A stretch of DNA of 64,000 nt. Origin: Bettongia penicillata ogilbyi. Taxonomy: Eukaryota; Chordata; Mammalia; Diprotodontia; Potoroidae. Of this stretch, positions 1 to 64,000 are shown in pieces (the first letter of the stretch is position 1; each line of letters starts with the position of its first letter). The notes under the pieces were generated by a model. That model ran no database searches and was not told where the DNA came from. It saw only the letters and a program-made list of their open reading frames with translations. The stretch spans positions 13,678,718 to 13,742,717 of the forward strand of contig JAJHZJ010000014.1 in the NCBI GenBank assembly GCA_023548195.1, read 5' to 3'. The position numbers and the translations under genes were made by a program.

Positions 1-699
1 TTTTTTTCACAATGTGGCTTTACTCTAAAGGCAACAAATATCGAGTAAGCATTTACCATGTAAAGGATACTGTAAAGGCACTGGAGATACAAAGACCAAA
101 ATGAAGGTCCTGCCTCCCCCCATCTGTCTTAGCTACTGAGGAAAGTAGTAAGTATTTTCATATGAAAAAAAATTTTTAAGGTCTTTCCTAGAACTGAAAG
201 TAATATTTACAAGGCTGTTACTACACCCATGCATATAGAAAACTACCTAGACATAGTCTGTCTTCCCAAAAGATGGTTAAATATAATTGAGTACAATTGA
301 ATCATTATCTCTAAAGAAGTCACATTTACAAAGAAGTAATGCAACCTTTCAGTTTTAATCCTTTTAAGAATTTTTTTTTACTAAAGAAACTAGTCACTTT
401 TTTAAGTCTCGATTTCTTCCTTGCATTTGTTACTGCTTTTTAGGACTCTTTCCAATGAAAAACAGAATGATTAAGAATTAAAAGGAAGAAGTGAAAGTTT
501 TACTTTTCCTAAGAAAACCCTACAAAGTATGTAAATTGAATACTTTTGATCTCTTGGCATATAAGTTTAAAAAAATAATAAAAAGATTTCAAGCTATAGC
601 CTAAACTGTCCATTTTTCTGCTTGATTTTTAATGTCTGAACTATTTTTAAAATTTATATGCATTTTGTTTTAAAAAAATTTTCTGCTTTTATTTTTCAG
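1..699 (+). other. BAZ1A: BAZ1A intron, partial (3' part)
   Basis: This AT-rich stretch precedes the first visible BAZ1A exon and ends in a pyrimidine-rich tract and TTTTTCAG acceptor at 692-699. I see no gene or clearly assignable repeat in it. The upstream exons of the gene lie to the left of the window. Confidence 0.8.
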
Positions 700-842
700 A
701 CTCATCTCCCAAGACACTGAACCGAAGGAGTTCAGGCAGACAGGGTGGCGTCCATGAATTGTCTGCTTTTGAACAACTTATTGTAGAACTAGTACGACAT
801 GATGACAGCTGGCCTTTCTTGAAACTGGTTTCCAAGATCCAG
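700..842 (+). CDS. BAZ1A: BAZ1A antepenultimate coding exon, start of bromodomain
   Basis: BAZ1A (ACF1) is the large non-catalytic subunit of the ISWI remodellers ACF and CHRAC; it partners SMARCA5 and spaces nucleosomes in the nucleus. The exon encodes 47 complete codons beginning SSPKTLNRRSSGRQGGVHEL and ending LKLVSKIQ. It opens inside a codon (two bases, AC, finish it), follows TTTTTCAG, and ends CAG|GTAAGT in phase 0. The second half (LSAFEQLIVELVRHDDSWPF) is the first helix of the C-terminal bromodomain. It matches mammalian BAZ1A as I remember it, with only a few conservative changes. No ATG belongs here because the exon is internal. Confidence 0.95.
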
Positions 843-2439
843 GTAAGTGTGAGTGAATATAAATTGATAATATGATAAAATATATCTATCTTCATATTTT
901 GAATGAGTGACTAGTTAGTTATAACTAAGTTGTCCAAAAGAATTCATTTTTCCTTATAAGTCGCTAATTTTTTCAGTAGTTGTAGTATATTAGTAGTATA
1001 AATATAGGGAAAATATGTAGTTGTGGATGAAACCAAGAGTAATATACCCTTCTAGTTATTTAATCAGCTTAAGATGATGATGACGAGTCAGATCTGTGGT
1101 TTCAGCAGTAAAATGAAAATAATTTTAATAGGTGTCAGCTTGAAAGTTTGGTTGAAAGAGGCAGACAAGCTAGGTGATTATAAATTCATATTGTTTATTC
1201 CCTTAAAGCTAGCAGATAATGTGTGTCATGGAGCCAAAACATAAGTTTTGATTGTCTAATAAAAGATGAACCCCTTTAAATACGTTTCAGGACAATCACA
1301 AATCAGGATGTTTGTATCCCTCAGATTTGTGGTCTCCATATCTGTTTAACAATACTGTGAGAAAGGAAGTTTCTTAGTTGAATAAGTTGTAAATACAAAT
1401 TGACAAGACAATTGACAAAGTAGTGTCAGTTGCAAATTAGGATCCTAGGATATCTGAGTTTCCCCCATATAGCATATGTCCCTGGGATACCAAGATATGA
1501 GAAGTCAAGCTTATCTGGTCTGTGAAGTTGCTGACACAGGAAAGAAAGGGCGTTTTTAGAGCAAAGAAGTCTGATTGATTAGTTCAGGCTTTGAACCCTT
1601 ATTGAGGTTCAAATGATCTGAAATGATTATATCACAGGATATCTTGCTATTGTCAGCTCTAGGGTTCAGGATAGTTTACATTAAAAGGTTCAGATAGAAA
1701 CTATTATATTTTTTAAAAACTTTTCTATTTTTTATTATACTAGTTGAGTAGAACAATGGATTTTTCACCTTCCTGCCTACCTATTTTCTTTTTCTTTGTG
1801 ATCCCTTTATTTATTAGCAATGTGTGCTGTAGTCCAAGCACAAGGAAATTTGGAAATACGCTAACATGCAAAAATCAGATTTGATTACCAAAGATGTTTT
1901 CTATCTGATTTCCTAAATTTATTTCTTGTGGTGTCGGGGAAGAGACTAGAGGTGGTGTTTTGTCTCACTTTACCATATTTGTCTAGTCTTAGTCATCTAC
2001 TTTTGTCAATAAGACAGCATGACAAAATGCAGATCACTGAAATTGAGTCACTCCTTAAGTACTTCATAGGGTTATTGAGAGAATCAAATAAGATAAAGGG
2101 ACTATGAATTTTAGTTGTTATGCTTTCCTCTCTGGGTGGTCTTTATTGTCTATTGCTTGGAACATGGTACACATTTCCTGTTCAGTAACCAGAAACACAA
2201 TATTTGACAATATTGGCATTGCATTTGTAAACCTTCATGAGTCTTATTGCTTGCCTCTATGGCAGTATTGACCATTATCTGCTTTTTATGACTACCCTTC
2301 CTAAATCTGCTAGAAAGATAGAGAGATTGAAGCTGCTGTTGTATATTTGAAGTGAATGTGTGATTTCCCACTGTAGAGAACAGTGAATGTTGACAACTGA
2401 TCTTTATAGTTTATAGGCTTTAGGGACTGCCTCAAGGTA

Positions 2440-2545
2440 CTGAGAGAGTTGAGTGTTTTGTAGTTCTATAGTTACATCATGTGTCAGAGTCAGGATTTGA
2501 ATGTAGCTCTCTGTCATTCTTTCTCTCTATGGATCGCATTACACA
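2440..2545 (+). repeat. MIR-like SINE fragment in BAZ1A intron
   Basis: The run from ACTGCCTCAAGGTACTGAG through GAGTCAGGATTTGAATG is a decayed form of the MIR/CORE-SINE 3' half, whose usual words are 'cacacagctagtaagtg' and 'ggatttgaac'. The remainder of the intron (843-2792) shows no gene. Confidence 0.45.
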
Positions 2546-2792
2546 AATGTAAAAATATTTCTGAACAACTTTGCAAGACTATCTTAACCACTTAATGTTT
2601 AATTTTTGTTTGGAACCATGCCTTAATTTGTTTTATGCTTTTAATGTTCAACTTTTGAGAAGGCTAATAGTTCCTTTCTCTGTTCTCTTGAGCCTTTAAT
2701 AATGTCCACTTGTAATATAATGATATTTTGGTGAATTTTCTTTGGTTAACAGTATTTTCTTTATTAAATATGTTTAAATGATTATTTTACAG

Positions 2793-2880
2793 GTACCAGA
2801 CTACTATGATATCATCAAGAAACCTATTGCCTTAAATATAATCCGTGAAAAAGTGAACAAATGTGAATATAAACTAGCTT
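2793..2880 (+). CDS. BAZ1A: BAZ1A penultimate coding exon, bromodomain core
   Basis: This exon carries the ZA loop and middle helices of the acetyl-lysine reader: VPDYYDIIKKPIALNIIREK, then VNKCEYKLA. The PDYYDIIKKP signature is the classic bromodomain ZA-loop motif. The acceptor is TTTTACAG at 2785-2792 and the donor is GTAAGT at 2881. It starts in phase 0 and leaves one base (T) to be completed by CT in the last exon, giving Ser. With its neighbours it forms one continuous reading frame with no frameshift or stop, so the gene is intact here. Confidence 0.96.
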
Positions 2881-3367
2881 GTAAGTAATTTACATTTGTT
2901 TCTCTTAAGGTTTTTTTTATTGTTTCTGATTCAATTCATGTCAGTTATACTCAGCATTGTGCGAAGAAAGAGAAGTTTAGAAGTAATAGAGCATTATTTC
3001 ATTTATTTTCATAAACTTTTATATGAAAAATTATTTTCTTTTCAACTGTGTGGATGCTACATTTTCTCTTGGTTTTAATTATGAATATCTGATATTTAAT
3101 AGGCTGCCAAATAGGGATCTAAAACAGTTAAGGATTGAGTAAAAAGTGCCACTGAATAAATAATCAGAGATAAACTTTAATGTAATTATAGATAAATGGA
3201 CTGAGAACACCTGCTTTGAAAGTGCTTTGGCCTCTGCACTATATTTTTATAGGTACATAGGACAAAAGTACCAGATGTCATTCTGCTGCCTTTTACAGGC
3301 CCCCAATTTACTTAATAATAAAAATAATAACAAGGGCCCATTCCCTTCATATAATTTTTAAGATTAT

Positions 3368-3565
3368 TGTAGTGGGAAGAATGTTGGACTTCAAATCAAT
3401 AGATCTGGGTTCAGATCCTCACTCTTACACTCAGTAACCTTGGATAAATCATTTAATCTCTGTGAAACTCAGTTTCCTCATCTGTAAAATGGAGATAACG
3501 ATACTTGCACTTCTTAATTTGTGAAGTGTAAATGAGAAGATTTATATTTATATACAACACTTTAA
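3368..3565 (+). repeat. MIR SINE in the last BAZ1A intron
   Basis: The order GTGGGAAGAATGTTGGACTT, TGGGTTCAGATCCTCACTC, CCTTGGATAAATCATTTAA and CTCAGTTTCCTCATCTGTAA follows the MIR consensus from its tRNA-derived head to the core. It is an old copy on the same strand as the gene. Confidence 0.8.
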
Positions 3566-3663
3566 TAAGCCTTTTATGAATGTAATTTGCTTTCAAAAAT
3601 TTACGTTTTTTGGTTGTACAACAGCTTTATAACCTTCATATTAACTCCTCTTTTTGTTCCTAG

Positions 3664-3857
3664 CTGAGTTTATTGAAGACGTTGAATTAATGTTTTCAAA
3701 CTGCTTTGAGTACAACCCTCGTAATACAAGTGAAGCAAAAGCTGGAACTAGACTTCAAGCATTTTTCCACATTCAAGCTCAAAAGCTTGGACTGCATGTT
3801 ATACCTGGTAACGTGGACCACACTTTGCCTCCAGCGGCAAAAAAGTCACGAATATAA
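3664..3857 (+). CDS. BAZ1A: BAZ1A last coding exon, end of bromodomain and C-terminus
   Basis: After the acceptor TTGTTCCTAG the exon reads (S)EFIEDVELMFSNCFEYNPRN and continues to the C-terminal AAKKSRI and TAA at 3855-3857. The YNPRN segment holds the asparagine (YN) that contacts acetyl-lysine in bromodomains, so the pocket looks functional. The final basic PPAAKKSRI tail matches the C-terminus remembered for mammalian BAZ1A and could be a nuclear-localisation element (inference). An ATG at 3654 lies in the intron just before the acceptor; it opens a reading frame but is not the start of a separate gene. Together the three exons supply about the last 140 residues of a protein of roughly 1,550. 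Confidence 0.96.
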
Positions 3858-4672
3858 CTTGTCCTTCTAAAGGATTTATTCTGAGGAAAACCTAATGCTA
3901 TTCATGAAAATGGAATATTAAATCATGCTACAAAGCAGTCATACCATAAAGCAGTAACAACTGTTTAACCACTTTGAAGTGTGGCCTGCACTATGTTCTC
4001 AAATTTTAATATTAAGCACTCAGGAGAATGTAGGAAAGATTTCCTTTGCTACAATTTTGTTCATTGTCTGTTTGATATATGTATTGGATACAGTACTTGT
4101 TTACAGAAGTTTTAACATGTTTTAAAGATCATTCATGTGTCCAAGTATCTTGCAAAAATAATTATTTTCTACACCTTTGACTTGTTTTTCATCTTTTACT
4201 TTTTTCTAGACTCTGGCATTGTGGGGGTTTTATTGATATAAATGAAATCTTCTATTTTAGCACAGTTTAGAAACTGTAAATGACCAAGAATTGTTTTGTG
4301 AGCACATCCTTTGAACACTACACATGAATGAGTACAATTTTTTGCATATCGTTAAAAGTGCTGTACCAGTGCTAGCTGGAGGTATTCAGTTGGAATTTAT
4401 TAAGTAGATATTTATTTAGTATTCAAAGAAATTTGTGGATTTGTTTTTGTATTTATAAAATTTGTACCTGGAAAAAGTTCCTTAAATTTTTTAAAAAATT
4501 TACTGTGTTTTTGTTTGTTCCTCTAACTTTTCCTAATGATCATCCGAAAAAGGTAACACCCTCCCTTTTCCCTGGCAGTTCGTCCAGCGATAAATAGCTT
4601 TTACAGAACTGTGTTATAAGTTTCAACGTACAACTTTATAAGTGTACAAATAAAGTAAATTTTTCAAAGTAT
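3858..4672 (+). other. BAZ1A: BAZ1A 3'UTR
   Basis: AT-rich sequence from the stop codon to just past a canonical AATAAA at 4649-4654. The cleavage point near 4672 is an inference from the usual 10-30 nt spacing. No transposon is evident inside it, as expected for a retained 3'UTR. Confidence 0.8.
4649..4654 (+). terminator. BAZ1A: BAZ1A polyadenylation signal AATAAA
   Basis: Canonical hexamer in the context GTACAAATAAAGTAAATTTT, about 790 nt after the stop. The GT/T-rich ATTCTGATTTTGTGG just downstream fits a downstream element. Confidence 0.8.
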
Positions 4673-5004
4673 TCTGATTTTGTGGAATTCATTGCTGTAG
4701 TCTATGCCCTCATTTACAGCCTTTTTAACACATAAAGGCTACATGAACTGACAAAATTGCTGACATTTGAGAAATAGGGTTGATTTGGGTCACAGCTGCA
4801 TCTGAATTATGCAGCCAGAATATCTCATAATTCAGTGGGTAGGTCTCCAGTAACACTGAGTTTAGATATTTGCTCAGCTGCTTTTTCTTGTGCATGCCAT
4901 CTGTTTTCATGGTAGGAGTAATAAGGGCTCTAGGGTCATTTAGCAGTTGTGGCCTTTGTCTTAGAATGTCTGTATCCCTTGTAGGAAATTATTCATATAG
5001 AAAA
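4673..5004. other. Intergenic, nothing assigned
   Basis: Begins the 43-kb gap between BAZ1A and CFL2. I see no gene, promoter or clear repeat in these 330 bases. Confidence 0.5.
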
Positions 5005-7135
5005 GAGTGTATACCACAGTAGTATTCTATTGCATTTATATGCCACAGTCTGTTTAGCCATTCTTCAATTGATGGATATCTTAATTTCCAATTCTAAGCT
5101 GTCACAAAAAAAGTAAATATTGTAGAGTATATGGGGACTTTCTTATCTATGACTTCCTTGAGTTTTAAGTCTATTAATGGAGTCTCTGGTTCAAAAGGGT
5201 ATAAACATTTTCTTCACTTCATTTGCATAATTCCAAATTGGCCTTTCAAAACTGTTGTACTATTTTATGGCTCTACCAACAACTTCTTAGTGTGTCCAGC
5301 ATTCCACAACCCCTCCAAAGTCAATTTTATTATATCGGCAGGGCTCTTTATAGTAGTTTTTTTGTTTAAGGAGCACTTTGTAATTTAATCTCTGCTAGTC
5401 TTTTGTATGCAATGGTAGGTTGGTCTCCAGATAGTTTAGGAATTTTGTAGTCATTTGGAATGTGTTTTCCCTTCGTGTTATTGCTTCCTGTGTTTTGCTG
5501 TTAATTATGTAGGAATGCTTTTGATTTATTTTGTAGACTGTACCTTTGCTAAGTTGTTGTCTCCTTTTGTGTCTTTGCTGATTCCGTAGGATTTCCCATC
5601 ATATCATCAGCTAAATTGGGTAGTTTATTTCCTCTTTACCCAACATTATGCCGTAATTTCTGTCTTGTCTTATTGCTACTGTTAGTATTTCCAGAATTAT
5701 ATCAAAGAATATAATTCTGTGGGGGGTAATGGGCATCCTGACTTCACTTTTGTATTTGTTGGAAAAAGTTCTATGTATTCTCATGTATGTATGATGCCTG
5801 CTTTTGATTTTAAATAGGTGATGTTTATTTTGATATTTAAAAAGTTCCCTTTGTTTCTATAGATTTTAGGGTGTTCAGCATAGAAGATAATGTACTTTGT
5901 CAAACACATTTTCTGCATCTTTTGATGATCACATGGTTTTTGAATGTTTGGGTTTTTAATGTTTAAATTATTAGTTGTTTTTTTCCCCCTAATATTGAAC
6001 CGTACTTGCAAATGTGGTATAAATTCTGCTTGATCTTAATGAGTATTTCTTTGATAAATTGTGATAGTCTGATAGAATTCGTTTAAAATTTTTGAGTTAA
6101 TGTTAATTTTACCTATAGTTTTCTTTCTGTGTTTTGTATTTCCCTAGTTTATGTATTAGGACTATGTATGACTTATGAAAGGATTCTGGTAGGGTGGTCT
6201 CTTAATTTTTGGGAGTAGTTTGTGAAGTATAGGTTCTAACTTCTTTAACAGTTGGATAGAATTTCCTGTGACTTCCAGGACCAGTTTTTTCTTTTGATAA
6301 TTCCTTTACAACTATATCTATTTCCTTTTCTAAGATTGGGTATTTAATATCTTTATCTGGTTTTCTGATATGTTGTATTTTTGAAAGTGTATTTCTATCT
6401 CTTGTGTTCTGAGTTTTGTTATTAGATAACTGCATGGTATGTTCTCATTTTTTTTTTCATTTCTTCTGGTTTTGCTGTGATTTCACCTTGTTTTTTTGCT
6501 TTTTTATAGATTTTTGATTTTCTGTTTTTAATCAGATTAGCTAAGGCTTTACTAGATTCTACTTAATATTTAACAGAGCCAGCTTTTAATTTTATTTATA
6601 ATTTTTGTTTTTGTTTCCAGTTTATCTATTTCCCCTCTAATTTTTAGTATCTCCTCTTTTGTGTTTTTATTTTACATTTGCTTAATTCTTGATTTTCTGA
6701 GTTTTTAAAATGCATTATTCAGTTCATTAAAACTCTTTGTTAATGTATGTTTGTTAAAGATAGATTTTTTTTGCCTGAGGAATGCTTTAGCTGCATCCCA
6801 GAAATTTCATCACTGTTCCATCATTATCAATATGTTATGGTCTGTTAAGGATAGATTAGCTTTTTCTGCCTTTTTACATTGGTTTGCAATATCTTTGTGC
6901 TCTAGTACATGGTCGAGTTTTGCCAAAAGTCACATGTGGTGTGGAGAAGTGTGTATGTGTGCGGTGTTTTGCAGTACCTTTTAGTAGACACTATATGTCT
7001 TTTAACTTTAGTTTCTTCAGCGGTTTGTTCAGAATCATATTTTCTCTTTTATTTATATTTCTGTTAATTTATCCAAAACTGAGAGTAGGCTCTTGATATC
7101 TCTTTTCACTGTTTTGGTTTTCTTTTTAAAATTTT
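5005..7135 (-). mobile_element. Old L1 ORF2 fragment (3' two thirds), antisense
   Basis: Read on the - strand this follows L1 ORF2 from the reverse transcriptase to the C-terminus. On the + strand the diagnostic antisense phrases occur in L1 order: TAGTATTCTATTGCATTTAT with TTCAATTGATGGATAT (ORF2 end), TTTTCTGCATCTTTTGATGA near 5910 (RT core), and GCTTTAGCTGCATCCCAGAA near 6786. Frames are broken throughout, so this is an ancient dead copy. Confidence 0.8.
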
Positions 7136-7982
7136 TTTAGACAAATTTTAAAACAAATACATAATAAGAAAAGAAAAAATTTAAAATTAAACTTAAAATA
7201 TAAAAAAAATGTGCATAGCAAAACATAGGAGAGGATTAAAATATATAGCAATATCATTTCAAGAAAACCAATATATTAAATACTGTACATTATGTTCAAA
7301 GCTGTCCATCTTTTCTTTGCTTCCTTGTAGGTTTTTTGCAGTCTGCTGTACTGTACACTTTTACTTTGTCCTTTTTTTAACCTTCCTTGCCTCTCCCCAC
7401 CACCCAAGGCTACAATTGAGCATGGATATATTTATTGGTACATACATGTATGCACATACGTAACATATATAAACATATACTTTCCCTAAGACATACTAGT
7501 CCTAGTTTTGTTTTTATGTTTGTGCATATCTCTTATTTCCTGTCTCTCCTAACTCTTCTACTTTGATTCTACCTGCTACCTTGCCCTCCTATTACTTCAC
7601 CTACCCCTACTCCAGCAATCCCTCATTTATCCTCTCATCCCCCTAAATTTAAACAGGCTTCTATATCCCCCTTTTAACCTATTCCCTTATCCTCCCCTCT
7701 AAAGATCATTCCTAAATCTTCTCCCCTCTCCCTATTCCCTTAGAATTTAATTTCTTTCTAAATTTAAAATGCTTTTGTACTCTTCTAGATGTATATGTAT
7801 TTTCTCCTCTTAAATCCATTCCTGACAAAGTAGGTTTCCAGAACTAATAATAGCCTGCTTCTCCCATCTAATTCCTCTGTATTGGTCTTCCTCTTGTACC
7901 TCATATCACATAATTATTCTTTTAGCTGTTCTTGAATGGTTTTACTTTTTGAAGTCATACCATACCCAGGTCTACACCAGTC
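7136..7982 (-). repeat. Pyrimidine-rich repeat, probably L1-related
   Basis: The + strand is strongly CT-rich (e.g. TCCCCCTTTTAACCTATTCC near 7667), like the G/A-rich 3'UTRs of metatherian L1s read backwards. The family assignment is tentative and no coding signal is present. Confidence 0.35.
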
Positions 7983-8475
7983 TTTTTTTTTTTTTAATTT
8001 TTTTATTATTTATTTGTTTTCAGTGTTGTACAATCACTTCCATGTAATTTAAATTTTTTTCCTCCCCCTCCCTCTTTCCTCCCTCCCCAAGTCCCTTGGT
8101 GTTTTGGGATTGTGAAGTCTGGAAGCCACCTCAGATGCCAGCTATTTAGTGCATTCAAGGTCTGCTCAGGTCCTGTCTGTGCCAAGATGGCCCATACTGG
8201 ACTGCGCTCTGCTCCCAGTGTGGTGTGATAGGTGCTTCTTGTAGACCTTCCATGCTGTCTTGGGCTACAGATTTGTTTCACTCTGTCATTCTGTGGGTTC
8301 TGCAGCTAGCTCCAGAATTTGTTTAGAGCTATTTTCCCCAGATATTTGACTGAGTTTGGGGGGAGAGCTCTAGCCAGTCCCTGCTTTTACTCCCTGAGGT
8401 AACCATGGTCTTCTTTAGCAACGAAGGATGAACACAAGCTTTTACTCCACCATCTTGACTCTGCCTGCCCACCCC
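7983..8475 (-). mobile_element. Short L1 derivative: L1 5' end joined to L1 3' end
   Basis: On the - strand the element begins GGCAGAGTCAAGATGGTGGA (RC of about 8446-8465), the AAGATGG opening typical of mammalian L1 5'UTRs. It runs about 380 bp of 5'UTR-like sequence, then passes directly into the purine-rich L1 3' tail (RC of TGTTTTCAGTGTTGTACAAT at 8017-8036) and a poly(A) run (T-run at 7983-7996). The same 3' tail is attached to ordinary L1 ORF2 at 18425-18550. ORF1 and ORF2 are absent. I find no clear target-site duplication. It could be an internal deletion or a non-autonomous L1-driven family. Confidence 0.6.
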
Positions 8476-9239
8476 AGAATTTTTCCCTTCTGATTTTCCC
8501 CTATTCACTTGGATTGTCTTTTTTAATAGTGATTTAGTGGGAGTCTCAAAGCGCTTCAGCTTCCTCACGGTCTTGGCAACGCACATAGGTCTCTATCTCA
8601 AGTGACTTTGGAGTGGTTAGGAATGGCACACAATCCATTCCTGACCAAGTAGGTTTCCTGGATGCTAGGTTTTTACCCTCAAACTTTGTCCAGTCAGGTG
8701 CCACACAGCGCCCTGCCCCTTCTCCCCTCCTTTCTTCACCACAATATCCCCACATTCACCACCACCCCCAACCTTCACACACATATTTTGGTGACCTCTT
8801 TCTTCTTCTTCTTAGTTCTTTGACCTGGCACTTTTACACCTTATCCATGCTGTTGTTACAGGATTGTGGTTCCTGGAAGTCCTTTGCTCCAAATAACTGA
8901 GGTTAGGGCTAGTGGACTAGCTGTTATGCCCAGGCAAATTTCTGCAGGGTCGGGGTTTGGGAGGAGTAGGTACTCATTGAGTATTAGTTCATCAGTTTTG
9001 AGATTTTTTTTGGTAATATACCTGTGTCCTGGACCATAGAGACAGTTGAAATTGCTTTATATTTGGTATATAATTTTTGTTTTGGAGAGGTTTGATGGGT
9101 TGTGGTGAATCAGAGAAAATGTCTAATCTTCCATCTTGTTTCTTATTTGACAAGAAGGTTCTGCTTTTCTTTCTAAATCTTTAGTCAGTTCAACTTTCAA
9201 AGCTGTCTTGTTTATATGTGATTCTTACCTTAACTGTCT
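8476..9239. other. Unassigned, possible L1 5'-region remnant
   Basis: No gene is visible. A short echo, ATTCCTGACCAAGTAGGTTTCC at 8637, resembles ATTCCTGACAAAGTAGGTTTCC at 7819, suggesting two pieces of one repeat family. TTCCATCTTGTTTC near 9130 resembles an L1 5' terminus read backwards, but weakly. Confidence 0.3.
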
Positions 9240-9665
9240 GAAAACATCTTTTTTTTCCTTGTTGTTTTATTTTAGGAAACTGCCTACTCCTATGTCTCTT
9301 AACTCTTCCACATCCATTGAAAAAGAAAAGGACAATCCTTGTAAAAATATGCATAATCAAGCGAAATAAAATCCCGCATTGTCTGCGTCTCAAAAACATG
9401 TCTCATTCATATCTTGAATGTTAGTCACAAACTTGGTAACATATGTCATCATAAATAATTGTCCAGTTTGTCTGCTGTGAATTCTTTTCATAAAATCCTA
9501 TCTATCATTATAAAAGGTATTTTCTTCCTTGGTCTTCCAATTTGTTTACTATGTGACCTTTTATATCTTGAGTTATTTATCCATTTGGAGCTTGTTATTG
9601 GACTATGCCAAATTTTTGTCAGATGGTTTTCCATTTTACTCAGGAGTTTTGTCAAATAATGAATT
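9240..9665 (-). mobile_element. Old L1 3'UTR and ORF2 tail, antisense
   Basis: AAAAGAAAAGGACAATCCTT, ATGCATAATCAAGCGAAAT and later TATTTATCCATTTGGAGCTT follow an older metatherian L1 3' region read backwards; a related copy of the same tail occurs near 24985 (AGCAGAGTCAAGCAAAACAA). It probably belongs with 10230-11930, the gap being a later L2/SINE insertion. Confidence 0.6.
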
Positions 9666-9689
9666 CTTCTGAGAGGTCGGGGTTTTGAT

Positions 9690-9985
9690 CAGTCAGTTCA
9701 TAAACTCTTATTGAGTGCCTTATACAAAAAGGCAAAAGGCAGTTCCTGCTCTCAAGGAATTCACAGTCCAGTGGGGAAGACAACAAGTACATATGTACCA
9801 ACAGACTGCATATGAGATTGATAAAAATCGCAACTGTGAATCTTTCTGTGAATTGACTCACTATAAAAAGTTAAAATACATTCTAGCATTTTGTATGTAA
9901 CTTTTGAAAAAAAAATTGAGATTTGTAAGAATGATTTGTGATAAATACAGAGAAGCATGGGAAGATGTATGAACTGATCCAGAGG
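9690..9985 (-). repeat. L2-class 3' end, antisense
   Basis: CTCTTATTGAGTGCCTTATA followed by GTTCCTGCTCTCAAGGAATT and CACAGTCCAGTGGGG is the reverse of the conserved L2 3' end ('...ctccttgagggcagggactg...cacttaataaat'). Confidence 0.6.
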
Positions 9986-9999
9986 AACCTGAGACAAAT

Positions 10000-10115
10000 A
10001 GATAAAGTGATTTAACTAATTGTCACATAGCTAATAAATGTCTAAGGTTGGATTTGAATTTAGGGCTCCCTGACTTGAGTCCCAGCACTCTATCTACTAC
10101 AACACCTAGCCATCT
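10000..10115 (+). repeat. MIR/CORE-SINE 3' half
   Basis: GTGATTTAACTAATTGTCACATAGCTAATAA, GGTTGGATTTGAATTTAGG and CCAGCACTCTATCTACTAC follow the marsupial MIR-like SINE 3' end in order. Confidence 0.7.
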
Positions 10116-10229
10116 TAGCAAAGTCTGGATTTATCAAAAAAAAAAAATAGATAGCTCTGTTTGTTTGCTTCTGTATATGAAATGGCTAATCTGGTTCTAC
10201 TGGTTATAATCAACCTCTCATTTTTTTAT

Positions 10230-11935
10230 GCAGCACCAAATTGTCTTAATGACTGATTACCACTTTGTACTGTTTAACATCTACCCTTTTCCCCTTCTTT
10301 TCCTTGAGATTCTTGACCTTTTTTCTTTGCTGAATTTTTTCTAGCACCATAATAATTTTGTAGCTTAGTATGGTACTGAAAAGCTATAATTTACATAGCG
10401 CTGTTACTTCTCTTTTTTTGACATGTCCTGATCTAATAATCATCATGAATATTTCTCCAAGAAGAGTTTTCTTTGTAGTTGTATTCATGTGGTTCCTGTT
10501 TTTTGTATGTCTTGGTAGATAGGCTCCCAAGTGTTTTATATATTCTGTAGTTATTTTTAATGGAATTTCTTTCTGCCAGCTAGGTCTTGTCAGTAATAAA
10601 AATTAAAAAGATTATTTCCTGTAGTTCTCCTAAAGTTAGTTAATTCAATTAATTTTTTAGTTGATGTGGTATTCTTAATTTGGGTCTGTGAACTTAAATT
10701 TAAAAAAAATTTTTTTCAGTATAATGGTTTCCTTTGCAATCCTATGAATTTATTTTATGCATTTACAGTTTTTAACTTTATTCTGAGATGGCTTCACCAC
10801 AGTGGCAACAGGGTCCATGACACACAATCTCTGCTCTAGATTGACAATCATATCATCCACAAAATACATTAATTTTGTTTCTTCTTTGCCTATACTTAGT
10901 GCCTTGATTTCTTTTTTTCTTGTCCTGCTATTACCAACTTTTCTAGCACTCTGTTAAAGAATATTGATGCTAATAGATATCTTGGCTTTTATTCTTGATC
11001 TTGCAGCTAATCTTTTACATTACATATGATTTTGGCTCTACATTTTAGATAGATCCTACTTACATATGAAGAAAAGATTCATTTGTTCCTATCATTTTTA
11101 GTTCTATTTTTTATTACTGAAATAGATGTTGGAATTTGCCAAAAGCTTTTTCAGAATCTATTGATATATGTGATTTTATTTATATGAATATGCCATTATG
11201 TTTATTTTGCTTATATTGACCTAACCCTGAATTCCTGGCATAAATTTCACATTATCTTATTATGTGATCTTTTGAAATGTGGTGTTGTAGCCTCTTTTAG
11301 TATTTTATTTAAAGCTTTTCGCTCAAAGTACATTAGGTATAGTTTTATTTTTTCTGTTTTGCCTCTCCTTTGTTTAGATATCAAGATGATATTTGTATCA
11401 CAGAAATTGAAAGGATAGCAACAGTAGAATTAATTATTGTTTTAATGTTTGATAGAATTCACTTAAATCTTTTTTCTTGTTTTTTTTCTTCAAGAGTTCC
11501 TTTATGTTTTCTCAATATTTTGTCCATTTCAAATGTCCATTTATTCTATTATTAGTTTTGTTGGTATATAATTGGGTAAAATAGTTCCTAATGGTTTTTT
11601 TATTCCCATCTTCAGTTGTGAATTTTACATTTTCATTTAAAGTTTTTTCTTTATCATTTTTTATACAACTTGATTTCCATATCTTTTAAAGTCAGATTAG
11701 CTGTTTTAGTTTTACTTACATTTTTTAAAAACCTAACTCTCTCCTAAATCCAATTTGGATTTTGTTTTTGTTTTCCTAGGGGAGGGAAGACTTTCAATTT
11801 TGTTAATCTTTTATTATCAGAATTTGTACTTTGGTATTAGTTTTTTTTAAATCTTGCTTTTCTAGTTTTTAAAAATCCATGTCCAATTTGTTAATCTCTT
11901 ATTTCTGTTCAGAAAACCAAGAAATTGGTCATTGA
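10230..11935 (-). mobile_element. Old L1 ORF2 fragment, antisense
   Basis: Antisense ORF2 words in order: CTTGGTAGATAGGCTCCCAA (10512), TCATATCATCCACAAAATAC (10848), TTTTTCAGAATCTATTGATA (11148, RT core) and TTGATAGAATTCACTTAAAT (11450). No open frame survives. A short stretch near 10680-10800 is interrupted by simple A/T runs. Confidence 0.75.
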
Positions 11936-11939
11936 CACT

Positions 11940-11967
11940 ATATGTGCAATATACATATTGCACATAT
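11940..11967. repeat. 28-bp perfect palindrome
   Basis: ATATGTGCAATAT, spacer AC, ATATTGCACATAT: 13-nt arms pair perfectly around a 2-nt spacer. It sits between the old L1 and the LTR-like element to the right. Function unknown. Confidence 0.85.
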
Positions 11968-12118
11968 AACCAAAACCACTGTCCCTCACTTCTACAGAGA
12001 AGAAAATGAGGCACATTTTCTTCACGCAACTATGGTCAAGCTTGGTTGATGAGTGTATATGTTTAAAATGATATTGTTTGATTATAGTATCTAGAAATAC
12101 TATGTTGCACTAAATTTG

Positions 12119-12987
12119 TGATTAAGGGCAACTGAAGCATAAAAGTCTAAGCATAATCTATTTATTGGTATTACCAATAGTAGAGGTCAGTGGCCCTCTG
12201 TGACCAGAGACACCTTAAGGCCCAAGCTCTCTTTTATACAATCTGTGTTTATACAATCTGATCATATGTCTGTTGCATAATGTACATAAAACTAAATTGT
12301 GGTTGGTCCATAAGCACACTGACTTGCAAAAGAGGTCTTCCAGAGCCTATGGTAACAGGGACACAGTCAACATTCTTGGAAAGTTCCCAATCCAGCACTG
12401 CTATCTATACTAGAGAAACCCAATGCTAGGACAAATGACCCACGACCAGGTTGAATCATCTTTCATTCATCATCTTTATCTCCTTCAGGAGGCAAGTCCA
12501 GTTAAAGTTACATGCATAGTCTCCTATCAGTATTATATTGCCAAAGCCTATACAAAATAATTCTAAATCCAAGCCTTTAGAAAATAGTTACAAAGGTTTT
12601 TACTATGATTAATAAAACTCTTTACTACCAATCAATCAATAATCAATTTCGCATAATGTAGTTTGACTTCTTATCTATCTTAAATGTGTCTTCTGACAGT
12701 TGCTTTGTCTAAGATCATTCTTCCACTGTGTTTTTCAGAGGTTCACCTGAGGCATATTTCTACCCTATCCCTTCATTTTAACTTTGAATTAATCTTTATG
12801 GAGGGTAGCTGACCTCAGAATAGGGAAAACAACCTGATTCAGGTCCCTCTTTTGATGTCCTTGCAGTTAGGCTGTTGGCAATAATCCAAACTTTTAGGGC
12901 TCCAGGCAATTATCTTAAGACAGTGAGTCACAGAGAAGTTGCCAATGTGCATTGGTAGAGAAAGTTCCTTACGAGGAGTCCCCAACA
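12119..12987 (-). mobile_element. Probable solo LTR, minus strand
   Basis: Read on the - strand the block opens TGTTGGGGACTCCTCGTAAG (RC of 12968-12987) and ends ...CTTAATCACA (RC of 12119-12128), i.e. TG...CA. Between them lie a TATA box (TATAAAAGAGAGC, RC of about 12226-12238) and, some 70 nt later, AATAAA (RC near 12158-12163), in the U3-R-U5 order of an LTR. No internal retroviral sequence flanks it. Target-site duplications could not be recognised. Confidence 0.5.
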
Positions 12988-13019
12988 CATGAAATCAAAT
13001 GTCCAGTGATTTTTTTTTT

Positions 13020-13560
13020 AATTTCATGGGTATTTCTTGTGCTCTTATTGCTTCTATTTACTCTTCCCTCTGGCCTCATTAATCAAATGAAATCACCCTC
13101 CCCAAAGTTACCAATGATTACTTAATTGCCTGATGTCTTTTTTTTTTTCAGTCTTCATCATGAATCTTACATGCTTGAGCACCTGGATGCCTTTTCTTCG
13201 GTGGGTTTCCATGACACTATTCTCTTGGTTCTCTTATCCGTCTGACTACTACTTTCCAGTCTCCTTCACTGTGTCATCATCAATATCCCATCCCATACCT
13301 ATGTGTTTATTCCAAAACTCAGAACTTGGTCTTCTTTGCTTTTCCTATTTTTTTTTTAAATTTGGTGACTTAGCTCCCATTAATTTAATTATGTCTAAGC
13401 TGATGGGTTATCAGTTCTACATATCCAGCTATAGCAGTTCCCTCCAGTTCAGCATCACCAGCTATCTATTGGACTTTTTGAACTACATGTCCTATAGTCC
13501 CTCAGTATGACTTACTATGTTCAAAATAGAACTTGTTCACTTTAACCCAAAATGTATTTT
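13020..13560 (+). mobile_element. L2 fragment, sense
   Basis: The segment GTTACCAATGATTACTTAAT, TGCTTGAGCACCTGGATGCC, ATATCCAGCTATAGCAGTTC and CCTATAGTCCCTCAGTATGA follows the L2 ORF2 C-terminal region. A 125-codon open frame at 13133-13510 is a remnant of this LINE, not a host gene. Confidence 0.65.
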
Positions 13561-13589
13561 TTCCAAAGGTACTATCATTCTAATCAATC

Positions 13590-13935
13590 AACCAATGGAA
13601 AATATTAAGCACCCTCTTTGTATTCAATGCAAAGAATTTTCAAAGACAAAAAAGAAACTACTTTCACACAATGAGCTTACATTTTATTGATGGAAGCATG
13701 TAAGTACATGCAAAATCTAGTGCAAATATGAATGCAAGGTAATTTGAGAAAGGAAGAGAAGAAAAGTACTGCCTGAAATCAGAAAAGACTTCTAATAAGG
13801 TTCAACTTCAGCAGAACTTTGAAGGATACCGTGGATTCTAAGAGACAAAGGGGAGGAAGTTGAATCTTCCACACTTGGGGGGAGTTAACTGTGCCAAAGG
13901 TATAGAGTTGGGAAGAAGAGTGTTGCGTGTGAAAA
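13590..13935 (-). repeat. L2-class 3' end, antisense
   Basis: TCTTTGTATTCAATGCAAAG, CAATGAGCTTACATTTTATT and GAAGGATACCGTGGATTCTA resemble the continuation of the same ancient repeat seen at 9690 and 45565. Divergent. Confidence 0.4.
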
Positions 13936-14804
13936 ATAACAGTATGATTCACTAACAAAATATTTCCTAGTTATCAACTGAGTAGTGCTCTTGTATTCTA
14001 GAAAATAGGTGTTTCAGGCAGTGGTTGGAGTATTGTTATGTTTAAGTGAATATTAGATGAGGAAAGTAAGAAGAAAGATGTTTTTATTTAGGATTTTTTT
14101 TACAGTAAAGTTTTTTTTTACAGTATTTACAGTACACCAATTTCAACAATACATATTCAGAGTAATAGTCTACACTTTTTATCATCAGAACATCAACAAG
14201 GTTCCAATAGATGAAAATGCAGTTACATGTGAGTAACATTTTAACTCGGTATCTGCAAATGGTAAGTTCAGATAGATGCAGATTGTATTTGGAGCATACA
14301 TTAGTTGTACATACCAAAAAATATGTATAAAACTAGGTAAGAACTTTTTCAGTCTTTGCCTACTTGGTTTCTATTAGTCATGTTTTTAAACTATTAAGCA
14401 GATACCTAGAAATAAATATCCAAATGCAAAGGTCATTATAAAAGACAGCTGAAGTAATTTTTAAGGGTGTTTCTCTCATAAAGGCATAGGTACTATGCCT
14501 TTAGTTTGGTAGTTTCTTCATTCTAATTATGAATTATTTGATTATTATGTATATTTTAATGATTTTTTCCCTCCAGTATAGATAGTTTCCAATCAAATGG
14601 GTTGTGTTTCAAAAGTTTGATTGTAAATTAGTTGTTTGGAATTCAGTACTTTTCTCCCCGCAAAAATCAGCTAAGTCAACTCTATGCCATCCTCTTGAGT
14701 CCTTATAATATGAAAGATTTTACTTTGTCAGACTTCAGCCTTAGATATTTAACCATCTGCCCTCTTTGCTTCTTATGCGCACGCTATTGAACAAATCTGG
14801 AGAA
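13936..14804. other. Intergenic, nothing assigned
   Basis: AT-rich sequence with no open frame of interest, no gene and no repeat I can name. Confidence 0.4.
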
Positions 14805-15065
14805 AATTGCAAAACTGTACTGACTTGGTTCGCTACAAGTTTACGTTACATAACTTTAATTGGACCCTCACTGGTGTAAGGCAATCCTTGTACACTCGTC
14901 TAATTCTCTTGAGTATCACACTCACCGCAGGGGATCTTCCAAACCTTTTCATCCCTTCTCAGAACTCCCATTGCTGCTCCTCCCTCACCCTCTCAGGTAT
15001 ACTGAGTACTATTTTCTCAGTTCCTTACATCACATCACCAAAATGCTTTCTGCCACTCTACTGTG
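14805..15065 (+). mobile_element. L2 fragment, sense
   Basis: CTACAAGTTTACGTTACATA, TTGGACCCTCACTGGTGTAA and TCAGAACTCCCATTGCTGCT are in the order found in L2 ORF2, as in the longer copy at 55175-57165. Confidence 0.55.
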
Positions 15066-15074
15066 ATGTTTAAA

Positions 15075-15705
15075 AAATTTAAGAGACATAATTTCTGGGT
15101 AATTAATCGTCTTACTAATAATACAAACTTTTTATTAATAAAAGAGGTCACCAGCACTCTCAAATGCCAAAGACCTCCATGGTGGCAGATGTGGAATATG
15201 ATATTCCAGGGGGCAAAGGACCTAAAGTCACAACAAAAGAGTAACCTACTCAGTAAAACTGAGTATAAACTATATGGGAAAAAAGGGACACAAGAGGACT
15301 TTCAAGCATTCCTGATAAAAAGACCAGACAGAGATGAATAGAAAATCTGACATTAAACTTACAAGACTCAAGAAAAATGTAAAAAAGGTAAACATGAAAG
15401 AGTAATAAAATTGTTTATATTCTTATTTGAGAAGATGATACATGTAACTCCTAAGAACCTGTATCATCATTTGGGCTATTAGGAGGATTCTACAAAGACA
15501 GTGGACACAAGAATAAATGATTGCTTTGGGATGATCTAAAAGAAAAATGCAGTGGAAGAAGCGGGGGAGAGAAAGAATGGGAAAATTACCTCAGATAAAA
15601 CAGGTGTTTAAGGAAGAGCTTTTAAAATGAAGGGGGAAATGGGTAGATGGGGGGGGGCAGGTAGTGCTTGAACCTCACTCATCTGAATTGATACAAAGAA
15701 GGAAG
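15075..15705 (+). mobile_element. Old HAL1 (half-L1) fragment: ORF1 C-terminus plus 3'UTR
   Basis: The + strand encodes a degenerate L1 ORF1p C-terminus (MIFQGAKDLKSQ..., then TQEDFQAFLIKRP), which aligns with EDFQAFLMKRP in the better HAL1 at 30397-33212. It then runs straight into HAL1-type 3'UTR words (AAACATGAAAGAGTAATAAA, AACCTCACTCATCTGAATTG) without any ORF2. A much older copy than the other two. Confidence 0.55.
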
Positions 15706-15710
15706 TGGAG

Positions 15711-15733
15711 TGTGTGTGTGTGTGTGTGTGTGT
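15711..15733 (+). repeat. (TG)n microsatellite
   Basis: About eleven TG units at the junction between the HAL1 fragment and a short L1 piece. Confidence 0.95.
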
Positions 15734-15735
15734 TG

Positions 15736-15855
15736 ATTAGGGAAATTCAAATTAAGACAGCTCTAAAGTACTACCTCACACCTATCAGGTTAGTTAATGT
15801 AACAGAAAAGGAAAATGACAAATGCTAGATAAAGGGGATGTGGGAAAATCTTGCC
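15736..15855 (+). mobile_element. L1 ORF2 3' piece, sense
   Basis: AAATTCAAATTAAGACAGCT, ACTACCTCACACCTATCAGG and GGAAAATGACAAATGCTAGA are the sense form of the L1 ORF2 3' region whose antisense copy is at about 19180-19290. It is the only clearly sense-oriented L1 ORF2 piece in the window. Confidence 0.75.
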
Positions 15856-15859
15856 TGCA

Positions 15860-17010
15860 TGGGTTTTGTTTGCAAAACCTTTTTAGTTTGGTATAATTAA
15901 AATTATTCCTTTAGTATACTGTAATGCTCTGTCTTGTTTGGTCATAAATTCTTCCATTATATGTAAATCTGAGAAGTAAATGTTCCATGCTTCCAAAAGT
16001 TGCTTATGATGTCACCTTTTATGTTTAACTTGTACCTATTTTGACCTTATCTCAGTATATAGTATATAGTGTGAGATTTTGGCTTATACCTAGTTTCCGC
16101 TAAACTGCTTTCTAGTTTTCCCAACCGTTGTTGTCAGATATTGAATTCTTGTCCCAAAATCATGAATCTTTGAGTTTCTCAAACATCAGATTATCATGGT
16201 AGTTTACTACTGTATATTGTGTACCTAATCTGTTTAACTGATCCACCACTCTTATTTCTTAGCCACTACCAGATTGTTTGGATGTTTAATTGCTGTGTAA
16301 TACAGTTTGAGATCTTGAGCTACATTACCTCACATTTTTTTCTTCGATTCCTTTTGATATTATTGAACCTTTTTTCTTCCAGATGAATTTTGTTATTTTT
16401 TTATATGTCTATAAAATACTTCTTTGATAGTGTGACTGATATGGCACTGAATAAGTAAATTAGGTAGGATTGTCATTTTTATTATATTAGCTCAGCCTAC
16501 CTGTAAGCAATTAACGTTTCTCCAGTTGTTTAGATCTGACTTTGTGTGAAAAGTACTTAACTGTGTTCATATAGTCTCTGGTTTTGTCTTGGCAGGTAGA
16601 CTCCCAAATATTTTATATTGTCTGCAATTATTTCAAGTGTTATTTCTCTTTATCTCTTTCTGCTGGACTTTGTTGGTAATATATAGAAATGCTGATGATT
16701 TATGTGGGTTTATTTTATGTCCTGCAACTTGGTTGAAGTTGCTAATTTTTCAACTATTTTTTTAGATGATTCCCTAGGATTCTCTAAGTATACCATCATT
16801 TCATCTGTAAAGAGTGATAGTTTTGTTTCTTCATTGCCATTTTTATTTTTTCAATTTCTTTTTTTTGGGAAAGGGGGACATCTTTTTCCTAAAACTAGCC
16901 TTTTTAATACAATTTTGAATAATAGTGGTCCTTGCTTCACTCCTGATCTTAATGGAAAGGTTTCTAGCTTATTCCCATTACAGGCAATGCTTTCTGATGG
17001 TTTTGGATAG
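15860..17010 (-). mobile_element. Old L1 ORF2 fragment, antisense
   Basis: Antisense ORF2 sequence: GAATTCTTGTCCCAAAATCA, TTGTCTTGGCAGGTAGACTC, AGTATACCATCATTTCATCT, AATAATAGTGGTCCTTGCTT. It resumes at 17440-17590 (GGTAGAATTCACTTGTGAAT), so 17011-17439 is a later insert. Confidence 0.8.
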
Positions 17011-17439
17011 ATACCATTTGAGGGATATACATTTGAGGGATCACCATTCTTCTTTAATTGCATTCACCATCAGAGAAAATACAAGCAGAGAAATAAAGAC
17101 CAATCATCTGACCATAAGCAATACATACAGATCAACAGACAGTCCCATCTGTCTAACATACATAGTTACCAGAGAAAAGCACCAACATCTGGGTTTTCAA
17201 AGCCAGGGGGCTTCTTGACAGCTACTCAAAATCTCATGTGGCACACGAACCTTCTTCCAAAGAGTAAGCCCCAAAGTAAAGTCTCATCTCAGAGTATATA
17301 TACACATTTTTAGAGTCAAAAGGTAACCCAGTGCCTCATTAGAAATAAAAGATATGGGCCTTCCTACAAAACAAGTCTCTCCTAATCAAATTTTATTTGA
17401 TTACAATATTAGTATTGTAAAAGAAATTTAGTAGGATTC
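17011..17439 (-). mobile_element. Insert in L1, possibly an LTR
   Basis: About 430 bp interrupts L1 ORF2. On the - strand it holds TATATATACTCTGAGATGAG and, downstream, a TTTATTTCTC segment, reminiscent of an LTR promoter and R region. Termini and duplications were not resolved, so the class is a guess. Confidence 0.35.
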
Positions 17440-17590
17440 CTTCTTTACCTATTTGTCCAAATAGTTTACATAGTATTAGAATTAATTGTTCTTTAAATGT
17501 TTGGTAGAATTCACTTGTGAATCCTTCTAGTCCTAGGGATTTTTCTTAGGAAGCTTTGTTTTTTTCTTTTTAAGAGATTGACACCTGTAT
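17440..17590 (-). mobile_element. L1 ORF2 continuation, antisense
   Basis: TTTGGTAGAATTCACTTGTG and CTTCTAGTCCTAGGGATTTT continue the L1 of 15860-17010 after the insert. Confidence 0.75.
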
Positions 17591-18424
17591 TAAGGAAATA
17601 GAAGGGTGTTCTGAGGCAGCAAGACCAAGGAAACTTCTGCTGTTTAGCATCCTACAGCATGGATTATTTTTCTAGGAGATCTGGAAAAAAGTCAATCTAC
17701 AGGACTAAAGCTAAGAAAATGTAGGATTGCAGGAACCCAGCATACTTGATTCCAGGTACACCAGCTAAAGTCAGGAGAGATAATAGTCAAGCATCATCTG
17801 CACACATGACATATCCAGCTATATATCAGCCAGTGGAGCATGATTGAGTAGACACCATAAATTCAGTGGAGTATCCCCTACCAGGATCTAGCCAAGCAAG
17901 GTTCTGTGCTGACCAGTCAAGAAATAACCACTGTTACAGGGAGAGGCATAAACAACACTGGTGGGTATCAGGCTTTTAGCATCAAAAGCCTTGAGTTGCC
18001 TTGACATATCTTGGATAACACTCATATTTTCTACATGTATCTCTCATGAGTTACTTCCCTGTGCTCATGTTTCCCAAAGATTTTGTATCTATTTGTGGGG
18101 AAGTGCCCCCCAGGTTTATGAGGAAGTTGTTTTGTTGCTACTTTTAATACTGTGCCATTTTGTTAAATGCCTTTCTTTGGACTAATTGTGTCCTTTGGCT
18201 GATTATTCCATAAGCACTTTGAGTACCTTGAACCTGAGATTACTCCCAGGAGCCATGTAGACAATTTCTTAATGAAGAAAACCCTTCTGTCAATGAAAAG
18301 CAATGCCTGCTTCACAATTTAGTCATAGAGAATTGTAAAGTGACTTTTCCTACATTCGTAATACCATTATATATCAAAAATGAGGTTTAACCTCAGGTCT
18401 TCCAGACTTTCAAGGCCACTTTCT
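17591..18424. other. Intergenic, nothing assigned
   Basis: No gene or family recognised. The segment 17800-17970 has LTR-like composition, but I cannot support a call. Confidence 0.35.
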
Positions 18425-19440
18425 TTTTTTTTTTCAGGATTAATCTTTTTTTTGTGTTATTTTGTTTTCAGTGTTCTACAATCACTTCCATATATCTTAG
18501 ATTTTTTTCCCCTCTCTCCCCCTTCTTCCCCCCTACCTCCCCACTCCCTCCCTGAGACAGCATACAATTTTATATAGGTTGTATACATACATTCCTATTA
18601 AATACATTTTCACCTTAGTCATGTTGCACAGAAGAATTAAAATGAATGGGAGAAATCATAATACAAAACAAAACATAATACAAAAGAAAATGCTTCATTC
18701 TGCAATTCAATTAGTTCTTCCTCTGGATGTCGAAGGCATTTTGTCTTAAAAGACCATTGGGAATTTTTTAAATCTTTGCATTGCAATGAATTACTAAGTC
18801 TACCAGAAAAATTCCTCACACGCTGTGGTTGTTACTGTGTACAAAGTTCTCCTGGTTCTGCTCCTTTCACTGAGCATCAGTTCATATAAGTCTTTCCAGG
18901 CCTCTCTGAAGTCTTCCTGTTCATCATTTCTTATAGCACAATAGTATTTCATTACATTCATATACCACAATTTATTTAGCCATCCCCAGTTGATGGGCAT
19001 CCCCTTGGTTTCCAATTTTTGACCACGACAAGGAGAGCTGCTATAAATATTTTTGTACTTGTGGGACTTTTCCCATTTTTATGACCTCTTGGGGATACAC
19101 AGTATTGCTGGGTCAAAGGGTATGCACAGTTCCAAATTGCTCTCCAGAATGGTTGGATCAGCTCACAGCTCCATCAGCAATGAATTAGTGTTCCAACTCT
19201 GTCATATCTTCTCCAACATTTATCATCATCCTGTTTTGTCATGTTAGCCAATCTGATAGGTGTGATATATCTCAGAGTTGTTTTGATTTGCATCTTTCTA
19301 ATCAATAGTGATTTACAGCATTTTTAGAGCATTTTTTCATATAATTATAAGATAGCTTTAATTTCTTTCTCTGAAAACTGCCTGTTCATATCCTTTGACC
19401 ATTTATCAATTGGTGAATGACTTGTATTCTTGTGCATTTG
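18425..19440 (-). mobile_element. L1 3' end, about 1 kb, antisense
   Basis: On the - strand this is the last part of L1 ORF2 plus the 3'UTR. The C-terminal peptide contains MKYYCAIRNDEQEDFREAWK, the metatherian counterpart of the YYAAIKNDE region at the end of mammalian L1 ORF2p. On the + strand the order is poly-T (18422-18435), 3'UTR (GTTTTCAGTGTTCTACAATC), then ORF2 (AGCCATCCCCAGTTGATGGG, TTATCAATTGGTGAATGACT). It is moderately young, since long stretches of frame survive, but it is truncated at its 5' end. Confidence 0.88.
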
Positions 19441-19729
19441 ACTCAGGCCACTTTTTATCCACATATACTACATCTCCTTTTCTGTGCTTTTTATCATTGT
19501 TGTTTAACCTTCCTCCTTCTGGCCTCAAATGAATAAGGTTCATAATGTGCCTATTCCTCCTCCCACGTCCATACTTGTATAGTCTTCTCCTGGCATACCT
19601 TATAACCATAAATAGTAAGTTCCTCCTTATTCCTCATTTCTAATGTATTTTTCCCCTTCCTGTCCTCCCTTTCCTTTTCCCTCTTAAAATAAAATAAGAT
19701 ACCAAACTGAATGTTCCTGCCTTTATTAC
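19441..19729. other. Pyrimidine-rich spacer, unassigned
   Basis: CT-rich sequence between an L1 and a CR1/L3 copy. It may be repeat-derived, but I see no diagnostic words. Confidence 0.3.
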
Positions 19730-20345
19730 AAAAACACAGAATCACAGAATTTGAGAACCAAAAGGGATCTTAGAGAGCATCTAGTCCAAGCCATGCACAG
19801 ACAGAATTCTTTTCATGAAATGTGCTCACTCAGCTTCTGCTTGAAGACCTTCAAAGAGGGGGGACACTAATACCTCTACAAGTTCCTAATTTCTCCTTTG
19901 GTCTGCTGACAATTGTTAGGATATTTTTCTGGACACTGAAAATCTAAATATGTGTTTTTGCAACTTCCACCCATTGCTACAGTTCTACCCTCAGGGATCA
20001 ATCAGAATAAGCCTCCTCTTGAAGGCCTTCAAACACTTAGACTCAATTTTGTGTCTCACTGCAACTTCTCTTTTGTAGGCTAAACATACCCAATTCCTTC
20101 AACCAGTCTTCATGACAAAGACTCAAGGTCAGTTATCACCTTACTTACCCTTTTTCTTGACTGTCTCCAGGGTAGCAGGACATTCTCTTTCTTAAACCAT
20201 GGCACCCAGGATAGAAGACGATACTCCAGAATAGATCTTATGAGGGCATAGTATGGTGTGAATATAGACTGTTCCTAATTTTTGGAAGCTATGTGTGATA
20301 AGACTAATATTTCCTAGCATTTTCTTGACATAGCTTCTTTTCCCC
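19730..20345 (-). mobile_element. CR1/L3 LINE 3' end, antisense
   Basis: ACACAGAATCACAGAATTTG is the reverse of the ATTCTGTG terminal repeats that end CR1 LINEs. The following AAAAGGGATCTTAGAGAGCA, CTTCTGCTTGAAGACCTTCA, CAACTTCCACCCATTGCTAC and ATACTCCAGAATAGATCTTA match the antisense CR1/L3 ORF2 C-terminal region in order. Confidence 0.8.
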
Positions 20346-22240
20346 CTATGCAAAACCTGGGGAAGCCCAGACCCCCCTCCCCCATTCCTTTCCTAATCCT
20401 TGTGGGTTCTCTATACATAGCTCTTGCCCAGCATCTGACACAAATTTCCTCAATGCAGTTTCCTGGTCACCTTAATGCATAAAAAGTCCTAGTCACAGTT
20501 GGACAAGGTTCTTTGAACTTGGTGGATTCTGAAGACCACACAAATTGTCATGCCCTTCACCATATCCTACCCTAATGACAATGGATCCAATGAAGCCAAG
20601 TACCTTGTTGTATGTCCTTGCTTCATTAGGACAAAGCAGACCCCTTGCTAGCTATTCAACAACTCTTTAAATGTTCCATTTCATCCAAGCATTGAACCTG
20701 AACTAAGAGAATGCTGGCCTTACAGCTAAACTATTTGTCATTGTTCAGCAGGTTGAGAAGAGATAAGGCCTTATAGTTCACATTGTGGCTGAATTGTGGA
20801 AGGAGCCCTGCAAATACTTTGGAGCATGGAGTGATTGGGTTGTTGGATACTGCATGGCTTTTGGTTATAAGAATTCTCCTGATTGTGTGTGCAAAGTCTT
20901 CTTTACGGAACAGGAAGTAGGCTCCAATTTAGGCAGAAGAATTCAGTGGGTACTGGAGGACCCTACCCAGAAGGGTAAAGAAAGCAGTCAAACCCAATAT
21001 TCCCTGGTTGCTATTGGACTCGTCCTCATATGATGGCTTGCCAGCATAAGACTGGAAATAAGTTGGACCAGCATATTTAGCAGCTAAAGACTGAGTTTTC
21101 AGTTTAGAGGTACTGTGCAATGGAAAGTCAAAGGGCAGCTAATGGAACTAGTAGCTATGCATGTGAAGGCATCTCTTTTGAATAGGGTGGGGACCAATGG
21201 GCCTCAGCCAACAGTCCACGTTATGTTCTCTGACTCAGAGCTTCAGGTTCATGCTGAGATCTGAGACATAAGACAGGAAAATCAGAGCAGATATGAGGTA
21301 AAGATTTGGGAGCTACCGATCATCCAGTTACAATTTCCAAGAGGAAGGTAACTTACTGCCCTGAGAAAGTAGATGTTGGGTCATCTCAATAGAAGTACAC
21401 ACAGGAACCTAAAGAGTCCCTAGAGCAATGGTTTCTTAGGGCATGGCCTAGAGGAGCCAATGTTGAACTGCTTATAGCAACTGACTTCCATAGTCTGGGG
21501 GAACTCAGCTAAATTTATTATAGTCTCCAGATGTGGAATGCCTTTGTCCCTTTTTACATAATTGAGATGGGGAATTATTTCCTTCTAGATTAATAAAGAT
21601 GATTTCATATTGTAGCTAACTCCTCAATGGGAATTTGTGAGAGAGGAGATGCAAAAATAAAGGAAATGGATCTGATAGATTATAGTTATGTGGCATTCTC
21701 CTTCCTTCTCCTCCCCTTCCCCCAGCCTACCACACCCTATAGCCAGCCTGAGTCAGGGACACTTAGAGCCCATCTTTTGAGTAAAGTATCACTCAAGTGA
21801 TTTTAGAGTTTAGCTGTGGGCCTTTTCCACCATACAAGCATACAGGTGTGGGCTGATCAAAATGGCAAAATTTAAGCAGGAGGCTAGGATGATTGTGGCT
21901 TGGGTAAATCCTGCTGTTAGTGCAAACAGTCACTCTGGGCGTGGCTGGGAGGCCTCACAAACTTGCTGCCCTAATAAGTGAGCATAGAGCAACAATACTG
22001 TCTCCCAGAGGGTTCTTTGGGTTGGGTTTCTAAAACATGAGGTTGAAAAAGAAAGCAAATGATGACTAGCCTATGGGAATGCTAGTAAAAGTGCATAGGG
22101 AGATTTAGCAGTAGGGAATTCGGGGCCTTATACCCTATCCAAGCCTGTCCTATTCAGACCAGTCAGGGGTGGGTACAAAGGGAAAACCATGGAGGGATTG
22201 AAGATTATGAATTCAGTATCCATGTGGGCCCTTTTATTGA
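20346..22240. other. Non-repetitive-looking intergenic block, function unknown
   Basis: The longest stretch between the two genes without an obvious transposon. It has an 82-codon frame at 20785-21033 (MAELWKEPCKYFGAWSDWVV...) that I do not recognise. Related-looking peptide text continues past stops in other frames to about 21350, so an old pseudogene or LTR-element interior is possible. I see no splice-flanked exon, promoter or CpG cluster. Confidence 0.35.
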
Positions 22241-22244
22241 CCTA

Positions 22245-22660
22245 TATGTCTTGTATAGGAGGTGGCACTTGAGCTGAGATTTAAAGTAATCTAGAAATTT
22301 TAAGAGGCAGAGGTAAATCATATCCATGCAAGAGAGACAACCTGGCAAAGACATGGAGGACTATATGAGGAACACCAAGTAGGCCTGTTTGGCTGAAATG
22401 TAGCATGTGAAGGGAAGTAATGTGTAGAATTAATGTTAAGCCTTAACAGGTAGATTGCAACCAACTTTTGAAGGACTTTAGAAACTAAATAGAATTGTGT
22501 ATTCTATCCCAGAACAAGAGGGAGCCACTGTAGTGATATGATCTCGTTTATATTCAGGAATATAAATTTTGCACATATATAGATGAGAGGGGAAGACTTG
22601 AAGCCCAGAGACCAATTAGCAGCCTGTTGCAATAGTCCATGTGAAAGATGATGAATGGAT
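22245..22660 (-). repeat. L2-class ancient repeat
   Basis: GTGGCACTTGAGCTGAGATT, GGAGCCACTGTAGTGATATG and TGCAATAGTCCATGTGAAAG are the 'gagctgagatttgaagg ... gggagccactg' words of the repeat that continues beyond reversed L2 3' ends in marsupial DNA. Confidence 0.5.
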
Positions 22661-22883
22661 GAACTAGGGTAGTAACCATATGAGTAAAGAGAAAGTAATA
22701 GATATAAGAAATGTTATGACTTGTTATTGTAAATGTTAAATTTGTCAACTGACTAGAAATAGGGAGTAAAGAAAAATTAAGAGTAGATAGTAGCTATGAA
22801 TTGATTGGAAGAATGATGTCCTTGGCAGAAATAGGAATGTTAGAAGGAGGGGAAGGTTTTGAGAGAAAGAATGAGTTTTGTGA

Positions 22884-22903
22884 TACACACACACACACAC
22901 ACA
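22884..22903 (+). repeat. (AC)n microsatellite
   Basis: Ten AC units within otherwise unassigned sequence. Confidence 0.95.
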
Positions 22904-23064
22904 TATAACCATCTCTCCTGTATCATCATCCATTTCCTACTCTCAACATGGATGTCCACAAAAGTTCTCTTCTGTGTTCTCATTTCCTTCCTCTATCTCT
23001 CATTGATTTCATCAGTTTTCATGGGTTCAATGTTCATCTCTATGGAGATAACATATGTTTTATA

Positions 23065-23093
23065 CATATAATATATATTATATATATATATAT

Positions 23094-23172
<79 letters not shown>
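23065..23172 (+). repeat. Compound (AT)n(CA)n(TA)n microsatellite
   Basis: A short AT run, then about 16 CA units (23095-23127), then about 22 TA units (23128-23172). The open frames across it are repeat artefacts. It abuts the 5' boundary of the HAL1 fragment at 23173. Confidence 0.95.
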
Positions 23173-23177
<5 letters not shown>

Positions 23178-24262
23178 CTTCAGGGAAAAAAAATGGTCAT
23201 TCAACGAAATAGAGGACTGCCAAGCATTCTTCATGTAAAGACTAGAGCTGAATAGATAATTTGACTTTCAAATACAAGAATGAAGAGAAACATGAAAAAG
23301 TAAACAGGAAAGAGAAATCATAAGGGACTTACTAAAGTTGAACTGTTTACATTCCTACATGGAAAGATAATATTTGTAACTCTTGAGAGTTTTCTCAGTA
23401 TTAGGGTAGTTGGAGGGATTATATACATATAGACAGATGACACAGGGTGAATTGAATGGGAAGGGATGATATCTAGAAAAATAAAATTTAGGGGTAAGAG
23501 AGGAATATATTGGGAGGAGAAAGGGAAAATGGAATGGGGCAAATTATCTCTCATAAAAGAAGCAAGAAAAAACTTCTAATGGAGGGGAAAAGTGGGGAGG
23601 TGAGAGGGAAAAAGTGAAGTTTACTCTCATCACATTTGGCTCAAGGAGGGAATAACATGCACACTCAATTTGGTATGAAAATTTATCTTACACTACAGGA
23701 AAGTAGGGGAGAAGAGGATGAGTGGGGTTGGGGGGGATGATAGAAGAGAGGGCAAATGGGAGGAGGAGGTAATTAGAAGTAAACACTTTTGGGAAAGGTC
23801 AAAAGAGAGAACAGAATAAATGGGGAACAGTTTAGGATGGAGGGAAATATAGTTAGGCTTTCACAACATGACTTTTATGGAATTCTCTTGCATAGCTACA
23901 CATGTATAACCTATATTGAATTGCTTGCCTTGTCAATGGGCATGGCTGGGGAGGGAGGAAGGGAGAAAAGTTGGAACTCAAAGTTTGAAAAACGAATATT
24001 AAAAATCGTTTTTATATGCAACTGGGAAATAAGAAATACAGGTAATGGGGTATATAGAAATCTATCTTGCCCTACAAGAAAATAGAGGAGATGGGGATAA
24101 AGGAAGGGAGGGGGTCTAATAGAAGAGAGGACAGATAGGGGGAAGGAGTAATCAGAATGCATGGTATCTTGGGGTGGGGGAAGGGAGAGATGGGGAGAAA
24201 TTTCAGAACTCAAAATCTTGTGGAAATGAATGTTGAAAGCAAAAAATAAATTTAAAAAAGAG
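23173..24262 (+). mobile_element. HAL1 fragment: ORF1 C-terminus joined to 3'UTR
   Basis: Sense HAL1, truncated at its 5' end. It starts at the position equivalent to the last ~35 codons of ORF1 (ATACTTCAGGGAAAAAAAAT), then follows the 3'UTR of the element at 30397-33212 base by base for about 1 kb: TAAACAGGAAAGAGAAATCA, TACATTCCTACATGGAAAGA, AATTGAATGGGAAGGGATGA, CTATATTGAATTGCTTGCCT. It ends in a short A-rich tail near 24262 (AAAAAATAAATTTAAAAAAG). As in the better copy, no ORF2 lies between ORF1 and the 3'UTR. Confidence 0.85.
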
Positions 24263-24614
24263 TACATGGATTGCGCTTTGAGAAACTCTGATCTATGATA
24301 TTGTGCTGATTACATTATAACCTCAACATTGCAGAGCCTCTGAAATGAGATCCACAAGGAAACAGAAAGAAAAATGCTGATAAGTATTTGGAAGAATAGA
24401 CTATAATGCTTGTCCATAAGTATATAAACCATGGATAAACATTGTGCATGGACAATTAATTGGTCCCAAAAGCCAACCTAAGGAAGCAAGTGGGGGTTAG
24501 CTTGCATCTAGGAAATTGTATAGCAGCCAAGATCTTCACCCAAATGAAGACCTTTTTTTCGTTTTCAATTCTATATTCTTCTGGTCATACTAAATGACTG
24601 TGAATCATGGAATT
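24263..24614. other. Intergenic, nothing assigned
   Basis: No gene or repeat recognised between the HAL1 fragment and the next L1. Confidence 0.4.
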
Positions 24615-25385
24615 CCATGATCTTTTTAAAAATAATTTTTATTTTTTGTTTTTTCTGAACTTTACAAACTTTACAAAACTTTATGAATCAATTAATTAGA
24701 ACATTTCTGTATACAGTGAAGAATAAACAAAAGAGAGAATTACATGTAAAACTTAAAATCTGTTTTGAACAGTTTTTGCTTTCTTTAAAGCATTCAACTT
24801 GTTAGTTTCTACATTTCCTACCTTGTCTATATCTCCTTCTAAATTTCCTCCTGTTCTCTCTGTACAATAAAAAAACCAAACAATAACAAACTTCAGTCAT
24901 CTTTTCTGAATCATTTTTTTGGAGGAAGGGCATTATCATTCACCTTTTCCTTTCCAATATCCCAAATTTTAAAAAAATCCCCCATTATGATAAAATAAGC
25001 AGAGTCAAGCAAAACAAATCCAGATATTAGCCAGGTCTAAAAATGTATATCTTATTATGCTTCTCAAGTCTATCATCTTTCTGTCAAGAAGCGAGCAGCA
25101 TACTTCATTATAGGTCTTCTAGAGCCATGGGTGGCTGTAGTGATCAGAATTCTTAAGTCTTTCAAAGTAGCTTTCTTTATAGTGCTATGGTTTTTGTACG
25201 AATACTTCCTATGGTTTTGCTCAGTTTATAGGTCTTCCTAGGTTTCTCTGAACCTTTCCTTTGCATCATTTCTTATAATACAATAACATTCCATTTTATT
25301 TATGTGACATAATCACTCATCCATCTTAGACAGATTTTTTTACATTATATTACATTTTTTTTTACATTAAATGTCCTGAGAATTC
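24615..25385 (-). mobile_element. Old L1 3' region, antisense
   Basis: Antisense 3'UTR and ORF2 end of an older L1 subfamily: CAGAGTCAAGCAAAACAAAT, TATCATCTTTCTGTCAAGAA, TTTCTTATAATACAATAACA, CATAATCACTCATCCATCTT. Same subfamily tail as at 9240. Confidence 0.65.
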
Positions 25386-25399
25386 ACCTTTCTATTTAT

Positions 25400-25765
25400 T
25401 TTTTTCTGGCCCTTAGAGTTGTCGGAAATATGGAGAGTAAAGAAAGAGCTGGACAAGCAAATGTTTGATTAAAAAAAAAACCTCTTATAAAGTCCTTGAG
25501 ACAAGATGGATAGGTATGGGCCTAAGCAATATTACAGTTGACTGAATTCAGAACTCACCAAATACAAAGCGCAGAAACTAATAATGAGATGTCATGTTGG
25601 GGTGTGTGTGTGTGGGAGATATCCCAAAAATCTATGATTGATCCTGTGCTGTTTAATATTGTTAATCAATGACTTGAATAAATTTTTAGATAGCATGTTC
25701 TGTATCAAAAAGTATGGTGACAAGCTAGAACAGCGATTTGAATAGATTGTTGAAATTAAATAAGG
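25400..25765 (+). mobile_element. CR1/L3 LINE fragment, sense
   Basis: TCCTGTGCTGTTTAATATTG followed by TCAATGACTTGAATAAATTT is the sense CR1/L3 reverse-transcriptase region ('cctgtgctgttcaacattt...atcaatgacttgg'). Confidence 0.65.
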
Positions 25766-25949
25766 TTATAGCACCTTGGCCTTACCTCCCTTTCATGTGG
25801 GTTTACTGAAAGATTATCTAATTTTGAGATCTATTGTGGGTTAGCATCCAAAGCCATGGCTCATGAGTCCTCACTAACATATTCTTTTTACCAGGAAACT
25901 GGAAGACACAATTCAAGGCAAAAGATATTTAATTAAAAAGCATAGAAAA

Positions 25950-26424
25950 ATTTTTGTTGTTCAGTCATTCAGTCATGTCTGACCTGTCATAATACCATGA
26001 ACCATAGCATGCCTTCTGTTCTCCACCATCTCTTGAAGTCTTGAATATTCATTGTTTCCATGACACTATCCATCTCATATTCTGCCATTCTCTTTTTCTT
26101 TTGTCTTCAATCTTTCCCAGGGAATCCTGTCTTCTTATTATGTGGCCAAGGTATTTAAGCTTCAGCTTCAGTATTTGACTTTCCAGTGAACAGTCTGAAT
26201 TAATTTAAGTAATGACTGATTTGATCTCCTTGTTGTCCTAGGAACTCTTAAAAGTCTTCTCCAGCACCACAATTTAAAAGCATCTATTCTGTGGTACTCA
26301 GCTTTCCCTATAGTCCAACTCTCACAACCCTATATTGCTACTGGAAAAACCATAGCTTTGGCTCTCCATACCTTTAATGACAAAGTGATGTCTGCTTTTT
26401 AGCAAGCTATCCAGACTTAGGATA
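25950..26424 (-). mobile_element. BovB-type RTE retrotransposon, 3' part, antisense
   Basis: TTGTTGTTCAGTCATTCAGTCATG is the reverse of the BovB 3' end ('gttgttcagtcgctcagtcgtg' in ruminants). AAAAGTCTTCTCCAGCACCA, CAAAGTGATGTCTGCTTTTT and CACTGGAAAAACC-type words follow in BovB order. A SINE at 26425-26575 interrupts it, and it resumes to about 27230. BovB is the RTE clade known for horizontal transfer among vertebrates, including marsupials. Confidence 0.85.
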
Positions 26425-26575
26425 GCTTTTTTTTCTTTTTTGAGGCAATTGCAGTTAAGTGACTTGCCCAGTGTCACACAGCTAGTAAGCATCAAGTGCC
26501 AGACCACATTTGAACTCAGGTCCTCCTGACTCCATAACTGTTGCTTTATCCACTGAATCACCTAGCTGCCTCAAT
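26425..26575 (-). repeat. MIR-like marsupial SINE inserted in BovB, antisense
   Basis: TTGAGGCAATTGCAGTTAAG, GACTTGCCCAGTGTCACACA, TTGAACTCAGGTCCTCCTGA and CACTGAATCACCTAGCTGCC are the reverse of a marsupial CORE-SINE whose head reads 'ggcagctaggtggc'. It is well preserved and splits the BovB copy. Confidence 0.85.
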
Positions 26576-27230
26576 AATTTTCCTTTCAAAGAATAAGAAT
26601 CTTTACTTTTTATGGCTGCATTTGCTGCCTGCAGTGATCTTTGAGTCCAAGAATATAAAATCTGACTGCTTCCATTTCTTCTCTATTTGCCAGGAAATGA
26701 TGAGACCAAGTTACCAAGATCTTAGTGGACTTTTTAAAAATATTAATCTTCCAGTCAGCTTTTATGCTTTCCACTTCATCGAGAGTTTTCTTAATTCTTT
26801 ACTTTCTGCCATTAGAATTGTATTAACTATATAGCTGAGAGTGTTGATATTTCTACTGACAGCCTTAATTCTAGCTTTTGTTTCATCCAGTCTGGCATTT
26901 TTGCATGATGTATTCTGAACATAAGTTAAATAAACTAGGTGACAACATATAGCCTTGTAGTAGTACTCCTTTTCCAATCTTAAATCAGTCATTTCATGTT
27001 GGGTGCTACCTGTTGCTTCTTGACTGATCCCATCTCTTTGAGGACTTGTCACATTTTGTTGTGATCCACATAGTCAAAGGCTTTAGTGTAGTCAATGAAG
27101 CAGAAGTAGATGTTTTTCTGAAACTGCCTTGCTTTCTCCATAATCCAGTGAATGTTGATGATTTGGTCTCTAGATCCTATTTTGAAGAGGCAAAGGCCTC
27201 TTCAAAAAACCCAGCCTGCTCATTTTAGTA
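26576..27230 (-). mobile_element. BovB-type RTE, continuation, antisense
   Basis: GCAGTGATCTTTGAGTCCAA, AGGTGACAACATATAGCCTT, TTGTGATCCACATAGTCAAA and GAAGCAGAAGTAGATGTTTT reproduce the antisense BovB reverse transcriptase in order. Frames are interrupted, so the copy is inactive. Confidence 0.88.
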
Positions 27231-27239
27231 ATTCTCAGT

Positions 27240-27455
27240 TCACATTGCTGACACCTGAAAAAGGCCAGGTGTTCCCACTGCATGCAGGGCTGTCTCCAGT
27301 CATCCTGATTTATATATGCCCCTAAACCCAGATGGCCATGGAGAAGAAAGTGAGGCCAGTGACTTTACACAAACTTCCCTCTCTTAGATCAAATTCATTT
27401 ATAAGTCATGGCATCACCTTCCTGATGTCATGGTCCTCTTTGAGAAAGAAGGACA
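27240..27455 (+). repeat. RTE-dependent marsupial SINE
   Basis: TCCAGTCATCCTGATTTATA, CCCAGATGGCCATGGAGAAG, GTGAGGCCAGTGACTTTACA, CCTGATGTCATGGTCCTCTT and the end GAAGGACAAACAACAA match the marsupial SINE family thought to be mobilised by RTE. It lies head to tail against the BovB remnant. Confidence 0.8.
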
Positions 27456-27612
27456 AACAACAACCTGTGAGTACTAGGAGCTGCCCCACTGGGGACCCAA
27501 CTGGCTGATTCCAGTTGGACAACGCTCCTTCCTTCCTCTTTTTCTCTCCTCTTCCCATTCCTTCCCTTCCCTTCCCTCCCCTTCAAGAGTAAAGGACAAA
27601 CAATAATAATTG
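27456..27612 (+). repeat. Second RTE-SINE-type tail
   Basis: A further 155 bp ends in AGTAAAGGACAAACAATAATAA, repeating the terminal GGACAAACAA signature of the SINE just upstream. A dimeric or composite SINE, or two neighbouring insertions, would explain it. A (TTCCC)-rich run lies at 27555-27585. Confidence 0.5.
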
Positions 27613-28239
27613 CAGAAGCCTAGCTTTTAGAATTTTAAGCATAGTTTTTCTGGCATGTGAAATGAATGCATTTGTTTGGTAATTAGAACCTTCCTTGGCA
27701 TTGGGATGTAAACTTGTCTTTTCCAATCCAGTAGCCATTGTTAAATTTCCCAAATTAAAATGAAACATTCTGTGTCTCCTGCTCCCTAATATATACAAGT
27801 GTAATCTTTATAGACTATAGAGTATCTTATCCCAACTCCCACTCACATTGACAAGTCATGTCCCAAAGAAACTTGTAAGTTACACCTTCCCTTTGGGATT
27901 CTAGGGGCTAATCCCAAAGGGTAGAGGGTATCTTTCTATTGCTCTCACCCCAAGTTCCTTGGTATATTCTTCCTAAAATCAATTCAAAGTTACTGTTAGT
28001 ATCTCTGGTATATTGTTGGTAGATTCCAGTGATTTTTGCCCCAGTTTCATTTAACCAATTAACATAACTTTTACCAAAAAAATTACTATGAAGATAGAGA
28101 AAAAACAGAAGTATAAATCATTCACCTCAATAGCCAGCAGCAAATTCTTTACTATGCCACTGTGGTCTCTGGGGACAAAGGGTTCAAATTTAAAGCAATT
28201 GCTACAAAGCATTCCCTTCTACCAACTGTGCTTCCAAAT
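27613..28239. other. Intergenic, nothing assigned
   Basis: No gene, promoter or named repeat recognised. Confidence 0.4.
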
Positions 28240-28475
28240 AATAACAGCTAATAGGTAATATTTATACTGGGTTAGTATGTTCCAGACACGTGCTAAAGTG
28301 TTTTGTAATTATTATCAGATCTTCACAACAAACCTGGGAGGCTATTATTACCTCTATTTTACAAATGAGGAAACTGAGGCAAATAGAAGTTAAGTGACAT
28401 GCCCAGGATCACATGGCTTATTTCAAGTTGGATTTGAACTCAGGTTTTCCTGGCACTCTGTCTGTGCCCCACATT
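28240..28475 (+). repeat. MIR3-like marsupial SINE
   Basis: Full-looking order: AATAACAGCTAATAGGTAAT, CAGATCTTCACAACAAACCT, TTACAAATGAGGAAACTGAG, AAGTGACATGCCCAGGATCA, GGATTTGAACTCAGGTTTTC. Confidence 0.85.
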
Positions 28476-28934
28476 TAGGATGACCAATGAACAGAATCAA
28501 TCCTTACTTTTAGCACCTGGCCTCTTGACCATAGAAGTTAGTCCACTGATGATCTGTGTTTTAGTCAATCGTTAGCATTACCTCTGTCAGCAACAGCAGG
28601 CCATGCATTCCCACCTTTATGCTAGTTCCAGATGAGAGAAAGTCGGAGGCCTTTCTTTCCTTAGAGGCCCATAACAGATTATCTTCCTCATTGAACAAGA
28701 AAGGACCACGTTACACAGGGACACTACACTCTTTCCCAAAAGTTACCAAACCAGTGAGAGAGATGATATTCCTGTTAAGAAAATTTGTGTGCAGGAAACA
28801 TGCATAAACAGGGAATAACTATGGCTGGAGAATACGCCTGGAGAAGCACATATAGAGAACACATACTCCTAAGGGAATATGTATAACTAGAACCACTGAC
28901 TCCTCTAAGGCAGTATTTTTATTAGAGTCCTCTT
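28476..28934. other. Intergenic, nothing assigned
   Basis: A 62-codon frame at 28619-28807 has no recognisable similarity and no gene context. Nothing else is seen. Confidence 0.35.
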
Positions 28935-29760
28935 CTTTTTTTAAAAATTATTTTATTTGTTCTCAGTTTTCTACACTCACTTCGATATATCTTAGGTTTT
29001 TCCCTTCCCTCCGACCCTGCTCCATCCCTGCTCCCTCCCCACGACAGCATGCAATCTTATATAGGTTCTCCACATACATTCCTTTTAAATACATTTTCAT
29101 CCCCGCTCCATCCCCGCTCCCTCCCCACTCCCTCCCCAAGACAGCATGCAATCTTACATAGGTTCTACACATACATTCTTTTTAAATACATTTTCTACTT
29201 AGTCATGTTGCATAGAAGAATTAAAATGAATGAGAGAAACCATAAAACAAAACATAACATAAGAGAAAATGGTTTGCTTCATTCTGTGATCCTATTACAT
29301 AGGTCTTTCTCTGAATGTGGAAGACGTTTTACCTCAAGAGTCCATTGGGAATTTTTTAAGTTCTTGCATTGCTATGAAGTACTAAGTCCAGCAGAAAAAT
29401 TCCTCACACACTGGTTGTTACTGTGTACAAAGTTCTCCAGATTCTGCTCCTTTCACTCAGCATCAGTTCATATAAATCCTTCCAGGTTTCTCTGTCTTCC
29501 TGTTCATCATTTCTTATAGCCCAATAGTATTCAGTTACATTTATATACCCCAACTTGTTCAGCCATTCCCCAATTGATGGGCAGCCCCTTGATTTCCAAT
29601 TTTTGGCCACCACAAAGAGAGCTGCTATACATATTTCTGTGCATTTGGGACCCTTTCCCATTTTTATGATCTTTTTGCGATACTGTCCTAGAAGTGATGT
29701 TTCTGAGTCAAAGGCAGAGTCCTTTTCTAACACTGAATCTTGTCCCCTAAAAGTTCTTCG
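28935..29760 (-). mobile_element. L1 3' end with duplicated 3'UTR block, antisense
   Basis: Same metatherian L1 3' end as at 18425: ORF2p C-terminal peptide EYYWAIRNDEQEDRETWKDL, 3'UTR (AGCATGCAATCTTATATAGG) and a T-rich tail. Two adjacent 3'UTR blocks, 29015-29100 and 29101-29196, are near-identical, an internal tandem duplication of about 90 bp. It is truncated at its 5' end. Confidence 0.88.
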
Positions 29761-30299
29761 ATGATGCCATGAAACAATAAGTAGGCATCTTCATTTATCT
29801 GCTCTCTGCTACCATCTACTGGTCTTCAATAGCTATGTAGCCTCTTATTATTTTTTCCCCTAGCAGAGGGCAGCAGTCTCAGTTCTTTTCCCTCACAACT
29901 CTCTTGTGAATCCAGACCCAAATCAACTATATCCAGCCACCTAATAAGAGGCATTCAAATTTGTTTTTTCAACCACTTTTTCTATTGCTACCATTTGTAC
30001 TTTCTCAGTTCAAACTGATTTGCATTATGGTCCAAAAATTCCTTTCAATTCCTGTTGTACAATTGGATGAGAACCTTTGTAAAACTGCAAAGGAGCAGAA
30101 AATGAGATTCCTTTAACTTTCATGATTTCCCAGGTCTATGTAAATCACTTTGAGAGTAACACTGAATGGGGCTTGATTGAACTGGTAGAGTTGGGACATT
30201 GTACAATCAAATCACTATACTCTTTCCAGGGATATGTGAAAACTTCTATAGTACAGGTTTTTTGTTTTTTTTTTTAAGAACTTTACAAAAACAAGGTCA
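29761..30299. other. Intergenic, nothing assigned
   Basis: No gene. TCATGATTTCCCAGGTCTATG-type text near 30118 and the T-run at 30259 are not diagnostic. Confidence 0.35.
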
Positions 30300-30396
30300 A
30301 TGATGTATGACTAGATGGCAAATATATGTGAAAAATATCAGGAAGTTTTAGTAGACATGTCAGAAGAACTAATATGATGTGATCTTAGCTTTTATT
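30300..30396 (+). mobile_element. CR1/L3 fragment, left of the HAL1 insertion
   Basis: The text up to GATGTGATCTTAGCTTTTATT continues after the HAL1 at 33229 with AAGATCAGCCTAGCATCCAG, together following CR1/L3 ORF2 ('aatcttaggctgcattaatagaagcatagtgtccaga'). The LINE was therefore present before the HAL1 inserted. Confidence 0.6.
30381..30396 (+). repeat. Target-site duplication, left copy (HAL1)
   Basis: GATCTTAGCTTTTATT, identical to 33213-33228. It brackets the HAL1 exactly. Confidence 0.95.
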
Positions 30397-31442
30397 TTTA
30401 TTTTTTTCTATTTTTTAATTTATTTATTTATTTAAATTTTTACATTCATTTTCACAAAATTTTGGGTTCCAAATTTTCTCCCCTTTTATCCCCTCCCCCC
30501 ACCTCAATACCCCAAGCAATCTAATTTTCCCTATCTCCAATCTGCCCTCTCTTCTGTCATCCCTCCCTTCTCTTGTCTCCATTTTCTCTTTTCTCCTATA
30601 GGGCCAGATGACTTTCTATTCCTCATTAACTGTATGTCTTCTTTCCTAGTAGCAACAACAATACTAAACAGTTGTTCCTAAAACTTTGAGTTCCAAATTC
30701 TCCTCATCCCTCCCTCCCCACCCATTCCCTTTGGGAAGGCAGGCAATTCAATATAGGCCATATCTGTGTAGTTTTGCAAATGACTTCCCTGATAGTCGTG
30801 TTGTGTAAGACTAACTGAATTACCCTCCATCCTAACCTGCCCCTCATTGTTTCTCTTCTGTCTTTTGATCCTGTCCCTCCCCAAGTGTTGACTTCAAATT
30901 GCTCCCTCCTCCCTTTGCCCTCCCTTCCATCATTGCTTATTTCCTTCTCCCCCACTTTCCTATACTGTAAGATAGGTTTTCATACCAAAATGAGTGTGAA
31001 TTTTATTCCTTCCTTTAGTCAAATGTGATGAGGGTAAACTTCTTGGTTTTTTTTTTCCTCAGCTCTCCTCTTTTTCCCTCCACTAAAAAGTCTCCTACTT
31101 GCTTCTTAAATGACATATAATTACCCCATTCCATTTCACCCTCTTTCCTCCCACTACATTTCTCTCTCACCATTTACCTTAATTTCTTTTAAGATATGGT
31201 CCCATCCTATTCAATTCAATCTATGCTCTCTGTCTCTGTATGTGCATGCATATGTGTATGTGTGTGTGCGTGCATGCTTGTACATGTGTGTGTACATGTG
31301 TGTGTATGGACCCACCAACTACCCAGATACTGAAAAGTTTTAAGAGTTACAAATATTGTCTTTCCATGTAGGAATGTAAACAGTTCACTTCTGGTAAGTC
31401 CCTTAAGACTTCTCTTTGCTGTTTACTTTTTCATGCTTCTTC
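30397..31442 (-). other. HAL1 3'UTR
   Basis: Purine-rich on the - strand, with long GGGAGGG / GGAGAAG runs. It matches the sense copy at about 23265-24262 throughout. It includes a TG/AC-rich stretch at 31228-31305 that probably expanded locally. Confidence 0.8.
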
Positions 31443-32539
31443 TCATTCTTGTGTTTGAAAGTCAGATTTTCTTTTCAGCTCTGGTCTTTTCATCAAGAAT
31501 GCTTGAAAGTCCTCTGTTTCATTGAAAGACCATATTTTCCCCTGGAGTATTATACTCAGTTTAGCTGGGTAGGTGACTCTTGGTTTGAGTCCTAGTTCCT
31601 TTGACTTCTGGAATATCCTATTCCACGCCCTTCGATCCCTTAATGTAGAAGCTGCTAGATCTTGAGTTATCCTGATTTTCTTTCCACAATACTGGAATTG
31701 TTTCTTTCTAGCTGCTTGCAAGATTTTCTCCTTGACCTGGGAGTTCTGGAATTTGGCCACAATGTTCCTAGGAGTTTCTCTTTTTGGATCTCTTTCAGGT
31801 GGTAATCAGTGGATTCTTTCAATACTTATTTTTCCCTCTGGTTGTAGAATGTCAGGGCAGTTTTCCTCGATAATTTCATGGAAGATGATATCTAGGCTCT
31901 TTTTTTGATCATGACTTTCAGGTAGTTCCATAATTTTTAAATTGTCTCTCCTGGATCTATTTTCCAGGTCAGTTGTTTTTCCCATGAGATATTTCACGTT
32001 CTCTTCCATTTTTTCATTCTTTTGGTTTTGTTTGGTGATTTCTTGGTTTCTCGTAAAGTCATTAGACTCCATCTGTTCCATTCTAATTTTGAGAGAACTA
32101 TTAAATTCAGTGAGCTCTCGAACCTCTTTTTCCATTTGGCTAATTCTGCTTTTGAAAGCATTCTTCTCCTCATTGGCTTTTTGAACCTCTTTTACCAATT
32201 GAGTGAGCCTATTTTTCAAGGTGATATTTTCTTCAGCATTTTTTTGGGTCACCTTTACCAAGGTATTGACCTGTTTTTCATACTTTTCTTGCATGTCATT
32301 TCTCTTCCCAGTTTTTCCTCCACCTGTCTAACTTGCTTTTCAAAATTCTTTTTGAGCTCTTCCAAGGCCTGGGGCCACATGACATTCCCCTGGGATGTCT
32401 GGGGTACTGAGGCCCCACCCTCCACGTCTTTCCCTGATGGCAAGAATATGTCCTCCTCGTCAGATCCGAAAGTCGGGATCATTTGCATCTGTTCGAAAAA
32501 ACTCTCTATAGTCTCATTTTTCTTCCCTTTTCTAGGCAT
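31443..32539 (-). pseudogene. HAL1 ORF1 (L1 ORF1p-like RNA-binding protein), nearly intact
   Basis: L1 ORF1p is an RNA-binding, nucleic-acid-chaperone protein that forms trimers and packages its own transcript in a cytoplasmic ribonucleoprotein. Reading from the ATG at 32537-32539, the N-terminus is MPRKGKKNETIESFFEQM, an acidic low-complexity stretch follows, then a long heptad-rich coiled coil (32294 to about 32000, e.g. LVKEVQKANEEKNAFKSRIS). Next come the RRM-type motif RSRRDNLKIMELPES and the C-terminal domain (QVKEKILQAARKKQF, LAASTLRDRRAWNRIFQ, RVTYPAKLSI). The stop is TGA at 31443-31445. Two lesions break the frame: a frameshift near 32270-32295 and one in-frame TGA near 31805. The order and length (about 360 codons) match L1 ORF1p. 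Confidence 0.88.
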
Positions 32540-33212
32540 TTTCCCAGCCAGTTACTTGACTTCTGAGATTCCTGTCCACCCCCGCCTAGATCCGCCCAGC
32601 TAGTGCTTGGGGTCTGAGATTCAAATGGGCTTTCTGCGCTGCCAGGCTGCTAATCAATGTGAACTTTAGTTCTGGTGCTGGGGTGGAGGCAGGGCTGCCT
32701 CCCAGGCTCAGCTCCCTCAGGGGCTTTATGCAGAGACCTTCAGTAATGAAGATCCTGCCTGCTGCTGGGGGAGTTCCGGGCCGCCACTGCAGCTGCTGCC
32801 TCTGCCTCCGCCCTTGCCTCTGCTGCCGCCGCTTCCTCCCAAGGGGGCCCGAGCCACGGAGACACTCCGCTCCCCTTTTCCAGCCCAGCCGTCTCTCTCA
32901 CTGACCTGTAGCTTTTATGGGTGGAGGGACCTTCCTGGCCACCGGAGCCTCCGTCCCTGAAGCCTGCTCGGATCAGCTTCTCTGGGGCCACGGCCAGGGC
33001 AGCGCTGGGGTGGGGTCCACTTTCCGGGGCACAACGGACCCTGGGGATGGGTCTCCAGGGCTCTCTGGAACGGAAATCTCTTCCACTCTGTTTCTGCACA
33101 CCTTACAGTGATCCAGAATTTATGGGGATCTCTTTTTACATTAATTCTATGGGCTGTGGGTTCGGAGCTCGTAAACGTGCATCTTTCTACTCCGCCATCT
33201 TGACTCCGCCCC
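32540..33212 (-). promoter_or_regulatory. HAL1 5'UTR / internal promoter
   Basis: GC-rich 5'UTR. CAAGATGGCGG within the first 22 nt (YY1-type AAGATGGCGG at 33192-33201) parallels the YY1 site that positions transcription in human L1. One promoter unit (about 32672-32750, CTCCCAGGCTCAGCTCCCTC on +) is present, compared with three in the copy at 38075-39159. Confidence 0.7.
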
Positions 33213-33228
33213 GATCTTAGCTTTTATT
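33213..33228 (+). repeat. Target-site duplication, right copy (HAL1)
   Basis: GATCTTAGCTTTTATT, a perfect match to 30381-30396, directly after the element's 5' terminus. Confidence 0.95.
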
Positions 33229-33750
33229 AAGATCAGCCTAGCATCCAGAACACAAGTGACTTGGCCTTGCTGTATTCTTACCTGTCAGATCACATCTGGA
33301 GCATTGTTCAATTCTGGCTACCTCTCCAGAGGGAGGTATGGAGAATGATGAGGGGTCTTGAAATAATGCCATATGAGATTTGGTTGAAATAATGAAGGAT
33401 TTTTAGCCTAGAAAGGTAAAGACTTATTGAGATGAGGGAATATATTACAGCTCTCTTCAAGAATTTTAAAGGCAGTCATATAAAAGATGGAGTAGGTATG
33501 TATTTCTTGTTTCTAGAGGACAGAACAAGAGAAGACTGAAAGTTGAAGAGAAATAGATTTAGGTTTAAAGTAAAGAAGTACTTCCTAACAGGGCTACCAA
33601 AAGAGGAGTAGGCTACTTCAAGAGATAATGGATCTTCCTTCAGTAGAAGACATCCAGTGAAGCCCACTGAATGACTACTTATAAAGGTTATTTAAAGGTA
33701 TAGGTTTGACTATATGACCTTCCAACTATGAAATTCTCCAGTGATGGTCA
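33229..33750 (+). mobile_element. CR1/L3 LINE, right of the HAL1 insertion, sense
   Basis: CACATCTGGAGCATTGTTCA, TTCTGGCTACCTCTCCAGAG, CATATGAGATTTGGTTGAAA, AAGAAGTACTTCCTAACAGG and GACCTTCCAACTATGAAATT follow the CR1/L3 ORF2 end and 3'UTR in order. Confidence 0.8.
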
Positions 33751-34095
33751 CTGATACCTGAAGGTTTCAACTGATTTATGTACAAATAACACTCCTTTCC
33801 ACAGCATGTATTCATAAATACTAGTTTCACTTATAGCAATGGTTTTTGGGAAAATCTGTTGTTTTGGACTCTCTACCTCTTAAACTTGCTTGGAATAGAA
33901 ATTCTGGATTGTGAAATGCCAATCTCATCTCTCTGCTACTTTATTTTCTCAGGATTCCATAGCTGTGACATACTATTTACAAATATGTCACTGTATACTA
34001 TTAAATGTTGTTCTGTCATCCATTTTCTCTATATGTATACTGCAGTGGTTGATGGATATCACTTCAATGCTTATAGAGTGGTTATGGTTATGGTT
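33751..34095. other. Intergenic, nothing assigned
   Basis: No gene or named repeat seen. Confidence 0.35.
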
Positions 34096-35817
34096 GCAAG
34101 TGGTTAGCACATTTTTTCTGTAAAAGATCATTTAAGCAAATATTTTAGGCTTTTTGGCCAAGTGGCAAAATTGAAGATATTATATCGGTACTTATATAAC
34201 AAGAGAGAAAACAAAATTACCACAAATTTTAGACAAAATTTAAATATAATAATAATTGTATACAATTTCCTTTGTAATACAAGTCTATTAATGAGAAGAA
34301 TGGAATTATTTTGGGGGGAGGGAGCATCATCTAACTTAATTGAGTTTCTAAGTTAGTGTTCTCTATCATCAGTATTGATCTCAATATTAATCTATTAATA
34401 CTGATCTGTAATCAGATTTTATGTATTTCATCTTCAAAAATTTTTTTTCACATAGGTAGATGTATCGCCAATGAGATATTCACAGTGCCTATAGTGGCTA
34501 TGAGTATGCCAGTGTAATTCTGAATCACAAAATATAACAGACTCTCCACATGGAAGACAAAACCAAAACATTTATTTAAACATCAGAAAATCAAGTCCCA
34601 ATACCAGAAAGTCAAATCCATCATAGCAACAAATAAATCTATACACAATAACAACGCAGGGGGTACCACCATCCCCAAGCCTTCTCCTTGCTAGGACCTT
34701 TCCACAAATGAATGTCCACAGCTCACTGACTGCTTCCTTTCTCTCTCTCAGCTCCTCCCACCACAGACTCACGTGACTCAGGTTTCCATGTGACTCAAGG
34801 AGGTCTCATGGGCCTATTAATGGATGGGAAAAATCTTCCCATTATGTAAAAAATACATTAACAATACAGTATGTACCACTAAGTACTGATAGCAATCCAT
34901 AAACATGATTTTAACTGGGTTTATTCATTCCTTTATTCATTCCTTTTAGAAGGCATTTACAGAATTCTCTTAAATTCTTCTGGTGATATTTGCATGAAAT
35001 AACATGTATTTGCAGAATAGTCACTTCCTATTGAAGATTAGTGGATGATCCTCAATCACACAGTTAAATGTATTTTGAAACATGGAAATTTATTTTCCAT
35101 TTGCATCAAGGGTTGAGAAATGCTGCTGGAAGTATAGTTTGAATTTAGAAAATATATTCTCTGCAAATTTGTGTGGGAATGAAGATCTTGCTTCTTGTAA
35201 CTTTTGACAGAAGAGGAAGTTTATAAAGCAACTTGATATTCATTACTTAAGATTCAAATAGTATTAGTTGTATTCTAATTGACTTTACTGAAGTTTCAGT
35301 TTTGCATATAAACACTGTTTTGCTTTGTAATTTTAGGTTGAATTCATTAAGAATCATTTTCAAGTCTGCAGCAAAAGTCAATTTCCAAAACCATTCAGTG
35401 TTCAATAAAAGTAGTTGAGGGTGGTTCTTGGAGAAATTATGATTTTAACTCTGAGCTCAAAAAAGACATGATAAAGCTTTTTTTTTTTCTTGTTTTGACT
35501 TGATGGATATCCACTAGTGACAAAATAAAATGTTGTGGTGTGGCAATATGCATGGCACATGAAACACTATCGAGTTATAACTGTATCACTGTGATTTGCA
35601 GTGTACTAAACAGAAGTTCAAAGTGGTGAGAGTGCAACTATTTATATCTCCCCTTGTATCACAGAAGCACCCATGAACAATACATAAATGAATGTGGTTG
35701 TGTTCCAATAAAACTTTATTTTAAAATATAAAAACCATTCTTGGACTATACAAAACCAAATTGGGGCTCAAATTTGGTCTGTTGGCTACAATTTGCTGAC
35801 TTCTGGTCTACGACCTC
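34096..35817. mobile_element. hAT-type (Charlie-like) DNA transposon, interrupted
   Basis: The left end reads GGTTAGCACATTTTTTCTGT, then TAAATATTTTAGGCTTT-type text. The right end reads GGTTGTGTTCCAATAAAACT at 35696, then ATTTGCTGACTTCTGG at 35802. These are the two ends of the mammalian hAT family with 'cagnggtcggcaaac' termini. Between them is about 1.3 kb of non-coding interior plus a solo LTR at 34461-34853. No transposase frame remains. The terminal inverted repeats are decayed and I could not identify an 8-bp duplication. Confidence 0.6.
34461..34853 (-). mobile_element. Solo LTR of the ERV family found at 39743, antisense
   Basis: On the - strand it reads CATCCATTAATAGGCCCATG, GAGTCACATGGAAACCTGAG, GTGGGAGGAGCTGAGAGAGA, a TTTCTGATGTTTAAATAAATG poly(A) region, and a 3' end ...GATACA (RC of 34461-34466). 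Each block has its counterpart in the ERV LTRs at 39743-40412 and 42560-43108 (AATAGGCCCATGTGACCTGC, CTGATGTTTGAATAAATGTC). It lies inside the hAT element, so it is younger than that insertion. Confidence 0.75.
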
Positions 35818-35884
35818 ACTATTAAGTCATCCTGTCTTACCTGTTCAAGTTTGTAATTGATGTTTAAATTTATTAAGGCTAGAT

Positions 35885-36010
35885 GGAATGAAAAGCATTT
35901 ATTAAGGTCTTGCTATGTGCTAAGTGTTGGGAATACAAATAGCAAAGTGAGACAGTCCCTATTTTCAAAGGGCTCACCTTCTAATCAGAGAAGGTAGCAC
36001 ATAAGAATTC
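35885..36010 (-). repeat. L2-class 3' end, antisense
   Basis: AAGCATTTATTAAGGTCTTG, CTATGTGCTAAGTGTTGGGA and AAGGGCTCACCTTCTAATCA are reversed L2 3'-end words. Confidence 0.7.
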
Positions 36011-37234
36011 AGCTTCTGGATTGATGAAAACACCCAACAATCTAGGCAGATGGCAAGGCCCATGGTCCTTAGTGTATAGTGGTAGGGAAGATAATATTGG
36101 CTCTTAGTGGCTGCTATAGATCAGACTTGACTTGGTAGGTCTTATGGTTTAGGTTTGAGATCAGAATGAGATACTCATGGACCTTCTAGAAATTAACAAA
36201 ATGAGGTTTACTTAGCTATAGCATATGAAGGTTATTTAGTAAGGATATAACTTTGTTTCAAGCAGATACATTGTCTCCATACAGAAAAAGTCTCAGGTCA
36301 AAAAGATATGATGAGTTCCAGGGCAGTGGAACATCAGTCCAAACTTGTGAGCTGGGCTCTTTTATGTGCTTTGACAAATAGGAAGCAATGTCAGTAGCTC
36401 AGGGACACCTCCTTGCCTTTTAGATGGAAAAAAATAGCCTAGCTTTCATGGTGGGAACCCTAATAGCTATTGATCTTGGTGGTAAGCCACAAGATTTCTA
36501 AAGGACTTTCCATAATCTTAGGGCTATTATTGAAAAACCCTAATCTTGGGGTTTGGCATGGGTACACCATAGGAGGGAAACCAGAATCACAGCAAAAATA
36601 AGTAAATAAATAAGAAGGAAAGTTGGATGTGGGCATATGAAGACCAGAAATCCCAGACTTTCCCTTCCCTCTTTCCAAGTTCCAGATTTTAACAATGTGG
36701 CTCATGGGGTGGGTGATCTTGAATCTTTGCTGGTCACAGTGGATTTCCCCATGTAAAAAGGTGATGCTAACCAGGAACATTAGGGCCACAGCCCTAATAA
36801 TGACACTTTTAGCATAGTACCAATTCTCTTTATAAGTCAGTTTCATCTTTAGTAAAGTACCTAAGCTTCTTGAATGCAACCTGTCCAGGGATCTGAGTTA
36901 ATACTATGACTGACACTGTATCATTGTCATTCAGTGTTTCCTGGGAAACCAGTCAAAACCTCCCCTTTGCTGGCATTTCCATCAGAGAGATGATATTAAA
37001 TCTTTGCTTGTGATGAAGGGCTGCCCCCTTCTTCTGCAGGGGCTGGCTTAAGATTCTCCCTTATCTTCTTCATCCATGACCTCAGGACTGTCACCACTTT
37101 GGCTAAAGGTGTCTCTTTTTTCCATGTATATTCATAATCACTACAGTTATCCAAATAGTTTCTTACCTCCTCTCTCATTAAAATCAAGACCCCTCCCAAC
37201 AATTCCACACAGTGTAGCTTCCCTGATTTTCTCT
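36011..37234 (-). other. Unassigned block, possible degenerate ERV on the minus strand
   Basis: Two - strand frames stand out: 139 codons at 36460-36879, containing a hydrophobic stretch (IIRAVALMFLVSITFLHGE) like a signal or membrane segment, and 70 codons at 36996-37208, basic and hydrophilic (TVLRSWMKKIRENLKPA). Downstream on the same strand is a TATA-like CATAAAAGAGCCCAGCTC (RC near 36347-36364). The combination hints at a retroviral gag/env-to-LTR remnant, but I recognise no diagnostic motif, and an L1-flanked unique sequence is equally possible. Confidence 0.3.
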
Positions 37235-38057
37235 TTTAATAGGTCTGTTTTTTGATTTTACTTTGTTTATGATCACATTTACTACCTCTGTTTTCTCACC
37301 ACAGCTGAAGCAGAACAGATTCTGCCTCAGTCCTGTATTTTAATTCTTTGTGTATCTTTATGTTTCAAGTGTTTTTCTTGGGGGAAAAAACATATTGTAG
37401 GATTCTAGCTTCTAATCCATTTTGTTATCTGCTTCCATTTTATGGGTGAATTTATCCCATTTACATCACAGTTATGATGACAAATTGTATTTTTCCCCAA
37501 ACTATTTTCTTCTGTTTCTCCTTTTTTCCCTTTATAACCTGTCCCTCCTTAAAAGTCTGTTTTGCCCTCCCCTTCAATTGTTATGTGTTCTCCTTTTTCA
37601 TTTTTGAAACAAACTTGGCTTTCTTCTCAAACTTATTAAATCAAATTAGCTCTTAATTTTTATTATTTTTAAATAGCTTTCAGTTTTATTCACTAATTTG
37701 ACACTTTGCCTTCAATTTTAATAACTCCCTCTTTAATTTTCAGCATTTTTTAATTGGGGATTTTGGATTTTTTATTGTTCATGTTGTTTGAGTACTCAAT
37801 TCATTGATTTTTCTCCTTTGTTAGTGAAAGAATTTAGAGATTTTATATATCTATATCTATATATACATCTATACATGTATTATATATGTAATATATACAT
37901 ATAGTTTCTCCTAAGAAATACTTTAGTTTCAATTCATGTTTTCTCATTATTGTAATTGTAATTTTATTTGATGAAATTTTCTATTGTTTCTATAATTTGT
38001 TCTTTGATGTATCATTTCTTTAGAATTATGTCATTTATTCTCAAATTACTTGATTAC
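37235..38057 (-). mobile_element. Old L1 ORF2 fragment, antisense (segment 1)
   Basis: AACATATTGTAGGATTCTAG followed by CTTCTAATCCATTTTGTTAT and GGGTGAATTTATCCCATTTA is antisense L1 ORF2. A TATA-rich simple repeat sits at 37848-37905. The LINE continues beyond the inserted elements at 39177 and, with the same ATTGTTAGATTCTGTTTTCT phrase, at 43169. Confidence 0.75.
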
Positions 38058-38074
38058 TTTTTAGTCTTTCTTTT
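38058..38074 (+). repeat. Target-site duplication, left copy
   Basis: TTTTTAGTCTTTCTTTT, a perfect match to 39160-39176. Confidence 0.93.
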
Positions 38075-39159
38075 TCCCAGTTTTTCCTCCACCTGTCTAA
38101 CTTGCTTTTCAAAATCCTTTTTGAGCTCTTCCAGGGCCTGAGCCCACCCGCCACCCCCCTGGGGTGTCTGGGGTACTGAGGCCCTGCCCTCCACGTCTTT
38201 CCCTGATGGCAAGGATACGTCCTCATCATCAGATCCAAAGGTCGGGATCATTTGCATTTGTTGGAAAAAACTCTCTAAAGTCTTATTTTTCTTCCCTTTT
38301 CTAGGCATTTTCCCAGCCAGTTACTTGACTTCTGAGATTCCTTTCCGCCCCCGCCTGGATCCGCCCAGCTAGTGCTTGGCCTCTGAGATTTAAATGGGCT
38401 TTCCTCCTGCCGGCTGTCAATCAATGAGCTTTAGTTCAGGTGCTGGGGTGGGGGCAGGGCCGTCTCCCAGGCTCAGATCCCTCAGGGGCTTTATGTAGAG
38501 ACTTTCAGGAATGGAGCGGGTGGGGGCGGGGTGGGGGGCCCGCCTCCCAAGCTCAGTTCCCTTGGGGGCTTTAAGCAGAAGCCTTCAGTAATAGAGCGGG
38601 GTGGGGGCAGGGCTGTCTCCCAGGCTCAGCTCCGTCAGGTTTTATGCAGGAATCTTCCGTAATGAAGATCCTGCCTGATGCTGGGGGATTCCTGAGTCCC
38701 GGGCCGGTGCCGCCTCAGCTGCCGCCCACACCTCTGCCTCCCCCGCTTCCTGCCCCCGTCTCTGCCGCCGCTGCTTCCTCCCGAGGGGGCCTGAGTCACA
38801 GAGACGCCCTGCTCCCCCTCTCCTCCAGCCCGGCCTTCTCTCTCACTGACCTGTAGCTTCTGTGGGCGGAGGGACTTTCCTGGCTGCCGGAGCTTCCGTC
38901 TCTGAAGCCTGCTCTGATCAGCTTCTCTGGGGCCTCGGCCAGGGCAGCGCTGGGGGTGGGGTCCACTTTCCGGGGTGCGCCGGACCCTGGGGACGGGTCT
39001 CCAGGGCTCCCTGGAACGGAAATCTCTTCCACTCTGTTTCTGCACACCTTGTATTGACCCAGAAGTTATGGGGGACTCTTTTTACATTAATTCTATGGGT
39101 TTTTGGTTTCGGAGCTCGTAAACGTGCGTCCTTCTACTCCGCCATCTTGGCTCCGCCCC
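38075..39159 (-). mobile_element. 3'-truncated HAL1/L1 copy: 5'UTR plus ORF1 N-terminus
   Basis: On the - strand it starts GGGGCGGAGCCAAGATGGCG (RC of 39140-39159), as the HAL1 at 30397-33212 does. It carries the whole 5'UTR and the first ~75 codons of ORF1 (ATG at 38306-38308; MPRKGKKNKTLESFFQQM), then stops abruptly after ...GAGGAAAAACTGGG at 38076. No poly(A) tail or 3'UTR follows, yet perfect 17-bp duplications flank it. This is the reverse of the usual LINE truncation, which removes the 5' end. Because 5'UTR and ORF1 start are shared between L1 and HAL1, the parent could be either. Confidence 0.85.
38448..38672 (-). repeat. Three tandem promoter units in the HAL1/L1 5'UTR
   Basis: Units of about 75-80 bp at roughly 38448-38520, 38521-38601 and 38602-38672, each carrying CTCCC(A)GGCTCAG, a CTTTATG/AAG core and TTCAGTAAT/GGAAT. 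The copy at 30397-33212 has one. Variable numbers of promoter monomers recall mouse L1, but this is inference by analogy. Confidence 0.75.
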
Positions 39160-39176
39160 TTTTTAGTCTTTCTTTT
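39160..39176 (+). repeat. Target-site duplication, right copy
   Basis: TTTTTAGTCTTTCTTTT directly after the element's 5' terminus; identical to 38058-38074. Confidence 0.93.
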
Positions 39177-39742
39177 AGGGTCCTTTATTCAATATAATTT
39201 TTTATTGCATTGTTATCAGTGATTGAAGTATTTCAATTACTTCAAGTACTTCAATTACTTCAAGTATTTCAATTGAACTACTTCAGTTTTTCTACATTTT
39301 TGGTGAGGTCTTTATGTATTAATATATGGTCAATAGTTGTAAAAGTGACATGTACAATTTAGAAGTGTATAATTCCTTTCTAGTCCCATTCAGTAATTGC
39401 CTAAAGTTCTACCTGCTTTCTTAACTTCTTTCTTGTTTATCTGTTGGTTAGTTTATCTAGATCTGAAAGGGATACATTAAGGTTCTCCCACAATCTATTT
39501 CTCCTTCAAATTTGTTCAATTTTTCCTTTAAACACTTGGATATTATGGTATTAAATGAGTGTATAGTAAGTATAGGTCCTACTTGAGCAGGTAAAGACAT
39601 CTATGGTGGCTTTAAGTATATTTTCTTGCTTGTCTATTTTTATTATGCCTACATTTACTGTAACCTTTTCTGAAACCATGACCCCTGCCTTTTTTTTTTT
39701 CCAGTTCACTTGAAGCATAGTAGATTTTACTTTAGTCTGTTT
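39177..39742 (-). mobile_element. Old L1 ORF2 fragment, antisense (segment 2)
   Basis: The L1 resumes after the truncated copy: AATATATGGTCAATAGTTGT, CTTTCTTGTTTATCTGTTGG, GGTTCTCCCACAATCTATTT and ACCATGACCCCTGCCTTTTT are antisense ORF2 in order. A small 18-bp-period tandem repeat (TTTCAATTACTTCAAGTA) lies at 39228-39275. Confidence 0.8.
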
Positions 39743-39904
39743 TAATGGTAAGGGAATTTGAAGATCTTCCCTGCCCCGTAATAGGCCCATGTGACCTGCT
39801 TTGAGCTTTGGTGTAGCCCATAGTCTGAATCACATGGAGCTGATGGTGAGAAGAGCTTGCTGAATGGGTGGAACAGGAACAGCAGGCAGAAAGAGTGAGC
39901 TGGA

Positions 39905-39945
<41 letters not shown>

Positions 39946-40412
39946 CAGAGAGACAGAGAGACAGAGAGACAGAGACAGAGAGGAGGAGGAGGAGGAGGAG
40001 GAGGAGAAGAAGAAGAAGAAGAAGAAGAAGAAGAAGAAGAAGAAAGAGGAGGAGGAGGAGGAAGAAGAAGAAGAGGAGGAGGAAGAGGAGGAAGAAGAGG
40101 AGGAGGAGGAGGAGAGAGAGAGCGAGCAGGCAGAGCAGAGCAGCTAGTGTGAGCAAGAAAGGGAGTGATTTTGTCTAAAAGAGCTTGTTTGTGGGGAGGC
40201 CTCATGGAGGGAAAGCTTGGGCATGGCCATGCTCCCTGCATTGGATAACGTGCAATAGATTTCCTTGTTGCTATGGTAGATTTGACCTTCTGATGTTTGA
40301 ATAAATGTCTTGCTTTTGTCTTTGAGAAAGAAAGTTTATATTTTGCGAATTTACCCTGGAAATATGCATGCATATCCATAATGGCTGCTGTGGGTATTGC
40401 ATTGGTGCTAGA
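39743..40412 (+). mobile_element. ERV 5' LTR
   Basis: AATGGTAAGGGAATTTGAAG, AATAGGCCCATGTGACCTGC and CACATGGAGCTGATGGTGAG recur at 42562 as the 3' LTR and, reversed, in the solo LTR at 34461. A polyadenylation AATAAA lies at about 40301 in TGTTTGAATAAATGTCTTGC. The end is ...GGTGCTAGA where the 3' LTR has ...GATGCTACA. The U3/R region is swollen by a 200-bp purine repeat. Confidence 0.8.
39908..40122 (+). repeat. Homopurine (GA)/(GGA)/(GAA) tract inside the 5' LTR
   Basis: About 215 bp almost free of pyrimidines on the + strand, apart from regularly spaced C in GAGACA units at 39937-39980. Long arginine/glutamate or leucine/serine frames across it are artefacts. Such tracts can form triplex DNA. 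Confidence 0.95.
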
Positions 40413-40414
40413 AA

Positions 40415-40432
40415 TGGTGATGAGAATGGGAT
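40415..40432 (+). promoter_or_regulatory. Putative primer-binding site, tRNA-Ser type
   Basis: TGGTGATGAGAATGGGAT begins two bases after the 5' LTR, the normal position. It is complementary to the 3' end of tRNA-Ser(GCT) with three mismatches, all transitions, two at sites that would have been CpG. The tRNA was recalled from memory. Confidence 0.6.
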
Positions 40433-42395
40433 TGTGAAATATAAAACCTCTATTTAGAAACAGAAAGCCTCTAGGAAAAGAAATGGGTAACCCAGGGTGG
40501 GAGGATTTATTTTATTCCTCCCTGGCAAGAGAATGGGCAAAAAGCACAGGACTGTGAAAAATGGGAACTGAGGCTACACAAGGGAGCACCCAAAGATTTA
40601 GAAAGATGTTTTCAAGGAATACCAATAGAACAGAAGGGAAAAATGGCAGGAATATGTAGAAGAGGATGGGCATTGTTAACAAGCTATTTTATTATATGTA
40701 AAAGTAAAAACAAATTGCTGGAAGAAAATGTTCAGCTGAAAAAGGAGTTAGCTGATTTGCACAAGAAGCTTTTTATGCTACAGTGTCCAAACTTTCCTTT
40801 AGAAGAGCAAGATAAAAACTATCAGATGGCAACAGAAAACACAGTTGTGTCTCAGAAAAAAAAGAAAAGGAGAATTAACGACAGGAAAGTGAATCCAACC
40901 CTTGCATTTTGGGGGCCTAATTGGGGCGCAGACACCTGGTAGAAAGATGTGGGAGGAAAATGAAACATGTAGATGAGGAGGCTTCTAGGAATATGGGTGC
41001 ACATCCAATACTGGAAGGAAGCAGGAGAACCAGGGGGGGCCACACAGTGTCTAAGGAAATAGCTGAGGATTTTACTCAGCAGGAGGTCACTGATATTTTA
41101 AGTCAATTCACCCCCAAAATGGGAGAATCATTAGTGTCTCTGATGGTGAGAATCAATGATGAAGGGGACAGAGGAGTAGGGATAGATAACATAGATGGTT
41201 TGAAATTCATAGGTATTAGAATCCTTTTGTACATCAAGCTTTTAGGGATTACCATATTCAAGGAGGTAACAATGGAATTAATTTGTTAGCTTTGGCTGCT
41301 GAGGGATGCAGTAAGCAGTATCCCACTGACTCTATGTGACCTAGTGGAGCTAGACCCTGGTATTTTCTTAAAGACTGTATGAGAAAGTTAAAGGAAGAGA
41401 TAATGAAAACTGCAATGATGGGCTTATCATAGCACCCCCTTAACAGTTCCTAATAAAAAAATAATAGTGATGATGGCTCCTCCTACTTATAAGCCCCTGA
41501 TTCTGACTATACTAATTGAGGAAATAGGGCACCCTCTTTTGGAGGTGCTGGATAAGATTTCATAGTTAAGTGATTTAAGGGGAAATGGGGAAAAGATAAA
41601 TTTCCTCAAGAAAGAAGAGCAAATAGCCAACAGACTCAAAGTCAGAATAGACTACCAAGGAGAGAAATGTTTACTACTTTATTAAGAGCAGGGATAGATT
41701 TTGAAAGAATAGATGGTAACTAACAAACTATATAAGATGTATTGAGAAAAGGAACTTAATATTACATGGAATAGGGAAGTAAGAACTGCCCCTACAGATC
41801 CTCTTGAAACATTGTATCCGTTTGTTACACCTTCAGGGAGAATAGCAAATTGGCCAAGCCCCAGCTCAGGTTAAAGAAGTACACAGACAGGATTATAGGC
41901 TCCATATCAATTTAACCATATACTGGAAAAATGGATCAACTACTGTAAGTAGGGCATTAATAGATACTAGGACAAAGGCCTTCCTTGTCTAGGAAAACCC
42001 TACAGTATGGAAGATAGGAATTAATGCAGTTCTAGTGGGCTCATGTACTCCAGAAGCATGGTTGATGCTATAGTTACCCTCCTGTTTCTGGTTATTTTCT
42101 CCTTATTCTTTTTGGCTTTAGTTTATTTAACCTGTTTGCTGGATTTGTCTCCTGCAGACTTAGTGCCCTTCACTTGTAGATAACTGCTTAAGCTGGATGT
42201 CACCCTCTATCCAAGACTGAATTATGTCACCCCTGGACCTGGCATTGACTAAGCTCCAGATACCAGCTAAAGAACTGATACCTCGAATGGGACCTCACAA
42301 GACAGAGACAGCTCTATGTCCAATCTCAGCAGGAAGTTGTTATAGAAAAGAAACCTTCACCCCTTATCCCAAGGGATTTTGGGTCCCATTCATTT

Positions 42396-42405
42396 GAGGG
42401 GGGAA
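42396..42405 (+). promoter_or_regulatory. G-rich polypurine-tract-like sequence
   Basis: GAGGGGGGAA followed by TGATAGGG resembles a retroviral polypurine tract and LTR start. However, homology to the 5' and solo LTRs starts only at about 42560, so either those two lack the first 155 bp or this is a second purine tract. Unresolved. Confidence 0.4.
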
Positions 42406-42559
42406 TGATAGGGTGCTTGTGCTCAAGTCCCCACCTTAAGATACCATTTTATGTCTTTATTTTGTGTTATCCTTGTTATATTGCTGCACAGTTATGTTGA
42501 TACCAGTTATCCTTAAACTCCTATTGACCTATTAATGAAAGAAAGATCTTGGGGCTGAA

Positions 42560-43108
42560 TGTAATGGTAAGAGAATTTGAGCATCTTCCTTGCCCCTTAA
42601 TAGGCCCATGTGACCTGCTTTGAGAATTGGCTGAGCCCACAGCCTGAGTCACATGGAGCTGATGGTGGGAGGAGCTTGCTGAATGAGTAGGACAGGAAAG
42701 GTGTAGTAGGAAGACAGAGTGAGGTGAAACTGAGAGAGACAGCAGGCAGAATATATTAGAAAACAGAATCTAACAATATATTGTTCACAAGAAACATATC
42801 TGAAATGCAAAGATGCATAGAGAAAGAAACTAGGAATGTAGCATCAATGCAATACCCATGGCAGCCACTATGGATAAGCATGCATATTTCCACAGTAAAT
42901 TCACAAAAATATAAACTCTCTTCCTCAAAGATGAAACCAAGACATTTATTCAAACACCAGAAAACTAAATCCATCATAGAAGCAAGAAAATCTGTTATCA
43001 AACCTATTATCAAAACATTATCAAAGCAGGGAGCATGGTCATCCCCCAAACCTTCCCTCCAAGAGGCATATCCATAGTGGCTGCTGTAGGTATTGCATTG
43101 ATGCTACA
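42560..43108 (+). mobile_element. ERV 3' LTR, rearranged
   Basis: Direct LTR sequence runs from TGTAATGGTAAGAGAATTTG to about 42744. It is then replaced by an inverted segment (42745 to about 43063) and resumes directly at about 43064 (GGCATATCCATAGTGGCTGC) to the ...TGCTACA end at 43108. Confidence 0.75.
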
Positions 43109-43201
43109 TCCCTACTTTTCTTTCTCTATGCATCTTTGCATTTTAGATTTGTTTCTTGTCAACAACATATTGTTAGATTCTGTTTTCTAATCCATTCTGC
43201 C
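42745..43201. repeat. Large imperfect inverted repeat across the LTR-L1 boundary
   Basis: Left arm 42745-42876 and right arm 43069-43201 are reverse complements over about 130 nt with a few mismatches, around a 192-nt loop that is itself inverted LTR. The right arm spans the true junction LTR end / L1 flank (43108/43109); the left arm is its inverted copy. Confidence 0.85.
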
Positions 43202-44300
43202 ATCTTCTTCCTTTTTATGGCTGAGATCATCTCATTCATAGTATGAATTTACCTCTTTCCTATTCTTTTGTATTTTTTCTTCCATTTGCTCCCAATCCCT
43301 CCTTACAAATAAGAAGTTAATAAAAATAAAGTCTGCCTGATGGTCATGATCTCCAAACAGTTTTTCCTCTTTTTTAAAATCTCTTGGTTCATTTCTTCCA
43401 AGTATTCATGCAATCCATGTAGCCAGAACATTTTTTCCCCTGAGGCTTTACCTAGAATTTTTGTGGGGTCATTGTTTTCCTTGGGGTTTACTCAAGATAC
43501 TTCCTCAAGTTTTTTGGAATTTTTCTTGGTTTACAATCTCAGCAGCCTACCCCATGTAGGTTGGGACATTGGAGGTGGGATGGGGAATGTGCTTGGGTCA
43601 GGCTCTGCAACTGAATGATGTAGAAAGCGTCCCTGGTTCTGAGGCTTCTCTAGTGCTAGGTTCTGTCTTGGGGCTCTTTCTTGCCACAGGGCTCCCAGAC
43701 TTCCATTAGCCTTGGGTTATGCCTTGGTTTTTTTCTTTCCTACCTCTGGACTTGAACTGTTAATTCCATGCTGGACCCTACCTGGAGCCCAGAGCTTCTT
43801 GTGGCTCCTTGGTATACTGAGACTTTTTTTTTTTTTGCCACAAACTTTGGGGAAGATAAGGTTGGTTGTTATTTAGGGCCCTTCTCCCACTTTTAGGTTT
43901 GTGTTCCAAGTGCTATTTTGGACTCCTCTTGGAGTTTTGTGCCAGACCACAACTTGAGTTCCCTGTGCCCATCCTGTTTGCTGGGTTTTCTACCACAGAC
44001 TTTAGTGATGCCTGGGGTGATCTTTGCCTAGGGCTTTTCTTTCTCCAGTAGTTTTATTATTGCTAGTATGGAGGAGACCCCACCACAACTCCCATGGGCC
44101 TTCCTATACTCCGCTTTCTGACTCCCAGGTTGTCTATCTTAGGGTCTCTGCAGGATTCTGGGTGTCATTCTGTAGATCTCAGGTTCTACAGGTGATTCTA
44201 ATTTTTTTTAGACTAGTGTGTTTCTAAGCCCCAAAAGGTTGCTTCAAGAGTACCTGGGCTCTTCTATATCCCAGCATGCCACCATCTTCCCACAATCCCT
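43109..44300 (-). mobile_element. Old L1, antisense (segment 3, ORF2 towards 5' end)
   Basis: TTTTAGATTTGTTTCTTGTC, TGTTAGATTCTGTTTTCTAA and TGAGATCATCTCATTCATAG continue L1 ORF2 after the ERV. From about 43345 the sequence changes to GC-richer text and ends near GCATGCCACCATCTTCCCAC (44273-44292), whose reverse contains AAGATGGTGG, an L1 5'-terminus-like motif. The 5'UTR assignment is tentative. Confidence 0.55.
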
Positions 44301-45280
<980 letters not shown>

Positions 45281-45564
45281 CTCTCTACTTATGAGCTCAA
45301 TGAACATGTCCACTCTTCTCACTGATGCAGCGTGTTGTGGAATAATGAGCCTCAGGTTTATGAATGAAATATTTTGTTACTTCTCTTTGTGATATACTAT
45401 TTCAGTTAAAGCCTCTGATCTGAAATAATTTTGTCAACTAACCTGGAACCTGGCGTTATTATCCCCTGGTGACCCAATCTGTCAGTATGAGTTGTGGGGT
45501 AGGGAAATAGCCTCAGAAAGCGTGCTACATCTTTAGGTAAGTAAACCTGTTTTAGAATCAGAAT

Positions 45565-45760
45565 CTTAAAAATTTTAATAGAGCATTTATTAAGTGTTTA
45601 CTATATGAAAGGAACTGTGTCAAGCACTGGTAATAAAAATATAAGCAAAGATACAGTCCCTACCCCATTAGGAATTTACATTCTAATTGGAAGATAAATC
45701 ATATAAAAGGAAACTATAACTATATATGCAGGTCAGGGAAGGCATGTCCTAAGTTCATGG
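45565..45760 (-). repeat. L2-class 3' end, antisense
   Basis: GAGCATTTATTAAGTGTTTA, GTCAAGCACTGGTAATAAAA, ACAGTCCCTACCCCATTAGG and GTCAGGGAAGGCATG-type words in the usual order. Confidence 0.7.
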
Positions 45761-46709
45761 TGTGAAGCAGGCCAGGAGGTGGGATAGAGACCTGTGTCCT
45801 GGCAAGATAAAGCAAAAGCTTCCATATCTGAGCTGAGAAATCCAGGGACAGAATTTCTACCACAGGAGAGGAGGTGGAGATGATTGTCAAGAGTAGAGGC
45901 AGCATTGGCATGAAGTGGGCAAGGTAGGAAGTTATATTCATTCTATCAATTATAGCTTTAACAGGCACATCAGGATGCCTCAGTGGAGAATTCTTTTCTA
46001 CCTTCAGTGACAATAATGAATGAGGCAAAGTAGTAGCTTTTACTCAAGGAAGAGAAATCCAAGGCTATCTGAATCCTGTTGATCTTTTGCTTGAACACAA
46101 ATAATTATTTCAATTTTTAAAGAGGAAGCTACAAATATAAAATAACAGAAGAAAATTTATAAGAAAGCACAGATAAGTAGGACAACTTTGAAAGTCATTT
46201 GTAGAATTATATCTGTTTAAAAAATTAAGGCATGTGAAATGGAGATTTATGGTTTCATAAAGAATGCTTTTTGTGTTCTGGTGTGTGTACATTTTTGAAT
46301 GTCTACATTTAGAATAAAAAATAAGTTATTGTTTTCTTAAAGAAACTATGGGGAGAAGCTATGATGTTAGAAATACCATCTTCATATTATAGCACATGGA
46401 GACCATGATGAAGAGAAAGAGAACTTTTTGCTGAGGAGATGAAGAAGAGACTGCATGGATAAGTGCAATGGTTTCACTAAATTCAGGTTTGGCAGAAACT
46501 TGATGGCCTTAGAGGCAGTGAGGCAGATGACAGCGTCTCCAGATGAATCCACAGAATTCAAAGCTGGCTATGAGGACCTAAAAGGAGATAGGTAATGCCT
46601 GCCTTCTAATTCATTCCATCTGCCCATGGGCATGTTGGCTTGTTTTCCTACTCCTAAATGAGTTTCTTGGATATTCCAACTCCCCCAGTAGAAAGTCACA
46701 AACATTTTA
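45761..46709. other. Intergenic, nothing assigned
   Basis: Part of 45761-46030 may continue the L2-class repeat. No gene recognised. Confidence 0.35.
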
Positions 46710-46925
46710 AGGCCACTAGGTGGCTGAGTGGATAGAGTACTAAAAGTCATAGTCCAGTACTAGAAGTGGTGTATGATTTGGAGTAGATATCAAGTCAGGA
46801 AGACCTGAGTTTAAGTGCTGCTTCAGACTGAGCAAGTACCTAACTTCTCTGAACCTTAGTTTCCTCATATGTAAAATGAAGTAGATGGAGTTGATGATCT
46901 CTAACAGTCTTCCTAGCTGTAAAGT
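46710..46925 (+). repeat. Marsupial MIR-like SINE
   Basis: GGCCACTAGGTGGCTGAGTGGATAGAG opens the element; CAGGAAGACCTGAGTTTAAG, ACCTTAGTTTCCTCATATGT and AACAGTCTTCCTAGCTGTAA follow in order. Confidence 0.85.
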
Positions 46926-47599
46926 CTATAGGGAAAAGAGAGAATGATTTTGAGTCCCATTAATTTTCTTGTGAGTTAACTTACCTGATAATGAAAAACT
47001 GGTGTTTGATTTGGGGGTTTTTGAATTGTTTGGAAATAGAGAATGAATTGAATAGGGGCTTGACTTATGATTTGCATAACTGATTACCTCCAATATGCCA
47101 CATCCAAACTGTGAATGCCTATGTGTATGAGGACAGAACAGAGAAAGAGAGGCACAGAAGCTGTTATACTGAAAATTGACGAAGATTAGACTTGTCCCAT
47201 CCATGAAGCTTTCCTGGTACACCATGCATTACCAAAATTCACTTGAATTGAGGCCAATTTCAATTTTTTGCCACAAAATATAAGTGGGCTCTTTTCCTGT
47301 GATCTGGGAAAGATCCACCTCATCGATACTAGATTCACTTTAACCAGCAGTTAGATACCTTGGACTATAAAAAAATGTGAGGTCTTAGGTCCTCAGTGAT
47401 GTCAGAGGCAAATGACAATGAAAAATAATGAAGTGAAGAGAGCACAGTGTAATCACAGGCTAATCACACAATGTTAAGTTAAAAAACACAAGCACGACAT
47501 TACTAAAGAATTTTTTTTATTTAGTTGACACGCCTTTGCTAAAAAGGTTCTCTGTCACCTTTCTGCACGGCTATTCTGCAGTATGGACTTTTAAGTCTG
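46926..47599. other. Upstream flank of CFL2, nothing assigned
   Basis: AT-rich and without recognised repeats or genes; it gives way sharply to the CpG island. Confidence 0.35.
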
Positions 47600-48212
47600 G
47601 CTTCTAGCTGGAATGTGGGGTGTGTGTGTGTGTGCGTGTGTGTGTCTGTGCAGCTCTGCCACACCCCACCTCAGTGTGTGTGTGCGCGTGCACGCGCCCT
47701 GCCACGCCCCACCTGCCGCACCTGCCGCAGGTTTCACGCCGAGGTGCGCACAATCCCCACGCACCACCGTAGCAGCGAGCGGCGCGGCTCCAGCGCACGA
47801 GCCCTCCCTCTGCACACGTCCAAGCCCACGCCCGCTTCCAACGAGCTGAGGGCCGCGCTTCAAGCAGGGCCCGATGACGGACGGAGCTGGAGGGCTCCTC
47901 AGTTTAACCCGCCCAGCTAGGGGCTGCAGGGCTCCGTCAGCAAACATAACCGAAGGGAGGAGGGCCACGAGGGAAAGGAAGGCAGGCGGGGACGGAGGTG
48001 GCCCAGGACAGGAAACGACGCAAAGCGCCCCCGCCTCCAGAGGCCTCTTCCTCCGAGCCGTGCGGGGCATGCGCCCCGGCAGCCGTGGCCTCCGCCCGCT
48101 CCCCGCGGCCCTGCCTTCCCAGAGTTCCCCGGAGCCGCCGCTGTTTGGCCCTGGAGCTCTCGGGAGCCACCGCCCTCCTCTCGTGCTGCCGGCGCCGCCG
48201 CTCCTCCTCCAG

Positions 48213-48296
48213 CCCTCACTCCCCCTGCGCCTCCTCCCTCCGCTCCTCCTCCCGCCCTCACTCCCCCTGCGCCTCCTCCCTCCGCTCCTCCTCCCG
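48213..48296 (+). repeat. 42-bp perfect tandem duplication in putative CFL2 5'UTR
   Basis: 48213-48254 and 48255-48296 are identical, beginning CCCTCACTCCCCCTGCGCCT and ending CTCCTCCTCCCG. They lie 91-174 nt before the ATG in a pyrimidine-rich stretch. Confidence 0.9.
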
Positions 48297-48386
48297 CCGC
48301 TGCTCCTCCTCCCCTCTCCTCCTCTCCTCCTCTCCAGTGCCACAGAGTGAGGATCCGCCGCCGCAGCATTTACCGTCCCTGGAACC

Positions 48387-48389
48387 ATG
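48387..48389 (+). CDS. CFL2: CFL2 exon 1 coding part (start codon only)
   Basis: The ATG in GGAACCATG|GTAAGG is followed directly by the splice donor, so the first exon contributes the 5'UTR and initiator Met only. This is the known structure of cofilin genes. The exon start is unknown; about 250 nt of pyrimidine-rich 5'UTR-like sequence precedes it. Confidence 0.92.
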
Positions 48390-49664
48390 GTAAGGTTAAC
48401 CGCGGGAGGGGCTGCAGACCGGGAGTCGGGACGGCGTCCGTGGCCCCCGGACCCCGGCCGGCCCCTTGGGCCCACTGCCGCCATTTTAACCTACTTTTAG
48501 CCCCCGCGGGGTCGTCGCCCCTAGTTCCTGGCCCTGCCCCATCCCCCACTCCTGTCCACCCTGCCCATGCTGCTGGGTGCGCCGGGCTGCTGGGGCCCGG
48601 AGGTCGCGGCCCCCGCTCATCTCCGGCCTCCCGGGTGGGTGCTAGGACGTGGGGAGGGGTCCCCTCTCCTAAGCCCCCCGAGCGGGGCGCACAGGCGGGG
48701 GCTCCTCGCCGCCGGGGGCTCCTCGCCGCCCGTTAGAGTTACTGCCAAAGCGCCGCGATCACACCAGAGCTGGTCTTGCCACTGTTTTTCGGAGGAGGAA
48801 ACCGAGGCTGGCGCCGGGCGCCGAGGCGGGACTCGCGGTCCCTGGCCCGAAACTCGCCCGCGCCGCCGCCCGCGGGGCCGGGGCGTGGGGCCGGGGCGTG
48901 GCCCCGGGGGCCGCCAGGCAGCGCCCGGCTGGAAGCCCCTGCGTTTGCCCTTCAGTTTCTCTTTGACACTGTCCTCGGTAAAATGGAGAGACCCCCGAGG
49001 CAGGAGTGGCCCGAAATGTAAAGGACCCTCCCGAGATCACCTCCCAAAAGGAGACGGGCGGGGAGGGAGGGTTTAAAAAAACACGACCTCCTGCCCGGAG
49101 CCCTCTGGATTCTCGGTCTGGGTTGTTTGGCTTTAAGGAGGAGGATCGTTGGTTCGTGCCTTGGGAAGTTAGCTCTTGATTCCCTCTCCTTATGTGGAAG
49201 CTGCCCCGGATAGGGCGATTCTTCCCTTCCCCTCTCCCCACTGCAAGTGTGGATGCGCTAATTGGAATCCCAGAGGTTTTGTTTTTTTAAAGGACCGTAG
49301 TGTTGACAAGTAAATACCGAAAATGTTTCTGCCGCTGCTTCTTAAGCCCTGACATCACCAAGTAAAATAAGATATTTCAGAGTGGGACAGTAATTCTGGA
49401 TTTATTTGTCCTTTTATCTCAGTGTTTTAACCTTCTTAAAAAGTTGATACAACAGAAATTATTACATCTAGCTAGGTTGGCCCTCCTGATATATATACCA
49501 GCTATTTAAATTTTATGACAGTACTTGATGCTCAGACTTCTAATGAATAACTTACCTTCTTTGGGAAGTCATTTCTTTTTATGTTTCGTTAGTCATACCC
49601 CGTTAAATAGGTGTTTAAAATCAAAAAGCTTTCTCTAACTTACTGTTTTTTTGTTTATTTTCAG

Positions 49665-49972
49665 GCTTCTGGAGTAACTGTGAATGATGAAGTAATCAAA
49701 GTTTTTAATGATATGAAAGTAAGGAAATCTTCCACACAAGAGGAGATCAAAAAAAGAAAGAAAGCAGTTCTCTTCTGTTTAAGTGATGACAAAAAACAAA
49801 TAATTGTAGAGGAAGCAAAGCAGATCTTGGTGGGTGACATTGGTGATACTGTAGAGGACCCCTACACATCTTTTGTGAAGTTGCTACCTCTGAATGATTG
49901 CCGATATGCTTTGTATGATGCCACATACGAGACAAAAGAGTCTAAGAAAGAAGACCTAGTTTTTATATTCTG
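49665..49972 (+). CDS. CFL2: CFL2 exon 2, ADF-homology domain
   Basis: Cofilin-2 is the muscle-enriched ADF/cofilin that binds and severs F-actin and speeds filament turnover; it acts in the cytoplasm and sarcomeric thin filaments. The exon encodes residues 2 to about 104: [18 protein letters not shown] at the start carries Ser3, the LIMK phosphorylation site that switches cofilin off. KKRKKA near residue 30 is the nuclear-localisation signal. [15 protein letters not shown] and [15 protein letters not shown] belong to the ADF fold. The acceptor is TTTATTTTCAG. The donor after TTCTG is GTGTGTAA, weaker than the others in this window. TG plus G from exon 3 restores Trp. Confidence 0.96.
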
Positions 49973-50085
49973 GTGTGTAAAACCAAAAGAAAAAAAGCAT
50001 TTTGAAATGCAAGTATTGTTGATATAGATAGTCTTATTCTTGTTTCTCACATGAATGGGATTGAATAATTATTTTTCTTCTGTAG

Positions 50086-50162
50086 GGCTCCTGAGTGTGC
50101 ACCTTTAAAAAGCAAGATGATTTATGCTAGTTCTAAAGATGCCATTAAAAAGAAATTCACAG
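50086..50162 (+). CDS. CFL2: CFL2 exon 3, actin-binding helix
   Basis: The exon reads (W)[20 protein letters not shown] then KKKFT. It contains the long actin-binding helix of cofilin, with the basic residues (K112/K114 region and KKK) that contact actin and phosphoinositides. Acceptor TTCTTCTGTAG; donor GTACAA at 50163. Phases 2 and 1 fit the neighbouring exons exactly. Confidence 0.96.
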
Positions 50163-50249
50163 GTACAAACAATAAATACTTTGCATATAGCAGTTATTGT
50201 TCGTTCTTAACAGTAAGGTAATGGACATTGTGATTATCTTGTTTTTTAG

Positions 50250-50362
50250 GTATTAAACACGAGTGGCAAGTAAATGGCTTGGATGATATTAAGGATCGTT
50301 CAACGCTTGGAGAGAAATTGGGAGGCAATGTAGTAGTTTCACTTGAAGGAAGACCTTTATAA
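50250..50362 (+). CDS. CFL2: CFL2 exon 4, C-terminus and stop
   Basis: The exon completes the protein: (G)[20 protein letters not shown], then [16 protein letters not shown] and TAA at 50360-50362. Adding the exons (3 + 308 + 77 + 113 nt) gives 501 nt, i.e. 166 residues plus stop, the usual length for vertebrate cofilin-2. VSLEGRPL at the end distinguishes it from cofilin-1, which ends differently (family knowledge). The frame is intact with no substitutions at recognised functional sites. This is the gene, not a processed copy, because introns are present. Confidence 0.97.
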
Positions 50363-51237
50363 ATGACAGTGAAGTGCCATCGGAAATAGCTTCCATTTCT
50401 GCAGCTCCATCAGTTGGAATAGTGTTAGGTTTTTGTCCCTTACCATATCTTCCCAGAAAACATAAAAGAAGTCAATAATTTAAGCAGCCTACCAGTGATT
50501 GCCATTAGACTGTTTCATCCTGGTAGTTATATGTAGAATCCGAGGAATGCCTTCACATCACATTTTAGCCAAAACAAATGGCATTATATGCATCCCTTGC
50601 AGAACTAAGGTGAACATGATAGTCGATATGAATAGCTTAGAAAACTGCAAAGGGTTAAGCTGATTGAATGCCTTGAAAGTATGATCCACTGGTCAGATGC
50701 TAAACTTCATTCAGTATTACTTAGAGTTGCACTTGATTGCAGTTCCTGAAGTTCCTGTGCTTTGTACACCTAACCTGCCTTTAACACGCCTATTGTGACA
50801 TGGCAGCGCATATGTATATGCATATACACACATACATATATGTATGTACACACATGTGTATGTACACACACGTGTGTATATATTTATATGTGTAACTATG
50901 CATTGAAAGCACTTTTACGTAATAAGGTTGTCCCCTTCAAAAAGGAATGCCAATTAAGTTGTCATAACTGTCATCAAATTATTATAGTACCTATAGTACC
51001 TCAGTGTTCATTCCTGTTATCTACATATCTTCTTAAATGAAGTAGTTGTTAATGCCTTTTTATTTTCCATTGAATGTACACTACAGGAGTAGGAGTTAAG
51101 TGTTTACCATGTGAGTCTTGCAGCACTAAAGATATTTTGAATAATGTTATAATGGCAATTTCTGTATGAAAAGAGCCTTAAATGGAACATTGTTTTTGAG
51201 AACAAATTCCCCACCCCCACAAAATTGGCCACGTTGC

Positions 51238-51243
51238 AATAAA
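51238..51243 (+). terminator. CFL2: CFL2 polyadenylation signal AATAAA (proximal)
   Basis: GTTGCAATAAAACTTGTGGC, followed about 35 nt later by TTGCCTTGTTTTCCTTGG, a GT-rich downstream element. It would give a 3'UTR of about 900 nt. Confidence 0.65.
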
Positions 51244-52031
51244 ACTTGTGGCTTATTACAGAACGTTGCCTTGTTTTCCTTGGAAATACAGTTAAGTATG
51301 CTTCTGTTAAGCATATTCTGAAAAATGTTATGTGGAAAGTATTGTCAAGGTATACAATTGTTCATTTCAACACAGATAATTTGAGATTTTTTTGTATAGT
51401 TGTCATAACTTGACTACAGATTGTGGTTTGATTGGAAATCCTGCTTTTAGCATATAATCACTAAATTAACAAACACCTCTGTCATGCAGCAGTAATCCTG
51501 TAATACTTAATTTTCAAATTTTAAATTCAGAAGTCAACTTTTTATACTTTTACATGAATTCTTTTTTTGTTAAAATACAGTAGCTACATTTTTTTATATA
51601 TTTGTAATTCAAGACAGTTGTGTAGTGCTGGGCAGTCTTTGTTTTCCTTTGTTGTGAGGAACAGGGCTTGTGAAAACAATTTTTCAGAAGTGTAATAATA
51701 CTCTTTAGATATAGGGATTCTTTCATAAGCTGCTACTAAATTCTGAAAATTAAATGGAAAAGATTTTGATAACCAAGTTTCAACATTAGGAACGGGATTT
51801 GGTAGCATTCCAAAGGCTACTCCTTATAGAGAATTTGATCTGCCCTGTGTGAGCAGTTCACTGTTAGCCAGAGCTATTTATGGCAAACACATGCTTTTGT
51901 ATCTTGTCATAGTTATCCACAAATGGCAAAACTGGACATGATTCTACTGGTATGCAAAAAGGCATGCTAATTGTGGGTTGCAACGTAGCTATAAAGAATA
52001 CTTTTTAATGAGGAAAAAGCTGAAAGATACA

Positions 52032-52037
52032 AATAAA
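52032..52037 (+). terminator. CFL2: CFL2 polyadenylation signal AATAAA (distal candidate)
   Basis: TACAAATAAACATTTTTTTA, about 1.67 kb after the stop. It is a candidate for the longer transcript. Confidence 0.5.
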
Positions 52038-52794
52038 CATTTTTTTATTTTTACAAATAATGCATAAGCAAAACTGATGCTTGAATGTAATTAGATACTT
52101 TTTCCATTTTTTGGGATTTTTTCAGAAGAACACTATAGGTTCATTCTCAGACAAGAAGACATTAATTTTAAATTGTATCAGTGGCTTGGGACTTTGTAAA
52201 AAGATTTTATTTCAGGCTTTTAGCTGTTCCTGTGAATTAACTCTGGTCATTTTTAATGCCTTTTTGGTTAGGCCAAACTCTCCTAAGCAGAGCATCTCAG
52301 TATTGATACACTTAAATTATATAGCTGTTACTGTTCATCATGAAGTTTTTCTTTCAGTTATTATTACCTCTTTCTGCTTCAGAATAAGAGGCTGTTAAAA
52401 AAGTTCTGTAAAAAAATATGACTTTATGTCTTTCTTAAAATTGACTGATCTACCAACTAGAATTATATATAAGGACTTGATAATTTCAGCTTGTTTTTGC
52501 TTTATACTGTTAAGTGATTGATTTGTTGCAAACCAAGAAAACCTGACATGTTGAAAACATGTTAAACTCATTTCACTCATGAAATATATATATATTTGTA
52601 CATGATATATGAAGCAGTTGAAATGTACTTATGTAAGATTCAGAGCATTAAAAGTATCTTAAACAGCTAACAGGTCAAAGAGGCATAGCCTTTCTTTAAT
52701 CTGTTTTGAGGGATTAATGTGAAATCTGACTTAGAATAGGTATTTTCTTTTTGAAAAGGTATGTTGCGGAAGTTGTTTGATAAATTAATAGGAT

Positions 52795-52965
52795 CATAAA
52801 TCTTTAACTGGAAGAGACCACAGAGGCCATCTGGCAACCCCATCATTTTACAGTTGAGAAAACTGAGGCCTCGGAAAGTTGTGACTTGCCCAAGGTCACA
52901 GGTGGTATCAGAGGTAGGATTTAAATCTTCATTCTCTTGGCTTCAAAGCCGGTCTTTTTTCAACT
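52795..52965 (+). repeat. MIR-like SINE
   Basis: CTGGAAGAGACCACAGAGGC, TTTTACAGTTGAGAAAACTG and CTTGCCCAAGGTCACAGGTG in SINE order. Confidence 0.75.
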
Positions 52966-53264
52966 GTAGCGTGCTTTCAGCTTTATCAAGCAAATACAGG
53001 TTGGCACTTGTCCCAAACTGACTGTCAGCTGTTGTTTTCTATCTAAAGTAGCAGTAATCTTACATTGTGATTTTGTACATTCAGCATCATGGAAGTCTGT
53101 CAGCCTTGGGTTTCACTGTCTTGTATCCCCTTGTAAACATGTTATTTACACATCTACTTTGGTGAAGCAAATTGCAATCTTGGGGGAAGTGATTTTTTAA
53201 AAAAAGTTTTTCTTGTTAGCTTTGATCTTGATAGTTGGATTTATTTTCTCTTTTCCTTCAATAC

Positions 53265-53400
53265 AGTAAATCGTTATTTAAGTACCTATTATGTACATGG
53301 CAGTATGCTAGACAATGGTAAAACAGTGACAAAAATAAAGCATTCCTGTCTTCAAGGAGCTTGTGTATATGTAAATTCCTTGAGGACAGGGATATTTATA
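53265..53400 (-). repeat. L2-class 3' end, antisense
   Basis: AAGTACCTATTATGTACATG, GCAGTATGCTAGACAATGG and TCCTGTCTTCAAGGAGCTTG are reversed L2 3'-end words. Confidence 0.55.
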
Positions 53401-53699
53401 TTGCCATATACCTTATATTTCATATTTGAATTGCCAGTTTTGGAAGAATAACTGACCTTCATATAGCATTTTAAGGAGTTTTGTTTTTTAAAGTACATTT
53501 ATTGCTGTTATTTACATGAATCATTTCTTAAACCCTGTTACATCCTCATTGAACCTTCATTTATAACAGAAAATTATCCAGAACTGATAGCCGTAATTAT
53601 TTGGCAATATGTATGACATTGTGCCAAAGAGATAGATTTGTTTTATTTCCTATTCTGAGAGTTTGACTTTCTGTTATTGATTTCTTATTTTTGTTGTGA

Positions 53700-53860
53700 T
53701 AAAAGTGAGGCAGTGCAATATAGTGGAAAGAAAACTGACTTGAAGTGAGAGGACCCAGATTTGAATCCCTCTTCCAAAGTTCTAACTATAAGACCTTGAA
53801 AGTCCCTTGAGGGCCTTTGAGGTCCCTGCCCGCTCTGTATCTATGATGTAGATATATCAT
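53700..53860 (+). repeat. MIR SINE
   Basis: GAGGCAGTGCAATATAGTGG, GAAAACTGACTTGAAGTGAG and GATTTGAATCCCTCTTCC: the MIR 5' and core parts. Confidence 0.7.
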
Positions 53861-53919
53861 CTGTTACCATGTATATTACTTTTTGGTTCTGCTTGTTTCC
53901 TTAACTAATTCAAACAAGT

Positions 53920-54035
53920 CATGGGATTATAGGTTTAGAGCTAGAAAGTATCTTGGAGGTTGAGTGGCAGAGCTACAAAGTGTAAGGGGGGACTTAAACC
54001 CAGGTCTTCTGACTCCAAGCCTGTAGGTTCTTACC
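53920..54035 (+). repeat. MIR-like SINE fragment
   Basis: GTTTAGAGCTAGAAAGTATC and GGACTTAAACCCAGGTCTTC, then TGACTCCAAGCC. Confidence 0.6.
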
Positions 54036-54149
54036 TCTATGTTGTTTTCTCGGTGACTTTTTTTTTGATAAAATCTTCAACAGAAGTTCCCAGACAATTC
54101 TTGATAAAACTACAAACCGTCTTTGGGTACCTCTATTCCTATGACAAAG

Positions 54150-54602
54150 TCTTCACATGTTTCTATGAATTCCTTTTACCTTTTCCCACTGCACAATATT
54201 ATCCCATTCCATTCATTTACCATAATTTGTGCAGATATTCCCCAAATGAAATCCACTGTTTCTATTGCTGATATTCCATAGAGTTTGCTGTGAATATTTT
54301 AGTATGTATTATACTTTTGTTTCTGTGTTTTGACTTGGATCTCTCAGTCAGAGGACATGGTTAACTAGACACTTTTTCTTTCCTAATAACAAATTGATAT
54401 CAAATTGGTTGGACTGATTCACAGATCCACCAATATTGTGATGTGCCTTTCTTTCCACAGTCCCTTCAACACTGCAGTTTTCGGTTATTTTTACCGATGT
54501 GCAGGATGTGGGGTGAAACCTGAGTTTTAATTTGTATTTCTTTTAGTAGTGATTTGGAGCATGTTTTCATATGATCATTTATAGTTTGCATTTCTTCGGA
54601 AA
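54150..54602 (-). mobile_element. Old L1 ORF2 3' part, antisense (segment 1)
   Basis: CAATATTATCCCATTCCATT, TCAGAGGACATGGTTAACTA and TAGTAGTGATTTGGAGCATG are antisense ORF2 end. It is interrupted by a SINE at 54603 and by an L2 at 55175. Confidence 0.65.
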
Positions 54603-54795
54603 GGAAGGGAATAACTATTTGTATAGCGCCTACTATGTGCCAGATAATGTGCTAAGCACTTTACAAATATCTCATTTAATCCTCACAACAACCTTATGAA
54701 GTAGGTGCTGTTATCCCCATTTTACAGTTGAGGAAGCTGAGGCAGACACACTAGCAAATGTTGAGGCTGGATTTGAACTATGACCTTCTTGACTG
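54603..54795 (+). repeat. MIR3-like marsupial SINE inserted in L1
   Basis: TTTGTATAGCGCCTACTATG, TCATTTAATCCTCACAACAA, CCATTTTACAGTTGAGGAAG and GGCTGGATTTGAACTATGAC: nearly complete and well preserved. Confidence 0.88.
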
Positions 54796-55165
54796 AAATG
54801 AGTCATATATTTCTGTCTATTTCCCATATACCTTGTATGTCAGAATTTTATCATTAAGTCTTCATCGATTTTTATTGATGCAGAATCTTCTGTATAATTG
54901 AAATTATTTTATCTTTTATGATCAGAATATGGTTTCTTCCCAGTCATCATAGATCTGGGTCTAATTTTTTTAATATATAAACTTTTATTTCAGGTTGGGA
55001 ATTCATTTTTAATGGTACCGTTTAGCTGTAATCTAATTTCCACTAAATTGCTTTTCAGTTTTCTTTGCAGTGCATGAAAATAAATGAAGGTTAGGGAGAA
55101 GCCCTTGTGTTTTAGGGTTTATCAAACATTTGTGAACTGTTTTGATTGTTTATCTAGTTCTCAGG
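54796..55165 (-). mobile_element. Old L1 ORF2, antisense (segment 2)
   Basis: TTTATCATTAAGTCTTCATC and TTTAGCTGTAATCTAATTTC with ACTAAATTGCTTTTCAGTTT continue the L1 between the SINE and the L2. Confidence 0.6.
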
Positions 55166-55174
55166 CTTCAGCCT

Positions 55175-57165
55175 TGCATCACTTCTGTCATCTGCTGCCT
55201 TTTCTACCACCTACAAGCTGCTAACGTAGAGAAAATCATGCAACTATTTTGATTGGATCTGCTTCAAATTTATATTACAAAAATTCAGCTGGGTCTTCAC
55301 TGCTGTTCGATGATACTAAACCTCCCTTTTCAACTCATTATCCTAATTTCCACTGTGACTCTAATAAACCTTTTCATTTCTGTGCTTCCCCATTGTACAT
55401 ACCCTCTCAGCTGAGAATTTTGCCTTATATTTTACTAGAGTTGAGGTCATTTGCCAAGAGCTCCCTCTTCTCTGTCTCATAGAACTGAGATTTCTTCTGC
55501 CACCATCTCCTCCTTTACCCCATCTCACACTAAGAGGTGGTCCTACTCTTTACCAAGGCAAAGTGTACTACACAAATTATCCTAGTCTGTCCTTTCTCCA
55601 GCAGATTCCTCCCCTCATCTCCCTTCTCACTTATTTTCAGTCTGTCTACTGCATCCTTTCCTATTGCCTACAAACATGCATATCTCATCCTCAAAAAAGC
55701 CTCACTTGGTCTTTTCATCCTAGCTATCATCCTAAATCTCTTATTCCTCTTGTAGCCGAATTCATTTAGCCATGTATAATAGGTGCTTTTATTTACCCAC
55801 TTTCTCCTGTATGTTAACTAAAATCTGGCATCTGGCTTTACCATTGAAACAAAATTACCAGTGATCTCCTAATCAAATCTAAATGACCTTTTCTTAATCC
55901 TCATTCTTGATCTCTGCATTTTTGATACACCTAATCACCCTCTTTTCCTTGATGCTTGGTTTTGGGTCACCAAGTCTCCTGGTTGTCCTACCTACCTACC
56001 CACTAGACCACTTCTCAGTCTTCTTTGCTGGCTCCTCACTCAGGATGTGTCCTTTAATCAGGGGCATCCCTCAGGGTTCTGTCCTTGGCGTGCTTCTCCC
56101 TCTACCCGGTTTCTCTTGCTAATCTCATCAGCTCCCGTGGATTTAATTGCCATTTCTATGTTAACGATTCTCAAATATACCTGTCAAGCCTTTTACCTCA
56201 CCTTGACTAACCTTCAGTCATGTCTTCAATTACCTTTCAGAAATCTTGAACTGGATGTCCAGTAGACATCTTAAACTGAACATAAAATTGCATTGTATTG
56301 TCCCCCTAAACCCTCCTTCCTTCCATAATTATGTGTTACTATTTTACTATTGAGGGCTTCACCATCCTTTCAGTCTCTCAGGCTCACAATCTAGATGTCA
56401 CCATTCTTTACTATCTCTCTACTCCCTCCCCCCTGCCTCTCTCAATCTAATCTCTTGCCTGTTGATTTTTACCTTTCTAGTATCTCTCAAAGTACTCCCC
56501 TTGATACTGCCACCACTTTAGTGAAGTTCTTATCAACTCACACCTGGGCTACTGCAATAGGTTGCTAATGGATTTGCCTGTCTTAAGTTTCTCTCCATGC
56601 CAGTCCATTTTCTATTAGCCCAAGTCTGACCATGTCCATAATAAATCCAGTAAATCCAAAATAAGATCCAGTAAGTAGCTCCCTATTAACCTCCACAATA
56701 AAATACAAAATCCTCTGGCATTCAAAGCCATTTGTATCCTGCCCACTCATCTTGCCAGTTTTTTTTACCTTTCTGCTACCTTCCACGCCTCACCTCTCCA
56801 TGCCTTTTGATCCAGGGACACTGGCCTCCTTGCTGTTCCTCAGTTGGACATATTCTCTCTCTGGGTATCCCTCATGCCTGGAATGCTCTCCTTCCTCTTC
56901 TCTGCCTACTGACTTCCCTGGAGTTCTAGTCCCAACTAAAATCCCACTTCTACAGGAAGCCTTTTCCAATGCCCCTTTAATTCTAGTGTCTTTCTATTTA
57001 TCCTGTGTATAGCTTGTTTGTACTTAATTGCTTGTTTGATGTCTCTCCCATTAGGTTATTCGTCAAGAGCTGGGACTGTCTTTTGCCTTTTTTTGTATTC
57101 CCAGTGCTTAACACGTTACTTTCCTAATATAGGCACTTAATAAGTAATTATTGAGTGACTGAATT
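55175..57165 (+). mobile_element. L2 LINE, about 2 kb, sense
   Basis: The longest L2 here. The frame at 55907-56122 retains the reverse-transcriptase motif GIPQGSVLG (about 56062-56090). Downstream words CACCTGGGCTACTGCAATAG, TTCAAAGCCATTTGTATCCT, CCACTTCTACAGGAAGCCTT and CAAGAGCTGGGACTGTCTTT lead to the 3' end, TAGGCACTTAATAAGTAATTATTGAGTGACTGA at 57131-57163. Frames are broken. It lies inside an older L1 (54150-58020). Confidence 0.88.
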
Positions 57166-57174
57166 GTTCTTTTT

Positions 57175-58020
57175 TTTTTTTTTGTTTCCAAATAATTTTG
57201 AGGTTATTATTGCTTTGTAAACTAGGTCAGATAATGCTATGTTCTTTTCAATGGTACTTATTATTAACCTTGAATTCTAGACTTTTTAATTCTTCCAAGT
57301 GAAATTTTTTTGTTACATGATATCCCTTTTATGACTTTATTGGTTTAGTACAAAATATTATAATTTAGGTACTATTGCCTTTTTTACTGTTTTGATAGCC
57401 CAATCATGACACTTTTTAAAATCTAACTTTATTGTGTGAGTCAGTTGTATTTTACATGAATGAGGTGTGTGTCAGATTATCTTCAAGGTGCTTTACACAT
57501 TCTATAACTTATTTTGAATGGAATTTTATTGTGTTTTACTCATTTTTTTGTTACTGCTTTATAACAATGTTAATGACTGGTGGATTTATTTTTTTTGTAA
57601 GTTTTTTTCCTGATTATTTGGGGTTTTCTGAGTATACCATAATGTCGTCTGAGTGAATGAACAAAGGAAGCATTTATCAAACGCTGTATATAGAGCACTG
57701 TACTAAGAGAGTCCCTACTTACAAGGAGCTCACATTCTAATTGGGAAGACAACATATAATGGAAGGTTTTAACTGCAAGTCTGGGATAATTTTTTCTCTC
57801 TGTCAATGTTTATACCTTTACTTTTGTTCCTATTGTTATAGACAGCATTTTTTGGAACTATGTCAAATAAGAGTGGAGAATGGGGCATCAATGCTTTTCC
57901 TTTTGTACTGGGGAAACAGTATTTTTTCACAGCATAAAATACTGGTACTTAGTTTTGTATATGTGAAAATCTGTTTAATTTTCGTGAATGAGGAAAATAA
58001 CCAGGATTTGTAGAAATAAG
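57175..58020 (-). mobile_element. Old L1 ORF2, antisense (segment 3)
   Basis: CAAATAATTTTGAGGTTATT, TAACAATGTTAATGACTGGT and AGTATACCATAATGTCGTCT are antisense ORF2, with an L2-class 3' end (57650-57780: AAGCATTTATCAAACGCTGT, AAGGAGCTCACATTCTAATT) inserted. Confidence 0.65.
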
Positions 58021-58064
58021 TTCATTAGTAATAAATGTAGCATGAATTTTAACATATTAGATAA

Positions 58065-58300
58065 TAATACCACCTTTTTTCCCCCAGAGTCCTTTGGACA
58101 TATTTATTTGACTTTCATAACAATCCATTGATTTGAGATTGGATTGGGTAGATACAAATATCTTCTATTTTACTTATAAGGAAACACAAAATTTAGAGAG
58201 ATTATGATAAACCTAAAGTCTAATGTTAAGTGGTAAAAATAGTCTTTTTGAATTCAGGTTTTTTTAGGCACCTAACCTAGCTCTTTTTCCATTATACTAT
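58065..58300 (+). repeat. Decayed MIR-like SINE
   Basis: TCATAACAATCCATTGATTT, TTACTTATAAGGAAACACAA and GAATTCAGGTTTTTTTAGGC keep the SINE order with many changes. Confidence 0.5.
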
Positions 58301-59244
58301 GTATATTTAAAATTCCATATACCATTGACTTGAAATTGTCAGATATGTTGAGTTTGGGTTCTTTTTGAGAAGTTGACCACTTTCAAAATATGTCTCTTGG
58401 GAAAGGATAATCTTTGGTAATACAAAAGAATACTAATGCTTTTTTCTTTTTACAAGTTATCTTAGACTTTAAAAATAAGATTTTTATCTAGTCAGAACAA
58501 ATGTAGGCTATCCTTTGTGAAGTTCAGTATATTTTTTGTTTCCCTGTTTAGAGTTGTGTGTATGCTTTAAAAAGATTTTATGTCTTGTCACTCTCACAGA
58601 GTTCATTCTCAGAGGGTATCCTCAGGATGCCTGGGTTCTGTCAGCCATAAATAAGGCAACGTCATTACAAGAAAAGAATGTCAAAACAGGATAGTGTCCA
58701 TAAAACAAGATAAGACAGTGCCCATAGTGTCCAGTTCAAGGCACCTGGTTCTTATCAGTTATAGACAGAAGAATGCTCCCAGTCAGATTCATCTGGTCTT
58801 GTGGATGCTATCATAGCAAGGAAGATTTTTGGATTCACTTAGAAAGCATTATTGTATGTTAACTCAAGAGTGGGCCAAAACGCTTTTTTTCGATTGGCCA
58901 AGCCAGGTTTTCAACCTTTTTCAAGTGAGGGGTGGCTTAAACTCATTCAGAGTCTCTACAGTACTATTTAATCCTGAGATACTTTAGGAGCTAGCCAGCT
59001 CGCTTACACCATTAAGTTCCTTAAAAGATGAGCATTAATGTATAAGATTTAAGATTTCATTCAGCAGGTACATGTAGTTTCCATTTGTAAGACGGTAAGT
59101 AGCTTGGAATTCAGTGTGGCTAATAATTTCATGAATATTCTTAAACCTTCTAGGTAACTATTTAGGACTAATCCTTTCCATTTATTTCTGCCATCTACTT
59201 CATGAAAAATATTTATCAAAGGATTAGACCCTTCTACTCATAAT
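58301..59244. other. Intergenic, nothing assigned
   Basis: 58560-59000 has mixed composition and could be an old LTR, but I cannot show termini. No gene seen. Confidence 0.35.
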
Positions 59245-59450
59245 TCCTACTAGTTTCTTCATGGGATTCAGAGCTCTATAGCACTTTAACGAGTATGACT
59301 CCCCTCTTTATATTTCAGAGAGGAAAAAGACCTCATTACATGTTGAAGGCCACAAAATGGTAAATGGTAGAGTTAGGAGTTGACCCTAGGTCTTCTGATT
59401 CTAAGTTAAATGTTTTTTTTTTTTAAACTTTACCATGCCGCCTGTTAAAT
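59245..59450 (+). repeat. MIR-like SINE
   Basis: AGAGCTCTATAGCACTTTAA, AAGGCCACAAAATGGTAAAT and GACCCTAGGTCTTCTGATTC follow SINE order. Confidence 0.6.
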
Positions 59451-59529
59451 AATGGTTTTACACTGGCCTGTAAGAAGTTAATGATGATAAATTTTTATTT
59501 GTGATAAAGTTGGTTTTCTTTATGTTGAA

Positions 59530-60195
59530 CATGAACAATTTTTTATTTATTTGTTTTCAATTTTCAACAATCACTTTTCCCCCTCCCTCTCCAACATGGC
59601 ATACAATCTTGTATGAGTTGTACACATACCTTATTATTAAACACATTTTTCACATTAGTTATGTTGCATAGAAGAATTAAAATGAATGCAAGAAACCATG
59701 AGGAAAACCAAAACAACAAGCAACAAAAGAGAAAATAGTCTGCATCATTCTGTGTTCTGATTCTGTATTTTTTTCTCTGATATGGATGACATTTTGCCTT
59801 TGGAAATATTTTAGGTCCTTGCATTGCTAAATCTATCAGAAACAGTCCTTGCATACTGTGACTGTTACTGTGTATGATGTTCTAATTCTGCTCATTTCAT
59901 TCAGCATCAGTTCATACCAGTATCATAACAGTTCCAGGTTTTTCTGAAGGCCACCTCTTCATCATTTCTTGTAGCACAATAGTATTTCATTACATTTATA
60001 TACCACAATTTGTTCAGCCATCACCTAATTAATGAACATTCCCTTGATTTCCAGTTCCTGGCCACCACAAAAACTGCTATAAATATTTTGTACATTTGAG
60101 TCCTTTTCCCATTTTTATGATCACTTTGGGATATAGCTCTAGAAACTATTGTTGGGTCAAAGAGTATGCACATTTTTATAGCCCTTTGGGCATAG
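59530..60195 (-). mobile_element. L1 3' end, antisense
   Basis: Same 3'UTR/ORF2 end as at 18425 and 28935: TTTTCAATTTTCAACAATCA, CATGGCATACAATCTTGTAT, TTGTAGCACAATAGTATTTC, TTGTTGGGTCAAAGAGTATG. Confidence 0.82.
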
Positions 60196-60199
60196 ACAT

Positions 60200-60580
60200 G
60201 AACAATTTTTTTGTGTTCAGATTTTCTTCCTCCTTTTATCCCTTTTCCCACCCCTTGAGAAAGCAAGCAATATATCAATTATACATTTGAATCATGCAAA
60301 ACATTTCCATGTTAGCTATATTGCCAAAAATAAGTGAGAAAAATAAAAGTGAAAAAAATATACTTCTATCCACACTCAGAGTTCATTAGATTTCTTTCTG
60401 CAGGTGGATAGCATTTTTTTTTTAAATCATAAGTCCTTTGGAATTGTCTTGGATCACTACATCAATGACAGTGACTGAGTCTTTCACAGTTAATCATCAT
60501 TACAGTATTTCTGTCACTGCGTACAATGTTCCCCCCTGGTTCTGCTCACTTCACTTTTATCTGTTCATAGAAACTGGTTT
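60200..60580 (-). mobile_element. Second, older L1 3' end, antisense
   Basis: TGTGTTCAGATTTTCTTCCT, GAAAGCAAGCAATATATCAA, CATGTTAGCTATATTGCCAA and CTGGTTCTGCTCACTTCACT are the equivalent 3' region of a diverged L1 subfamily placed directly behind the first. Confidence 0.65.
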
Positions 60581-60844
60581 TATTTTTTGAAAAAATGATA
60601 AGTTCACCATAGATAATTGATTCTTCTTCGTGCTAGTTGATGTTCTTGGGTGCTTCAAGGACAATTTATGTCTCTGTCCATATTGTCCAATTTATATCAC
60701 AAACCATTTCCTTCATAATGATTTTTAATAGAATTAAAAAATTGGAAGGAATATCTAAGGCTTTCCCTTATGGGACAGTACTTTGTATGTAAGTATTCAA
60801 AATTAATTAAAAAACATCATTTGACTTTAAAGATGAATAATCTA

Positions 60845-61035
60845 TATTAGTAGTAGCTTGCATTTTATATCTTTAGGCATGGAAAACACCTTGTTTATAT
60901 TAAACCTTATTTTGTCTAAGTCTTTTCATTTTGTAGGTGAGGAAACATTCCCAGAGAGTTCAGATGTCTTTCCCGTGGTCATACAGGTGACCAAGTCAGG
61001 ATTCGAGTCCAGTTTTACTGCTATGCTTATAGTGC
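60845..61035 (+). repeat. MIR-like SINE
   Basis: CATTTTGTAGGTGAGGAAAC, GTGGTCATACAGGTGACCAA and GTCAGGATTCGAGTCCAGTT. Confidence 0.65.
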
Positions 61036-61934
61036 TTCATATATTTTTTTGTTCTCTAACCTGATTCTCACAGTTTTATCTTTTGATATCTAAAATAGTG
61101 AGATGGACAAGATTTCCAAGAGCCTTTTTGCTTCTGAAAAATTAGGATTCCCAGGTATGTAGGGCATTTTACACATGAAAAAAAAACCTGGTTATAAACA
61201 TGTTAAAAGTGACTTCCTTCAAATTCAGGAAAATCTGAGACTAGAACTCATTCTTTATATTCTTAATGTGACCTTCTTTCCAGTACTGATAATATGCTTT
61301 TTTTCTTTCAGGTTTTATCTTACAGCATTAAATTTTAAATCTAAATTTTATTTTATCTTGGGAAATATTTGGCTATAATAGTGTAACATTTAAAACAAGA
61401 GGCAACAGCTAACTGGTTTTCCCTTTGTAATTTTAAACAAGTATCTTTAGTAATTAAGCTGAAAACGAAATAGCTTTCAAATTTTCCGTTTGTATAAGTA
61501 ATATCTACTTCTATCGAAATATGAAGCATTTTAAAAACAAGGTTATTGCTTTTTTGTGTTTTAAGTTATATAATACCTGTCTGGAACACTTTGGAATATC
61601 AGTTAAATGTATATCTGAGGATTTAAATATTCAAATTTTGTATTTTAGCATTTTTGGATAGAAATTTTATAATTTATTACCATTTTCCTAACTTTAAAAA
61701 TAGAACATGTAGAACATAATTTAACCATTTTTGAATCTTATTAACATAAGCTTTCCTACTGTGTTTAATGGTTTACCATTATGATAATGGCCCCAGGTTG
61801 CTGGTCTTTTTGAGTCCCTCATTGTCCGCTATAATTTTTTTCTGCTCTTGGTGTATTTGCCAGGAGTTGTTCTTTCTAATTTATTGTTCCTCATTCACTA
61901 TGTGCTTGGAAGCCAGGTAAACAAGTTTGTCCAT
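61036..61934. other. Intergenic, nothing assigned
   Basis: AT-rich, no gene or repeat recognised. Confidence 0.35.
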
Positions 61935-62235
61935 AGTGTACTTCTTCCTTAGCTTCCACCTCTTAGCATACTTCAAAGCAGAACTCAAGTGCCACCTCTT
62001 ACAGGATGCCTTTCCTAATGCCTCCCAGTTGTTGTCACTCTCTCTTTGAAATTACTTTGTAGAATTTACATATATATGTTTTATTTATTTAACTGGGTAC
62101 ATACATAACCTATTTTTCCTGTTTTCCAACCCAGAAGACTATATGCTCCTTGAGGGCAGAGATTTTGTTTTCATTTTTGTGTCCTCAGTGGCTTGGAGAC
62201 ATAGCAGACATTTAACATTACTTGAATTTAATTGT
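61935..62235 (+). mobile_element. L2 3' end, sense
   Basis: CTTCAAAGCAGAACTCAAGTGCC, TTACAGGATGCCTTTCCTAA, CTATATGCTCCTTGAGGGCA and GTGTCCTCAGTGGCTTGG follow the L2 3'UTR in order. Confidence 0.78.
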
Positions 62236-62399
62236 TAGGATTCTTTATAAATGAAAAGTAAATAGACTCTGAGTGAAGTGCATTTGTTTTTAGTACGCAG
62301 ACAGACATCTTTTATGGCAGTGGCCCAAAGACCTTTTTTTTGCTTTCTCATTCTCTGCTTAGTTCACATAAGTGAATGTTGGATGGCTAAATTCCAAAT

Positions 62400-62590
62400 G
62401 ACTGAAGTGTTAAGGCTTGTGAGAGCTTCTGTGAGACCTTGCAGGTCATGTAGGCTAGTCTTTTTATTTTACAGTTTGATAGAACAGGCTCAGTGAAGTT
62501 AAGAGAATTGCTTAGGGTAACATAGATAAGTGATAGGTGAGATCTGAATCCAGAATCAGTGCCCCTTCTGTTGTATCATGCTGCTTTAAT
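62400..62590 (+). repeat. MIR-like SINE
   Basis: TTTACAGTTTGATAGAACAG, AATTGCTTAGGGTAACATAG and GAGATCTGAATCCAGAATCA. Confidence 0.55.
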
Positions 62591-63164
62591 ACATATGTAT
62601 ATTCTTTTAAGTTGTGAAGGAAATACTTTAAATAAACGTATGCACTCATCTTTCACGTTTGTTCAGAGGCTCAAAAGAGAAACAGCTTAGGATATTTATT
62701 CCTCCTGATATATTTTTTAAAGAGTAAGTTGAAGTTGATCTTTTACTGATTTGCATAAAGAAGTACATTCATATTGTATATCAACAGACATTTGGCAAGC
62801 CGAATAACTGGAATTATGAAACATGTCAGTTGACTTGAGTCTGTTGGTTTCTTTCTCATATGCCATTAGGAGATTTTGTAGTTTTCAATAAATTTAACCT
62901 GTGTCCGTGAATTTGTACTATTTTAAGTTTTTCAGAGTGATTTTGACATAAGTGCATGCATAATTTAAAAATGATATTTTAGAAAAGAGTCCATCTACAT
63001 GAAAATTAGAGATTTTCCATCTAAATTACTGATTACCTTAAAGAAAGGCCACAAGAAACAAGTCTGCATCATAATTTTCTTTTTAATGTGGTTTTATGTT
63101 TTCCCCCCTAGTTTGGGGAATCTTGAATGGTAAATCAGGCTGCCTTTGGAATGGTGACAGCCAA
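62591..63164. other. Intergenic, nothing assigned
   Basis: No gene or repeat recognised. Confidence 0.35.
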
Positions 63165-63410
63165 CTGATTGAAATGTAAGTTTTATTAAGCTCTTACTAA
63201 CTACTGGCACTGTTTTAAAACAAAGAATGGCAAAAACATTGTCTTTGCTGTCAAGTCGGAAGGGGGAGAAAACACGTAAATAACTGTAGATATAAGATGT
63301 TGCAGATTCTATGGCAGATCCTTTCAGGGAAGGTGCTAGCAAATAGGATGGATTGGGAAAGGCCTCCTGCACAAGATGAGATGAGCATTAAATATTAAAG
63401 GAAAACAAAT
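63165..63410 (-). repeat. L2-class 3' end, antisense
   Basis: TTTTATTAAGCTCTTACTAA, AAAACATTGTCTTTGCTGTC and TTGGGAAAGGCCTCCTGCAC are the reversed L2-class words, the last being 'ggaaaggcttcctgca'. Confidence 0.55.
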
Positions 63411-64000
63411 AGGAAAAATAAAAGGCCAGGACTACCTAATATGTGTTTTTATCAGTTTTTGTGCCTTTTTTGTTATGCCTTATTGCCAGATATTATAGAT
63501 AGGAGATCTGCTAATTGGGATTATTAAGCATAATTTAACAGTAATTTTTGTGGTAAGATTATTTTTCATAGTGAATTCAAGTCAATAAGCATTTGCTAAT
63601 CACCTAATGAACGAACTTTACTACTACATAGAAATAACAGTAGTGCTCTATAATAGATGTAGACTAAGTGAAAACATTGTGAGGTGTTTGTGTAAGGAGA
63701 GTAAAATGAATGAAGATGAAAGATGGGGAGTGTGGCATTCCCACACTGTCACTTTGCTGCTTCACTGATCTTCAAAAAACAGATTAATACAACAAATCAA
63801 TGTAATAAATTTTGGGCTGCAGTCTCTGAAAATCCATGAAATCATTAATATTCATGATATTAAAGAAATGGATGATTTTGAGCTGTTCCTATGTTCTGTG
63901 TCACCTTTATTTCTCGTGTGTGAAAGCTAAAAAAAAAGAAATATAACCTTTCCTTTTAAGTACAAGCAATTTAAAAATTCATCAGACGTATTAGATTAGT
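63411..64000. other. Intergenic, nothing assigned
   Basis: No exon of SNX6, the gene expected next by synteny, is visible before the edge. Confidence 0.35.

What the first reader, a model, noticed from the sequence alone, without database searches (positions are those of the whole stretch)
38075..39159. A retrotransposon copy that kept its 5' end and lost its 3' end, yet has perfect target-site duplications
The copy holds the entire GC-rich 5'UTR and the first ~75 codons of ORF1, then stops at ...GAGGAAAAACTGGG with no tail. Flanking 17-bp duplications (38058-38074 and 39160-39176) are perfect, so it arrived by target-primed reverse transcription. At the stop the family continues CTGGGAAGAGAAATGAC (read in the copy at 30397-33212), whereas this locus continues CTGGGAAAAAGAAAGAC, where the last part is target site. 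This partial complementarity suggests the cut target DNA primed inside ORF1 on an A-rich RNA stretch. The result moves a complete LINE promoter without a LINE body.
Basis: partly seen in the sequence, partly recalled or inferred. Interest (0 to 1): 0.75.

Follow-up and report, generated by a model that had tools for sequence, protein, structure and literature searches.

The report
Tailless LINE-1 copy from internal priming
A marsupial jumping-gene copy kept its front end but lost everything after codon 78 of its first gene, most likely because copying began in the middle of its RNA instead of at the tail, a rare accident already described in mammals.

Summary
Window 38075-39159 (sense on the minus strand) carries a complete LINE-1-type 5' end, the 5'UTR and 78 codons of ORF1. 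It ends at CTGGGA without a poly(A) tail, between perfect 17-bp target-site duplications. The nick site CT/AAAA is one base off the L1 consensus. The two other 3' ends inspected in the window are A-rich. Best explanation: target-primed reverse transcription that began inside ORF1. Complementarity between target and RNA at the break is modest and depends on register and scoring; most variants tried are unremarkable. The break is A-rich and predicted mostly single-stranded. Such 'tailless' retrocopies are published: Noll et al. 2015 counted 90 3'-truncated human L1s with TSDs beside 708 full-length (their 'data not shown') and proposed internal priming. So this is a new member of a known kind. 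Whether other copies end there, and the empty site, could not be tested: the host-genome search did not complete (10 attempts).

The parts
38075..39159 (-). Tailless LINE-1/HAL1-type copy: complete 5' end, 5'UTR, first 78 codons of ORF1, no poly(A)
38309..39159 (-). 5'UTR, G+C 61%, CpG observed/expected 0.48
38075..38308 (-). ORF1 codons 1-78 (open), truncated at EEKLG
38058..38074 (.). Target-site duplication, copy at the element's 3' end
39160..39176 (.). Target-site duplication, copy at the element's 5' end; with the bases outside it gives the CT/AAAA endonuclease site
38439..38667 (-). Three related ~75-80 bp units in the 5'UTR, all aligning to one unit in the copy at 30397-33212
   Evidence: TRF, reports 1.9 copies of period 80 at 38460-38612
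30397..33212 (-). Comparison copy: 5'UTR, frameshifted ORF1, 3' region, A-rich end, no ORF2 domain found; flanked by 16-bp duplication AATAAAAGCTAAGATC (minus strand; 30381-30396 / 33213-33228)

Best explanation
An L1 endonuclease nicked the target at CT/AAAA, leaving a T-rich DNA 3' end (...GTCTTTCTTTT). Instead of pairing with the poly(A) tail of an L1 or HAL1 RNA, that end paired with an A-rich, probably unpaired stretch just after codon 78 of ORF1 (AAGAGAAA). Reverse transcription ran from there to the very 5' end of the RNA, and second-strand joining made the 17-bp duplication. The result is a dead 'tailless' retrocopy carrying the 5'UTR and a stub of ORF1. Shown: structure, TSD, nick site, missing tail. 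Inferred: the pairing step, and that the template RNA was intact downstream.
For: Perfect 17-bp TSD and CT/AAAA site. Exact 5' end shared with another copy. No tail and no poly(A)-signal hexamer in the last 126 nt, while the two other 3' ends inspected (30397-33212 and the copy ending near 24258) are A-rich. In the best register 7 of the last 8 primer bases match and the eighth is an rG.dT wobble: 20 of 2776 template positions (real site included) and 3 of 497 other TTTT|A ends in the window do as well. With bulges and wobbles allowed: 75 of 2786 positions, 8 of 497 ends, 302 of 5000 shuffles reach the score. The 12 nt after the break hold 7 A (86th percentile over the copy, 81st within ORF1) and have mean unpaired probability 0.69 (89th percentile of the first 1800 nt, 86th within ORF1). 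Noll et al. (PMC5322556) describe the same anatomy.
Against: The best register needs one extra, untemplated T (38075). In the strict register only 4 of the last 8 bases match, which 867 of 2776 positions and 201 of 497 ends equal. Of the ten variants, only the favourable-register 8-base one is under 1%; the 12-base ones lie at 4.5-6% of positions and 9-16% of ends; the uninterrupted-run ones range from 86 to 1009 of 2776 positions (against other ends, 22 of 497 at best; three are uninformative because every TTTT|A end qualifies). The template past the break is read from a diverged copy, not the true source. No empty site or orthologue could be examined.
Confidence: 0.72

Rival explanations
1. 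The RNA was already broken after codon 78, and its 3' end was used directly as template at the nick (TPRT on a truncated, unpolyadenylated RNA).
For: Same final structure; one extra T at the junction fits untemplated joining; strict-register complementarity is unremarkable.
Against: Noll et al. looked for oligoadenylated truncated retrocopies and RNA fragments with matching ends for 5S and U2 RNA and found no convincing ones. The junction shows some target complementarity in the favourable register.
Confidence: 0.13
2. A normal full-length or half-L1 insertion with a tail later lost everything from ORF1 codon 79 to the tail by a deletion ending at the duplication.
For: A join between the A-rich ORF1 site and the tail or the A-rich TSD start could leave this sequence; Noll et al. 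note that recombination between oligo(A) stretches is hard to tell from internal priming.
Against: The deletion would have to end within about one base of a 17-bp TSD that stays perfect, and leave at most one A of the tail. The ORF1 site (AAGAGAAA) is not an oligo(A) run.
Confidence: 0.11
3. The locus is one member of a non-autonomous family made only of the L1 5'UTR plus the start of ORF1.
For: HAL1-type loss of ORF2 exists in this very family, so shortened derivatives arise.
Against: No tail or own 3' end for the machinery to use. Only one of the two 5'UTR-bearing copies in the window is of this kind. A protein search with the 78-aa piece gave one relative of similar length (1 of 3 candidates), which by my reading of its shifted frame runs past the break. 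Weak evidence: the genome was not searchable.
Confidence: 0.04

Closest known systems
Tailless retropseudogenes (Schmitz et al. 2004, seen only as cited; Noll et al. 2015, PMC5322556), including 3'-truncated human L1 copies with TSDs
   Same: 5'-complete, 3'-truncated, no oligo(A), TSDs, L1-like nick site, break in an A-rich and probably single-stranded stretch, some target complementarity.
   Different: Host is a marsupial and the source an L1/HAL1 RNA with a ~0.85 kb 5'UTR; the 2,402 curated human cases come from tRNAs, spliceosomal RNAs, 5S, 7SK, mRNAs and others, while the 90 such L1 copies are given as a count only.
Internal priming of L1 and Alu (Srikanta et al. 2009, seen only as a citation; review PMC4859970, passages)
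   Same: Internal A-rich RNA pairs with the T-rich target overhang instead of the tail, giving a 3'-truncated insertion.
   Different: The disease example listed there (EYA1) has no TSD and a 17-kb deletion; here the TSD is perfect.
Half-L1 (HAL1) elements (described in PMC5322556 and PMC5753468; Bao and Jurka 2010 seen only as cited)
   Same: The neighbour copy at 30397-33212 has 5'UTR, ORF1 and 3' region without a detectable ORF2.
   Different: HAL1 copies have ORF1 and a poly(A) tail; 38075-39159 keeps only 78 codons and no tail.

Membership tests
Tailless retropseudogene (criteria of Noll et al. 2015) | 5' end complete to within 5 nt | tested here: met
   Starts at the same base as the copy at 30397-33212, directly at the TSD
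Tailless retropseudogene (criteria of Noll et al. 2015) | 3' truncated by at least 10 nt, no oligo(A) tail | tested here: met
   Ends at ORF1 codon 78; the relative runs on 1909 nt further
Tailless retropseudogene (criteria of Noll et al. 2015) | Flanking TSD of 8-35 nt, at least 70% identical | tested here: met
   17 nt, 100%
Tailless retropseudogene (criteria of Noll et al. 2015) | More than 69% identity to the source consensus | not tested
Tailless retropseudogene (target logo of Noll et al. 2015) | L1-type target: TT/AAAA generally, TT/WAAAAWW in tailless copies | tested here: inconclusive
   CT/AAAAGAA: one base off TT/AAAA; two bases (C, G) off the tailless consensus
Tailless retropseudogene (Noll et al. 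2015) | Target complementary to the RNA at the break | tested here: inconclusive
   Modest and dependent on register and scoring
HAL1 (for the copy 30397-33212; definition) | Encodes ORF1 only, A-rich 3' end, TSD | tested here: met
   L1 ORF1 domains PF17490 and PF02994 (ORF1 now frameshifted); no Pfam match at E 0.01 in three sense frames of the 1046 nt after ORF1; A-rich 3' end; 16-bp duplication. A second copy shares the ORF1-to-3' junction
Non-autonomous family ending at this ORF1 position | Many unlinked copies with the same 3' end | not tested
   The genome search unreachable in 10 tries; other collections hold no marsupial genome DNA that matched

The most novel reading that the evidence does not exclude
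Marsupial L1/HAL1 RNAs have a preferred internal priming site just after codon 78 of ORF1, so that bare L1 promoters are seeded recurrently, one of them about 10 kb upstream of a cofilin-family gene exon.
Probability: 0.05. Interest if true: 0.6.

Novelty: new member of a known kind. Interest (0 to 1): 0.22.

Why it matters
It is a clean marsupial example of a tailless L1-type retrocopy with perfect duplications, suggesting that internal priming can move a whole L1 5'UTR. It adds one case to a published class and does not change the understanding of the mechanism. It would matter more only if the same break recurred genome-wide or if the stranded promoter drove a host gene.

Tried and rejected
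Premature polyadenylation: unlikely, no tail and none of 15 poly(A)-signal hexamers in the last 126 nt. Splicing: rejected, ORF1 sequence runs straight into the duplication. Endonuclease-independent insertion: unlikely given TSD and CT/AAAA. Chance repeat: rejected (in 200,000 random position pairs a fraction of 1e-5, i.e. 2 pairs, reached 17 matches; I take these to be picks of the same place or of simple repeats but did not inspect them). Rfam scan of the window: no match. Relatives in viral contigs and genome contigs (53 stretches matched a pattern, none a relative): none. Pfam on 8 further ORFs of the window: nothing. Bao and Jurka 2010, Schmitz 2004, Gentles 2007 and Srikanta 2009 are not held and are known here only as cited in other papers. 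Two literature searches for the exact case gave nothing closer (listings only).

Full report
Observation. The element lies at 38075-39159 with its sense strand on the minus strand. Its 5' end (GGGGCGGAGCCAAGATGGCGGAG...) touches one copy of a perfect 17-bp direct repeat (39160-39176) and its 3' end (...GAGGAAAAACTGGGA) touches the other (38058-38074). The repeat finder reports 18 bp because the base before each copy is also C. At local base composition a 17-bp match in one fixed register has a chance of about 7e-9. Outside the 5' copy the sense strand reads ...GGACCCT|AAAAGAAAG, so the nick site is CT/AAAA, one base off the L1 consensus TT/AAAA. The coding part is 78 open codons.

Relation to the family. 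BLASTN within the window finds one other copy with a 5'UTR, at 30397-33212. It matches in two blocks, 90% over 446 columns (ORF1 start and proximal 5'UTR) and 84% over 564 columns (distal 5'UTR), separated by extra repeat units in the element. That copy continues CTGGGAAGAGAAATGAC past the break. A protein search with most of its ORF1 found 70 proteins at E 1e-10, the two best from tammar wallaby (88% identity for P0001). Of the 70 I aligned 12 with the element's 78 residues; all 12 run on past the break, and P0001, P0004 and P0007 read EEKLG-REM there. The 78-residue search gave one relative (P0071, 1 of 3 candidates). Its last residues (NWEEK) are what TGGGAAGAGAAATGA gives in a shifted frame, so it seems to run past the break too (the frame reading is mine and its DNA was not seen). 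The host is probably a macropod or near relative; this rests on protein identity only.

The comparison copy is itself unusual. After ORF1 (PF02994 and PF17490; LINE-1 ORF1p chains in the PDB) it goes straight into about 1 kb of 3' region with no Pfam match in three sense frames, then an A-rich end. A second copy (23171-24258, plus strand) shares the passage from the ORF1 C-terminus into the same 3' region. These look like half-L1 (HAL1-like) elements. The source RNA of 38075-39159 may have been such a HAL1 or a full L1; the retained part cannot tell.

Mechanism. The TSD, the nick site and the complete 5' end point to target-primed reverse transcription (established for L1). There is no A tail and none of 15 poly(A)-signal hexamers in the last 126 nt, whereas the two other 3' ends inspected in the window are A-rich. 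If the T-rich target end primed inside the RNA, it should pair near the break. With wobbles and bulges allowed, 75 of 2786 template positions (real site included), 8 of 497 other TTTT|A ends of the window and 302 of 5000 shuffles keeping the last four T reach the real score. Without gaps, in the register that leaves one T unexplained, 7 of the last 8 bases match (20 of 2776 positions; 3 of 497 ends); in the strict register 4 of 8 match (867 of 2776; 201 of 497). Twelve-base scores are reached by 125-170 of 2776 positions and 44-81 of 497 ends in either register. Uninterrupted runs from the 3' end are reached by 86-1009 of 2776 positions; against other ends they give 22 of 497 in one case and are uninformative (497 of 497) in three. 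So pairing is plausible and modestly supported in one register, not proven, and ten variants were tried. The 12 nt after the break contain 7 A (86th percentile over the copy, 81st within ORF1) and are predicted mostly unpaired (0.69; 89th percentile of the first 1800 nt, 86th within ORF1); published breaks prefer A-rich, single-stranded stretches.

Literature. Noll et al. 2015 (PMC5322556; abstract, introduction, methods part 1 of 2 and results read) define tailless retropseudogenes and argue for internal priming over RNA truncation. By relaxed screening, with data not shown, they report 708 full-length, 90 3'-truncated and 5,593 3'/5'-truncated human L1 copies with TSDs. A 2016 review (PMC4859970, passages) lists internal priming as a known route to 3' truncation. 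PMC2912911 (passages) compares microhomologies at tailless 3' junctions. PMC2837659, PMC5753468, PMC4161310 and PMC13174262 were seen in passages. Against Noll's screen the element meets the three structural criteria tested (5' complete, 3' truncated, TSD); target logo and complementarity are inconclusive.

What is not shown. Recurrence of the break, the empty site and the age of the insertion could not be tested, because the genome search did not answer in ten attempts. Promoter activity is untested. The element's sense direction points away from the cofilin-family exon at 49.6 kb (PF00241).

Verdict. Real, correctly observed, reasonably explained, and an ordinary member of a rare but published class.

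Noticed in passing
30397-33212: The copy used as the family reference looks like a half-L1 (HAL1-like): 5'UTR, frameshifted ORF1, 3' region, no ORF2 found, flanked by a 16-bp duplication.
   Followed up: partly
23171-24258: Second, 5'-truncated copy on the plus strand sharing the same ORF1-to-3' passage without ORF2; a third fragment lies at 15191-15402.
   Followed up: partly
38439-38667: The 5'UTR carries three related ~75-80 bp units where the copy at 30397-33212 has one, suggesting variable 5'UTR repeats in this L1 lineage.
   Followed up: no
49611-50024: Exon of a cofilin/ADF-family gene (PF00241), likely CFL2 by recalled sequence; the 1-kb bin 48001-49000 before it is 73% G+C.
   Followed up: no
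P0016 (protein): A protein filed under a Bacteroidales MAG (2.5-kb contig) is a marsupial-type L1 ORF1 (56% identity to the query), probably host contamination.
   Followed up: no
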